Assembly: GCA_026396275.1 (NCBI GenBank) | Contig: JAPLXC010000006.1 | Span: 1-38,194 of the forward strand | DNA from: Candidatus Moraniibacteriota bacterium | GTDB lineage: Bacteria; Patescibacteriota; Minisyncoccia; Moranbacterales; JAPLXC01 | DNA: 38,194 nucleotides | Direction of reading: 5' to 3' | Part shown: one piece after another, positions 1-38,194 of the stretch | Layout of the letters: each line of letters starts with the position of its first letter | Numbering within the stretch: the stretch's first letter is position 1 | Position numbers and translations under genes: made by a program | The notes under the pieces: model-generated | Database searches by the model: none | Seen by the model: only the letters and a program-made list of their open reading frames with translations | What the model was told of the DNA's origin: nothing

Positions 1-535
1 GTTCAATATCCTGTTTAGCAGAAGTGCTGCTTAAGTCCAAAACAACATCAAGCGCGTAGAGTTTGAATTGGTAGCGGTGAACTCCGGAAGGCGGACCCGC
101 CTCGACTCGCTGTCGCTCGTCGACGCGAGGCGGGCAGGGACCTCCGTAGCCGGGTCGGCCGAAATCAGTCATTCCTTCTATTGCTCCTTCCGGCACGCTG
201 TTTTCCGCGATCTCTCGGGTGTCCGGTTTAACATTCCAGATTGTCCAGTGAACCCAGTCCCCGCGCGGGGCGTCCGGATCGTCCACGATAAGTACTAAAC
301 TTTTAGCTACTGGAGACGCATCTGAAATAATAAGCGGCGGGCTAATATTTTTCCCGTCGCAGGTATAATCGGACGGAATATATTGATTATTTTCAAACGC
401 AGGACTGGAAAGTTTCATAATTATTTTTTGATCACTAATTAAGGGCGGTTGTTTCTTGCTTCTGCTGACAATTACCATTATACCGCCTGAAATAATTATA
501 AGCAATATAACAATGATAAATATAATCTTTTTCAT
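1..535 (-). CDS. PEBP-family (YbhB/YbcL, Raf kinase inhibitor-like) protein, partial
   Basis: The frame starts at an ATG (535) and is still open at the window edge, so the C-terminus is missing. Residues about 4-22 form one hydrophobic segment, a lipid anchor or signal-anchor, which places the domain outside the cytoplasm. The PEBP ligand motif is clear: DPDAPRGDWVHW, then GRPGYGGPCPP and HRYQFKLYALD. In the family these residues form a small anion or phospho-ligand pocket; the bacterial substrate is generally unknown. It is the last visible gene of a minus-strand operon, 5 bp after the nuclease gene. A 39-bp GC palindrome is inserted in frame between GGPCPP and the HRY motif, adding about 13 residues near the ligand loop. 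Family assignment is secure; function is not. Confidence 0.85.
   Translation of the reverse strand, partial: MKKIIFIIVILLIIISGGIMVIVSRSKKQPPLISDQKIIMKLSSPAFENNQYIPSDYTCDGKNISPPLIISDASPVAKSLVLIVDDPDAPRGDWVHWTIWNVKPDTREIAENSVPEGAIEGMTDFGRPGYGGPCPPRVDERQRVEAGPPSGVHRYQFKLYALDVVLDLSSTSAKQDIE
96..134. repeat. GC-rich palindrome inserted in frame in the PEBP gene
   Basis: The left arm CCCGCCTCG (96-104) and right arm CGAGGCGGG (126-134) are perfect inverted repeats around a GC-rich loop. The unit is 39 bp, a multiple of three, and codes Arg/Glu/Asp-rich residues not expected in a PEBP fold. It resembles other GC palindromes in this window inside archease and dnaX. Confidence 0.75.
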
Positions 536-540
536 AGAAT

Positions 541-1221
541 TCAATCAAATTCCAGCAGGTCCTTGTTCCAGCAGCAATACTCGCAACTGGAATGATGTTT
601 AGGCAAAGGCCCCTGGAGAAATTTTACCGCCGATTCGAAAGTTTCCTTGGCCAGTTCCGCGCTGGCAGCAATTCTCACCGGCTTAACGTTAAATTTGACG
701 ATGCCGCCGCTTTCAACTTTTTGGGGATAATAATAAACGAGATACGCCTCCTCGCCTACCGGAAAACCATTGGACTGCAAAAGCAAAAGATATGAACTTA
801 ACTGCAGCCGATAATATCTCTCGCTGTCACCGTCTTTAGGACTACTTCCCCTGGTCTTATAGTCCAGCGGAATATATTTTCCGTCTTCTAGAAGACAATC
901 ATCCATCGCACCGAATAGAACTGCGTTTAATTTTTCGTCGCGGTATTCCAACCCCGTACGCCAGTTGCGCCAGCGGTTCATAAGTTTTTTATCCGGCATA
1001 AGCACTCCTTCCACTTTTCCGGAAAGTTCCGGAGGGAGCGATCCGCGATACTGGTCAAAGTAATCCTTGATTACCAAATCCATTCCACTAGGAAGCGAAG
1101 GAAAAATTCCCCGCGGACGGTGCACTCCCTTGTTATAATGCAGCCAAAAACACCGCGGGCATTCGGCAAACAAATTAAGTCCGGTAGTGGGAGAAAGACG
1201 AATAGGATTATTGTTTTTCAT
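541..1221 (-). CDS. PD-(D/E)XK nuclease, Cas4/AddB-like with four cysteines
   Basis: 226 aa. Motifs of the PD-(D/E)XK nuclease fold appear in order: GAMDD (the acidic metal ligand), PLDYKTRG (the D-x-K strand) and RLQLSSYLLLL (the Q-x-x-x-Y helix). An N-terminal CPRC and a C-terminal CEYCC group could hold an Fe-S cluster, as in Cas4, AddB and RecB-like nucleases. No cas genes or CRISPR array are in the window, so a repair or recombination role is more likely than adaptation. It follows rtcB by 31 bp in the same direction and precedes the PEBP gene by 5 bp. The start is the first ATG after rtcB, and the stop is TGA, consistent with the standard bacterial code. Confidence 0.8.
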   Translation of the reverse strand: MKNNNPIRLSPTTGLNLFAECPRCFWLHYNKGVHRPRGIFPSLPSGMDLVIKDYFDQYRGSLPPELSGKVEGVLMPDKKLMNRWRNWRTGLEYRDEKLNAVLFGAMDDCLLEDGKYIPLDYKTRGSSPKDGDSERYYRLQLSSYLLLLQSNGFPVGEEAYLVYYYPQKVESGGIVKFNVKPVRIAASAELAKETFESAVKFLQGPLPKHHSSCEYCCWNKDLLEFD

Positions 1222-1252
1222 ATTTAATTATTCTCGCATACCTGCTAATTCC

Positions 1253-2677
1253 CTAGCCCTTAATAACTACCAGGGGACGCAATTTTGCGACTTTAAGAGC
1301 AATTCCGACGTTGTGGACGACGTTTACTACTTCATCTATATCTTTATAGGCCTGTGGCGCTTCTTCGGCAAGCCCGCGTATGGATCCTGCCTGGACATAA
1401 ATCCCTTTTTTTTCCAGTTCGCGTTTAAGTTTCCCGGCGTCAACGCTTCGCTTAGCAGCGTGGCGCGACATTGCTCTTCCCGCCCCGTGGCAAGTTGAGC
1501 CGAAAGTTTCTTGCATCGCAGTATGTGTTCCTACTAAAACATATGAGGCAGTACCCATACTACCTGGGATAATCACAGGTTGCTCCGGGAAAGCCCGTGT
1601 CGCCCCCTTCCTATGAACAATTAATTTTTGTTTCGTGTTACATGTTTCATGTTTCATGATAGTGTGTTCTTCTATTTTGGCAATATTGTGCGCTACATCG
1701 TATAAAATTGAAAGTTCACCGCCCGGGTTTCCTAAAACTTTTTTCCAGGATTTTCTTATTCCCCAAGTGATAAGCTGTCTATTTGTCCAGGCGAAATTAG
1801 CCGCCGCTGCCATTGCCGAAAAATAATCCTGACCTTCCGGTGACTTAAAAGGCACGCATACTAACTCTCTGTCCGGAACGGAAATTTTATATTTCGGCAT
1901 TGCTTTGTTCATTATTCGAATGTAATCAGTTGCCACTTGATGGCCAAGTCCGCGCGAGCCAGTATGGATCAGAATGACTATTTGATTAAGATATAAACCG
2001 AAGGCCTTGGCACAATCTTCATCAAATATTTCATCTACTCTGTCTATTTCCAAAAAATGGTTTCCCGCTCCCAGGGTTCCCAATTGATCTCTTCCTCTAT
2101 TTTTGGCATGTTTGAAGACCGTTTCCGGCCGCGCTTCGGGAAGCGATCCACTGGACTCAATGTGCTCCATATCTTCTTTTTCTCCGTATCCTTTTTTAAC
2201 TGCCCAGCCAACACCACCGGCCAGGACCTCATCCAATTCCCGGCTGTTGAGTTTTAATTTTCCTCCCCGCCCGACACCGGAGGGAATTGTTTTATATAAT
2301 TCATCAGCTAATTGACTAAGATAATTTCTGGCATCCTCGTAATAAAGATTTGATTTCAGGAGCCGCACTCCACAGTTGATATCATAGCCAATGCCGCCGG
2401 GAGAAATAACGCCATCCGGATAGTGAGTCACTGCTACTCCGCCAATGGGAAACCCGTAACCCTCATGAGCGTCCGGCATAACTAAGGCATTCTTTTGGAT
2501 GCCAGGAAGAGTTGTTACGTTTATTAATTGCTCCAGTGACCGGTCGCGACCAATATCGTCCAGCATTTTTCCGGTAGCGTAAATCCGCGCCGGAACGCGC
2601 ATATCTGATCGGTATGACCGGGGTATTTCCCAGAGATAATCAGATATCTTATTTAGATCTTTTTTAGAAACAGTCAT
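1253..2677 (-). CDS. rtcB: RtcB RNA-splicing ligase (3'-phosphate/5'-OH RNA ligase)
   Basis: 474 aa, the normal length. RtcB joins RNA 2',3'-cyclic phosphate or 3'-phosphate ends to 5'-OH ends using GTP and Mn2+. Visible signatures: MPDAHEGYGFPIGG, GYDINCGVR (metal-binding Asp and Cys), GTLGAGNHFLE, HTGSRGLGH, and CHGAGRAMSR, which carries the histidine guanylylated in the family. Archease, its activating partner, lies immediately upstream, and the pair is a known co-occurring RNA-repair module. One oddity is a short stretch after the NIAKIEEH motif, MKHETCNTKQ, encoded by stuttering ATGAAACATG-like DNA (about 1636-1660), which replaces the usual loop before HRKGATRAFP. Confidence 0.95.
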   Translation of the reverse strand: MTVSKKDLNKISDYLWEIPRSYRSDMRVPARIYATGKMLDDIGRDRSLEQLINVTTLPGIQKNALVMPDAHEGYGFPIGGVAVTHYPDGVISPGGIGYDINCGVRLLKSNLYYEDARNYLSQLADELYKTIPSGVGRGGKLKLNSRELDEVLAGGVGWAVKKGYGEKEDMEHIESSGSLPEARPETVFKHAKNRGRDQLGTLGAGNHFLEIDRVDEIFDEDCAKAFGLYLNQIVILIHTGSRGLGHQVATDYIRIMNKAMPKYKISVPDRELVCVPFKSPEGQDYFSAMAAAANFAWTNRQLITWGIRKSWKKVLGNPGGELSILYDVAHNIAKIEEHTIMKHETCNTKQKLIVHRKGATRAFPEQPVIIPGSMGTASYVLVGTHTAMQETFGSTCHGAGRAMSRHAAKRSVDAGKLKRELEKKGIYVQAGSIRGLAEEAPQAYKDIDEVVNVVHNVGIALKVAKLRPLVVIKG

Positions 2678-2696
2678 TGTGCATCTAAATCAAAAA

Positions 2697-3146
2697 TTAA
2701 ATATCGAAAATTATTACTGTTTCATAGTTTCCTTTCTCATTCTTCTTTATCTCCGCTTCGTGGTAAGTAACTGCTTTGATATCCTCATCAAATCCATCAA
2801 CTTTTTTCCCATAGACATTGGTTTCAAGACCGGTGTCGGTTAATTTTTCTATGTCCGCTTTTCTAAAGACCGCTTTTTCTTCCTGGGAATAAGTCAAAAC
2901 CTCGGAAAGAAAATCAATAAGAAGCGACGTTGTATCTGGCGCTGTTAAGTTTATACCCTTAACAATTTCCGGCTTATTGTCTCTATTTTTTATTTTTTCC
3001 GCCAGAGGCGGACCCGCCTTTGGCGGGGAACTTTTAATTATATTACTCATCCCCTCCAGTGCCGCTTCAAAAAGACCCGCCAAAGTATCGGATTCCACGT
3101 AAAGCCGCGTATCGGCCGTGTGAGGCAGCAATTTATATGATTTCAT
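2697..3146 (-). CDS. Archease, RtcB cofactor
   Basis: 149 aa. Archease binds RtcB and promotes its guanylylation so that the ligase turns over repeatedly. Family marks: the PHTADTRLYV start, LLIDFLSEVLTYS in the middle, and DIKAVTYHEAEI near the end. The acidic residues in the first and last of these usually form the metal-dependent active site. The start codon overlaps the nitroreductase stop by 4 bp (ATGA), indicating translational coupling, and rtcB follows after 19 bp. Residues about 39-60 (SSPPKAGPPLAEK and onward) are extra relative to the usual archease fold and are encoded by a double GC palindrome, so this loop is probably an inserted repeat. Confidence 0.92.
   Translation of the reverse strand: MKSYKLLPHTADTRLYVESDTLAGLFEAALEGMSNIIKSSPPKAGPPLAEKIKNRDNKPEIVKGINLTAPDTTSLLIDFLSEVLTYSQEEKAVFRKADIEKLTDTGLETNVYGKKVDGFDEDIKAVTYHEAEIKKNEKGNYETVIIFDI
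2999..3027. repeat. Double GC palindrome inside archease
   Basis: Two adjacent hairpins, CCGCC-aga-GGCGG (2999-3011) and CCCGCC-ttt-GGCGGG (3013-3027), lie in the archease reading frame and encode a Pro/Ala/Gly/Lys-rich loop. They have the same CCGCC/GGCGG core as the palindromes in dnaX and ahead of rplJ. Confidence 0.7.
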
Positions 3147-3661
3147 ATCTCTTTGTGAATAATTTCTTCTAGGCCTTTCCTCCTTTTTCTTTCCGGCTTT
3201 TCAGCGGAAAACCCCAAAGGAATTATGGCCAGCGGTATCATATTTTCTTCCAGACCCAAAATATCCGATACTTTCCCTTCGTCAAATGCTCCGACCCAAA
3301 CGGAAGAAAGGCCAAGATTAGTAGCTGTTAGCTGAATATAAGCGGCAAATATAGTAGCGTCCTGGATGGCATAAAGCGTTCTCCCCCGTTCTCCGTATTT
3401 GGCGGCTGATTCTTCAGGAACCGCACATATCACCAAATTAACAGGTGCTTCTGCTACTGATTGCTGATCCAAAGCGGCCTTCGAAAGCTTTTTTCGCATG
3501 GCTTCATCTTTTATAATTACAACCTTGAATGCCTGTAGGTTTCCGGCTGAAGGAGCGCGACTGGCCAGTTCCAAAATTTTTTGCAGGGTCTCTCGCGGGA
3601 TCTCTTTTCCCTGAAACTTTCTCACTGATTGCCTTGTTCTTAAAACATTTTCGAATTCCAT
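3143..3661 (-). CDS. Nitroreductase-family FMN protein
   Basis: 172 aa. The N-terminal RTRQSVRKFQGKEIP and SRAPSAGNLQAFKVV are the FMN-binding start typical of the nitroreductase superfamily. The central YAIQDATIFAAYIQL and GLSSVWVGAF match the dimer-interface and flavin-contact helices. Such proteins transfer electrons from NAD(P)H to nitro compounds, quinones or flavins; the substrate cannot be read from sequence. It overlaps archease by 4 bp and begins 12 bp after the MGMT-like gene, so it is co-transcribed with the RNA-repair pair. A direct link to RtcB chemistry is speculative. Confidence 0.88.
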   Translation of the reverse strand: MEFENVLRTRQSVRKFQGKEIPRETLQKILELASRAPSAGNLQAFKVVIIKDEAMRKKLSKAALDQQSVAEAPVNLVICAVPEESAAKYGERGRTLYAIQDATIFAAYIQLTATNLGLSSVWVGAFDEGKVSDILGLEENMIPLAIIPLGFSAEKPERKRRKGLEEIIHKEI

Positions 3662-3673
3662 TTTTATTTGAAA

Positions 3674-3952
3674 TTAAATCTTAACACCTTCTTTTTGTAA
3701 AAGACTAATTTTATTCTTCGTTCCTCTGTTATATCCCCCGATTTTTCCGTCCGAGCGAATCACCCGATGGCAGACAATTTTAGGATCGTAATTTTTATTT
3801 AGGATGCTGCCTACCGCCCGCCAGGCGCGCGGACTACTCGCCCGCTTGGCTACTTCCCGGTAGGTTAAAACTCTTCCTCTGGGGATGCGGGCCACAACTT
3901 TTAAAACCCTGTCCTTAAATGTACTATTTCTTTTTCCCGCTCTTTCTTTCAT
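3674..3952 (-). CDS. MGMT-type DNA-binding domain protein (O6-alkylguanine-DNA alkyltransferase-like)
   Basis: 92 aa, only the C-terminal DNA-binding and active-site domain of the Ogt/MGMT family. Visible marks: PRGRVLTYREVAKRA (helix-turn-helix entry), SPRAWRAVGSIL (arginine finger and recognition helix), then IVCHRVIRSDGKIGGYN. The acceptor cysteine is kept (VCHRV instead of the common PCHRV), so this is not the Trp-containing ATL type and could transfer alkyl groups. The stand-alone short form is common in small genomes. It is the first gene of the minus-strand operon running to the left window edge; the sequence to its right is the divergent intergenic region. Confidence 0.85.
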   Translation of the reverse strand: MKERAGKRNSTFKDRVLKVVARIPRGRVLTYREVAKRASSPRAWRAVGSILNKNYDPKIVCHRVIRSDGKIGGYNRGTKNKISLLQKEGVKI

Positions 3953-4135
3953 TTTTTAGCCGCGTTACACTTAAGTGTTTTTTATAACGGAATGGTGAAG
4001 GGGTCCGGTAGCCCGGTTTTCCCTTTCTGCCACCGACTTTTGCGTAGTTTCTCATATATTTCTATTTTACTCTTTTTTGCTCTTTTAGGAAAAATTAAAA
4101 GCCGACCTATGAAGCTGATCAGTAGTTATCCACAA

Positions 4136-4164
4136 TTGCCACCTGGCGCGAATTGTTATATAAT
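4136..4164 (+). promoter_or_regulatory. Sigma70-type promoter for the 4240 gene
   Basis: TTGCCA (4136-4141), a 17-bp spacer and a perfect TATAAT (4159-4164). The predicted start point is near 4171, leaving a leader of about 70 nt. The rest of the 3953-4239 gap shows no other gene that I can support. Confidence 0.75.
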
Positions 4165-4239
4165 TCTATTGTAAAACAAAACACTGGCAGGCCTTAGGGG
4201 GATTTTTCATTTTTAAGATCCGCCAGTCAAAACAAAATT

Positions 4240-4989
4240 GTGAAAAATGAAAATCAAAATGAAAGTGAAATAACCGAAGCCGAAAAGACCCATAAAATCC
4301 AGTCGCTGCGGGAAATGATAATGAGCGCCGAAAAAACAATCCAGGGCGCCAAGGCCATGCTGCTGCAATTGGAAGGAAAGAAAAAAACAGGAAGAAAAAG
4401 AAAAAGCGAATCAAAAGAAGGCGACGGCACTATCATTGAAGGCACGTTCGACGGCCAGATTATGATCGGAATAGACGGAAAGCAGTATCCGGTGCCGGCT
4501 AATTACGCTTCCAAATCCAAGCTCGTCGAAGGAGATATGTTAAAACTGACTATCACTCCCGACGGGTCTTTTATTTACAAGCAAATCGGCCCGGTGGAGC
4601 GCCGCCACGCCATTGGAATCGCGAGCCAAGACGAGCGGGGAAATTATTATGTGATTGCTGAAGGCAATCCCTACCGGATTCTTTTGGCCTCAACTACCTA
4701 TTATAAAGTCGAGCCAGGTGACGAAGTGGCCATCGTGGTTCCGAGGTTTCTTGAGAGTTCCTGGGCGGCCATTGAAAATGTCATCAAGAAAGGAAAAGAT
4801 AAGAGTTTGGGAATCGTCAGCCGGAAGTTTGATATTGACAAAGAGATAGAATCCCTGAAAGAAGAAGTCCAAATGAAAAATGGAAATGAGCCAGCTACGG
4901 CGGGCAGCCAAGAGGAGGAGTCGGTAGCCGACGAATGGACCACGGACATCAAGGAAGTTGAAGAAGAAATTAAAAATGAACAGCAATAA
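4240..4989 (+). CDS. Conserved hypothetical protein, coiled coil plus beta-rich core (CPR type)
   Basis: 249 aa from a GTG start. Residues 1-45 are charged and helical with heptad character, followed by a basic patch (KKKTGRKRKSESK). Residues about 65-180 are beta-rich and contain DGKQYPVPANYASKSKL, GDMLKLTITPDGSF, YKQIGPVERR and GDEVAIVVPRF. The C-terminus is acidic. I recognise this layout from CPR genomes, where it recurs as an unnamed protein, but know of no assigned function. The small beta domain that follows a basic linker suggests nucleic-acid binding; this is inference. Its stop overlaps the likely start of the GtrA-like gene, so the two are translationally coupled. Confidence 0.7.
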   Translation: MKNENQNESEITEAEKTHKIQSLREMIMSAEKTIQGAKAMLLQLEGKKKTGRKRKSESKEGDGTIIEGTFDGQIMIGIDGKQYPVPANYASKSKLVEGDMLKLTITPDGSFIYKQIGPVERRHAIGIASQDERGNYYVIAEGNPYRILLASTTYYKVEPGDEVAIVVPRFLESSWAAIENVIKKGKDKSLGIVSRKFDIDKEIESLKEEVQMKNGNEPATAGSQEEESVADEWTTDIKEVEEEIKNEQQ

Positions 4990-5638
4990 AAAATTAAAAT
5001 ACAAAAAAATGGAAAGTCCACCAGGTGTAACCTTAACCAAGAGAGATTATTTTCTAGTTTCTTTTATCGGATTATCATTTGCGCTTTTCTCAATTCCGAT
5101 TCTCAAAAACATTAACCTGCCTTTTCTTAAATTAAATTTGATAACTGTACTATTTCTTGTAATATTTTTCGTAATTTTTGCCAACCTTGCTTTATGGATA
5201 GCTTCAATTATTGGCCGAAGGATACCGATTGCCTTTCAGTTTGCAAAGTTTGGAGCTGTTGGTGCTTTTAATACTTTTTTGGATTGGGGAGTTTTAAATA
5301 TTCTAATCGCTCTAACAGGAACTGCTGCCGGCATTGGCTATACCGTTTTTAAAGGCATTTCTTTCATCGTCGCTAATATCAGCAGTTATCTTTGGAACAA
5401 ACATTGGACGTTTGGATCGCAAGAAACCGCCAACGCGCAAGAAATGGGAAAATTCTTCGGGGTTAGTGTTATAGGACTAATAATAAACATTTCTCTCGCC
5501 TCCATAGTCGTTAATGTTATTGGGCCTCAGGCCGGTATGTCTCCCGAGCGCTGGGCTAATGTTGGAGCACTACTTGCTACTGTTGTCTCGCTCATTTGGA
5601 ATTTCGTAGGATATAAGCTCTGGGTGTTCAGAAAATGA
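4976..5638 (+). CDS. GtrA-like membrane protein
   Basis: About 220 aa. Two N-terminal membrane segments (roughly residues 25-70) precede a typical GtrA domain of four helices: FAKFGAVGAFNTFLDWGVL, a central segment ending SYLWNKHWTFGS, and two C-terminal helices ending NFVGYKLWVF. GtrA-family proteins are thought to move polyprenyl-phosphate sugars across the membrane or to work with bactoprenol glycosyltransferases. I chose ATG 4976, which overlaps the preceding stop; ATG 5009 is an alternative, and an upstream TTG at 4958 is less likely. A strong terminator follows 28 bp after the stop. Confidence 0.8.
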   Translation: MNSNKKLKYKKMESPPGVTLTKRDYFLVSFIGLSFALFSIPILKNINLPFLKLNLITVLFLVIFFVIFANLALWIASIIGRRIPIAFQFAKFGAVGAFNTFLDWGVLNILIALTGTAAGIGYTVFKGISFIVANISSYLWNKHWTFGSQETANAQEMGKFFGVSVIGLIINISLASIVVNVIGPQAGMSPERWANVGALLATVVSLIWNFVGYKLWVFRK

Positions 5639-5665
5639 TATAACTGAACCTTAATGAAATCCCGA

Positions 5666-5696
5666 AAACCAAGTTTATTGAGAGCTTGGTTTTTTG
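5666..5696 (+). terminator. Intrinsic terminator after the GtrA-like gene
   Basis: AAACCAAG (5666-5673) pairs with CTTGGTTT (5685-5692) around an 11-nt loop and runs into a T tract. Confidence 0.8.
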
Positions 5697-5709
5697 TTAC
5701 TTTAAAACG

Positions 5710-5738
5710 TTGCGACGAACTCACCATGGTGATATAAT
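5710..5738 (+). promoter_or_regulatory. dnaX promoter
   Basis: TTGCGA (5710-5715), 17-bp spacer, perfect TATAAT (5733-5738). The predicted start is near 5745, about 48 nt ahead of the dnaX ATG. Confidence 0.75.
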
Positions 5739-5792
5739 ATCTATGGATTCAAGGGGTACCAATAGGTACTCCAAATTAGTTAAATCAGTCCT

Positions 5793-7547
5793 ATGTCTAC
5801 CACTTTATACCGAAAATACCGCCCCCAGACATTTGCTGAAATCGTCGGCCAAAAGCCCGTCGTTCAGACGCTTTCCAATGCGGTGAAGCACAATCGCATC
5901 GGTCAGGCCTACCTTTTTGCCGGTCCTCGCGGGACAGGAAAAACGACACTGGCGCGAATTTTTGCCAAAGCCGTTAATTGTGCCAATTTGCTCGGCAAGG
6001 AACGAGACGCAAGCAAATTGAGCATCCGCCGAAGCCCGGCGGAAGCGGGTAAAAATCCTAAAAAAGATTTCGAACCCTGCAACCAATGCGATATTTGTAA
6101 GAACATAAACGAAGGCCGATCCCTTGATATCATTGAAATTGACGCCGCCTCAAATACCGGAGTGGACAACATCCGGGAATTAAGAGAAACCGTAAAGCTT
6201 CCTCCCACGCAGGCGAGATTTAAGGTCTATATTATTGACGAGGCGCACATGCTTTCCACCGGAGCATTCAATGCTCTCCTGAAGACCCTGGAAGAACCAC
6301 CGGCTCATGTCATTTTCATTCTGGCCACCACCGCCATCCACAAAATTCCGGAAACAATAATATCGCGCTGCCAGCGGTTTGATTTTGCCCGGCTTTCGCT
6401 GGAGCAGATTATCAAAAAACTTTCCTTTATTGCTAATCAGGAAAAAATTGAAATTGAAAAGAATGCTTTGGAAATGATTGCCTTGGCGGCCGAAGGAGGA
6501 ATGCGCGACGCTGAATCATTGCTTGCCCAAATTATCTCCTTTGAGGACAAAAGCATTACTTCCAAGGAAGTTGAGGAAATATTGGGAACAACGGGGCATC
6601 AGTCAGTTGAAAAAATGGCCGGATTTATTCTGGAAAAAAACGCCGCCGGGGCGCTATCTCTGATCAATAAGCTTTCTGATGACGGCGTCAACCTGGAAGT
6701 GTTTTACAAATCGCTTTTGAATTACCTCCGCCAGTTGATGCTTGTCTCCGTTGATCTAGATTTAGCTCATCTCTTTTCTCTGGAACTCACCGCCGAGCAA
6801 ATTAAGACGTTGGAATTGCAAGCGCACTCCTCTTCCAGCCAGGAAATACTGCACATTATTAACTGCCTGATTGAGACCAGGCAAACGGTTCGATTCTCTT
6901 TTATTCCCCAGCTTCCGCTGGAGCTGGCGGTTATAAAGGCCACTCAGGAAGAGACAATAAGTAATAAAGAGAAAGCAGAAAGCAGGGAGTATGAAAAGGG
7001 AAATATGAAACAGGAAGCAGGAATCATCCTGCCTGCTTGTCCGTCCTGCAGGCGAGACGGCAAGGCAGGAAATCAAGAATTAGAAGTGAAGAGTGAAGAG
7101 GCAAGAAAAAGGGGAGTCGCCGAAAAAATCAGCAATGAAAGAACCGAGATACCTGCTGATTTGACGATTGAATTGGTGGAAAGCAAATGGAATGAGCTAC
7201 TCCGGGAAATCAGAAAGTACAACCATTCGCTGGTAGCTCTTCTTTCCAACTGCCAGCCGGTGGAAATCAAAGAAAATAAAATTATAATTGCCACCCGCTA
7301 CATCTTTTACAAAGACAAGCTCAACGAGAGCAAAAGCCGGATGAGAATTGAAGAAGTCCTTGAAAAGATTTTGGGCGCTAAAGTAACTACTAAGTTCGTC
7401 ACGGAAGAAGAGGCGGGAATAAAGATAGGCAGTAAGAAGCAAGAAGAAAGCGCTAAGCGGGGTTCCAAAGACAATCCGCTGCTGGATGAAGCGATGAAGA
7501 TAATGGGAGGTCGCCTCGTCGGCGACCCGCCAGAGACGGGTAAATAG
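5793..7547 (+). CDS. dnaX: DNA polymerase III subunit gamma/tau (clamp loader)
   Basis: 584 aa. This is the AAA+ ATPase of the clamp-loader complex that places the sliding clamp on DNA. Visible: start TTLYRKYRPQTFAEIVGQ, Walker A GPRGTGKTTLARIFAKA, the zinc module with CNQCDIC, Walker B IIDEAHMLS, sensor and arginine finger around SRCQRFDFARLS, then domain III and a tau-like C-terminal region. Three GC palindromes interrupt the gene in frame. The first stretches the zinc module: the first Cys is about 33 residues from the next instead of about 9. The second lies in the linker (CPSCRRDGKAG). The third is at the extreme C-terminus (GGRLVGDPPETGK). The ATPase motifs are intact, so the gene is probably functional. 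Confidence 0.95.
   Translation: MSTTLYRKYRPQTFAEIVGQKPVVQTLSNAVKHNRIGQAYLFAGPRGTGKTTLARIFAKAVNCANLLGKERDASKLSIRRSPAEAGKNPKKDFEPCNQCDICKNINEGRSLDIIEIDAASNTGVDNIRELRETVKLPPTQARFKVYIIDEAHMLSTGAFNALLKTLEEPPAHVIFILATTAIHKIPETIISRCQRFDFARLSLEQIIKKLSFIANQEKIEIEKNALEMIALAAEGGMRDAESLLAQIISFEDKSITSKEVEEILGTTGHQSVEKMAGFILEKNAAGALSLINKLSDDGVNLEVFYKSLLNYLRQLMLVSVDLDLAHLFSLELTAEQIKTLELQAHSSSSQEILHIINCLIETRQTVRFSFIPQLPLELAVIKATQEETISNKEKAESREYEKGNMKQEAGIILPACPSCRRDGKAGNQELEVKSEEARKRGVAEKISNERTEIPADLTIELVESKWNELLREIRKYNHSLVALLSNCQPVEIKENKIIIATRYIFYKDKLNESKSRMRIEEVLEKILGAKVTTKFVTEEEAGIKIGSKKQEESAKRGSKDNPLLDEAMKIMGGRLVGDPPETGK
6026..6042. repeat. GC palindrome in the dnaX zinc module
   Basis: CCGCC (6026-6030) and GGCGG (6038-6042) flank a 7-nt loop. 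The DNA is in frame and adds Arg/Ser/Pro/Ala residues between the first and second zinc cysteines. Confidence 0.65.
7028..7070. repeat. GC palindrome in the dnaX linker
   Basis: Nested inverted repeats TCCTGCC/GGCAGGA (7028-7034, 7064-7070) and CCGTC/GACGG (7041-7045, 7056-7060) lie in frame in the low-complexity linker of DnaX. Confidence 0.7.
7510..7526. repeat. GC palindrome at the dnaX 3' end
   Basis: GTCGCC-tcgtc-GGCGAC. It encodes part of the last residues of DnaX and changes the usual short C-terminus. A related GC-rich tract (CCTGCCCGCC) follows at 7561, just ahead of the tRNA. Confidence 0.6.
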
Positions 7548-7587
7548 GAAGTAACCTTTGCCTGCCCGCCATCGCCAGGATTTAAGC

Positions 7588-7661
7588 TGGGAGGTCGTCT
7601 AATGGTAGGACAGCAGCCTTTGAAGCTGTGAATGAAGGTCCGACTCCTTCCCTCCCAACCA
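7588..7661 (+). tRNA. tRNA-Gln (anticodon TTG)
   Basis: Full cloverleaf: acceptor TGGGAGG (7588-7594) pairs with CCTCCCA (7651-7657); discriminator A and an encoded CCA end at 7661. The anticodon stem GCAGC/GCTGT closes loop CTTTGAA with anticodon TTG at 7620-7622. The T stem GAAGG/CCTTC closes loop TCCGACT, which has C in place of the usual second T (position 55). The variable loop is 4 nt. Confidence 0.93.
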
Positions 7662-7771
7662 GTCAGACTTTTTCATCGAGAGATCTATAGGCCTCAAAGA
7701 AAGCCCCGAAATTTCTGATACTTCTTTGCATGCCCAAAAATTGTACAGCCACTGGAAAAAATTCGTTATTA

Positions 7772-7780
7772 TGCTAAAAT
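7772..7780 (+). promoter_or_regulatory. Extended -10 promoter ahead of the GT2 remnant
   Basis: TGC-TAAAAT (7772-7780) without a good -35. The same TGCTAnnAT core occurs before smc and before the 33192 gene. The 7662-7895 gap otherwise shows no gene. Confidence 0.4.
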
Positions 7781-7895
7781 AGAAACTGATAGTAGATAAG
7801 GGAAAATTTGAGGCGCGGTTAACGCCGGTTATCATCATGTTAGCAGGCGCTATTTTTTATCCAGTTCCGGTTTTCAGCGTCAATTAAGCATAAAA

Positions 7896-8444
7896 TTGAT
7901 AAATATGATACTTATTCTATTTTTTCTTCTCATCTTAACAGCATCGGCTTTCATACCCAAGTACGTCGTTATTCTTCTAGTCCTAAACGTAGTTATAGGG
8001 CTTTTTTTGTCAATTTTTCAAATAATTATCGTCTTATTGCCAGACTTCAAGCCAAAACGCGGCAAAATGAGCGCAGAACCGTTTGTTTCAATTTTCGTGC
8101 CGGCATATAACGAACCACTGACCATTCTCATGCAAACGCTGGAAGCGCTTTCACGCCTCAAATACGATCACTTCGAAGTGCTGACCATTGACAACAATAC
8201 CAAGGATCCTGCCGTCTGGAAGCCAGTGAAAACATTCACAAGGACGCTCAGAGAAAAATGCTGCTGTGTTGTTGGACGCATTTTTACGAAAGCAGGAATA
8301 AAACCCTGTTTTTGCTTTTACAATATTCGAGGATTGTTTTGGTTGAAGATAAAATTATTGACCATCTCCCTAAAAAAATGTATGCTAATAGTATATATAT
8401 TCTATAAATTGCGCGAATTTAGCTTTAATTTTTCTTTACTATAA
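7896..8444 (+). pseudogene. Truncated family 2 glycosyltransferase
   Basis: 182 codons. The first ~117 look like the start of a membrane GT2 of the cellulose-synthase-like type: two hydrophobic segments (about 3-50), then FVSIFVPAYNEPLTIL and FEVLTIDNNTKDP, the first nucleotide-sugar-binding strands. After roughly WKPVKTFTRTL (near 8245) the similarity stops. The catalytic DxD and QxxRW regions are absent, and the rest of the frame is Cys/Lys/Ile-rich without family character. A GT2 of this kind should be several hundred residues. I read it as the 5' fragment of a gene whose remainder was lost when the downstream cassette was joined. Confidence 0.65.
8358..8386 (+). promoter_or_regulatory. 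Promoter of the mannose cassette
   Basis: TTGACC (8358-8363), 17-bp spacer, TATGCT (8381-8386), inside the dead end of the GT2 remnant and about 90 bp before the cupin gene. Confidence 0.5.
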
Positions 8445-8473
8445 GTAATTATGACAAACAAAAGGATGAATCA

Positions 8474-8842
8474 ATGAAACCTATAACGAAAAGGCCTTGG
8501 GGAGAATTTGAAATACTGGACCGTTTTTTTTCAGATGAGCCAGGAAGTAAAACTGAAATCGTAATAAAAAGAATTTCTGTCAATCCTGGCAGTAAACTTT
8601 CTTTGCAGTCGCACGCGCAACGCTCCGAACAATGGAATGTAGTCTCCGGGAAAGGAGAATTCATTATTGGTGATAAAAAAATTTCTGTGAAAGTCGGTGA
8701 TTGCGCTTATGTGCCTCAAGGCGAAAAACATCATATGATCAACAGTGATAATGTAAAATCGCTTGTGGTTGTCGAGGTTGACAGGGGACTTTTTGATGAG
8801 GATGATATTGTTCGATATGAAGATGACTACGGACGCGTATAG
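8474..8842 (+). CDS. Cupin-type (type II) phosphomannose isomerase domain protein
   Basis: 122 aa. It matches the C-terminal cupin domain of bifunctional ManC/AlgA proteins, here alone: RPWGEFEIL, SLQSHAQRSEQWNVVSG (metal-binding His/Gln/Glu set), GDCAYVPQGEKHHM, and FDEDDIVRYEDDYGR at the end. The family interconverts fructose-6-phosphate and mannose-6-phosphate, feeding GDP-mannose synthesis. The guanylyltransferase half is not fused and not in the window. It begins the plus-strand cassette with GH130 (24 bp later) and the GT4 fusion, which supports a mannose role. Confidence 0.85.
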   Translation: MKPITKRPWGEFEILDRFFSDEPGSKTEIVIKRISVNPGSKLSLQSHAQRSEQWNVVSGKGEFIIGDKKISVKVGDCAYVPQGEKHHMINSDNVKSLVVVEVDRGLFDEDDIVRYEDDYGRV

Positions 8843-8865
8843 ATTATTATTTTAAGATATTTATT

Positions 8866-9897
8866 ATGGTTCAAGTTAAAGACGAAGGAATTATTCTTCA
8901 GGCAACCAATTTGCCGTTTGAAAATGAAGCGGTGCTCAATCCGACGTGTATTGAAGCAAACGGAATTACGCATATGTTTTATCGAGCAGTGCGAAAGGGC
9001 GATCTTGTTTCTTCAATTGGATATTGTCAAATCGATGAGAATGGGAAAATAGTTAATCGACTTGATCATCCAATTTTGGTTCCTGAACATGACTTTGAAA
9101 AAAAAGGCATAGAAGATCCTCGCATCGTTTTTTTGGATGGAATATATTATTTTTTTTATACCGTCTATGACAGAAAAAATGCCATGATTGCCTATGCTAC
9201 CAGCAAAGATCTTGCGCATTTTGAAAAACATGGAATTATTTCGGCGCAATTTACTTACGATGAAGTAGAAGATTTATTTAGACAGTCGAGAGTGCGAGAA
9301 AGATACCAATTTTTTGAATCAGTGCTGAAAGACCGAGTAGGGAAAGATGTTTTTCTGTGGGAAAAAGATGCGTTTATTTTTCCGAAAAAATTTAACGGAA
9401 AATTTGCTCTTATTCATCGAGTACTCCCTGGAATCCAGGTTGCTTATTTTAATTCATTTTCTGAGCTCAATGACAATTACTGGCGAAAATATTTTGTTGA
9501 ACTTGATAAGTATATCATTCTTGATCCAAAGTATGAGTTTGAGAATCGCAACATCGGTGGCGGAGCGGTTCCTATTGAGACGGAGGATGGCTGGCTCCTG
9601 ATTTATCATGCAGTAGAGGATTCAAAATACGGAAAAATTTATCATGCCAGTGCCGCGCTACTTAATCGCGATAATCCTACGCAAGTAATCGGCCGTTTGC
9701 GAGTGCCTCTTTTTTCTCCCAAAGAGGAATGGGAAAAAAAGGGGGATGTCAATAATGTAGTTTTTCCAACAGGCTGCGTTGTTCGCGACGGCCAACTTTT
9801 TATTTATTATGGAGCGGGCGACAAGCTCATTGCCGCCAAAAGTATTAATTTAAAAAGTTTACTTTCCGAATTGAAGAATGACGCTATTTTGAATTAA
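8866..9897 (+). CDS. Glycoside hydrolase family 130 phosphorylase (mannoside phosphorylase-like)
   Basis: 343 aa. GH130 enzymes break beta-mannosides with phosphate, releasing mannose-1-phosphate. Fold marks of the five-bladed propeller: NPTCIEANGITHMFYRA, KKGIEDPRIVFLDG (the Asp used as general acid), NRNIGGGAVPIETEDGWLLIYHAVE, and FPTGCVVRDGQLFIYYGAGD. Substrate specificity (beta-1,2 or beta-1,4 mannoside, mannosyl-glucose) cannot be read from sequence. It lies between the phosphomannose isomerase and a glycosyltransferase fusion, 8 bp before the latter. The cassette looks more AT-rich than dnaX upstream and may be imported. Confidence 0.88.
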   Translation: MVQVKDEGIILQATNLPFENEAVLNPTCIEANGITHMFYRAVRKGDLVSSIGYCQIDENGKIVNRLDHPILVPEHDFEKKGIEDPRIVFLDGIYYFFYTVYDRKNAMIAYATSKDLAHFEKHGIISAQFTYDEVEDLFRQSRVRERYQFFESVLKDRVGKDVFLWEKDAFIFPKKFNGKFALIHRVLPGIQVAYFNSFSELNDNYWRKYFVELDKYIILDPKYEFENRNIGGGAVPIETEDGWLLIYHAVEDSKYGKIYHASAALLNRDNPTQVIGRLRVPLFSPKEEWEKKGDVNNVVFPTGCVVRDGQLFIYYGAGDKLIAAKSINLKSLLSELKNDAILN

Positions 9898-9905
9898 ATA
9901 AATGT

Positions 9906-12119
9906 ATGAAAATAATAAATAAAAATTGGATTGTCTATTTGTCAACTTTTCCTCCCAGAGAATGCGGCATAGCTACATTTACCAGAGATCTTATTAATGT
10001 TTTTAATGAGCTTTTTTTTCCTCAAGAAGAAGCGAAAGTCGTTGCTTTGAATGTTAATGAATTGAGTCGCTTGAATTACCCCAAATCGGTCATTATGCAA
10101 ATTTCTCAGACCAAGAAAAGCGAATATGCGAAAGTTGCCCAGCAACTTAACAAAATACTTTCAGTAAAATTAATTTGTATCCAGCATGAGTTTGGTATTC
10201 ATGGTGGTAAAAAGGGCTCGTATTTGCTTGATTTTTTACGTGAGATAAAAAAGCCGGTTGTGATTGCTATGCACACTATTCTACCGGAATCAAACCCATA
10301 TTTTGAAAAATACAAGGAAATTGTAGTGGCTATCAATGATTATGTCAGATGCATTATTGTGATGACTGAAACGTCAAAAAAAATATTAATGGCTGATTAT
10401 GGCATTCATCCCAATAAAATCAAAATCATTCCACACGGCATTCACGCTACTCCTTATCAAGGTACTGCAAAAGCTAAGCTGGCGCTTGGATTAAGCGGAA
10501 AGACGGTAATTTTAACTTTCGGACTCTTGAATGAAGGCAAAGGAATTGAGTATGCTATTGAGGCTCTTCCGGAAGTAGTGAAAAAATTTCCCAACGTGGT
10601 CTATTTGATTGTGGGCGCGACTCATCCAGTAGTTTTAAAAAAAGAAGGAGAAGCATATCGAAATAATCTTAGCAGACTTGTATTTAAACTCGGTTTGAAT
10701 AAAAATGTTATTTTTTATAATACATATCTCCCGACAGAAAAAATTTTGCAATTCTTACAAGCGACAGATATATATCTTTCACCTTCTCTTGATCCAAATC
10801 AAGCAGTTTCAGGAACACTATCATATGCTCTTGGCGCCGGACGTTCAGTAGTTTCAACTGCCTTTGCCCAAGCCAAAGAAGACGTGACAAGAGAAGTTGG
10901 AAGATTAGTTGAATTCAAAAATCCTTCAGCTATTGCCAGGGCCATCAATGAGATTTTAGATGGAAAAAATCTTGGAATAGAAATGGGTAAAAAGGCCTAT
11001 TTCAGAACCAGAAAGATGATCTGGCAGAATGTCGCGCTTTCTTATATGCAAGAGTTTATAGCTATTGTGCCCGAATTAGGATTGCAGGAAAAAAATTTAC
11101 CTGAGATTAAGCTCAAACACTTAATAAAATTGACTAATAATTTTGGCATGCTCCAATTTGCAAAACTTACAGAGCCGGATCCGGATTCGGGGTATACTCT
11201 GGATGATAATGCACGAGCATTGATTGCGGTTACTAGATATTATGAGAAATATAAAAATGCAACAGCCTTAAAATTGGCTCATATTTACCTCAAATTTCTC
11301 AAGTATATTTTTAGTAGTCCTGGGTGCCACAATTATGTTAATCACGACAAAACACTTAACGTTGAACGCAATACTCAGGAATGCTTGGATGATGCTTGCG
11401 CACGTGGAATGTATGCGTTGACTGTCGTGGCTGCTTCGAAATCTATGCCACTGTCAATAAAAAAGAAAGCTGCAAAAATTTTTAGGATGAAGTTTGATTT
11501 AAATAAAATAGTGCCTGTTCCGAGGGCAGCGGCATTTTATATAAAAGCTCTATGTGAATGGTTAGAATACGATTATGACATAAGATATGAAGTTATGCTA
11601 AAAAAATATTGCAAATATCTTGTGGGATTATATAAAAAAAACAGTGAACCTAACTGGCAGTGGTTTGAAGATATTTTGGCTTATTCAAATGGTGTCATTC
11701 CCGAATCTCTGCTCTTGGCATACAAACAGATAGGCGATCAAAAATGTTTTAATATTGCCAAAGCTGCGCTTGATTTTCTCGCATTCCATTCATTCAAGAT
11801 AAATCGTTGCGCTCCTGTTGGGCAGAGCGGTTGGTTTAAAAGAGGTGGAAAGAAAACGCTTTATGATCAGCAACCGGAGGAAGTGACGGCGCTTGTTTTA
11901 GCGCTAAAAGCAATGTATGAAGTGAGTGGTGATACAAAATATAAAGAAAAGATTCGCAATGCCTTTGACTGGTTTCTGGGAAATAATATGTTGGGTCAGG
12001 TAGTCTACGATCATACGACAGGCGGATGTTATGATGGGGTCGGAGAAAAAGAAATTAATTTGAATCAAGGGGCTGAATCAACGGTGTCCTATCTTATTGC
12101 TCGCATGACTCTTGATTAA
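9906..12119 (+). CDS. GT4 glycosyltransferase fused to a C-terminal helical (glycosidase-like) domain
   Basis: 737 aa. Residues about 8-395 form a GT4 (GT-B) transferase: STFPPRECGIATFTRDL (donor-loop entry), IQHEFGIHGG, KIIPHGIH, ILTFGLLNEGKGIEYAI, and SGTLSYALGAGRSVVST in the donor site. Residues about 410-737 form a second domain with TEPDPDSGYTLDDNARALIA, LDDACARGMYAL, NWQWFEDILAYSNGVIPESLLL and a late TLYDQQPEEVTALVLAL; the spaced acidic pairs and helical pattern resemble (alpha/alpha)6-barrel sugar-processing proteins. Such GT4 fusions next to GH130 are known in several bacteria, so the unit may make and trim a mannose-containing glycan. Linkage and acceptor are unknown. Confidence 0.82.
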   Translation: MKIINKNWIVYLSTFPPRECGIATFTRDLINVFNELFFPQEEAKVVALNVNELSRLNYPKSVIMQISQTKKSEYAKVAQQLNKILSVKLICIQHEFGIHGGKKGSYLLDFLREIKKPVVIAMHTILPESNPYFEKYKEIVVAINDYVRCIIVMTETSKKILMADYGIHPNKIKIIPHGIHATPYQGTAKAKLALGLSGKTVILTFGLLNEGKGIEYAIEALPEVVKKFPNVVYLIVGATHPVVLKKEGEAYRNNLSRLVFKLGLNKNVIFYNTYLPTEKILQFLQATDIYLSPSLDPNQAVSGTLSYALGAGRSVVSTAFAQAKEDVTREVGRLVEFKNPSAIARAINEILDGKNLGIEMGKKAYFRTRKMIWQNVALSYMQEFIAIVPELGLQEKNLPEIKLKHLIKLTNNFGMLQFAKLTEPDPDSGYTLDDNARALIAVTRYYEKYKNATALKLAHIYLKFLKYIFSSPGCHNYVNHDKTLNVERNTQECLDDACARGMYALTVVAASKSMPLSIKKKAAKIFRMKFDLNKIVPVPRAAAFYIKALCEWLEYDYDIRYEVMLKKYCKYLVGLYKKNSEPNWQWFEDILAYSNGVIPESLLLAYKQIGDQKCFNIAKAALDFLAFHSFKINRCAPVGQSGWFKRGGKKTLYDQQPEEVTALVLALKAMYEVSGDTKYKEKIRNAFDWFLGNNMLGQVVYDHTTGGCYDGVGEKEINLNQGAESTVSYLIARMTLD

Positions 12120-12126
12120 ATGGTAG

Positions 12127-12423
12127 TTGCGATTGGTAATTTGGACAAAATATCGCCACTTTGAAATTTTAGATGAGAGAAATAAATTGGAGCCAATCAA
12201 ATTTGAGACTGGTTATAAGCTTTTTAATTATCAAGAATTGGAAAATTTGGATAATTTGAAAGATAAGTTTGGTTTGGTGATTATTGACGAGATGGCCGGG
12301 TCGGTTAAAAAAGTCGAAATGATTTCACCTGCCAAATGCAGGGATAGCGTAGAAAAACGCTTTTCAGTAGAACGTATGGTTAATGAATACGAAAATCTTT
12401 TTAAAAATATTGCCTTGAAATAA
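12127..12423 (+). pseudogene. Chimeric remnant ending in a GT4 C-terminal tail
   Basis: A frame of 98 codons opening with TTG. Its last ~45 codons read KCRDSVEKRFSVERMVNEYE and onward, the standard final helix of GT4 glycosyltransferases, so the rest of a GT4 gene is missing. The first half (KYRHFEILDERNKLEPIKF and following) is not recognised and is not GT4-like; the join is near 12283. It follows the intact GT4 fusion by 7 bp and probably marks the right edge of the imported cassette, mirroring the GT2 fragment on the left. Confidence 0.55.
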
Positions 12424-12564
12424 AACAAAGAGAGACAAAATAATGGATAAAACTAACCGATATTATTTTTAGTTTTACGGTTTTAAATCCGGTATATAAA
12501 TATAACTATTTGCTTTCATAAACACGGTTCTAACGTTGTCCACGATGGTCAACCACGAAAAACT

Positions 12565-12762
12565 ATGGACCCAGAAATTTTGAAAAAATTTGAAGAGCAG
12601 GAAAGGAAACTGGAGGAAATCCATTCTTCTGTTGAGAAAACGAGGAAGTATTTTCTCTGGACGCTTATTATCACCGTCGTTACTATTGTCCTACCGCTGG
12701 TAGCTCTTGTTTTCATTCTGCCCTGGTTTCTAAAAATCATTACTTCAGCTTACAGTTTCTGA
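12565..12762 (+). CDS. Small single-pass membrane protein with an N-terminal coiled coil
   Basis: 65 aa. Residues 1-28 (MDPEILKKFEEQERKLEEI and onward) form a charged helix with heptad spacing; residues about 30-57 form one long hydrophobic segment with a short break. I recognise this pattern as a small protein recurring in Parcubacteria; no function is known to me. It is preceded by about 140 bp without a gene, in which I could not define a convincing promoter, and followed by the host-attachment-like gene after 72 bp. Confidence 0.65.
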   Translation: MDPEILKKFEEQERKLEEIHSSVEKTRKYFLWTLIITVVTIVLPLVALVFILPWFLKIITSAYSF

Positions 12763-12834
12763 CCGGCTCTGCCGAATAAATCTCCTCTCATATTTGTACT
12801 AAAAATAGAAAGGTGGTTTCAAATTTACCCTCTT

Positions 12835-13359
12835 ATGCAAATTCCAAAAAATCTTCCCCAGTTTAAGGACTATCCGACGCTTTTTGTATCCAGCGGAGAA
12901 TACGAAGCCAGGTTTTATCTGGCACTGGACGGAAAGCTGGAGGAAAAAAATACTATTAAAATGCCGCCCCGCGAAGAGGCCCGGGAAAAACAAGGTTTTA
13001 TTGGGATTTCTTGGGGCCAAGCCAGAGTAGGAGCGCTTTCCCACCACGGTCAGTATATTGCTGATCTTAAAAGAAAATTCGCCCGCCGGGCTCACACGGC
13101 TATTCATGATCTTCTGGCTGGTTATCGAATTCGTGAAATTTATCTTTTTGCGCCCCGCTACGTTGCGGAGCGTTTAACGGCAAAACTTGATAAAGCCGAG
13201 AAGAAGAAAATCAAAATGAAATTCCCCGGCGAATACACGAAAATCAGCCCATTGGAAATGATTAAAATGTTCTGGAAAGATTCCCAAGCAGCGGTAAATC
13301 CAAAAGAACCATTAAAAAACGAAGTAAAGAAAATACTTAAAAAATTAAGAATTAGATAA
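12835..13359 (+). CDS. Host-attachment/baeRF-like protein
   Basis: 174 aa. The C-terminal two thirds match the layout of the Host_attach (PF10116) / bacterial archaeo-eukaryotic release-factor-like group: FARRAHTAIHDLLAGY, IREIYLFAPRYVAERL, then KFPGEYTKISPLEMIKMF, equivalent to the 'lv.ap....l...l' and 'dlth..p.ei' signatures. The N-terminal strand pair PTLFVSSGEYEARFYL also fits. Members are linked to ribosome-associated or attachment functions, but biochemistry is sparse. The gene ends in a shared bidirectional terminator facing rplL. Confidence 0.55.
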   Translation: MQIPKNLPQFKDYPTLFVSSGEYEARFYLALDGKLEEKNTIKMPPREEAREKQGFIGISWGQARVGALSHHGQYIADLKRKFARRAHTAIHDLLAGYRIREIYLFAPRYVAERLTAKLDKAEKKKIKMKFPGEYTKISPLEMIKMFWKDSQAAVNPKEPLKNEVKKILKKLRIR

Positions 13360-13392
13360 AAGGATTTGCTGACATTAATATTATCTTCAATA

Positions 13393-13426
13393 AAAAAGAG
13401 CCCCGCCAATACCGGGGTTCTTTTTT
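13393..13426. terminator. Bidirectional terminator between convergent genes
   Basis: GAGCCCCG (13398-13405) pairs with CGGGGTTC (13413-13420), with an A run before and a T run after, so it can stop transcription from both the 12835 gene and rplL. Confidence 0.85.
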
Positions 13427-13460
13427 AAAACCGTGTAGTTGAACAAAAAATATTCCACTC

Positions 13461-13874
13461 TTATTTCAGAGTTACCGTGGCGCCAACTTCCTCCAGTTTC
13501 TTCTTCGCTTCTTCCGCTTGTGCTTTGGCTATTTTCTCTTTGATTACCTTTGGAGCACCGTCCACCATATCTTTGGCTTCCTTGAGTCCCAGTCCGGTAA
13601 TTCCACGTACTGCCTTAATCACATTGATTTTCTGGGCACCGGCAGTGGTAAGCTCCACGTCAAACTCGGTTTTCTCCTCGGCTGCGCCAGCTGCTTCATC
13701 CGCGCCGGCTGCAGGAGCGGCTCCCATCATAACCGGAGCGGCTGCGCTCACCCCGAATTTTTCTTCGAGGATCTTCACCAGTTCCGCCAAATCTAAAACG
13801 CTCATCTTCTCAATCTCCTCGACGATCTTTTGAAACTTTTGTGGAACTTCGACTGCCTTTTTTTCTTCGGTCAT
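13461..13874 (-). CDS. rplL: Ribosomal protein bL12 (L7/L12)
   Basis: 137 aa. The N-terminal dimerisation helix (about 8-40, [22 protein letters not shown]), an Ala/Gly-rich hinge (about 45-65) and the C-terminal factor-binding domain with [23 protein letters not shown] are all present. It forms the ribosomal stalk with L10 and recruits translation GTPases. It follows rplJ in the standard order; the 116-bp gap holds a mobile-looking repeat (13891-13952). The slight extra length is an N-terminal extension. Confidence 0.97.
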
Positions 13875-13890
13875 AATTTAATTTTCTTAT

Positions 13891-13952
13891 GTCATTCCGG
13901 GCTTGACCCGGAATCTAGTAAATTTCTGGATTCCCGCTTTCGCGAGAATGAC
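13891..13952. repeat. MITE-like 62-bp double-hairpin repeat between rplJ and rplL
   Basis: It begins GTCATTC and ends GAATGAC. Two inverted half-copies each form a hairpin: ATTCCGGG-cttga-CCCGGAAT (13894-13914) and ATTCCCGC-tttc-GCGAGAAT (13930-13949). This is a repeat type I recognise from many bacterial genomes, found in both orientations between genes. Confidence 0.8.
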
Positions 13953-13990
13953 ACAAAGGTATTACAAATTATTTAAAAAATTATTTTCCT

Positions 13991-14503
13991 CTATTTTTTT
14001 TCCGAAACAGCTTTCAAGACCTGAACTAATCCTCGGATGTTTCCGGCTAGAACGTTGACGAATCCTGATACTGGCGCGTTGATGGTGCTGACGAGCTTGG
14101 CCAGCATTTCTTCTTTTCCGGGAAGCTTGGCCAGAGCTTTAACTTCCGCCGAGGTCATCAGTTTTTTCTGAAGGATGCCGGCCAGGATCTTTATATTTTC
14201 ATTTGTTTTTCCGAATTTATCAATAATTTTCGCTCCCGCGATTTCATCTTCAGAAATGGCTATCGCAACTTGCCCTTCGAGGCCTTTGACATCCATCTCT
14301 ATTCCCGAATCCTTGAGTGCCCTTTTAATAAGAGTTTTTTTAACAACCTTCAGATGAACTTTATTTTTTTTCAACTCTTTTTTGAGTTCGCTTAAATCCT
14401 TTACTTTCAATCCTTTATAATCGACAAAAACAGCGGATTTCGACGCTTTAATTTTTTCCGATAAGTCCTTTACTAGTTGTTTCTTCTGGTCCTTGGTAAG
14501 CAT
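13991..14503 (-). CDS. rplJ: Ribosomal protein uL10
   Basis: 170 aa. The N-terminal LTKDQKKQLVKDLSEKIK and AVFVDYKGLKVKDLSELKKEL form the rRNA-binding part. The middle holds the conserved GQVAIAI strand, and the C-terminal helix (about 125-165) provides the L12 dimer sites. L10 anchors the stalk and, with L12 bound, represses its own operon in other bacteria. A leader of about 240 nt containing an L10-type structure and a terminator precedes the gene. Confidence 0.97.
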   Translation of the reverse strand: MLTKDQKKQLVKDLSEKIKASKSAVFVDYKGLKVKDLSELKKELKKNKVHLKVVKKTLIKRALKDSGIEMDVKGLEGQVAIAISEDEIAGAKIIDKFGKTNENIKILAGILQKKLMTSAEVKALAKLPGKEEMLAKLVSTINAPVSGFVNVLAGNIRGLVQVLKAVSEKK

Positions 14504-14512
14504 GTGATTGTC

Positions 14513-14576
14513 TACTAATTACGAATCTCGTACGAATATACGAATTATTTTCATTATTCGTCACATTCGTAATTAA
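14513..14576. repeat. Stuttered palindrome, word TACGAAT
   Basis: TACGAAT occurs at 14520, 14531 and 14539, and the inverted word ATTCGT(A) at 14556 and 14565. The unit begins about 10 bp from the rplJ start codon. It belongs to the family of word-palindromes discussed in the findings. Confidence 0.7.
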
Positions 14577-14583
14577 TTTGCCA

Positions 14584-14612
14584 CCGCCTTGGCGGGGTCC
14601 CGCTGCGGCGGG
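14584..14612. repeat. Double GC palindrome in the rplJ leader
   Basis: CCGCC-tt-GGCGG (14584-14595) is followed by CCCGC...GCGGG (14599-14612). It has the same core as the archease repeat, here untranslated between the attenuator and rplJ. Confidence 0.65.
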
Positions 14613-14641
14613 ATAATTCGTAAAGAAATCTTCGTAGAGAA

Positions 14642-14745
14642 AACCAAAAATCTGCGTTTGACTGCAGACCCAACCGCAAATGAAACTCACTTGCTTTGCT
14701 TCCTCGACAGGATTTACGTCTCTCGACAACCTGTTGTCTGCGGAT
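14642..14745 (-). promoter_or_regulatory. L10-type leader with attenuator terminator
   Basis: Read on the minus strand, the leader starts CCGCAGAC (14744-14736 region), continues with ACAGG and CCTGTCGAGG segments typical of the ribosomal L10 leader, and ends in a small terminator: TCTGC (14668-14664), 8-nt loop, GCAGA (14655-14651), then a U run (14650-14646). CCGCA can pair with TGCGG (14678-14674), leaving the terminator free, or GCAGAC can pair with GTCTGC (14669-14664), which consumes the terminator's 5' arm. These exclusive pairings suggest feedback by L10(L12) through transcription attenuation. Confidence 0.7.
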
Positions 14746-14761
14746 ATTCAATTACTCTAAT

Positions 14762-14789
14762 ATTATAACTTTCTCGCTAAATATGTCAA
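14762..14789 (-). promoter_or_regulatory. rplJL promoter
   Basis: On the minus strand, TTGACA (14789-14784), 16-bp spacer, TATAAT (14767-14762), both perfect hexamers. It lies just after the rpsP stop and feeds the L10 leader. Confidence 0.85.
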
Positions 14790-14795
14790 GTTTTA

Positions 14796-15236
14796 TTAAG
14801 CTTTTGGTTCTTCCAGCTTTCCTTCATGGGTTTTGGTATTCTTTTCCTTTATTTTTTCTTCTGTCTTTTCCGTCTTGGTTTCTTCCGCTTTTGGCTCTTC
14901 TTTTTTAGTCGCCTCCTTTTTTTCTTCCGGCTTCTTTGATTCCTCTTTCAATTCTGTCTTATCTTCCCGCTTTTTCTTAATTTTAATCGGTCTCTTTTTT
15001 CCTTCAATAACTTTCTCTCTTATCAGAAGGTTATAAACCGAGTCCGAAACCTGCGCTCCCTTCTCTATCCAATAACCAATTCGCTCCTTTTCAAACGAGC
15101 CCTTTTTGAGGCGGGGATCATAGCTTCCCAGCACTTCTACGTGGCGCCCTCCTGGCGCAACGGTGTGCTCTTGAACCACAATCCTGAAATACGCCTTATT
15201 TCTTTTTCCCACCCGGTTAAACCTGATCGTTAGCAT
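14796..15236 (-). CDS. rpsP: Ribosomal protein bS16 with long charged tail
   Basis: 146 aa against about 80-90 for most S16. Residues 1-78 are the normal protein: LTIRFNRVGKRNKAYFRIVV, GSYDPRLKKGSFEKERIGYWIEKGAQVSDSV. Residues about 80-146 are almost only Lys and Glu, a disordered tail with no known role. S16 binds 16S rRNA early in 30S assembly. The gene stands between smc and rplJ, with its own likely promoter at 15309-15337. Confidence 0.95.
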   Translation of the reverse strand: MLTIRFNRVGKRNKAYFRIVVQEHTVAPGGRHVEVLGSYDPRLKKGSFEKERIGYWIEKGAQVSDSVYNLLIREKVIEGKKRPIKIKKKREDKTELKEESKKPEEKKEATKKEEPKAEETKTEKTEEKIKEKNTKTHEGKLEEPKA

Positions 15237-15249
15237 AATTATAATTTTT

Positions 15250-15298
15250 AGAGGTCCGACCTCTTGCGACCACAGCGGCCAAAAGAGGTCGGACCTCT
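15250..15298. repeat. 16-bp perfect inverted repeat ahead of rpsP
   Basis: 15250-15265 (AGAGGTCCGACCTCTT) is the exact reverse complement of 15283-15298. Each arm is itself nearly palindromic, and the loop holds GGCC/GGTC pairs. No T tract follows on the minus strand, so it is a 5'-leader hairpin or a mobile repeat rather than an rpsP-direction terminator. Confidence 0.8.
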
Positions 15299-15308
15299 TT
15301 ATTTCCCC

Positions 15309-15337
15309 AGATTACAGCATTATTTAAAAGATGTCAA
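15309..15337 (-). promoter_or_regulatory. Candidate rpsP promoter
   Basis: On the minus strand, TTGACA (15337-15332) overlaps the smc stop; 17 bp later comes TAATCT (15314-15309). The hairpin at 15250-15298 would then sit at the very 5' end of the mRNA. Confidence 0.45.
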
Positions 15338-17682
15338 CTTGCTCTCTGCCTCTCGGCTTCATCGATAATTTTCCCTTCTTCTCCCACCTGATCCAGGCGA
15401 ATGGAAAGCAGTTTGGAAATTCCGTCTGATCCCATTGTAACTCCGTAAAGCAGCGACGCTTGGCGCATGGTCTCCCGATTATGAGTAATTACAACAAATT
15501 GGGTGTTAGCCGCGAGTTCCTGAAGAATTCTTCCAAAGCGGCGGGAATTAGCTTCATCCAGCGCCGCGTCCACTTCATCCAGTACCGAAAACGGAGGCGG
15601 ATTGTAGGAAATAATGGAAAAAAGCAAAGCGATGGATGTGAGCGACCGCTCGCCGCCGGAAAGCATATTTAAACTGGTAATTCTTTTCCCCGGCGGACAG
15701 GCAAAGATATCAATTCCAATTTCTTCCTTTTCCTCTTCTAGTTCTTCTAATTTATCTTCGTCGGCTTCTGTTCCTGTTTCATTATCCTTAATATTAATCA
15801 ATTCTTCCTCTCTTAATTTTAATTTTTGATTTTTTATTTTTGATTTAATAAGATAGGCGTTTCCTCCTCCAAAAATAATCCGGAAATATTTTGTAAATTC
15901 CTCGTTAATCCGCTCAAACGCTTCATTGAAAATCTTGCTGATCTTTTGGTCCATTTCTTTTATTACCTCTCGCAATGACTTCATGGCTTTTTTCAGATCT
16001 TCCGATTCCTGGGAAAGAAATTCAAAACGCTTTCTGGTCTCTTCATATTCTTCAATTATCAGAGGATCAATTCCTCCTGCTTGTTCCAGTTGGACCTTGG
16101 TCTTGGCAATTTCCCGCTCCAATTCTTCTTTATTGCACGGCTGGCCGTCATAGCGCAAATCATTGGGTTTCAGTCGGAGTTCATTGTAAATTTGGCCGGT
16201 CAAATCTTCTTCGCGCACCTCCACTTTCGCCAAGTCCACTTTTGCTTCATTGAATTGATCTTTAAGTTTTCCGAGTTCGTCCTGCTTGGCCCGAGTCATT
16301 CTCTCCAGTTCAAAAAATTTCTGGCGGAGATTTTTGCTGCGCTCCGTTTCTTGCCCAATGGCCTCCCCGACTCTTTCAATTTCCTTCTTCTGCTGCTCAA
16401 TTTTTTTTCTTATCTTCTCCATCATCACAGAGAGATTTTTTATTTTTTCCTTCTGCGCTTCCGCTTCCGCCGACATTTCTTTTTCAACTTCTACTTTTCC
16501 TTCCCCGATTATGCGCCGCAGTTCAAATAATTCCTGCTGAATGGCCCTGGCAAATTCCCGAATGTCCTGGAGTTCCTCAAGGCGCTCAACTTTTCCCAGC
16601 CGCTCTATCAGCTTCTCCTGATCCCGGCGGATTTTTTCAAGATGATCCCGGACATATCCGTGATCTACCGGAATTTGTTCAATCAGCTCGTCCTGGATCT
16701 TTTTTTCCCTCTCAATTTCCAGCCGGCCTTCGGTAATGACTAACTCTTTCTCCAGAGCGTTCAATTGCTCGCGCAGCGTCTCTTTTTCCTTTTCCAGCGC
16801 CTCTAACTTCCGGAAATCCTGTACTTCTCTTGATTCCTTATTAAGTTCGTCATTCATCTTATCCACCGCGCGTTGAACGTTCATCATCTTGGCTCCTAAG
16901 TCGTTCTTTTCTCCGGACAAGATTTCTTTTTCTTTCTGAAACACATGCCACAAATAAGAAAAAAGTTTGATTTGCTTTTCGCGAAGAACTGCTACTAATT
17001 CTTTGCCTTTTTGAGCTTTGGCCGCCTGGCGCTTGAGCATGCGCAGGTGAGGAGCAATTTCCTTAACCAGATCCCCCACCCGCTCCAGATTGGTCTGGGA
17101 TGATTCCAGTTTGCGGATAGCTCTTTCTTTTTTTATCTGATACTGTTTTACCCCGGCCGCGTCTTCCAGAACTACCCGCCGCTCGGAAGGAGTAGCACTC
17201 AAGACGCCATCAGTCATTCCTTGATTGATGACGCAATAACTTTCCTTGCCAACACCAGCTTTAGCGAGTATATCAATCACATCAATTAAACGTACCCGGT
17301 TGCCATTAATAAGGTAGTCCGATTCGCCGTTGCGGAAAAGCTTGCGCGATATAGTTACTTCGGAAAATTCAAGAGGTATCTTTTTATCGCTGTTGTCAAA
17401 ATGAAGCGTGACAATCGCTGAACCTAAACGGGACTTTTTGCCGGAACCGGCGAATATCACGTCTTCAGATTTCTTTCCTCGCAGATTCTTCATAGATTGT
17501 TCTCCCATTGTCCAGCGGATAGCGTCGGCAATATTGGACTTTCCCGAACCATTGGGACCAACGATAGCCGTGATGCCGCAGTGATTTTTGCCAGGACGAA
17601 AACTGCACGCCGGCAAAAATTCCAGAGTTGTTCTCTGAGCGAAAGATTTAAAGCCGGAGAGTTCTATCTTTCTTAAATACAT
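15334..17682 (-). CDS. smc: SMC-family chromosome segregation ATPase, short, no hinge seen
   Basis: 782 aa; bacterial SMC is usually near 1150-1200. Both halves of the ABC head are present: LRKIELSGFKSFA, Walker A GPNGSGKSNIADAIRW (about 42-57), Q-loop VINQGM, then at the C-terminus the signature LSGGERSLTSIALLFS (about 674), Walker B and D-loop VLDEVDAALDEAN (about 700) and the THNRETM switch. Between them lie only about 430 residues of coiled coil. The glycine-rich hinge is not visible; the turn is probably near residues 335-342 (QIPVDHG). Two extra loops interrupt the head: LPACSFRPGKNHC before Walker A, and a Lys/Glu-rich one at about 612-655 encoded by AT-rich repeat DNA. It is bordered by rpsP downstream and a terminator upstream. 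Confidence 0.88.
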   Translation of the reverse strand: MYLRKIELSGFKSFAQRTTLEFLPACSFRPGKNHCGITAIVGPNGSGKSNIADAIRWTMGEQSMKNLRGKKSEDVIFAGSGKKSRLGSAIVTLHFDNSDKKIPLEFSEVTISRKLFRNGESDYLINGNRVRLIDVIDILAKAGVGKESYCVINQGMTDGVLSATPSERRVVLEDAAGVKQYQIKKERAIRKLESSQTNLERVGDLVKEIAPHLRMLKRQAAKAQKGKELVAVLREKQIKLFSYLWHVFQKEKEILSGEKNDLGAKMMNVQRAVDKMNDELNKESREVQDFRKLEALEKEKETLREQLNALEKELVITEGRLEIEREKKIQDELIEQIPVDHGYVRDHLEKIRRDQEKLIERLGKVERLEELQDIREFARAIQQELFELRRIIGEGKVEVEKEMSAEAEAQKEKIKNLSVMMEKIRKKIEQQKKEIERVGEAIGQETERSKNLRQKFFELERMTRAKQDELGKLKDQFNEAKVDLAKVEVREEDLTGQIYNELRLKPNDLRYDGQPCNKEELEREIAKTKVQLEQAGGIDPLIIEEYEETRKRFEFLSQESEDLKKAMKSLREVIKEMDQKISKIFNEAFERINEEFTKYFRIIFGGGNAYLIKSKIKNQKLKLREEELINIKDNETGTEADEDKLEELEEEKEEIGIDIFACPPGKRITSLNMLSGGERSLTSIALLFSIISYNPPPFSVLDEVDAALDEANSRRFGRILQELAANTQFVVITHNRETMRQASLLYGVTMGSDGISKLLSIRLDQVGEEGKIIDEAERQRAS

Positions 17683-17705
17683 GACTGATGAACACCCAAA
17701 AGAAA

Positions 17706-17782
17706 CAGATTAACACTAATCACGGATAGAATAATTTAATCCGTGATCTGTGTAAATCAGTATCAGATCAGTGATTATCCGC
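17706..17782. repeat. Stuttered palindrome, word ATCACGGAT
   Basis: ATCACGGAT (17719-17727) and its inverse ATCCGTGAT (17739-17747), with further AGATTA/AATCAG, ACAC/GTGT and CAGATCAGTGATTATCCG words outward. It fills the space between the smc start and its candidate promoter. Confidence 0.55.
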
Positions 17783-17786
17783 ATGT

Positions 17787-17795
17787 ATTGTAGCA
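17787..17795 (-). promoter_or_regulatory. Extended -10 promoter of smc
   Basis: On the minus strand, TGC-TACAAT (17795-17787), no clear -35. The 17683-18014 gap contains this, the repeat at 17706, the terminator at 17801 and the folded element at 17881; no gene is seen. Confidence 0.4.
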
Positions 17796-17800
17796 TATTT

Positions 17801-17877
17801 GAGCAAAATAAAAAAGAGCAGAGAGATACAAGATGCTGATTTTTGGTCAGCTTCTTGCATTCTCATGCTCTTTGTTT
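17801..17877 (-). terminator. Long hairpin terminator A of the 18-21 kb operon
   Basis: Two arms of about 27 nt (about 20 matching) read AAAGAGCA...GCTGA and TCAGC...TGCTCTTT; on the minus strand the stem is followed by TTTTTTATTTT. A close relative (terminator B) lies at 21662-21777. Confidence 0.8.
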
Positions 17878-17880
17878 TTT

Positions 17881-17951
17881 CGAGAGTGCGAGGATTACGC
17901 AGTGCTGTTGCACTGGTTGTAGGATTTTATCCTAACTCCGCGCGCTTCTCG
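17881..17951 (-). other. Three-way-junction-like RNA element A
   Basis: The outer helix pairs CGAGAGTGCGAGGA (17881-17894) with TCCGCGCGCTTCTCG (17937-17951). Inside are two perfect hairpins: CAGTGC-tgtt-GCACTG (17900-17915) and TAGGAT-ttt-ATCCTA (17920-17934). It lies directly before terminator A in the 3' region of the minus-strand operon. Copy B has the same plan with different hairpin sequences, which argues for a conserved fold. Confidence 0.6.
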
Positions 17952-18014
17952 CCCAGCTATAGTGAATTCCGGCCATAAATTGGCTCCATTAGAAGATGGA
18001 GAACCTTTAAGGCC

Positions 18015-18638
18015 TTACTTCTGCTTCAGTATGGACCTCACCTTATCCAGATACCCGCGGGGCAGCTTCTTGCCCTCCTTCAGTGATTTCTGAACGAAAG
18101 TTGGCCCGTGGTGGTAGGCTATGACAGCCGTTTCCACCGACTTAAACCTATAAATGAGATCGAGGAAGTAGAGGTACGCAAATTTCGTGCTCGCCTCCGA
18201 GTCATTAAGAATCTCGTCAAAACCAAGGTCTTTGCAATCAGGAAGCTTCTTAAGCACATCTTCAAGCGCAATTCGTGTAAGTCCTGGGGGTCCGAAGGAT
18301 TTTTTGTCGGGGTGAGCACCTTTCACGACTCCACCCAATCTGCTTATGGCTTCAAAATATATTTGCGCAGATTCCAGTAATTCGAGGGATAGTCCGCTTT
18401 CGGCCTTCATAATAGCCTTGAATGTAGGAGGCGCTTCGTTTGCCATTTTTTCTTTCTGGGGCGATGTGACCTCTTCGATTTTGGCCTGGATTTTCTGCTC
18501 TACATTCGAGGGGTCTTCCTTAAACCCTATGCTTGTGATAGATACAACAGCAGCAAGCCCAAGTGCTATTATCAGGATTGGGTGTTTTAGCAGAAGATGT
18601 AACAGAGCGCTGCACAGGCTTTGGGGACTCTCGTACAT
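18015..18638 (-). CDS. Lytic transglycosylase-like (SLT/lysozyme fold) membrane-anchored protein
   Basis: 207 aa. One membrane segment (about 18-40) is followed by a spacer and an SLT-like domain: MKAESGLSLELL, with Glu in the usual catalytic place, SFGPPGLTRIALEDVL (the GPxG motif), and SVETAVIAYHHGPTFVQK (the usual AYNxGP motif). Such enzymes cut peptidoglycan and often open space for secretion or envelope machinery. The ribosome site GGGGAGGTGATATAAC is strong, unlike the CPR genes around. It is the last gene of the minus-strand island operon, 21 bp after the beta-rich protein gene. Confidence 0.7.
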   Translation of the reverse strand: MYESPQSLCSALLHLLLKHPILIIALGLAAVVSITSIGFKEDPSNVEQKIQAKIEEVTSPQKEKMANEAPPTFKAIMKAESGLSLELLESAQIYFEAISRLGGVVKGAHPDKKSFGPPGLTRIALEDVLKKLPDCKDLGFDEILNDSEASTKFAYLYFLDLIYRFKSVETAVIAYHHGPTFVQKSLKEGKKLPRGYLDKVRSILKQK

Positions 18639-18659
18639 GTTATATCACCTCCCCTTTCT

Positions 18660-19136
18660 TTACTTCTTCTTCCAGTCGCCTCCTAAAGACCACTGCAAGA
18701 AACCGACTACTCTTATGTCGTTCTTAACAGATCTTCTGGAGCCGCCGAAATAATCATAATACTCTCCTCTCAGTCCGATCGCCATATCCCCCCAGGAGTT
18801 TTCAGAGACCTTAAGGGGGTGCTTAAGCTTGATTCCTGCCCACGGTCCGACTTTATTGTTCCAGTAGTCGGATTTGTGGTCTGAAATCGTGCCTCTTAGA
18901 CCAAGAAAGGTGTTGAATATCCAATCGGTTTCGCCTATTCTGGTCCAGTCGATTCCCTGCTCGAAATAGGCGTCCAGCTTAAACCCCCTTTCTGTGTCGG
19001 GGTTTCCGATGGTTTGGGTGCCTTCCCCCCAGGTCAACCAGGGATAGCCCATGGGCGTTTCCGCGAACGCGGCGCCAGCCACGCAGAGAAAAGCAAGGCA
19101 TACTGCTGCCAGCATTATTTTTGCGCTTTTTAACAC
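18660..19136 (-). CDS. Secreted beta-rich protein, possibly outer-membrane barrel
   Basis: 158 aa from a GTG start with AAAAGGAGGAG upstream. A clean Sec signal peptide is visible: basic start, hydrophobic core to about residue 22, and AAFAET as cleavage site. The mature part has alternating aromatic/hydrophobic strands (WIFNTFLGLRGTIS, SDYWNNKVGPWAGIKLKH, DMAIGLRGEYYDYFGG) and ends in a short beta-strand with WSLGGDW. This resembles small outer-membrane beta proteins in polysaccharide gene sets. CPR bacteria are not expected to have a classical outer membrane, so the gene points to a foreign source. No specific family recognised. Confidence 0.6.
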   Translation of the reverse strand: MLKSAKIMLAAVCLAFLCVAGAAFAETPMGYPWLTWGEGTQTIGNPDTERGFKLDAYFEQGIDWTRIGETDWIFNTFLGLRGTISDHKSDYWNNKVGPWAGIKLKHPLKVSENSWGDMAIGLRGEYYDYFGGSRRSVKNDIRVVGFLQWSLGGDWKKK

Positions 19137-19279
19137 GTTCTCCTCCTTTTGCTGTTTTTTTGCCTGGCCTCAGGAAGCCTGAGACCGCAACAACCTCAAA
19201 GCCGCCTCTGCTCTTGACGCAAGCCGCTATCCTATCAAGCGCTTCGGCGCTGAATTGGTACTCTTCACATCACCTCCTT

Positions 19280-20386
19280 TCATTCGACAATCGGCTCCAG
19301 ATCTCCGAAGCTTGTCTGCTCAGGGAACCTGAAGAACATTTCGTATCCGGGTTCGTAGGGTGCGGAATGAAAAAAAATAGCTCTGTTGCTCTTGTCTTTC
19401 TTGAGCCATTCAGCAACGGGCTTTGCATCCTCCTGGTTGAAGATTCTCACACCTATTGCTTTGGATCGCGATTTTTCCGCCTCTGCCACTACTTTGAATG
19501 TTTCCCCCACTCCTGCAGCGACACTTTTAAGGTTAAGTTTCAATTTGAGGATTTTTTCCAGTTGCTTGAAATACCTTGCAGGTGTGTCGCAGTACTGATC
19601 CGGATAGCCCTTTTCCGTGAACTGAACTACTATCTTCTCTTCCAGGCTTATGCTGACTGGTTGATCTCCTATGACTGCTCCGTTCTGGTGCTTCCTTATA
19701 GGGGCGGTTCCCATTATTGTAACACCTTTCGGAACAAGCTTCCTGTAACCTATGAGCTGATATGCAAACCTGTCGCAGGGTCCGAAGCAGTTTATCCCAT
19801 TTCTAGCGAGAAAGAGTGCCGCGTCAGCCTTGGCCGGAGTGTCCATGCAGGCTATTACGAGATCAAGTTTCTCTAAAATTTTCATTCTGCGAGCTTCTTC
19901 TGCAACCATGTTGAATCCGTGGGTGTCAGGCAGAATTGCCTTGTTTCTGCCATCCAAGAACGCTGCTGTAGGGTAATCCACTTTGCTGGGGTCTATAAGG
20001 AAAGGGTAATTTCCTGATGTTCCGTCTCCTGCATAGTAAAAACCATCCATTTTCCTTACAGCCCTCGCAGGAGAAAGCGAGCAGACCTTAACGTCAGCAT
20101 AGTCCATTAGAAACTGCACCATTCTGCCTTCCATATAGGGGACAACGTCCTCTTTTGTTCTGATGCGCCTGTGGGGGTCTGCCCTTTCATCGAACTTTGA
20201 ATTCTTCCATGCTATGTCACGGACAACTCTATCAACCTGGGTTCCTACATATGATGCCTTAGGAACTATGATTTTCGATTTTCCCAGAACAAGCATCTTC
20301 CTCTGAGACGAGAGAAGGGACTTCGGAAACGCAAGAGCCCCCAAAAAGCCTATTGCCGAACATTTAATAAATTCCCTTCTTTTCAC
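19280..20386 (-). CDS. Tat-type exported protein of unknown function
   Basis: 368 aa from a GTG start with AAAGGAG 8 bp upstream. The N-terminus MKRREFIKCSAIGFLGALAF is a typical twin-arginine signal, implying export of a folded protein. The remainder is alpha/beta: FLMDYADVKVCSLSPARAV, DLVIACMDTPAKADAALFLARNGINCFGPCDRF (Rossmann-like, suggesting ligand or nucleotide binding), and KAIGVRIFNQEDAKPVAEWL. I do not recognise the family. It lies between a PNAG-synthase-like transferase and the beta-rich protein, so a role in polysaccharide handling is inferred from context only. The 19137-19279 gap has a strong ribosome site but no intact gene. Confidence 0.55.
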   Translation of the reverse strand: MKRREFIKCSAIGFLGALAFPKSLLSSQRKMLVLGKSKIIVPKASYVGTQVDRVVRDIAWKNSKFDERADPHRRIRTKEDVVPYMEGRMVQFLMDYADVKVCSLSPARAVRKMDGFYYAGDGTSGNYPFLIDPSKVDYPTAAFLDGRNKAILPDTHGFNMVAEEARRMKILEKLDLVIACMDTPAKADAALFLARNGINCFGPCDRFAYQLIGYRKLVPKGVTIMGTAPIRKHQNGAVIGDQPVSISLEEKIVVQFTEKGYPDQYCDTPARYFKQLEKILKLKLNLKSVAAGVGETFKVVAEAEKSRSKAIGVRIFNQEDAKPVAEWLKKDKSNRAIFFHSAPYEPGYEMFFRFPEQTSFGDLEPIVE

Positions 20387-20404
20387 TTTCCTTTTCTCCT
20401 TTCT

Positions 20405-21487
20405 TTAGTGTCCTTTATTCCAGCTTGACAATCGCTCCCGGACAATCCATTCCTTCCAGAGCGAGCGCCAGAAAACATAGAAGTTTACAGGTCTTATCAC
20501 AAAGTATGCAGGAATAGATGTTAAGGTTTTCCAGAACAATCCTATTCTTGCTCCTTTTATCAGGCAGGGCACTGAGACAAGCGCAAGCTCGGCCAGGATG
20601 CTTAGCGCAATTGCTTCAATTATATTTTTTGTGATCAGGAAGCATCCTGCGAGTAGAATAAAAGGGGAAAGAAGCGATTCAATAAGATATCCGTAAATGA
20701 AAGCCCCCAGCTTCTTGTTTTTCCTGAAACTATGGATTGATACGTTCTGTAAGAAGCTTCTTGTCCATCGATCAACCTGATTCACGAATATCCTTAGCGT
20801 GGGCGGATCTGCCGGGAAGCAGTAAGCCCTCTGATCGCAATAAATGCGATAGCCGCTTATCGAGAATTCCCACGTGAGGTCCATGTCTTCTGCCATGGTC
20901 CTTGCCTTGAAGCCTCCGAATTCTTGTAGGAGCTCTGCCCTGAAGACAGAGAAGCATCCTGATGAAACGAGCACCGCCCCCATATTGTTCTGGCCGGCTT
21001 TGAATATGCTTATGCCGAAAACATATTCTATGAAGCGCCCTCTTTCCCAGACGGTTTTAATCCTCTGAGGAATCACGAACCCGCATACCGAAGCGGTCAG
21101 CGGGTCGTTGAAGTAGGGAAGCGTCTTCTCTATCGCGTCTTTGGCCAGAACAGTGTCCGCGTCAATGGTGGCGACTAGTTCTGTTTTCACGTAAGGAAGC
21201 GCAAAATTCTGTGCCTGCGCCTTGGTGCCCTGGTTCACGGGAGTCCTTATGACCCTGGCTCTCATCTGCCTGGAAAACTCTCCTGTCTTGTCAGAGGAAC
21301 AGTCATCCACAACTATTATCTCATCTATCTTCGCTGTCTGCGCTTTAACGCTGCCTATTGTCCTCCTTATTGACCTCTCTTCGTTATATGCAGGGATGAT
21401 CACTGTTATTGTGTAATCCTTTTCTGGCGGTACGGAAACGATCTTCGGCTTCATCCCCAGCCACCACCTCCAGTCCAGAAGCTTCAT
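20405..21487 (-). CDS. Processive family 2 glycosyltransferase (PNAG/hyaluronan-synthase-like)
   Basis: 360 aa. GT-A domain: YTITVIIPAYNEERSIRRTI, IIVVDDCSSDKTGE, TIDADTVLAKDAIEK (the DxD metal site), TMAEDMDLTWEFSISGYR (the catalytic ED) and QVDRWTRSF (QxxRW), which mark processive enzymes. The C-terminal ~100 residues hold at least two to three membrane helices. This is the layout of PgaC/IcaA and related beta-glycan synthases. An exported polysaccharide would fit the neighbouring lytic enzyme and beta-rich protein. It is the first long gene of the operon and is preceded by a 10-codon ORF whose stop lies in its ribosome site. Confidence 0.82.
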   Translation of the reverse strand: MKLLDWRWWLGMKPKIVSVPPEKDYTITVIIPAYNEERSIRRTIGSVKAQTAKIDEIIVVDDCSSDKTGEFSRQMRARVIRTPVNQGTKAQAQNFALPYVKTELVATIDADTVLAKDAIEKTLPYFNDPLTASVCGFVIPQRIKTVWERGRFIEYVFGISIFKAGQNNMGAVLVSSGCFSVFRAELLQEFGGFKARTMAEDMDLTWEFSISGYRIYCDQRAYCFPADPPTLRIFVNQVDRWTRSFLQNVSIHSFRKNKKLGAFIYGYLIESLLSPFILLAGCFLITKNIIEAIALSILAELALVSVPCLIKGARIGLFWKTLTSIPAYFVIRPVNFYVFWRSLWKEWIVRERLSSWNKGH

Positions 21488-21491
21488 TTTC

Positions 21492-21524
21492 TCACCTCCT
21501 TTCTTTCAGGAACTGATTTTTCAT
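21492..21524 (-). CDS. 10-codon leader ORF overlapping the GT2 ribosome site
   Basis: ATG (21524) with GAAAGGAGGTGAGAT upstream reads MKNQFLKERR and stops at TGA. The last codons AGG AGG TGA are themselves the Shine-Dalgarno sequence for the GT2 start 4 bp later. Ribosomes terminating here would be placed over the GT2 start, a classic coupling arrangement. Too short to judge by protein similarity. Confidence 0.5.
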   Translation of the reverse strand: MKNQFLKERR

Positions 21525-21661
21525 ATCTCACCTCCTTTCTGAAAATTTTAATTGTAAAATAACTAACTTCCGTGTTAGAACGATAGCAAGATACTGAGAG
21601 GCGTCAAGGGTAAATGATTAATTTTTCCTTTATTAAAGCAAATTATTGAAAAAAACCAAAT

Positions 21662-21777
21662 TAAAAAGAGCAGAGAGATACAAGTTGCTGATTTTCGAAG
21701 CTCTTCGAGTTTGTTTTTTCAAACCTTATCGCTTGAGCTTCTTTCGGTCCAGCATCTTGCATTCTCATACTCTTTTA
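21662..21777 (-). terminator. Long hairpin terminator B
   Basis: The 5' arm is nearly identical to terminator A (AAAAAGAGCAGAGAGATACA shared); the 3' arm CCAGCATCTTGCATTCTCAT pairs with it. The loop holds extra nested hairpins (GAAGCTC/GAGCTTC, GTTTG/CAAAC). On the minus strand it ends CTCTTTTTAATTT, so it would end a transcript coming from about 22.8 kb. Confidence 0.7.
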
Positions 21778-21784
21778 TTGCTTT

Positions 21785-21903
21785 GAGAGCGCGGCCTGCC
21801 CGTATGACTTGCGCCAGAGTGGCAGGCGGGGGCTTTCTCCAATAATATTTCAATTGGTTCGTGGGATATCGCTGATATCCTCAACGCCGCACACGCGCTT
21901 CTC
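21785..21903 (-). other. Three-way-junction-like RNA element B
   Basis: Same plan as element A: outer helix GAGAGCGCG (21785-21793) with CGCGCTTCTC (21894-21903), one hairpin GCCTGCC/GGCAGGC (21794-21800, 21821-21827) and one GGATATC-gct-GATATCC (21864-21880). Hairpin sequences differ from copy A although positions agree. It directly precedes terminator B. Confidence 0.55.
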
Positions 21904-21904
21904 G

Positions 21905-22820
21905 AACTTATATTTTTTTGGGCAGGAGAGAAAGAGATTAAAATTGAGATACTTTTGGCTCTATTTTATACTTTTACTAAATACTTTAAGCTTACAAATA
22001 TCTCTTTCTCCCCTTAAATCCCCCTGCGATTTTTTGATAAAACTCTACTTTTTCGGGGGAGATTTTCAAAGATATTGGGCCTGGGGATTGCTGTATCAAC
22101 TCTCCTGCTGCTCTGAACCTTGTCCGAGATTGGGAGAGTTTATGAGTCCGTGCAGTTCAACGCAATCCGCAGAGCGTTGCTTGGCCAGGTATTTATGCTA
22201 CCGATATATTATACTGGACCATTACATTAAGTAATAGCTACCAGTTTAGCGGGGCATTATAGCCTTCCCTAATTGGAATCCGATGATCCTTTAAAAGGTT
22301 TTAGACATGGCCAATTTAACCGGGACATTATACCGCAAGTTCACCTCATAAACACCTGACCCATCACGAGTGAGAAAGTAAAATTTCTTAAATCCCAAAC
22401 TTATAGCATTTCTGGTGCCACTTTTTAACCAATAACACCAGTAAACTTGCCACCGGCGTAACCAGCAACAAGAGATCATTATCTTAATGGCACAAGCTTA
22501 TAATGATCGCTCTACAAGCCTATTGGAATTACACCTCCTTTCTCGTACTCTCCATCGGGTTTTTATTTTGCCTGTCCTTTGAAACTTTTCCAGAGCGACG
22601 CTAATACCTTATCCGAGCAACCTGCCGATTTTACGCTCCCTTATCCGTGAATGCCATCGCTTTCATGTATATCACCACTCTCCTTTCCGGCCGCTTAAAT
22701 TTCTTGTTGCGGCCTTGATCTTTGAAAAGTTGTAAATAAAAAGAACAAATTCCTTATGTTTTACTTTCGCATATTATTGAAATTTTGTCAAGCAGCTATT
22801 ATCTAAAAATATGGTCAATA
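21905..22820 (-). other. Gene-free, strongly structured region; possible long ncRNA or decayed gene leader
   Basis: No convincing gene in about 0.9 kb. Several nested inverted repeats are present: GGAGAGAAAGAGAT with ATCTCTTTCTCC (21925-22013), CCTGG..GGATTGC..ACTCTCC with GGAGAGT..GCAATCC..CCAGG (about 22079-22189), GATCATTAT/ATAATGATC (22474-22508), and GGCCGC/GCGGCC (22689-22715). Two strong ribosome sites are visible on the minus strand near 22541 and 22680; the second precedes the 11-codon ORF at 22632-22666. A TTGACA lies on the minus strand near 22790. A 62-codon frame at 22291-22479 has no supported start and no family. The unit ends in element B and terminator B. Confidence 0.45.
22632..22666 (-). 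CDS. Possible 11-codon leader ORF
   Basis: ATG (22666) behind AAAGGAGAGTGGTGATATAC reads MKAMAFTDKGA then TAA. The initiation region closely resembles that of the 18638 gene (GGAGGTGATATAACATG), but no long gene follows in frame. It could be a leader peptide or the relic of a gene start. Confidence 0.3.
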
Positions 22821-22914
22821 GGTTAGGGTTATGATGCCCGTTTGGTATAGGGGTTACGTATTTTGGCTTTTAACTTAACCTTAACCTTGAACTATACCGG
22901 CTTCTTAACCCTAA
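22821..22914. repeat. Stuttered palindrome, word GGTTA
   Basis: GGTTAGGGTTA (22821-22831) and GGTATAG (22844-22850) face AACTTAACCTTAACC, CTATACC (22892-22898) and TAACCCTAA (22906-22914). The last word contains the gapA stop codon (22911-22913). Confidence 0.65.
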
Positions 22915-23912
22915 TCTCTAAACTCACTAACAAATTCTGCCAGTTCCACCAGCCGGTTAGAGTATCCCCACTCATTATCATACCAGCCGACGATTTTCAC
23001 CAAATTGCCGTTTGCCATCGTCAGCGGAAGATCGATAATAGCGCTAGCCGGATCGCCTTTGAAATCCATGGAAACAAGCCCTTCAGTGGAAACTATTAGT
23101 ATACCTTTGAGTTCCCCTTCGGCCGCCTCCCGGAAAGCATTATTGATCTCTTCCACGCTTTTCGGATTTTTCACCGTGCAAATGAAATCAACAATGGAGA
23201 CCACTGGTGTAGGAACACGAAGAGCTATACCATCAAGTTTACCCTCTAAATGTTTTAATACCTTGCCGACAGTTTTGGCCGCTCCGGTGGTGGTCGGAAT
23301 GATATTTACTGCCGCCGCCCGGGCCCGCCGCAGGTCCTTATGGGGAAGGTCGTGCAACCGCTGGTCGTTGGTGTAGGAATGAGCGGTCGTCATAAAGCCC
23401 TTCTCCACCCCACACAGATCATCCAGCACTTTAATCATCGGCGCTAAGCAGTTGGTCGTACAGGAGCCGTTGGAAATAATGTCCTCGCCCTGATAATCTT
23501 TTTCGTTCACTCCCAAAAGATATACCGGGATGTCGTCTTTAGGAGGAGCTGACAGAATGACTTTCTTGGCTCCGGCTTTCAGGTGCTTTTCAGTCGCTTC
23601 CCTATTTTCAAAAACGCCGGTGCATTCCAAGACAATATCAACTCCCAACTCATTCCAGGGAAGTTTTTCTGGATCTGGCTCAGTTAAGTACTTGATCCGC
23701 GTTCCAGCAACAATTAATTCTCTGTTATCCTCATCAGCGATAACTTCTCGCTCATAGCGTCCATACAGTGAATCATACTTGAGCAAATGAGCCGCGGTCC
23801 TGATGTCAGTTAAATCGTTAATGGCGACGACCTCAATATCCTCTTTTTCAAAGGCAATTTTGAATGTCGGCCGGCCAATGCGGCCAAAGCCGTTGATGGC
23901 GATTTTAACCAT
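22911..23912 (-). CDS. gapA: Glyceraldehyde-3-phosphate dehydrogenase, type I
   Basis: 333 aa, the usual length. VKIAINGFGRIGRPTFKI is the NAD-binding start, with Asp in AINDLTD favouring NAD over NADP; SNGSCTTNCLAPM contains the catalytic Cys (SNG rather than SNA); HSYTNDQRLHD and GAAKTVGKVL bind phosphate; WYDNEWGYSNRL closes the domain. It oxidises glyceraldehyde-3-phosphate to 1,3-bisphosphoglycerate. It is the last gene of the long minus-strand chain, 31 bp after the HypA-like gene, and NADH made here could in principle feed a hydrogenase if a diaphorase exists elsewhere. Confidence 0.97.
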   Translation of the reverse strand: MVKIAINGFGRIGRPTFKIAFEKEDIEVVAINDLTDIRTAAHLLKYDSLYGRYEREVIADEDNRELIVAGTRIKYLTEPDPEKLPWNELGVDIVLECTGVFENREATEKHLKAGAKKVILSAPPKDDIPVYLLGVNEKDYQGEDIISNGSCTTNCLAPMIKVLDDLCGVEKGFMTTAHSYTNDQRLHDLPHKDLRRARAAAVNIIPTTTGAAKTVGKVLKHLEGKLDGIALRVPTPVVSIVDFICTVKNPKSVEEINNAFREAAEGELKGILIVSTEGLVSMDFKGDPASAIIDLPLTMANGNLVKIVGWYDNEWGYSNRLVELAEFVSEFRD

Positions 23913-23943
23913 AAATTTTCCAAAAATTAATCATTATTTATAC

Positions 23944-24219
23944 TTATTCTACAACAATATCTTTTATTTTCCAATGTTCTCCCGGGATTTTGGAAATTGA
24001 GAATTTTGTATTTTCCAAAATTGTGTTCTTGGCTATATTTCTTAGCCCAAATTCTAAATTCTCTATGGTAGTATCCTCCACATGTTTCGATAAACCATTA
24101 TGAGCCAGAGCAATGCTACCAACTTCCAAACTAACGCTTTTAATGTTAATTAAATTCTTTTTACTGGCAATCCTTAAAAGTTTATCGATTATTTCTTTGG
24201 CTAACAAAAAATCGTGCAA
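23944..24219 (-). CDS. HypA-like nickel metallochaperone lacking the zinc ribbon
   Basis: 91 aa. The start MHDFLLAKEIIDKLLRIA and the KSVSLEVGSIAL strand match HypA, whose N-terminal Met-His binds nickel for delivery to NiFe hydrogenase. To keep MH at the N-terminus the start must be the TTG at 24219. The usual two CxxC pairs that bind structural zinc are missing; the protein contains no cysteine at all. It follows the hydrogenase large-subunit gene after a 76-bp word-palindrome. It is either a reduced HypA or a paralogue with a changed role. Confidence 0.65.
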   Translation of the reverse strand: MHDFLLAKEIIDKLLRIASKKNLINIKSVSLEVGSIALAHNGLSKHVEDTTIENLEFGLRNIAKNTILENTKFSISKIPGEHWKIKDIVVE

Positions 24220-24223
24220 AATT

Positions 24224-24294
24224 CATGGAACATATAGCATGGAACATATAGCTTGTGCTTTTTTAGTTCCATGTTTCATGTTTTATGTTATGTG
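24224..24294. repeat. Stuttered palindrome, word CATGGAACAT
   Basis: A perfect 14-bp tandem pair CATGGAACATATAG (24224-24237, 24238-24251) faces inverted GTTCCATG, TTTCATG and TTTTATG words (24266-24294). It fills the gap from the hydrogenase stop codon to 5 bp before the HypA-like start. Confidence 0.75.
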
Positions 24295-24295
24295 A

Positions 24296-25558
24296 TTAGT
24301 GTACCGCACACGATATGCAAGGATCATACGCCCGGATAAAAGCGCGCAGTTTCTTCTCCCTTTCCACTGCCGGCAGATCTATCACCACCGGAACATAGGC
24401 CTCAATATCGTCTTCCAAATGCGACAGAAATTGGGCGGTCGGAGTAATGATGTTGGCATTTTTGACGCAGCCCTTGGCGTCAAGATCAATATGATAATAA
24501 AGCGTTCCTCTGGGTGCTTCCACGGCCGCTGCTGCTGATCCCTCACGGACAGTGTATGATCCGGTAAGAGCTTTACTTAGATCACTATTGGATAATATCC
24601 GCAAAATCCGCGATGACTCTTCCACTGCGGCAATCACTTCTGTCATCTGGTAAAGGACGTTATGAAAAGGATTATAATCCGGAAGTTTGTAATTGAGGCC
24701 TTCTAAAAATTTCATCGCTTGGGGCGGAAGTTTTTTGGCCATATTATTCACCCGGGCGATAGCTCCTACCATATAGCTGGTTTTTCCGTCAGAGACGACG
24801 CGCTTTACAATCTCCCGCGGGCGCTGAAACTCCTGAAATTTCTTCTCAAATTGATCCACCGAGATGCGCAACCCTTTGCTCGAAATAATATCGCCATCAT
24901 AAATAGCATACTCGCCAAACTTATCAAGTGAAACATATTCCGTCGGACGGGAAAACTCGGGGAGTTTTATCCTCTTGAAAAACTCACCCATTTCCAACGC
25001 CAGCGGAAATGCTGCTTCACCGGCGGCAATCAGCCGCTGAATTTTAGCCAATTCCGGAACTTTCTTGAATCCTCCGACCTCATTGGTGAGTGGATGAATC
25101 ACCCGCCCTCCGACAGTCCTCACTATATCAAGTCCGTACTCCCGAAGTTTCAGGATCTTTTTCGTCTCCTTTGGATATTCTTTAGTCAGATTAAGATCAT
25201 TTTCAATATCCAAAAAATCGGCAAGTGACAAAAAGAAGAGGTGAAGCGTATGAGAATGGATAATTTGCCCCCACTCAAGAAGTTTCCGCAGATTCACTGT
25301 TTCATTGCTCACTTCAACTCCGAAAGCGTTTTCAATGGCTTTAATGGAGGTCAAGTTATGGACCACCGGGCAAATCCCGCAAATTCTTTGAGCGATGATC
25401 GGCACGTCTTCATAGCGCCGACCGACTAAAATTCCCTCCATCAGGCGAATTCCTTCCTGGACTTCAAGCTTGGCCGATTTCACGTCACCGCGAACGACAC
25501 TGGCCATAAACCCGGCGTGCCCTTCCATTTTGGCGATGTGATCTATCCTAATATTCAT
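24296..25558 (-). CDS. NiFe hydrogenase large (catalytic) subunit, group 3-like
   Basis: 420 aa. L1 motif RICGICPVVHN (two Cys ligands) and L2 motif DPCISCAVH (two Cys ligands) hold the Ni-Fe(CN)2CO centre, and RIDHIAKMEGHAG supplies the conserved Glu near the N-terminus. The length and IGICPVVH-type L1 suit group 3 (3b, sulfhydrogenase alpha) enzymes. The reading frame ends immediately after the L2 histidine, so the C-terminal peptide that a maturation protease normally removes is absent. The small subunit is upstream, separated by a GxxExxY gene; the HypA-like gene follows. Beta and gamma (diaphorase) subunits are not in the window. Confidence 0.9.
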   Translation of the reverse strand: MNIRIDHIAKMEGHAGFMASVVRGDVKSAKLEVQEGIRLMEGILVGRRYEDVPIIAQRICGICPVVHNLTSIKAIENAFGVEVSNETVNLRKLLEWGQIIHSHTLHLFFLSLADFLDIENDLNLTKEYPKETKKILKLREYGLDIVRTVGGRVIHPLTNEVGGFKKVPELAKIQRLIAAGEAAFPLALEMGEFFKRIKLPEFSRPTEYVSLDKFGEYAIYDGDIISSKGLRISVDQFEKKFQEFQRPREIVKRVVSDGKTSYMVGAIARVNNMAKKLPPQAMKFLEGLNYKLPDYNPFHNVLYQMTEVIAAVEESSRILRILSNSDLSKALTGSYTVREGSAAAAVEAPRGTLYYHIDLDAKGCVKNANIITPTAQFLSHLEDDIEAYVPVVIDLPAVEREKKLRAFIRAYDPCISCAVH

Positions 25559-25560
25559 CC

Positions 25561-26013
25561 TAATTATTTCCGAATATTATCCGAATGTTTTTTGTCTAAT
25601 ATCCGGACTGGTTTAATTTTCTTTTCAGAAAAATTTACTATTATTCCAAGCTCATTTTCAGTAGCGCGTAGATATCTTTTCATCTGGACATAATCCTGTT
25701 TTGTAATGTATCTCTTGCACTTTATATCTAATACTATTTTGTCATCTATCAAAAAATCCAAAATGTTTCCGGCTAATCTTATTTTGTTAAATTTTATCGG
25801 CACTTCAATTTCTCTTTTGTATTTTATGCCATTCTCTTTAAGTAAAACCTCTAAAGCTTCACAGTACTGATTATGTTTGCAAAAGCCACCTAGGGAATTG
25901 TGTACATTAAATAATAAACCATACAATTGATAACATAAATCCTTGTGCAAAATATTTGCCATAAACCATTCGGATTTTAATTCAGATCTATTCGGATTAT
26001 AATTCGGATAAGT
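25561..26013 (-). mobile_element. GxxExxY-bearing word-palindrome element, copy 1
   Basis: The gene is flanked by inverted word arrays: ATTCGGAT or ATTCAGAT at 25968, 25980, 25990 and 26002, against (A)TCCGAAT at 25569 and 25579. The outer edge contains the stop codon of the hydrogenase small subunit (25997-25999); the inner edge reaches the start of the large subunit, whose first codons continue the ATTAGGAT word. It separates two hydrogenase subunits normally adjacent. Confidence 0.6.
25564..25962 (-). CDS. GxxExxY family PD-(D/E)XK protein, copy 1
   Basis: 132 aa from ATG 25962; upstream in-frame codons only translate the word array. Family features: YQLYGLLFNVHNSLG, CEALEVLLKENGIKYKRE, ILDFLIDDKIVLDIKCK (the D...D-x-K nuclease core), YVQMKRYLRATENELGIIVNF. 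The G-x-x-E glutamate of the name is replaced (GGFCKHNQY). The fold predicts a metal-dependent nuclease; the biological role is not known. The gene has no relation to hydrogenases, so its place between the two subunits suggests insertion. Confidence 0.8.
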   Translation of the reverse strand: MANILHKDLCYQLYGLLFNVHNSLGGFCKHNQYCEALEVLLKENGIKYKREIEVPIKFNKIRLAGNILDFLIDDKIVLDIKCKRYITKQDYVQMKRYLRATENELGIIVNFSEKKIKPVRILDKKHSDNIRK

Positions 26014-26746
26014 CATCTCTTAAGCCATAGATTTCGCTTGTATTTTCAAATTCCTCCTCCGTCATCATATCTCTGAGCGTTTCACGCATGGCTTTCACAT
26101 TACCCGTTGGGCGCAGTCCCCGGCAACCCTGGCACATCATCCGGGCCGTGGGGCAAACAGCGTCGCACCCCCCTAGGATCATTGGACCAAAACAGGGCTT
26201 CTTATCTAGCAACAGGCACCTGTTTTTTAATTTCTGACATTCCACGCAAATTGAAAGATCAGGGATTTTAGGAATTTTACCAGCTAAGAGTTCTGGCAGA
26301 TATTTTAAGAATTCCTCACCGTTGATCGGACAGCCCGGAAAAGTAAAATCCACTTTTACAAAGTTATCTACTTCTTTAATTTCAGGATTGGCAATTCCCT
26401 GAACATACCTATACACATACTTGATGGTTTGCTTTTCTTTTTGATAATTCTTAATCCCCGGTACTCCTCCCATTGACGCGCAATTGCCCAGTATTACAAG
26501 TAATTTACTTCGTTTTCTCAATTCCTTCAGGGTTTTGATATTTTCGGAAGTTATCGGGTTTCCTTCCACAATTCCAATATCTATTTTTCTTCCCTTATCT
26601 TCTTCGTCTTCGATCATTCGAAAGTCCACCATTTCCACTCGATTCATTAAGTCAAAAAATCTCTGCCCTAAATCCAAAAGGGCGAATTCACAACCCTCAC
26701 AGGAGGTCAAGCTGACAATGGCGATTTTGGGCTTCGGCTGATCCAT
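25997..26746 (-). CDS. NiFe hydrogenase small (delta) subunit, group 3-like
   Basis: 249 aa from ATG 26746; the longer upstream frame would read through a terminator. IAIVSLTSCEGCEFALLDL gives the first two proximal-cluster Cys, GNCASMGGVPGI the third and FTFPGCPINGEE the fourth. The C-terminal half adds Cys-rich segments (LSICVECQKLKNRC, GGCDAVCPTARMMCQGCRG) that can hold further 4Fe-4S clusters, as in group 3 small subunits. It passes electrons from the Ni-Fe site. The stop codon lies inside the first word of the following GxxExxY element. A 57-aa membrane protein and its terminator precede the gene. Confidence 0.9.
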   Translation of the reverse strand: MDQPKPKIAIVSLTSCEGCEFALLDLGQRFFDLMNRVEMVDFRMIEDEEDKGRKIDIGIVEGNPITSENIKTLKELRKRSKLLVILGNCASMGGVPGIKNYQKEKQTIKYVYRYVQGIANPEIKEVDNFVKVDFTFPGCPINGEEFLKYLPELLAGKIPKIPDLSICVECQKLKNRCLLLDKKPCFGPMILGGCDAVCPTARMMCQGCRGLRPTGNVKAMRETLRDMMTEEEFENTSEIYGLRDDLSEL

Positions 26747-26777
26747 ACTAATTATTTTACCATAAATACATCTTTTA

Positions 26778-26816
26778 GAAAAAGAAAAAGAGCAAGAATG
26801 AAATATTCTTGCTCTT
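26778..26816 (-). terminator. Intrinsic terminator between the 57-aa gene and the hydrogenase
   Basis: AAGAGCAAGAAT and ATTCTTGCTCTT (26788-26799, 26805-26816) form a perfect 12-bp stem with a 5-nt loop, followed on the minus strand by TTTTTCTTTTTC. It would limit read-through into the hydrogenase genes. Confidence 0.85.
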
Positions 26817-26835
26817 GCTATTGATTGTTTTTCCC

Positions 26836-27009
26836 TCACTTCTTTTTATACCGTTTAACTATCATCTGAAACAGTTTTACCGTAAGCATTATGCCCCCTG
26901 CCAGTGTAAATATCCTCAAAAAAGCGACCTCAGTGCGAACTTCTGGCTTAACAGGTGTTACAACAAGAAGAAACAGCGTCGCTAGAATCAGTGATATTAT
27001 TAAGAACAT
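26836..27009 (-). CDS. 57-aa two-pass membrane protein
   Basis: ATG 27009 with AAAAAGGAGGTTGAA directly upstream, a strong ribosome site unusual for this genome. The product has two hydrophobic segments (about 2-20 and 32-50) separated by a short charged loop (KPEVRTEV) and ends KRYKKK, so both ends may face the cytoplasm. No family recognised. It has its own terminator and lies between the 222-aa gene and the hydrogenase small subunit. It could anchor or accompany the hydrogenase, or be an independent small gene; the sequence does not decide. Confidence 0.65.
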   Translation of the reverse strand: MFLIISLILATLFLLVVTPVKPEVRTEVAFLRIFTLAGGIMLTVKLFQMIVKRYKKK

Positions 27010-27028
27010 TTCAACCTCCTTTTTCTAA

Positions 27029-27067
27029 TCCTAAAGTAATCCTAAAGTTCAACTTTAGGAAACTTTA
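27029..27067. repeat. Stuttered palindrome, word TCCTAAAGT
   Basis: TCCTAAAGT at 27029 and 27040 (period 11 bp) and inverted ACTTTAGGA at 27052 plus ACTTTA at 27062. The stop codon of the 222-aa gene (27055-27057) is inside a word. Confidence 0.75.
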
Positions 27068-27723
27068 AAACGCCAATTCTTGACAACAGTTTGGGTTCCT
27101 TCGCACAGATTCATAAACTTACTGTAATCAATTTCACCTAAATGCTCACAAGCACTGATAAATTCTTCTTGATTGGCCTGGTCTTTTAATATCTTTTCTT
27201 CAGTGGCTCTGTCAAATTCGGTAGTAATTACCGCTGCATAATGGACTAAAACCTTCTGACCAACTGACATTGCGGCATCTTCCGGAAAAGGCACTAAGTT
27301 TTTCACTGAAAATTCCGAGTTACCGTTTCGATATATGCCACTTAACTTCTCACCAGCAGATACTATCTCCACCGGAATCAAAATGTGCGCGAATAGAAAT
27401 TGCTGGGCAAGTTTCTTGCCATGAATCTGGTTCCGAATTTGTCGCACAATTTTTTGAAGATGTGGCCTTCCGCCAAAAAATTCCAGAACCATATCTCTGT
27501 CAACGAGATTTTTTCCTAAACTCTTGGCAAATTTAACAATATCCTGGTAGGTTTCTTTTTCCAATAAAAAAACCTTGGCGAATTCTTTAAGATCAATTTT
27601 ATCCTCCGATTTTAGGTTCTTAATCAACCCTTGCTGTTCTTTTCCAAACAACTCGTCCTTGAGTGGCAGACAGCTTACTACAATTCTGCTAAAAACTAAT
27701 GCTGCATTTTTAGTTATAAGCAT
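27055..27723 (-). CDS. Uncharacterised 222-aa protein next to hypC
   Basis: 222 aa, soluble, no membrane segment or signal. The N-terminal half is helical with FSRIVVSCLPLKDELFGKE and EFAKVFLLEKETYQDIVKFA; residues about 115-180 contain QQFLFAHILIPVEIVSAG and VGQKVLVHYAAVITTEFD, the latter reminiscent of the short beta motif seen in HypC-like proteins (GDYVLVH-type). Only three cysteines, not in metal-binding pairs. It starts 3 bp after hypC and lies upstream of the hydrogenase genes, so a maturation or regulatory role is plausible but is inference from context. Confidence 0.55.
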   Translation of the reverse strand: MLITKNAALVFSRIVVSCLPLKDELFGKEQQGLIKNLKSEDKIDLKEFAKVFLLEKETYQDIVKFAKSLGKNLVDRDMVLEFFGGRPHLQKIVRQIRNQIHGKKLAQQFLFAHILIPVEIVSAGEKLSGIYRNGNSEFSVKNLVPFPEDAAMSVGQKVLVHYAAVITTEFDRATEEKILKDQANQEEFISACEHLGEIDYSKFMNLCEGTQTVVKNWRFKVS

Positions 27724-27726
27724 AGC

Positions 27727-27936
27727 TTATTTTTCTCCTTTTTTCAAAATTTTAAAGATCTTTCTGGCTTCTCCTTCACCTATTTTTTCAACGACAATCC
27801 CTTGCTGTGTTAAGCAATAATCGCCGATTTTTAAATCTATCATACTTTTTACTTTCTGTCTATCCCCGCTGGGATTTTCGACAATAACAAAATCCTTTTC
27901 GACTACTATGACTTTTTTGGGTATAGTTAAACACAT
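27727..27936 (-). CDS. hypC: HypC-family hydrogenase maturation chaperone
   Basis: 69 aa. MCLTIPKKVI is the HypC/HybG signature, with Cys2 that holds the Fe(CN)2CO group; SMIDLKIGDYCLTQQGIVVEKI completes the small OB-like barrel. HypC carries the iron centre from HypD to the large subunit. HypB, HypD, HypE and HypF are not in the window. It begins 2 bp from a word-palindrome that fills the gap to fba. Confidence 0.88.
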   Translation of the reverse strand: MCLTIPKKVIVVEKDFVIVENPSGDRQKVKSMIDLKIGDYCLTQQGIVVEKIGEGEARKIFKILKKGEK

Positions 27937-27937
27937 A

Positions 27938-28020
27938 TACGAATTATGATTCGAATTACGCCCAAATTACGATACGAATTCGCATTTTAATTCGGATATA
28001 ATTCGCATCTTCATTCGGAT
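27938..28020. repeat. Stuttered palindrome, words TACGAAT / ATTCGGAT
   Basis: TACGAAT, GATTCGAAT and ATACGAAT on the left face ATTCGCAT, ATTCGGAT, ATTCGCAT and ATTCGGAT on the right (spacing about 11-12 bp). It spans from the fba stop codon (28011-28013, inside the array) to 2 bp before the hypC start. Its right half resembles the array of the GxxExxY copy 1 element, so it may be an empty version. Confidence 0.75.
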
Positions 28021-28880
28021 GCCTGCCCGTCGCTCCCAAATATCTTGATTTTTTCCTGAACAGTTTTTTTCACCGCTTCGCGGGCATCGCCCAAAACTTT
28101 TCGGATATCAAAAGAAAGGCCTTCCTGATTGCGAGCCGCGTTAATCAAACTATTCATAAAAGCCAAGCGCAAGCTGGTATCTACGTTAAAACAAACTATC
28201 CCTCTTTTGATAACTTCTTCCACTCGGCTGTTTTCCCAATCCGAAGCACCGTGCAGCACCAGGGGAATATTCGTGTACTTTTTAATCATCTCTAAACGGT
28301 CCAGGTCCGGCTTTGATCGTTCTTTAAAAAATCCGTGAGCATTTCCGATAGCCACCGCCAAAGAATCAACATTGGTTTTGGCCACAAAATCCTCTGCCTG
28401 ACCTGGATCGGTCATATATTTTTCCCATTGAATCTCCCCCATTCCCAATTCGCCGATATAGGGGACATTTCCTAACTCTGCTTGAACGGCTATTCTTTTC
28501 TTGTGGCAAAAATTAACTACTTTTTTGGTCATTTCTAGATTGTCCATGTAATTCTTTCTGGAGCCATCATACATCACCGAGGTAAATCCAATCTCCACTG
28601 CCCGCTGAATAATTTCAAAACTTTTTCCGTGATCAAGGTGAATTCCAACCGGTATTTCCGGAGCATAGAATTCGGCGTCATTTTTTACCAAGTGAAAAAT
28701 TCCTCTTCCGCCGGCGTATTCCATTGTCTTTTCCGTAATCTGGATAATAACCGGGGAGCGCATTTCGCGAGCCCCTTCAATGATAGCGCGGGTGGTTTCA
28801 AGATTCATCGTATTAAAAGCCCCAACGGCATAACCGCCTTCTTGAGCTTTGGCTAATATCTCTTTAACACTGACTATCAT
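28011..28880 (-). CDS. fba: Class II fructose-bisphosphate aldolase
   Basis: 289 aa from ATG 28880 (MIVSVKEILAKAQEGGYAVGAFN); the longer frame would overlap tpiA. Zinc and catalytic residues: PVGIHLDHGKSFE (HxDH), AIGNAHGFFKE and LVLHGASDW (His ligands), CFNVDTSLRLAF near the end. It splits fructose-1,6-bisphosphate into the two triose phosphates and works with tpiA just upstream. The extreme C-terminus (GSDGQASE) is altered: a GC-palindrome fragment and the first word of the intergenic array provide the last residues and stop. Confidence 0.95.
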   Translation of the reverse strand: MIVSVKEILAKAQEGGYAVGAFNTMNLETTRAIIEGAREMRSPVIIQITEKTMEYAGGRGIFHLVKNDAEFYAPEIPVGIHLDHGKSFEIIQRAVEIGFTSVMYDGSRKNYMDNLEMTKKVVNFCHKKRIAVQAELGNVPYIGELGMGEIQWEKYMTDPGQAEDFVAKTNVDSLAVAIGNAHGFFKERSKPDLDRLEMIKKYTNIPLVLHGASDWENSRVEEVIKRGIVCFNVDTSLRLAFMNSLINAARNQEGLSFDIRKVLGDAREAVKKTVQEKIKIFGSDGQASE

Positions 28881-28899
28881 ACATATAAAATTAAACCAA

Positions 28900-29664
28900 T
28901 TATTTTTCACTAATGATTTGAGCTAGCTTAATAAACTCATACGGTGTTAAACTCTCTCTCCCGACAAGCACCCCGTCCATTCCCGGTTCCAGGCAAAGCC
29001 GCTCAATATTTTTTTCCTTTACCGATCCGCCATAGAGAATCTTTATTCGTTCGGCGAATTTTGCTCCATATTTATCCACTAATATTTTTTTAATAAGGAT
29101 TCTTGCTTCCATCACTTCATCGCTGGTCGGAACAACATCCGTGCCGACGGACCAAACTGGTTCGTAGACGAGGATTATATTTTCCAGATACGCCGAGGGG
29201 ACATCACTAAGACCTTCCTCGATTTGCAGATTGACCACGTTTTGAGTCAGTCCGGCATCCCGTTCTTCCTGTGTTTCCCCCACGCAATAAACAGGATGCA
29301 AGCCCGCTTTTGCGGAGGCCTTTAACTTAAGATTGGCCGAAGCATTGGTCTCCCCAAAATATCTGCGCCGTTCGCTGTGACCGACAATAACATATTCGGC
29401 GCCCAGATTCTTGATCATCGGTGGGGAAATTTCTCCGGTATATGAGCCGCTTCTTTCTTCAAAAACATTCTGCGCCCCGATTCTCACATACTTTCCGCCA
29501 AGATTGCTAACAAAATCCTCCAGATAAACGAATGGCGGACAAAGAACGATCTCTGTATTTTTAAACTTTATTCCAACAATCTCTTTCTTAAACAGCTTGA
29601 AGTAACAGTCTCTTTCTAAGGGAGAAAGGATATTCATTTTCAGATTGCCGACGACATATTTCAT
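28900..29664 (-). CDS. tpiA: Triose-phosphate isomerase
   Basis: 254 aa. YVVGNLKMN carries the active Lys, VIVGHSERRRYFGE the His electrophile, LVYEPVWSVGT the catalytic Glu and ILYGGSVKEKN the phosphate loop. SVGTD replaces the more common AIGTG after the Glu. It interconverts dihydroxyacetone phosphate and glyceraldehyde-3-phosphate. It is followed by fba after 19 bp, and its start codon's A is the last base of the preceding GxxExxY element's terminal repeat. Confidence 0.96.
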   Translation of the reverse strand: MKYVVGNLKMNILSPLERDCYFKLFKKEIVGIKFKNTEIVLCPPFVYLEDFVSNLGGKYVRIGAQNVFEERSGSYTGEISPPMIKNLGAEYVIVGHSERRRYFGETNASANLKLKASAKAGLHPVYCVGETQEERDAGLTQNVVNLQIEEGLSDVPSAYLENIILVYEPVWSVGTDVVPTSDEVMEARILIKKILVDKYGAKFAERIKILYGGSVKEKNIERLCLEPGMDGVLVGRESLTPYEFIKLAQIISEK

Positions 29665-30141
29665 AATTCTAATAATGCTAATAAATGCAAATCAACGAAT
29701 TGCTAATCTTTGCAATTTGGATTCAGTACTCTTTTAGGGCTTAAGTATTTTACATTAAAATTAACAAGTAAGCTTAGTCTCTTATTTAACGCAACTAAAT
29801 ATCTTTTTGTCTGATAAAAATCTGAACGGTCAATAATTCTCTTGCATTTCAATTCTAAAATTATTTTATTCTTTATTAAAAAATCAATTCTATTTCTTCC
29901 ATTTTTCTCGCCCATAAAAAATTCTGGCAATATTTTTTCTCTTTCATATTTTATATTGTTTTCTTTTAACTTTCTCTCAAATAAATCACCATGTTGTTTT
30001 TCATTGCAGTATTTCCCTAGATTATTATGAACCTTAAACAATAAGCCATTAATTTTATACGACAATTCCGGATAAACTAATTCTCTCTTCATATAATCAT
30101 TCGCAATTAGCAGATTTGAATTTATTCGTTGATTAGAATTA
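29664..30141 (-). mobile_element. GxxExxY-bearing word-palindrome element, copy 2
   Basis: Terminal inverted repeats TAATTCTAAT (29664-29673) and ATTAGAATTA (30132-30141) are perfect, and similarity continues inward for about 45 bp through CTAAT, CAAAT and CGAAT words. Read on the minus strand, the element begins with the TAA that stops the upstream membrane protein gene and ends with the A of the tpiA ATG. It therefore occupies the intergenic space exactly and carries one GxxExxY gene. Confidence 0.65.
29703..30092 (-). CDS. GxxExxY family PD-(D/E)XK protein, copy 2
   Basis: 129 aa from ATG 30092 (MKRELVYPELSYKINGLLF), a canonical start for the family; an upstream TTG frame would only translate the repeat array. 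Core motifs: FKVHNNLGKYCNEKQ, ERKLKENNIKYERE, RIDFLIKNKIILELKCK (the D...E-x-K nuclease core) and FYQTKRYLVALNKRLSLLVNF, ending PKRVLN. It is a divergent paralogue of copy 1, so the two elements are not a recent duplication. Function unknown. Confidence 0.82.
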   Translation of the reverse strand: MKRELVYPELSYKINGLLFKVHNNLGKYCNEKQHGDLFERKLKENNIKYEREKILPEFFMGEKNGRNRIDFLIKNKIILELKCKRIIDRSDFYQTKRYLVALNKRLSLLVNFNVKYLSPKRVLNPNCKD

Positions 30142-30618
30142 CATTCCAATTGTTACCAACAGCACAATTATCCCTGACACCATCGTACCAAGAAGCAAAA
30201 GTGGCAGGGATTTTTTCAGCGGCACCCCGAACACGAACGCCGCCAGCGCTCCTGTCATTCCCCCAATGAAAGGTACGGGCGTGGCTGCTAAAACGAAAAT
30301 TGCCCACTTGCCATATTGCTCCATTTTTCCGTTTGTTCGCCGCCGGGTGTGCTCAAAAAGCCAATTGAAAAACCTGGAAAATAGGCCGACGTATTTTGAC
30401 AAAAAGCTGGCAATTGGATCAAGGAGCAAAACAATCAAAACCATTGCGAAATATGTTCCGGCTACCGACCAAAGCCAAGCTGAAAGCGCCGAAAGTCCGT
30501 ATAATTTGTAAGCTACTGGAATGGCCGCCCGCAGTTCAGTAACTGGAATGGCGGCAATCAAAAACGTGGAAAGTTCTTTGGGAAAGTGCTGAAATAAGTT
30601 AATTATCCAATCGTGCAT
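30139..30618 (-). CDS. Small multi-drug export-like membrane protein (PF06695 type)
   Basis: 159 aa from ATG 30618 (MHDWIINLFQHF). Marks: FLIAAIPVTELRAAIPVAY, a re-entrant-like repeat, then FVLAATPVPFIGGMTGALAAFVFGVPLKKSL with its Pro/Gly-rich turn, and about four to five membrane segments. The family is named for drug export, but evidence for transport is weak; it belongs to a wide DedA-like group. Its final codons and TAA stop are provided by the terminal repeat of the GxxExxY element, so the native C-terminus may have been replaced. Confidence 0.8.
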   Translation of the reverse strand: MHDWIINLFQHFPKELSTFLIAAIPVTELRAAIPVAYKLYGLSALSAWLWSVAGTYFAMVLIVLLLDPIASFLSKYVGLFSRFFNWLFEHTRRRTNGKMEQYGKWAIFVLAATPVPFIGGMTGALAAFVFGVPLKKSLPLLLLGTMVSGIIVLLVTIGM

Positions 30619-30620
30619 AA

Positions 30621-30720
30621 AATAAAATAAAAATTCAAAGTGCAAAAATCAAAATGACAAATCAAAATTTAAAAAGGATAAAAATCATTTTGCATTTTGA
30701 TATTTGATTTTTAATTTTGC
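30621..30720. repeat. Stuttered palindrome, word ATCAAAAT
   Basis: ATCAAAAT (30648-30655, 30661-30668) and related AATTCAAAG words face ATTTTGCATTTTGAT, ATTTGATTTT and ATTTTGC on the right. It runs from the galT stop (30711-30713) to 3 bp before the membrane protein start. The same A/T words occur inside smc (about 15816-15850). Confidence 0.7.
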
Positions 30721-31739
30721 AACTGTTTACGGAGATACTCCGCTGCTACTTCCGGCTGGATAGTTGAAATTTCAATTCCGGTCTCCAGTTCAAATCCCGC
30801 CCAAGTAGCCGTGTGCGGCAGAATTTCAATGTGCCAATGAAAATGAGGATAGTCCTTTCCGTCACAGGGAGAGGTGTGGATGTAAAAATTGTAAGGAGGA
30901 TCGTTCAAGGCCTTATAAATCGAATTTAGCGCTTTGCCGAAAACCTCCGCCAGCTTAAACTTGCTTTCATCAGCAATCCTTTCAAAATAAGGAGAATGTT
31001 TTTTCGGCATCACCCAGACCTCAAACGCGGCACGGCTGGCAAACGGACAAAAGGCAATAAATTCATCGTTTTCAAAGACAATTCTTTTTTTGCTTTGGGC
31101 TTCGTATTCGGAGATGATGCAATAAGCGCAATGCCGGTTGCTGCGATTATAGAGTTCCGCTCCATCCAGTTCCATCTTTATATATGGAGCGACAACCGGA
31201 ATGGCCATTATCTGGGAATGGGGATGGACCACTGACGCTCCGGCTTCCTTTCCATGATTGTGAAAAACGCTGATGAAATTGACATTTTTTTGACTCATAA
31301 GGAACAGATAGCGCTCCTGATATGCGTCAACGACTTCAGCTACCTCCAGAGCGTCCATTATCGCCATCTGGCGCCAATGGTCGCGAGTCACCACCACTTC
31401 ATGATAGCCGGTGCCTGGCATCGCGAAGTATGGCCCTTCTTCCAGAGAGCAGGGTCCTTTATGTTGAGAAAAAGCCGGATATTTATTGGGAAAGACCCGA
31501 AGCGTCCATTCATTGTCCGACCGCCGGTAAATCAAAACATCCTTTTCCTGAACCGATTTTTCCGGGTCTTCAAAAAGACAGTTTTCAATTCCATTATCAT
31601 CTTTTTGGTGTTCGTTTTTACTAAAGTCCTCTGGGCGCTTAGCTCTCCCGGTGGCGATAACCACCCAGTCGCCAGTGATGATATCTTGGCGAAGTTCCGA
31701 CGTGCCTGCGTCAATTTTTTTGTTAATTTTTGTTTCCAC
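30711..31739 (-). CDS. galT: Galactose-1-phosphate uridylyltransferase-like (HIT superfamily)
   Basis: 342 aa. SELRQDIITGDWVVIATGRAKRP is the typical GalT start; SVFHNHGKEAGASVVHPHSQ contains the HPHxQ catalytic His; HFHWHIEILP is the second HxH set. The family swaps UMP between UDP-glucose and hexose-1-phosphate; some members act on other sugar-1-phosphates, so galactose specificity is assumed. Mannose-1-phosphate made by the GH130 cassette is a conceivable substrate, but that is speculative. It follows the GT2 gene with a word-palindrome between them. Confidence 0.88.
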   Translation of the reverse strand: METKINKKIDAGTSELRQDIITGDWVVIATGRAKRPEDFSKNEHQKDDNGIENCLFEDPEKSVQEKDVLIYRRSDNEWTLRVFPNKYPAFSQHKGPCSLEEGPYFAMPGTGYHEVVVTRDHWRQMAIMDALEVAEVVDAYQERYLFLMSQKNVNFISVFHNHGKEAGASVVHPHSQIMAIPVVAPYIKMELDGAELYNRSNRHCAYCIISEYEAQSKKRIVFENDEFIAFCPFASRAAFEVWVMPKKHSPYFERIADESKFKLAEVFGKALNSIYKALNDPPYNFYIHTSPCDGKDYPHFHWHIEILPHTATWAGFELETGIEISTIQPEVAAEYLRKQLQN

Positions 31740-31747
31740 CTTCTATA

Positions 31748-31836
31748 TTAGTATTTAGTATCATGTATGATGTATTAGGTATTTTTTAAAATACTTCATA
31801 CTTAATATTTGATACTTTATACTTTATACATTATAC
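31748..31836. repeat. Stuttered palindrome, word TTAGTAT/ATACT
   Basis: TTAGTAT at 31748 and 31755, then GTAT words to 31782; inverted ATACTT, ATACTTAATATT and repeated ATACTTT from 31791 to 31836. It reaches from inside the GT2 gene's last codons (stop 31824-31826) to about 9 bp before the galT start. Confidence 0.75.
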
Positions 31837-32582
31837 TTTTTCAAGTTATATTTTCCCGTCACTAGCCGCCACTTTGTTTTAAATAAATCAATGAGTACCT
31901 GGACAAAGCCATTGGGACCAAAAAGAGTTACGGTCGAGTCCTCTTCATTGAGCCATCGCACCGGCATTTGCTTTATTTTGAATCCTAGCTTTTCCGCCAG
32001 AATAATCATTTCAAAATCAAAACCGAAGCGGTCTACTACCATTCGACTGGCCACTTCTTGCGCCGCCCGGTCTGAAAATATCTTAAAACCGCATTGAGTG
32101 TCGGGATATTTCCAGATTCCCAGAACAATGCGAATCAGCCAGTTGCCGGAATTTCCCATGAATTCGCGATACTTCGGCTGATGAACCTGAATAAATGCTC
32201 CTTCGATATCCCGTGATCCAATTACCACATCATAGCCCTTGCCAAATTCTGGCAGAAACTTGTCCAGATGGGTTATTGAAGTCGATCCGTCAGAGTCCAT
32301 AAAAAGCCGGCATTTTCCTTTGGCGGAAAGCAAGCCCTGGCGGACAATATATCCTTTACCGTGATTTTGAGGATTTTCAATGACGCGCAAGTTTTTGACT
32401 TGAGACGTGTAGTTTCTGGCAATTTGGGCGGTATTGTCCGGGGAGCCATCCACAATGACTAAAATCTCATAGTCAAAACCTTTTGGATTAAGGTATTTGT
32501 CTATCTCCAATAAAGTCCTCCCAATTCGTTCCCCTTCTTTATAAGAGGGCATAATTACCGACAGGTATGGTTGTTTTTCCAT
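31824..32582 (-). CDS. Family 2 glycosyltransferase, dolichyl-phosphate-sugar synthase-like
   Basis: 252 aa. YLSVIMPSYKEGERIGRTLLEI and YEILVIVDGSPDNTAQIA bind the nucleotide sugar; RLFMDSDGSTSITHLDKF carries the metal-binding DSDG; VVIGSRDIEGAF and YPDTQCGFKIFSDRAAQEV match Dpm1/Alg5-type enzymes that load glucose or mannose onto polyprenyl phosphate. There is no membrane domain. It could supply lipid-linked sugar to flippases such as the GtrA-like protein. The C-terminus KYNLKKYNV is partly encoded by the repeat words of the following intergenic array. Confidence 0.88.
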   Translation of the reverse strand: MEKQPYLSVIMPSYKEGERIGRTLLEIDKYLNPKGFDYEILVIVDGSPDNTAQIARNYTSQVKNLRVIENPQNHGKGYIVRQGLLSAKGKCRLFMDSDGSTSITHLDKFLPEFGKGYDVVIGSRDIEGAFIQVHQPKYREFMGNSGNWLIRIVLGIWKYPDTQCGFKIFSDRAAQEVASRMVVDRFGFDFEMIILAEKLGFKIKQMPVRWLNEEDSTVTLFGPNGFVQVLIDLFKTKWRLVTGKYNLKKYNV

Positions 32583-32631
32583 TAATTCATTATCTCTTTA
32601 AGTGATTACCTCGCCTTTTATGGCTGTTTTC

Positions 32632-32660
32632 AGTATAACACAAGCTGTTTTTTTTGAAAA
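32632..32660 (-). promoter_or_regulatory. Promoter of the glycolysis/hydrogenase gene chain
   Basis: On the minus strand, TTTTCA (32660-32655), 17-bp spacer and TATACT (32637-32632) with an extended TGT just before it. It is 50 bp ahead of the GT2 gene, the first of the chain ending at gapA. Confidence 0.5.
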
Positions 32661-32681
32661 CAAGTTAGTGTAAATGGTGTT

Positions 32682-33104
32682 CTAATTTTTATCCAGCCAC
32701 TCCTGCAGTATTATCCTCGCCGCTTCCTGGTCATCGAAGCGTTTTATTCCTTTGATATGTTTTTCAATTAGATGATCCTGGGCAATTTTAGTGGTAAACA
32801 TTTCGTTCTGGTATTCAACTTCCACTCCCAGATTTTTTTCCAGAAACCTCCCCAATTTTTCGCCGTCATAATCCACTTCTTGGCGATTTATGTAAGACGG
32901 GATGCCGATAATGACTGTCTTCACATTTTCCTGCTCAATAATTTCAGTGAGGTTTTGCAAGAAATTCTTGTCGTTTTTTATTGTTTTATCCGCGAAAGCA
33001 ATTTTCGTTTCTTCGTCCGCTAGCGCCAAACCGACATCGCTTTTGCCATAATCAATACCCAAATAATGGCTTATTTTGGCTGAATTTTCACTACCTATTG
33101 ACAT
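32682..33104 (-). CDS. ruvX: RuvX/YqgF-type Holliday junction resolvase or rRNA nuclease
   Basis: 140 aa. The RNase H-like fold marks are present: YLGIDYGKSDVGLALAD (first Asp), VKTVIIGIPSYI (the second strand), YQNEMFTTKIAQ (the usual DERxTT appears as NEMFTT) and RFDDQEAARIILQEWL (final Asp). YqgF proteins process pre-16S rRNA and resemble junction resolvases. The replaced DER acid is worth noting; the other acidic residues remain. Its start codon overlaps the -35 box of the divergent promoter at 33098. Confidence 0.88.
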   Translation of the reverse strand: MSIGSENSAKISHYLGIDYGKSDVGLALADEETKIAFADKTIKNDKNFLQNLTEIIEQENVKTVIIGIPSYINRQEVDYDGEKLGRFLEKNLGVEVEYQNEMFTTKIAQDHLIEKHIKGIKRFDDQEAARIILQEWLDKN

Positions 33105-33126
33105 AGTAATTATTTTATGCTAATAT
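33098..33126 (+). promoter_or_regulatory. Strong promoter of the 33192 membrane protein
   Basis: TTGACA (33098-33103), 17 bp, TAATAT (33121-33126) with an extended TGC (33118-33120). The predicted start is near 33133, right at the palindrome at 33136-33148. Confidence 0.75.
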
Positions 33127-33135
33127 AGTATGTTG

Positions 33136-33148
33136 GGCACATCGTGCC
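33136..33148 (+). promoter_or_regulatory. Palindrome at the transcription start (operator or 5' hairpin)
   Basis: GGCAC-atc-GTGCC, perfect 5-bp arms, within the first 20 nt of the predicted transcript. It could be a repressor site or a stabilising 5' hairpin. Confidence 0.45.
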
Positions 33149-33191
33149 AGAAAATAAAAGTTTGTAAATTTAAAATTATAGGAGGCCTAAG

Positions 33192-33443
33192 GTGAAGAAA
33201 AATAGTAGTAACTGGCGCATTGATGTATTATTTTTATTATATTACGGGGCCATTTATCTTCTCAGCATTATTGCTTTTGTAGATATAGCAACCGTAATTG
33301 TTTCTACACTAATAAAAGAATTGCCTTTCTACTGGGTGGCAAAATTCTTCTGGAAAGGAATCATATTGATCATTATCATTATTGTCCTACTTCGGATATT
33401 TAACGCCCCATTCTTCTACTGGAGGAAACTAAAACAAAAATAA
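33192..33443 (+). CDS. Small membrane protein with own promoter and terminator
   Basis: 83 aa from a GTG start with TAGGAGGCC upstream. Two long hydrophobic segments (about 11-38 and 48-66) with basic ends (KKNSSNWR, RKLKQK). No family recognised. It is a single-gene unit, opposite in direction to all its neighbours between 13.4 and 38 kb, with a strong promoter, a good ribosome site and a strong terminator, so it is probably highly expressed. Comparable in style to the 57-aa gene at 26836. Confidence 0.7.
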   Translation: MKKNSSNWRIDVLFLLYYGAIYLLSIIAFVDIATVIVSTLIKELPFYWVAKFFWKGIILIIIIIVLLRIFNAPFFYWRKLKQK

Positions 33444-33460
33444 CAAAGAGATTCATCCGG

Positions 33461-33506
33461 CCCTGGACTCACTTATTATATTCAAACTGTGAGTTCCAGG
33501 GTTTTT
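33461..33506 (+). terminator. Intrinsic terminator after the 33192 gene
   Basis: CCCTGGACTCAC (33461-33472) pairs with GTGAGTTCCAGGG (33489-33501), one bulge, then TTTTT. Confidence 0.85.
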
Positions 33507-33562
33507 AATTTTAGAAAAACTGTACCCATTTTAAACAACTGAATTTTTAAGATCTACAATAA

Positions 33563-34336
33563 CTAAGGGATCGTTAATATCTCAACTCCTTTTTCCGTAA
33601 TGACAACCGTGTTCTCATAATGGGCGCTCAAACTGCCGTCGCGCGTCACAAACACCCAGCCGTCTTTGCCAAGCACTGTTTCAAAACTTCCCGCATTGAC
33701 CATCGGCTCAAGAGCCAAGGTCATGCCGGCGGCCAATTTTACGTCCTGGTATTTTTTATTATAAAAATTGGGAATCTGGGGATCTTCGTGCAGTTCCTGG
33801 CCGATGCCGTGTCCCACTAAATTTCTCACTACCGAAAAACCCCGTCTTTCCACATATTTTTGCACTGCTTTGGAATAATCACTCAAAAATTTTTCCGCTT
33901 TTAAATTTTTTATTCCTTCCCAAAATGATTGTTCAGTTACCGCGATAAGCTTTTGGGCTTTCTCACTGATATCACCTACGGCATACGAGCGGGCCATGTC
34001 AACGTAGAATTCTTTATACTTCATTCCGATGTCAATTTTCAAAATATCCCCATCGTTAATGATCTTGTCTTTACGCGGCGTTCCATGAACTACTTCGTCA
34101 TTAAGGGAAGTGCACAACGTTGTTGGAAAGGGACGACTGAAGCCGGAATTGTAACCTTTAAACGCCGGCTTTCCTCCAATACTAAAAACAAGCTTTTCGG
34201 CAAGCTTGTCTAGATCGAAAGTGCTGGCGCCCGGCTTTAGATTCTTTTCCAGCTTCTCCATAATTTCAGCCAATTTCCCCCCTCCCTCCCGCATAATGGC
34301 TGCTTCCCTATTATTTTTAATAATCACTGTGTGCAT
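33563..34336 (-). CDS. map: Methionine aminopeptidase, type I
   Basis: 257 aa. The five metal ligands are visible: Asp in ILKIDIGMKYKEFYVD, Asp in VDMARSYAVG, His in LVGHGIGQELHEDP, Glu in LALEPMV and Glu in AHYENTVVIT. It removes the initiator Met from nascent proteins. It is the last gene of the secY-adk-map end of the ribosomal block, 11 bp after adk. Confidence 0.96.
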   Translation of the reverse strand: MHTVIIKNNREAAIMREGGGKLAEIMEKLEKNLKPGASTFDLDKLAEKLVFSIGGKPAFKGYNSGFSRPFPTTLCTSLNDEVVHGTPRKDKIINDGDILKIDIGMKYKEFYVDMARSYAVGDISEKAQKLIAVTEQSFWEGIKNLKAEKFLSDYSKAVQKYVERRGFSVVRNLVGHGIGQELHEDPQIPNFYNKKYQDVKLAAGMTLALEPMVNAGSFETVLGKDGWVFVTRDGSLSAHYENTVVITEKGVEILTIP

Positions 34337-34347
34337 TGATTTCCTAT

Positions 34348-35001
34348 TTATTTACCAGAACGCAATTTTTTGGTGATAAATTTAAAAATTTCATCAACGG
34401 CTTTTTCTCCCTTTGCTTCAACTAAAATGCCTTTTCGACGAAAATAGCTGATCACAGGGGATGTTTCCTTGTGAAAGACCGCCAGCCGTTTTCTAATGCC
34501 GCGAGGCGTATCATCAAGACGCCTCTGCACTTCTCCTTGACAAACAGGACAGCCATAGCGGGGATTTTTGATGTCTTTTCCTAAAACAAAACGGGCGAAA
34601 CAGCGGGAGCACTGATAGCGCCGCGAGATTCTTCTTACTGATTCATGAGAAGAAATATTGAGATAAATAACTCTGTCAATCACCCGGTGATAATAATTAA
34701 GCGCTTTTTCCACGTCGTCAATTTGTCCTACTCGGCGCGGGGCGCCGTCAAGAATAATTCCCCTTCGGGAAGGAACTTTCTTTAGTTCTTTCTTTAAAAC
34801 ATGAAATATAATCTCATCCGGAACAAGTTCCTGTTTGGCATTAATTGTCTTGTTGACTCTTTTCCCAAGAACCGTTTTATCTTTCGCTGTTTGACGCAGT
34901 GCCAATCCAATATCAATATGGACTAAATTGAATTTTTTCACCAAAAAGGCAGCTTGGGTTCCTTTGCCGCTTCCGGGAGGACCTAATATAATTAAATTCA
35001 T
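34348..35001 (-). CDS. adk: Adenylate kinase with zinc-binding lid
   Basis: 217 aa. LGPPGSGKGTQAAFLV is the P-loop; GIILDGAPRRVGQID is the AMP-side segment (APR where most have FPR); the lid has CSRC and CPVC, a four-Cys zinc site; DDTPRGIRKRL contains the lid arginines. It balances ATP, ADP and AMP. Its position between secY and map is the standard spc order. Confidence 0.95.
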   Translation of the reverse strand: MNLIILGPPGSGKGTQAAFLVKKFNLVHIDIGLALRQTAKDKTVLGKRVNKTINAKQELVPDEIIFHVLKKELKKVPSRRGIILDGAPRRVGQIDDVEKALNYYHRVIDRVIYLNISSHESVRRISRRYQCSRCFARFVLGKDIKNPRYGCPVCQGEVQRRLDDTPRGIRKRLAVFHKETSPVISYFRRKGILVEAKGEKAVDEIFKFITKKLRSGK

Positions 35002-35003
35002 AA

Positions 35004-35075
35004 ATTTCTAATCGAAAAAAACAAATTTCTAATGTATCATGTATTCGTATATTCGTATGTGATTCGTAATTCGTA
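35004..35075. repeat. Stuttered palindrome, words ATTTCTAAT / ATTCGTAT
   Basis: ATTTCTAAT at 35004 and 35025; ATTCGTAT at 35043 and 35051, ATTCGTA at 35062 and 35069. It fills the gap between the secY stop (35083) and the adk start (35001), ending 2 bp before the adk start. Confidence 0.7.
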
Positions 35076-35082
35076 GAGAGTT

Positions 35083-36354
35083 TCAAAATCCTTCGTAATC
35101 TCTCATTACCAGCTGGCTCTCAATCTGCTTGATGGTTTCAATTACCACCGAAACCACAATTAATATACTAGTTCCGCCGATTGTCAGAGCTCCAATTCCG
35201 GTAGCCCCTTGAATAGCCAGCGGGAGAACAGCAATAGTGCCCAAAAACAGCGAACCAGTAAGGGTGATTCGATTCATTATTCTGTGAAGATACTCGGCTG
35301 TGGTTCTTCCGGGGCGGATACCGGGAACATATCCTCCCTGTTTTTGCAGGTTTTCAGATATCTGATTGGGATCAAAAACCACCGCCGTGTAAAAATAAGT
35401 GAAAAGCACCACTAGTATGAAGTAGGCCGCTCCGTAAAACAGCTGGTTTTGAAAAACCCGGTTGACCAATGTGGCAATGTTTACCACCGTCTCATTGGGA
35501 ACTTGCGTCAAAAAACTGGCAATCATTCCGGGAAAAAGCATTATGGAAACCGCAAAGATGATGGGAATAACTCCGGCTTGATTGACGCGCAGAGGTAAAT
35601 GAGTTGACATCCCGCCGTACATTTTGTTTCCCCGGATGCGCTTGGCATAGGATACCGGGATATTTCTCTGTCCTTCAGACACTATCACTACTCCGGTGAT
35701 GGTAATCAATGCTACTGCGGCAAAAATGAGATAAGTGAAGAGCTTGGTAGGATCGAAAGTAGTGATTAATTGAGAAGCTGCTGAAGGAAGGCTGGCAACA
35801 ATGCCGGCAAAGATAATCAAAGATACACCATTGCCAATTCCTTTTTCGGTAATTAATTCTCCCAACCACATCAGAAATATCGTTCCGGCAGTGGCAATAA
35901 CAATAATTACCGCCATATCAAAGGGAGCCAGTGTCCCCAGCACCTGCTGGGAGCGAAGAATAGTTATCATTCCAAAGGTCTGAAGTGCCGCCAGCGGCAC
36001 TGTCAGCCAGCGGGTCCACATATTGAATTTTTGCCGGCCGGCTTCCCCTTCTTCTTTGTAAAGCTGCTCCAGCCGCGGGACAATCATGGTGAGAAGCTGC
36101 ATAATGATTGAAGCAGTGATGTAGGGACCGACTCCCAGAAGAACAATGGAGATATTGGCCAGCCCGCCTCCGGAAAAAATATTGAGAAGTCCGAGAAGCT
36201 GGTTCCCTTCAAAAAACTCTTTGAGTCTTGTCACGTCGACTCCGGGCAATGGAATATTGGCCGCAATCCGAAAAACAACCAGAAGTGCCAGGATAAAAAG
36301 AATTTTATTGCGCAGTTCTCTAACTTTGAAGATTTGGATGATTTTTTCTAGCAT
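35083..36354 (-). CDS. secY: Protein translocase subunit SecY
   Basis: 423 aa with ten predicted membrane helices. Signatures: RIAANIPLPGVDV after helix 1, plug and helix 2 region LLNIFSGGGLANISIVLLGVGPYITASIIMQ (read in parts), GNGVSLIIFAGI, and GIRPGRTTAEYL in the cytoplasmic loop that contacts the ribosome. SecY is the channel through which proteins cross or enter the membrane. It follows rplO as in most bacteria. Confidence 0.97.
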   Translation of the reverse strand: MLEKIIQIFKVRELRNKILFILALLVVFRIAANIPLPGVDVTRLKEFFEGNQLLGLLNIFSGGGLANISIVLLGVGPYITASIIMQLLTMIVPRLEQLYKEEGEAGRQKFNMWTRWLTVPLAALQTFGMITILRSQQVLGTLAPFDMAVIIVIATAGTIFLMWLGELITEKGIGNGVSLIIFAGIVASLPSAASQLITTFDPTKLFTYLIFAAVALITITGVVIVSEGQRNIPVSYAKRIRGNKMYGGMSTHLPLRVNQAGVIPIIFAVSIMLFPGMIASFLTQVPNETVVNIATLVNRVFQNQLFYGAAYFILVVLFTYFYTAVVFDPNQISENLQKQGGYVPGIRPGRTTAEYLHRIMNRITLTGSLFLGTIAVLPLAIQGATGIGALTIGGTSILIVVSVVIETIKQIESQLVMRDYEGF

Positions 36355-36360
36355 TCCGCC

Positions 36361-36446
36361 AGCTTTATTAGCTTGGTTAGCTTTACTAGCTTAATTAGCT
36401 TCTCAAATTTCTAATGAAGCTAATACAGCTGAAAGCTAAAAGCTAG
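36361..36446. repeat. Stuttered palindrome, word TTAGCTT
   Basis: TTAGCTT at 36368, 36377 and 36395 and TAGCTT at 36387; inverted AAGCTAAT at 36417, AAGCTAA at 36433 and AAGCTAG at 36440. The rplO stop (TAG, 36443-36445) lies inside the outermost word, and the other end is 6 bp before the secY start. Confidence 0.8.
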
Positions 36447-36880
36447 TTTATAATTTTTCCTCCTGCTTTTTCAATCGCTTTTTTCGCCAATTTCGACATT
36501 AAAATTCCCTTATCAATTGAAAGCTTTTTTGTTAACTTCCCATCTCCCAAAATTTTTATTCCATTTCTTGCTATAATTTTACCAACCAAACCGATTTTTA
36601 CCAAATTTTCAATACTTACCGTTTCGCCGTTTTTGAAGTTTCTCTCCAGATCATTAAGATTAATGTTAATTTTCTTTGGGTGCGGCGACTTGAATCCCGG
36701 CATCTTCTTGAGCCGTTCGATAAGCGAAGAACGCCCGCCTTCAAACAGCGGGTTTATTTTAGCCCCTGAGCGCGACTTTTGTCCTTTCATTCCCCGGCCG
36801 GAATATGTGCCCCGCTTTCCGCCCCTGCCTACGCGCTTGCGGGCTTTTCTTTTCCCAATTTTGAGCTGATGAATCTGCAT
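36443..36880 (-). CDS. rplO: Ribosomal protein uL15
   Basis: 145 aa. The N-terminal basic Gly/Arg-rich arm KARKRVGRGGKRGTYSGRG and GGRSSLIERLKKMPGF are typical; the C-terminus folds around KLAKKAIEKAGGKI. It follows rpsE directly, 22 bp, where most bacteria would have rpmD (L30) in between; that gene is missing. The stop codon is provided by a repeat word. Confidence 0.96.
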   Translation of the reverse strand: MQIHQLKIGKRKARKRVGRGGKRGTYSGRGMKGQKSRSGAKINPLFEGGRSSLIERLKKMPGFKSPHPKKININLNDLERNFKNGETVSIENLVKIGLVGKIIARNGIKILGDGKLTKKLSIDKGILMSKLAKKAIEKAGGKIIN

Positions 36881-36902
36881 AATTTATTCGCATTATTTGG
36901 AA

Positions 36903-37376
36903 TTATGATCTAATTTCCCTTAAGCTTTTTAGCGCTTCAATTGTCGCTCGAGCAACGCTTAACTTATTCGACGTGCCCAGTGATTTAGAAACGATGTCTT
37001 TAATTCCCGCCAAATCAACCACGGCTCTCACTGCGCCGCCAGCGATGATGCCCCGCCCTCGGGAAGCAGGCTTGAGAAGAACTTTCGCGCTTCCCAGTTT
37101 TTGGTAAACACTATAAGTAATTGTATTTCTAGCTAAATTTACCTCTATTAAATTCTTCTTGGCGTTGTTATAGGCCTTTTGCATCGCGTCGGAAACATCA
37201 GCTCCTTTGGCTACACCCACTCCTACTTTTCCTTTCCTGTTTCCAATAACCAATGTTGCCCGAAAACGAAAGCGCCGTCCGCCTTTAACTACCCGGGTTA
37301 CCCGGGCCAGATCGAGAAGTTTTTGGTCAAAATCCGGCTTCTCCCTTCTGCCAAATCTTCTATTGTCTCTTGCCAT
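36903..37376 (-). CDS. rpsE: Ribosomal protein uS5
   Basis: 157 aa. VTRVVKGGRRFRFRATLVIGNRKGKVGVG is the S5 double-stranded-RNA-binding start (read in parts), and GRGIIAGGAVRAVVDLAGI with GTSNKLSVARATIEAL forms the C-terminal domain. It acts in decoding fidelity and 30S assembly. It follows rplR by 25 bp. Confidence 0.97.
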   Translation of the reverse strand: MARDNRRFGRREKPDFDQKLLDLARVTRVVKGGRRFRFRATLVIGNRKGKVGVGVAKGADVSDAMQKAYNNAKKNLIEVNLARNTITYSVYQKLGSAKVLLKPASRGRGIIAGGAVRAVVDLAGIKDIVSKSLGTSNKLSVARATIEALKSLREIRS

Positions 37377-37401
37377 TTTTTATATGCCAAAAATTATCTA
37401 T

Positions 37402-37749
37402 TTAAAATTTTAATCCTCCTTCTCTCGCTCCATCAGCCAAACTCTTCACTTTGCCATGGTATTTGTATCCTCCCCGGTCAAAAACAACTTCGCCAATCTT
37501 GGCTTTTTTGCACTTTCCAGCAATGAGTTTGCCCAATTCTTTGGCGCCTTCAATATCATTTTTTGCTTTTTTTATTTCAGCCATCCGAGCTGAAACCAAT
37601 GTTCTTCCTTTTTCATCGTTAATCACTTGAACATATAATCCTTTCAAACTCCGAAAAACGCAAAACCGCGGGCGCTTAGCTGTCCCTGAAATTTTAGATC
37701 TTACTCGACTCCTGCGTCTTAATCTTAGATTTTTTTTAATTACTGTCAT
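37402..37749 (-). CDS. rplR: Ribosomal protein uL18
   Basis: 115 aa. The basic N-terminus LRLRRRSRVRSKISGTAKRPR, RSLKGLYVQVINDEKGRTL, and the C-terminal VVFDRGGYKYHGKVKSLADGAREGGL are typical of L18, which binds 5S rRNA. The 180-bp gap to rplF is unusually long for this operon and contains broken GC and AT repeats (CCTGCCCG near 37770, GGCAGGCGGGC near 37860, three ATTTGT words near 37890), with no gene. Confidence 0.96.
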   Translation of the reverse strand: MTVIKKNLRLRRRSRVRSKISGTAKRPRFCVFRSLKGLYVQVINDEKGRTLVSARMAEIKKAKNDIEGAKELGKLIAGKCKKAKIGEVVFDRGGYKYHGKVKSLADGAREGGLKF

Positions 37750-37929
37750 AATTTTTACCCACGAATTTACCTGCCCGAAATGCTGTTACTCTAAAATTTA
37801 GTCGATCTTTAGTATTATAAGAATCTAAAAGTTAGTAATAAATTGTATAGAATTTCACGGCAGGCGGGCAAAACTTTCACTAATCTGCAAAATTTGTACA
37901 TTTGTAGCGGATTTGTGGACTTGAGGGGT

Positions 37930-38194
37930 TTACGCGGAAGCAGGGGTGGAAACCGCTTTTTTACTTTCTTTTCTTCTTACCACTTCTCCGACATAACGGA
38001 ATCCTTTGCCTTTGTATGGTTCAACTGGCTTTAGAGCGCGAATGTCGGCCGCAAACTGCCCTACTTTCTGTTTGTCGATTCCCAAAATAGTAAGAATATT
38101 GCCTTCTGTAGATGCTTCAATCCCTTCAGGAATCTGGATTTCAACCGGATGAGAAAATCCCAGCGCAAGATTTATCTTTTTCCCCTGCACCGCC
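37930..38194 (-). CDS. rplF: Ribosomal protein uL6, partial
   Basis: Only the C-terminal ~88 codons are inside the window; the frame is open at the right edge. [40 protein letters not shown] and [14 protein letters not shown]-type residues (here [19 protein letters not shown]) are the L6 C-terminal domain near the sarcin-ricin loop. The gene heads the visible spc block. Confidence 0.95.

Follow-up and report, generated by a model that had tools for sequence, protein, structure and literature searches.

Inverted short-word arrays around a GxxExxY gene between hydrogenase subunit genes, and gene-free arrays in operon gaps, in a relative of Candidatus Moranbacteria

Among described systems, REPIN–RAYT (PMC3116915, PMC8049555) resembles the locus analysed here in several ways: a single-copy, largely vertically inherited gene is flanked by its own palindromic word, the word type is specific to the gene clade, non-autonomous inverted repeats of ~100 bp, extragenic and hairpin-capable, are dispersed through the genome (as they are here), and the repeats are commoner in genomes with the gene (here five of six genomes with it and 0 of 107 without). 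However, the present enzyme is a predicted PD-(D/E)XK, Cas4-like nuclease and not an HUH/Y1 transposase, where REPINs have two REP palindromes its repeats have three to four short words per arm, 11–12 bp apart, and its arrays fill whole stop-to-start gaps and enter codons. Because the enzyme differs, we do not count the present system as a member of REPIN–RAYT, though its behaviour is close. Bacterial MITEs and small mobile repeats (RU-1 and RU-2; PMC2759123, PMC2229807) are likewise short, inverted, gene-free, dispersed and intergenic, but here we found neither a target-site duplication nor a parent IS encoding a classical transposase, and the flanks belong to a nuclease gene, so the locus does not qualify as one of these. 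rRNA intervening sequences (IVS) have complementary sequences at their borders and contain an S23 ORF (PMC4990558); they share with the present elements a small ORF within inverted terminal repeats and a selfish character, but the present elements lie in protein operons, encode another protein and have short-word arrays rather than one long stem.

The protein encoded at this locus is a member of the 'GxxExxY protein' family (TIGR04256/PF13366), which is annotated across many genomes and has no assigned function. Our search of the literature on GxxExxY elements, PDDEXK_3 and inverted repeats in the Candidate Phyla Radiation returned no description of such elements and no link between GxxExxY and arrays.

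The window (the whole stretch of 38,194 nucleotides that was analysed) comes from a relative of Candidatus Moranbacteria, an ultra-small bacterium. On its minus strand, between 24,296 and 26,746, the order is small subunit (PF01058), GxxExxY gene (TIGR04256), large subunit (PF00374). The features are:

24296..25558, minus strand: hydrogenase large subunit (PF00374), N-terminus MNIRID
25545..25586, minus strand: 3' word array, inverted with respect to the 5' array; gene-strand words ATTCGGAT, ATTCGGAA, ATTAGGAT, ATTAGGAT
25564..25962, minus strand: GxxExxY (putative nuclease) gene, type i, 132 aa (TIGR04256/PF13366)
25968..26009, minus strand: 5' word array, ATCCGAAT three times plus one ATCTGAAT on the gene strand, spacing 12/10/12
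25997..26746, minus strand: hydrogenase small subunit (ShyD/HydD-like, 3b-type NiFe; PF01058, NF040831), whose final codons are array words
27937..28022, no strand assigned: solo array of the type-i word, 7–8 words, hairpin z −4.2, between a class II aldolase gene (stop 28011) and a hypC-like ORF (start 27936)
29666..30150, minus strand: the window's other GxxExxY element, word ATTAGNAT/ATTTGNAT, gene 29703–30092
35052..35076, minus strand: type-ii array motif (CTACGAATTACGAAT...TACGAA), lying in a gap flanked by an ORF that ends at 35001 and one that starts at 35083

The type-i gene is framed by head-to-head ATCCGAAT/ATTCGGAT arrays of an 8-letter word with 10–12 bp spacing. On the plus strand, the right side carries ATTCGGAT at 25968, 25990 and 26002 and ATTCAGAT, with one mismatch, at 25980 (spacings 12, 10 and 12); the left side carries ATCCGAAT at 25579, TTCCGAAT at 25568 and ATCCTAAT at 25557 and 25545. 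A first-pass annotation, made from the sequence alone, had reported that a GxxExxY gene with inverted word arrays splits the two hydrogenase subunits, and that four words recur with periods 12, 10 and 12. The overall observation is confirmed, with the clarification that the gene sits between the subunit genes, both of which are intact and internally uninterrupted; the periods are right, but only three of the four words are exact. A chance origin of the arrays can be rejected: three copies of ATTCGGAT in 60 bp occurred in none of 1000 Markov shuffles of the window (the maximum was two), and ATTCGGAT is the only 8-mer in the whole window with three occurrences inside 45 bp. Slippage tandem repeats are ruled out as well, given the inverted arms and the non-repeated spacers. 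A plasmid origin was also rejected (megablast gave no match).

The type-i gene likely starts at the ATG at 25962 (MANILHK), because the extension of the ORF to an ATG at 26016 merely traverses the array. Its product scores 81.1 bits against TIGR04256 (curated cut-off 35), although the Glu of the namesake motif is replaced (GGFCKHNQY). The residues expected of a PD-(D/E)XK catalytic site (D69, D79-x-K81, Q93 and Y97) are intact, and D69, K81, Q93, Y97 and R120 are invariant in an alignment of 68 sequences (A1). The AlphaFold2 model has a pLDDT of 91; its top Foldseek match is Cas4 SSO0001 (4ic1), with the lambda-exonuclease family also close and tRNA splicing endonucleases among the weak matches, while a profile search gave weak matches only (the best to T7 endonuclease I, E 0.02). 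It is thus likely that the protein is an active nuclease, an inference from motif and predicted fold; its substrate is untested. The two GxxExxY proteins of the window are 42% identical, in agreement with the first-pass statement that they are divergent.

We detected the large subunit in 56 of the 113 genomes of the order and examined the junction at 30 loci. At eight of them the subunits are 25–100 bp apart with no intervening gene; these are the uninterrupted small–large pairs that the first-pass annotation had proposed to look for in relatives. It had also named what would refute its reading, a GxxExxY gene between the subunits without an array in all relatives, and this was not seen. A type-i gene with the same word occupies the gap at six loci (including our own) and in a seventh genome, a type-ii GxxExxY gene (word TACGAA) at three, and a gene-free array at two. 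Given these varied occupants, we regard the site as a hotspot. An unrelated metalloprotease-like gene (~310–350 aa, with a HELGHA motif) was also noted in the gap at five loci, and one of the type-i loci is listed with it too.

All seven genomes known to have the type-i gene, which span several families, have it in the hydrogenase gap; a collection scan with the type-i alignment yielded six genomes with names, of which three are titled Candidatus Moranbacteria/Moraniibacteriota. Identity among type-i proteins (60–77%) is near that among the hydrogenase large subunits (65–81%), and we therefore consider it likely that the gene is old and mainly vertically inherited, with losses. Gaps without the element exist, but a precise empty site cannot be drawn from them because the codons at their flanks are different; the hydrogenase and ribosomal gaps that we examined show no target-site duplication.

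The arrays reach into both neighbouring genes. The word at 25545–25552 lies within codons 2–5 of the large subunit and that at 25557–25564 overlaps its start codon, as the first-pass annotation had claimed; the coding end of the small subunit is likewise affected, with the word at 26002–26009 within its final codons. That annotation had further proposed to compare large-subunit N-termini with and without the element, and these do differ: ATTCGTAT or ATTAGGAT encodes MNIRI/MQIRI where the element is present, and MNIKI/MQIKI (I-K-I), mostly encoded by ATAAAAAT, stands where it is absent. Codons 3–5 read ATT-CGT-AT or ATT-AGG-AT (I-R-I) in seven out of seven type-i genomes, compared with one out of 25 other loci. 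The sole exception is G065, a congener in which a type-ii element is present and the old right end, ATAGTATATGAATATTCGTAT, is kept; we conclude that the type-ii element there replaced an earlier type-i element. The small subunit ends in IEDWEKK without the element and in ISEWESK or LSEL with it, and the ISEWESK ending spells ATCCGAAT-GGGA-ATCCAAAT. Since G026 (type i) and G065 (type ii) differ over exactly this block while their flanks are 94–97% identical, the change in that pair was the replacement of a segment; the first entry of the words into codons remains unexplained.

The array is peculiar neither to the hydrogenase locus nor to the GxxExxY gene, as gene-free copies are present in many operon gaps. 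The pattern ATTCGNNT repeated three times occurs 20 times in the source genome and its reversed control not once, and most of these sites are gene-free. Such solo arrays are ~75–115 bp long with 3–4 words per arm, 11–12 bp apart; as a rule they fill the operon gap between one gene's stop codon and the following gene's start codon, flush with the codons. At least five strict type-i solo arrays were found in five of the six genomes with a type-i gene versus 0 of 107 without it (p 4e-8); G002 has the gene and no array by the strict pattern. Within genus g21, there are nine and five matches in the two gene-bearing species and none in the four that lack it. For type ii, 39 of the 113 genomes have arrays, and every one of the nine genomes with a type-ii gene is among them (p 4e-5). 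All of these counts derive from pattern searches and retrieved sequence stretches, and counts for the words ATTTGTA and ATTAGTA were too low for testing.

Copies at different ribosomal gaps of G020 are 94–99% identical, although the coding DNA of G020 and G026 is only ~80% identical. Across the ribosomal operons of six congeneric species, a single gap is occupied by array families that differ between species, or is merely 13–51 bp long. Remnants of type-i right arms are present in species without the gene (e.g. between rpmC and rpsQ, and between rpsN and rpsH), an indication of decay or overwriting after gene loss. Eight out of nine arrays tested fold as RNA with z −2.4 to −5.3, and the differences between the arms at word position 4 do not preserve pairing. 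We also noticed at least five further array families in the stop-to-start gaps of the ribosomal operon in these six genomes (words TCGCGAAT/ATTAGTG, AAAGCGC/TTCGTAG, TGTTCTAA/AATTAGAAC, CATAACATAGAGC/GTTCCATGC and CTACGAATTACGAA); for most of them, no GxxExxY partner was identified.

The association of GxxExxY genes with inverted words extends beyond type i. Four GxxExxY genes are present in the 810-kb source genome, and a different word makes up the inverted arrays at each. We fetched 99 GxxExxY loci from 46 of the 113 genomes of the order and compared 98: the upstream flank against its own reverse-complemented downstream flank fell in the top 5% of comparisons at 55 of the 98 loci, as against nine of 98 for distant control flanks, and the signal was repeated in other lineages of the phylum (13 out of 26 loci, controls three out of 26). 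Similarity of flank words is correlated with protein similarity (Mantel r 0.26, 0 of 500 permutations; pairs below 60% identity from different genomes), and a control at flanks of 250–410 bp gave no signal (r 0.02). Each GxxExxY subfamily tends towards its own inverted flank word; because the words track the protein subfamily, the first-pass suggestion of a possibly separate history for each element and its word is supported. Loci of one order are, however, non-independent samples, and the subfamily labels were drawn partly from the flank words.

Two further observations rest partly on inspection by eye. GxxExxY domains lie in-frame inside RecG, LepA and LeuRS at eight loci (hosts recognised by eye from their translations), with inverted words in the coding sequence on both sides, most clearly in LepA (GCGGAT three times per side). 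Three genes of the source genome encoding four-helix-bundle proteins (TIGR02436) have apparent inverted word flanks, judged by eye only (at L085, CATGAAACATGAAAC and GCTTCATGTTTCATG); the one at L084:1501–1824 has an internal TAA and is a possible pseudogene. In RecG, GxxExxY domains occupy one place in genomes of different families.

On balance we favour, with moderate confidence, a REPIN–RAYT-like partnership between a GxxExxY nuclease gene and dispersed non-autonomous inverted arrays; the evidence is comparative only, and both mobility and DNA cutting are inferred. In this view, the gene and its flanking inverted arrays would form one element, and the single-domain PD-(D/E)XK nuclease would be the word-specific partner of the gene-free arrays of ~75–115 bp. 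The nuclease would bind its word and cut DNA at arrays or at stop–start gaps; repair would then copy an array in. Arrays would disperse through the genome into operon stop-to-start gaps, with the nuclease gene staying in single copy. What has been shown is that the arrays are inverted, that their words are subfamily-specific, that solo arrays and cognate gene co-occur, that near-identical copies lie at different gaps, that one gap has alternative occupants in congeners and that words extend into flanking codons. Several points speak against this reading: we saw neither a transposition intermediate nor a target-site duplication nor polymorphism between strains, the arrays replace the entire gap rather than sitting within a preserved empty site, the type-i gene is confined to one site in seven genomes and so shows no sign of movement itself, G002 has the gene without a strict-pattern array, and several array families in the same gaps (e.g. 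those with TGTTCTAA and TCGCGAAT words) have no identified GxxExxY partner. It is possible that an array does not require GxxExxY specifically, given the apparent inverted flanks of the four-helix-bundle genes, and co-occurrence alone would also be compatible with a regulatory partnership.

The main rival, which remains possible, is that the arrays are RNA signals: the head-to-head words would form mRNA hairpins processed by GxxExxY or RNase III, making up a selected regulon and not a mobile family. In its favour are the position of the arrays in operon stop-to-start gaps, usually flush with codons, the folding of eight of the nine arrays, the co-occurrence of gene and arrays and the fact that the PD-(D/E)XK fold also covers tRNA splicing endonucleases (weak matches here). 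But the same gap in congeners holds different word families or no array, 94–99% identity between gaps is a sign of copying, and arrays also frame in-frame insertions in essential proteins; simple selection for RNA hairpins has some folding support, yet the arm variants at word position 4 do not keep pairing. A homing-type selfish gene, copied in by repair after its nuclease has cleaved a single conserved site (the hydrogenase junction in this case; RecG, LepA or LeuRS in others), with solo arrays as decayed remains, would fit the single type-i site in seven genomes of several families, the shared place of the RecG domains in different families and the hotspot for different types; we find it unlikely, as solo arrays far outnumber gene sites and occupy many other gaps, and the identity of type-i proteins, near that of the hydrogenase, suggests vertical descent.

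Two other explanations have very little to recommend them. The arrays could be ordinary REPINs moved by Y1 (RAYT) transposases with GxxExxY as a passenger, and Y1_Tnp genes are indeed present in five out of five array-rich genomes; however, four of the five Y1 loci examined have no such array (only L254 has CGAATTCGAAT nearby), several have unrelated palindromes of their own (e.g. ACTTGGAAACTCGGTTTCCAAGTG in L255), and the words follow the GxxExxY subfamily, although the presence of arrays and of Y1 genes was not compared across all genomes. RAYT as the array partner is weakened by these five loci, not excluded. The Y1 genes at L254 (G000:C18) and L255 (G103:C62), with palindromes CGAGGACCGTCCTCG and ACTTGGAAACTCGGTTTCCAAGTG, appear to be classical REP systems existing beside the arrays. 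The elements could also be relatives of rRNA IVS, ORF-bearing stem-loops that RNase III would here excise from mRNA, with GxxExxY replacing the S23 four-helix-bundle ORF. The three four-helix-bundle genes with apparent inverted flanks, seen by eye, fit this idea, but the location is a protein operon and not rRNA, the ORF is GxxExxY, and, if excision were not followed by religation, operon mRNAs and the in-frame insertions in RecG, LepA and LeuRS would be broken.

Beyond the favoured partnership, there is a bolder reading that we think slightly more apt to be wrong than right: GxxExxY nucleases and four-helix-bundle proteins would drive a class of word-array elements in Patescibacteria that is large and so far undescribed. 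Every nuclease subfamily would read a short word of its own, and the elements would spread through operon gaps, would be able to sit in-frame in essential proteins (RecG, LepA and LeuRS), their codons carrying the array, and could rewrite the coding ends of their neighbours. A subfamily-specific DNA word, present beside the gene and at dispersed sites, is a testable substrate code for the GxxExxY family, which has no known function. If the partnership is true, it would add a new enzyme class to the mobile elements that occupy operon gaps in bacteria, and would do so in supposedly streamlined genomes; it would also explain the patterned repeats in the operon gaps of this order, whose families differ between close species.
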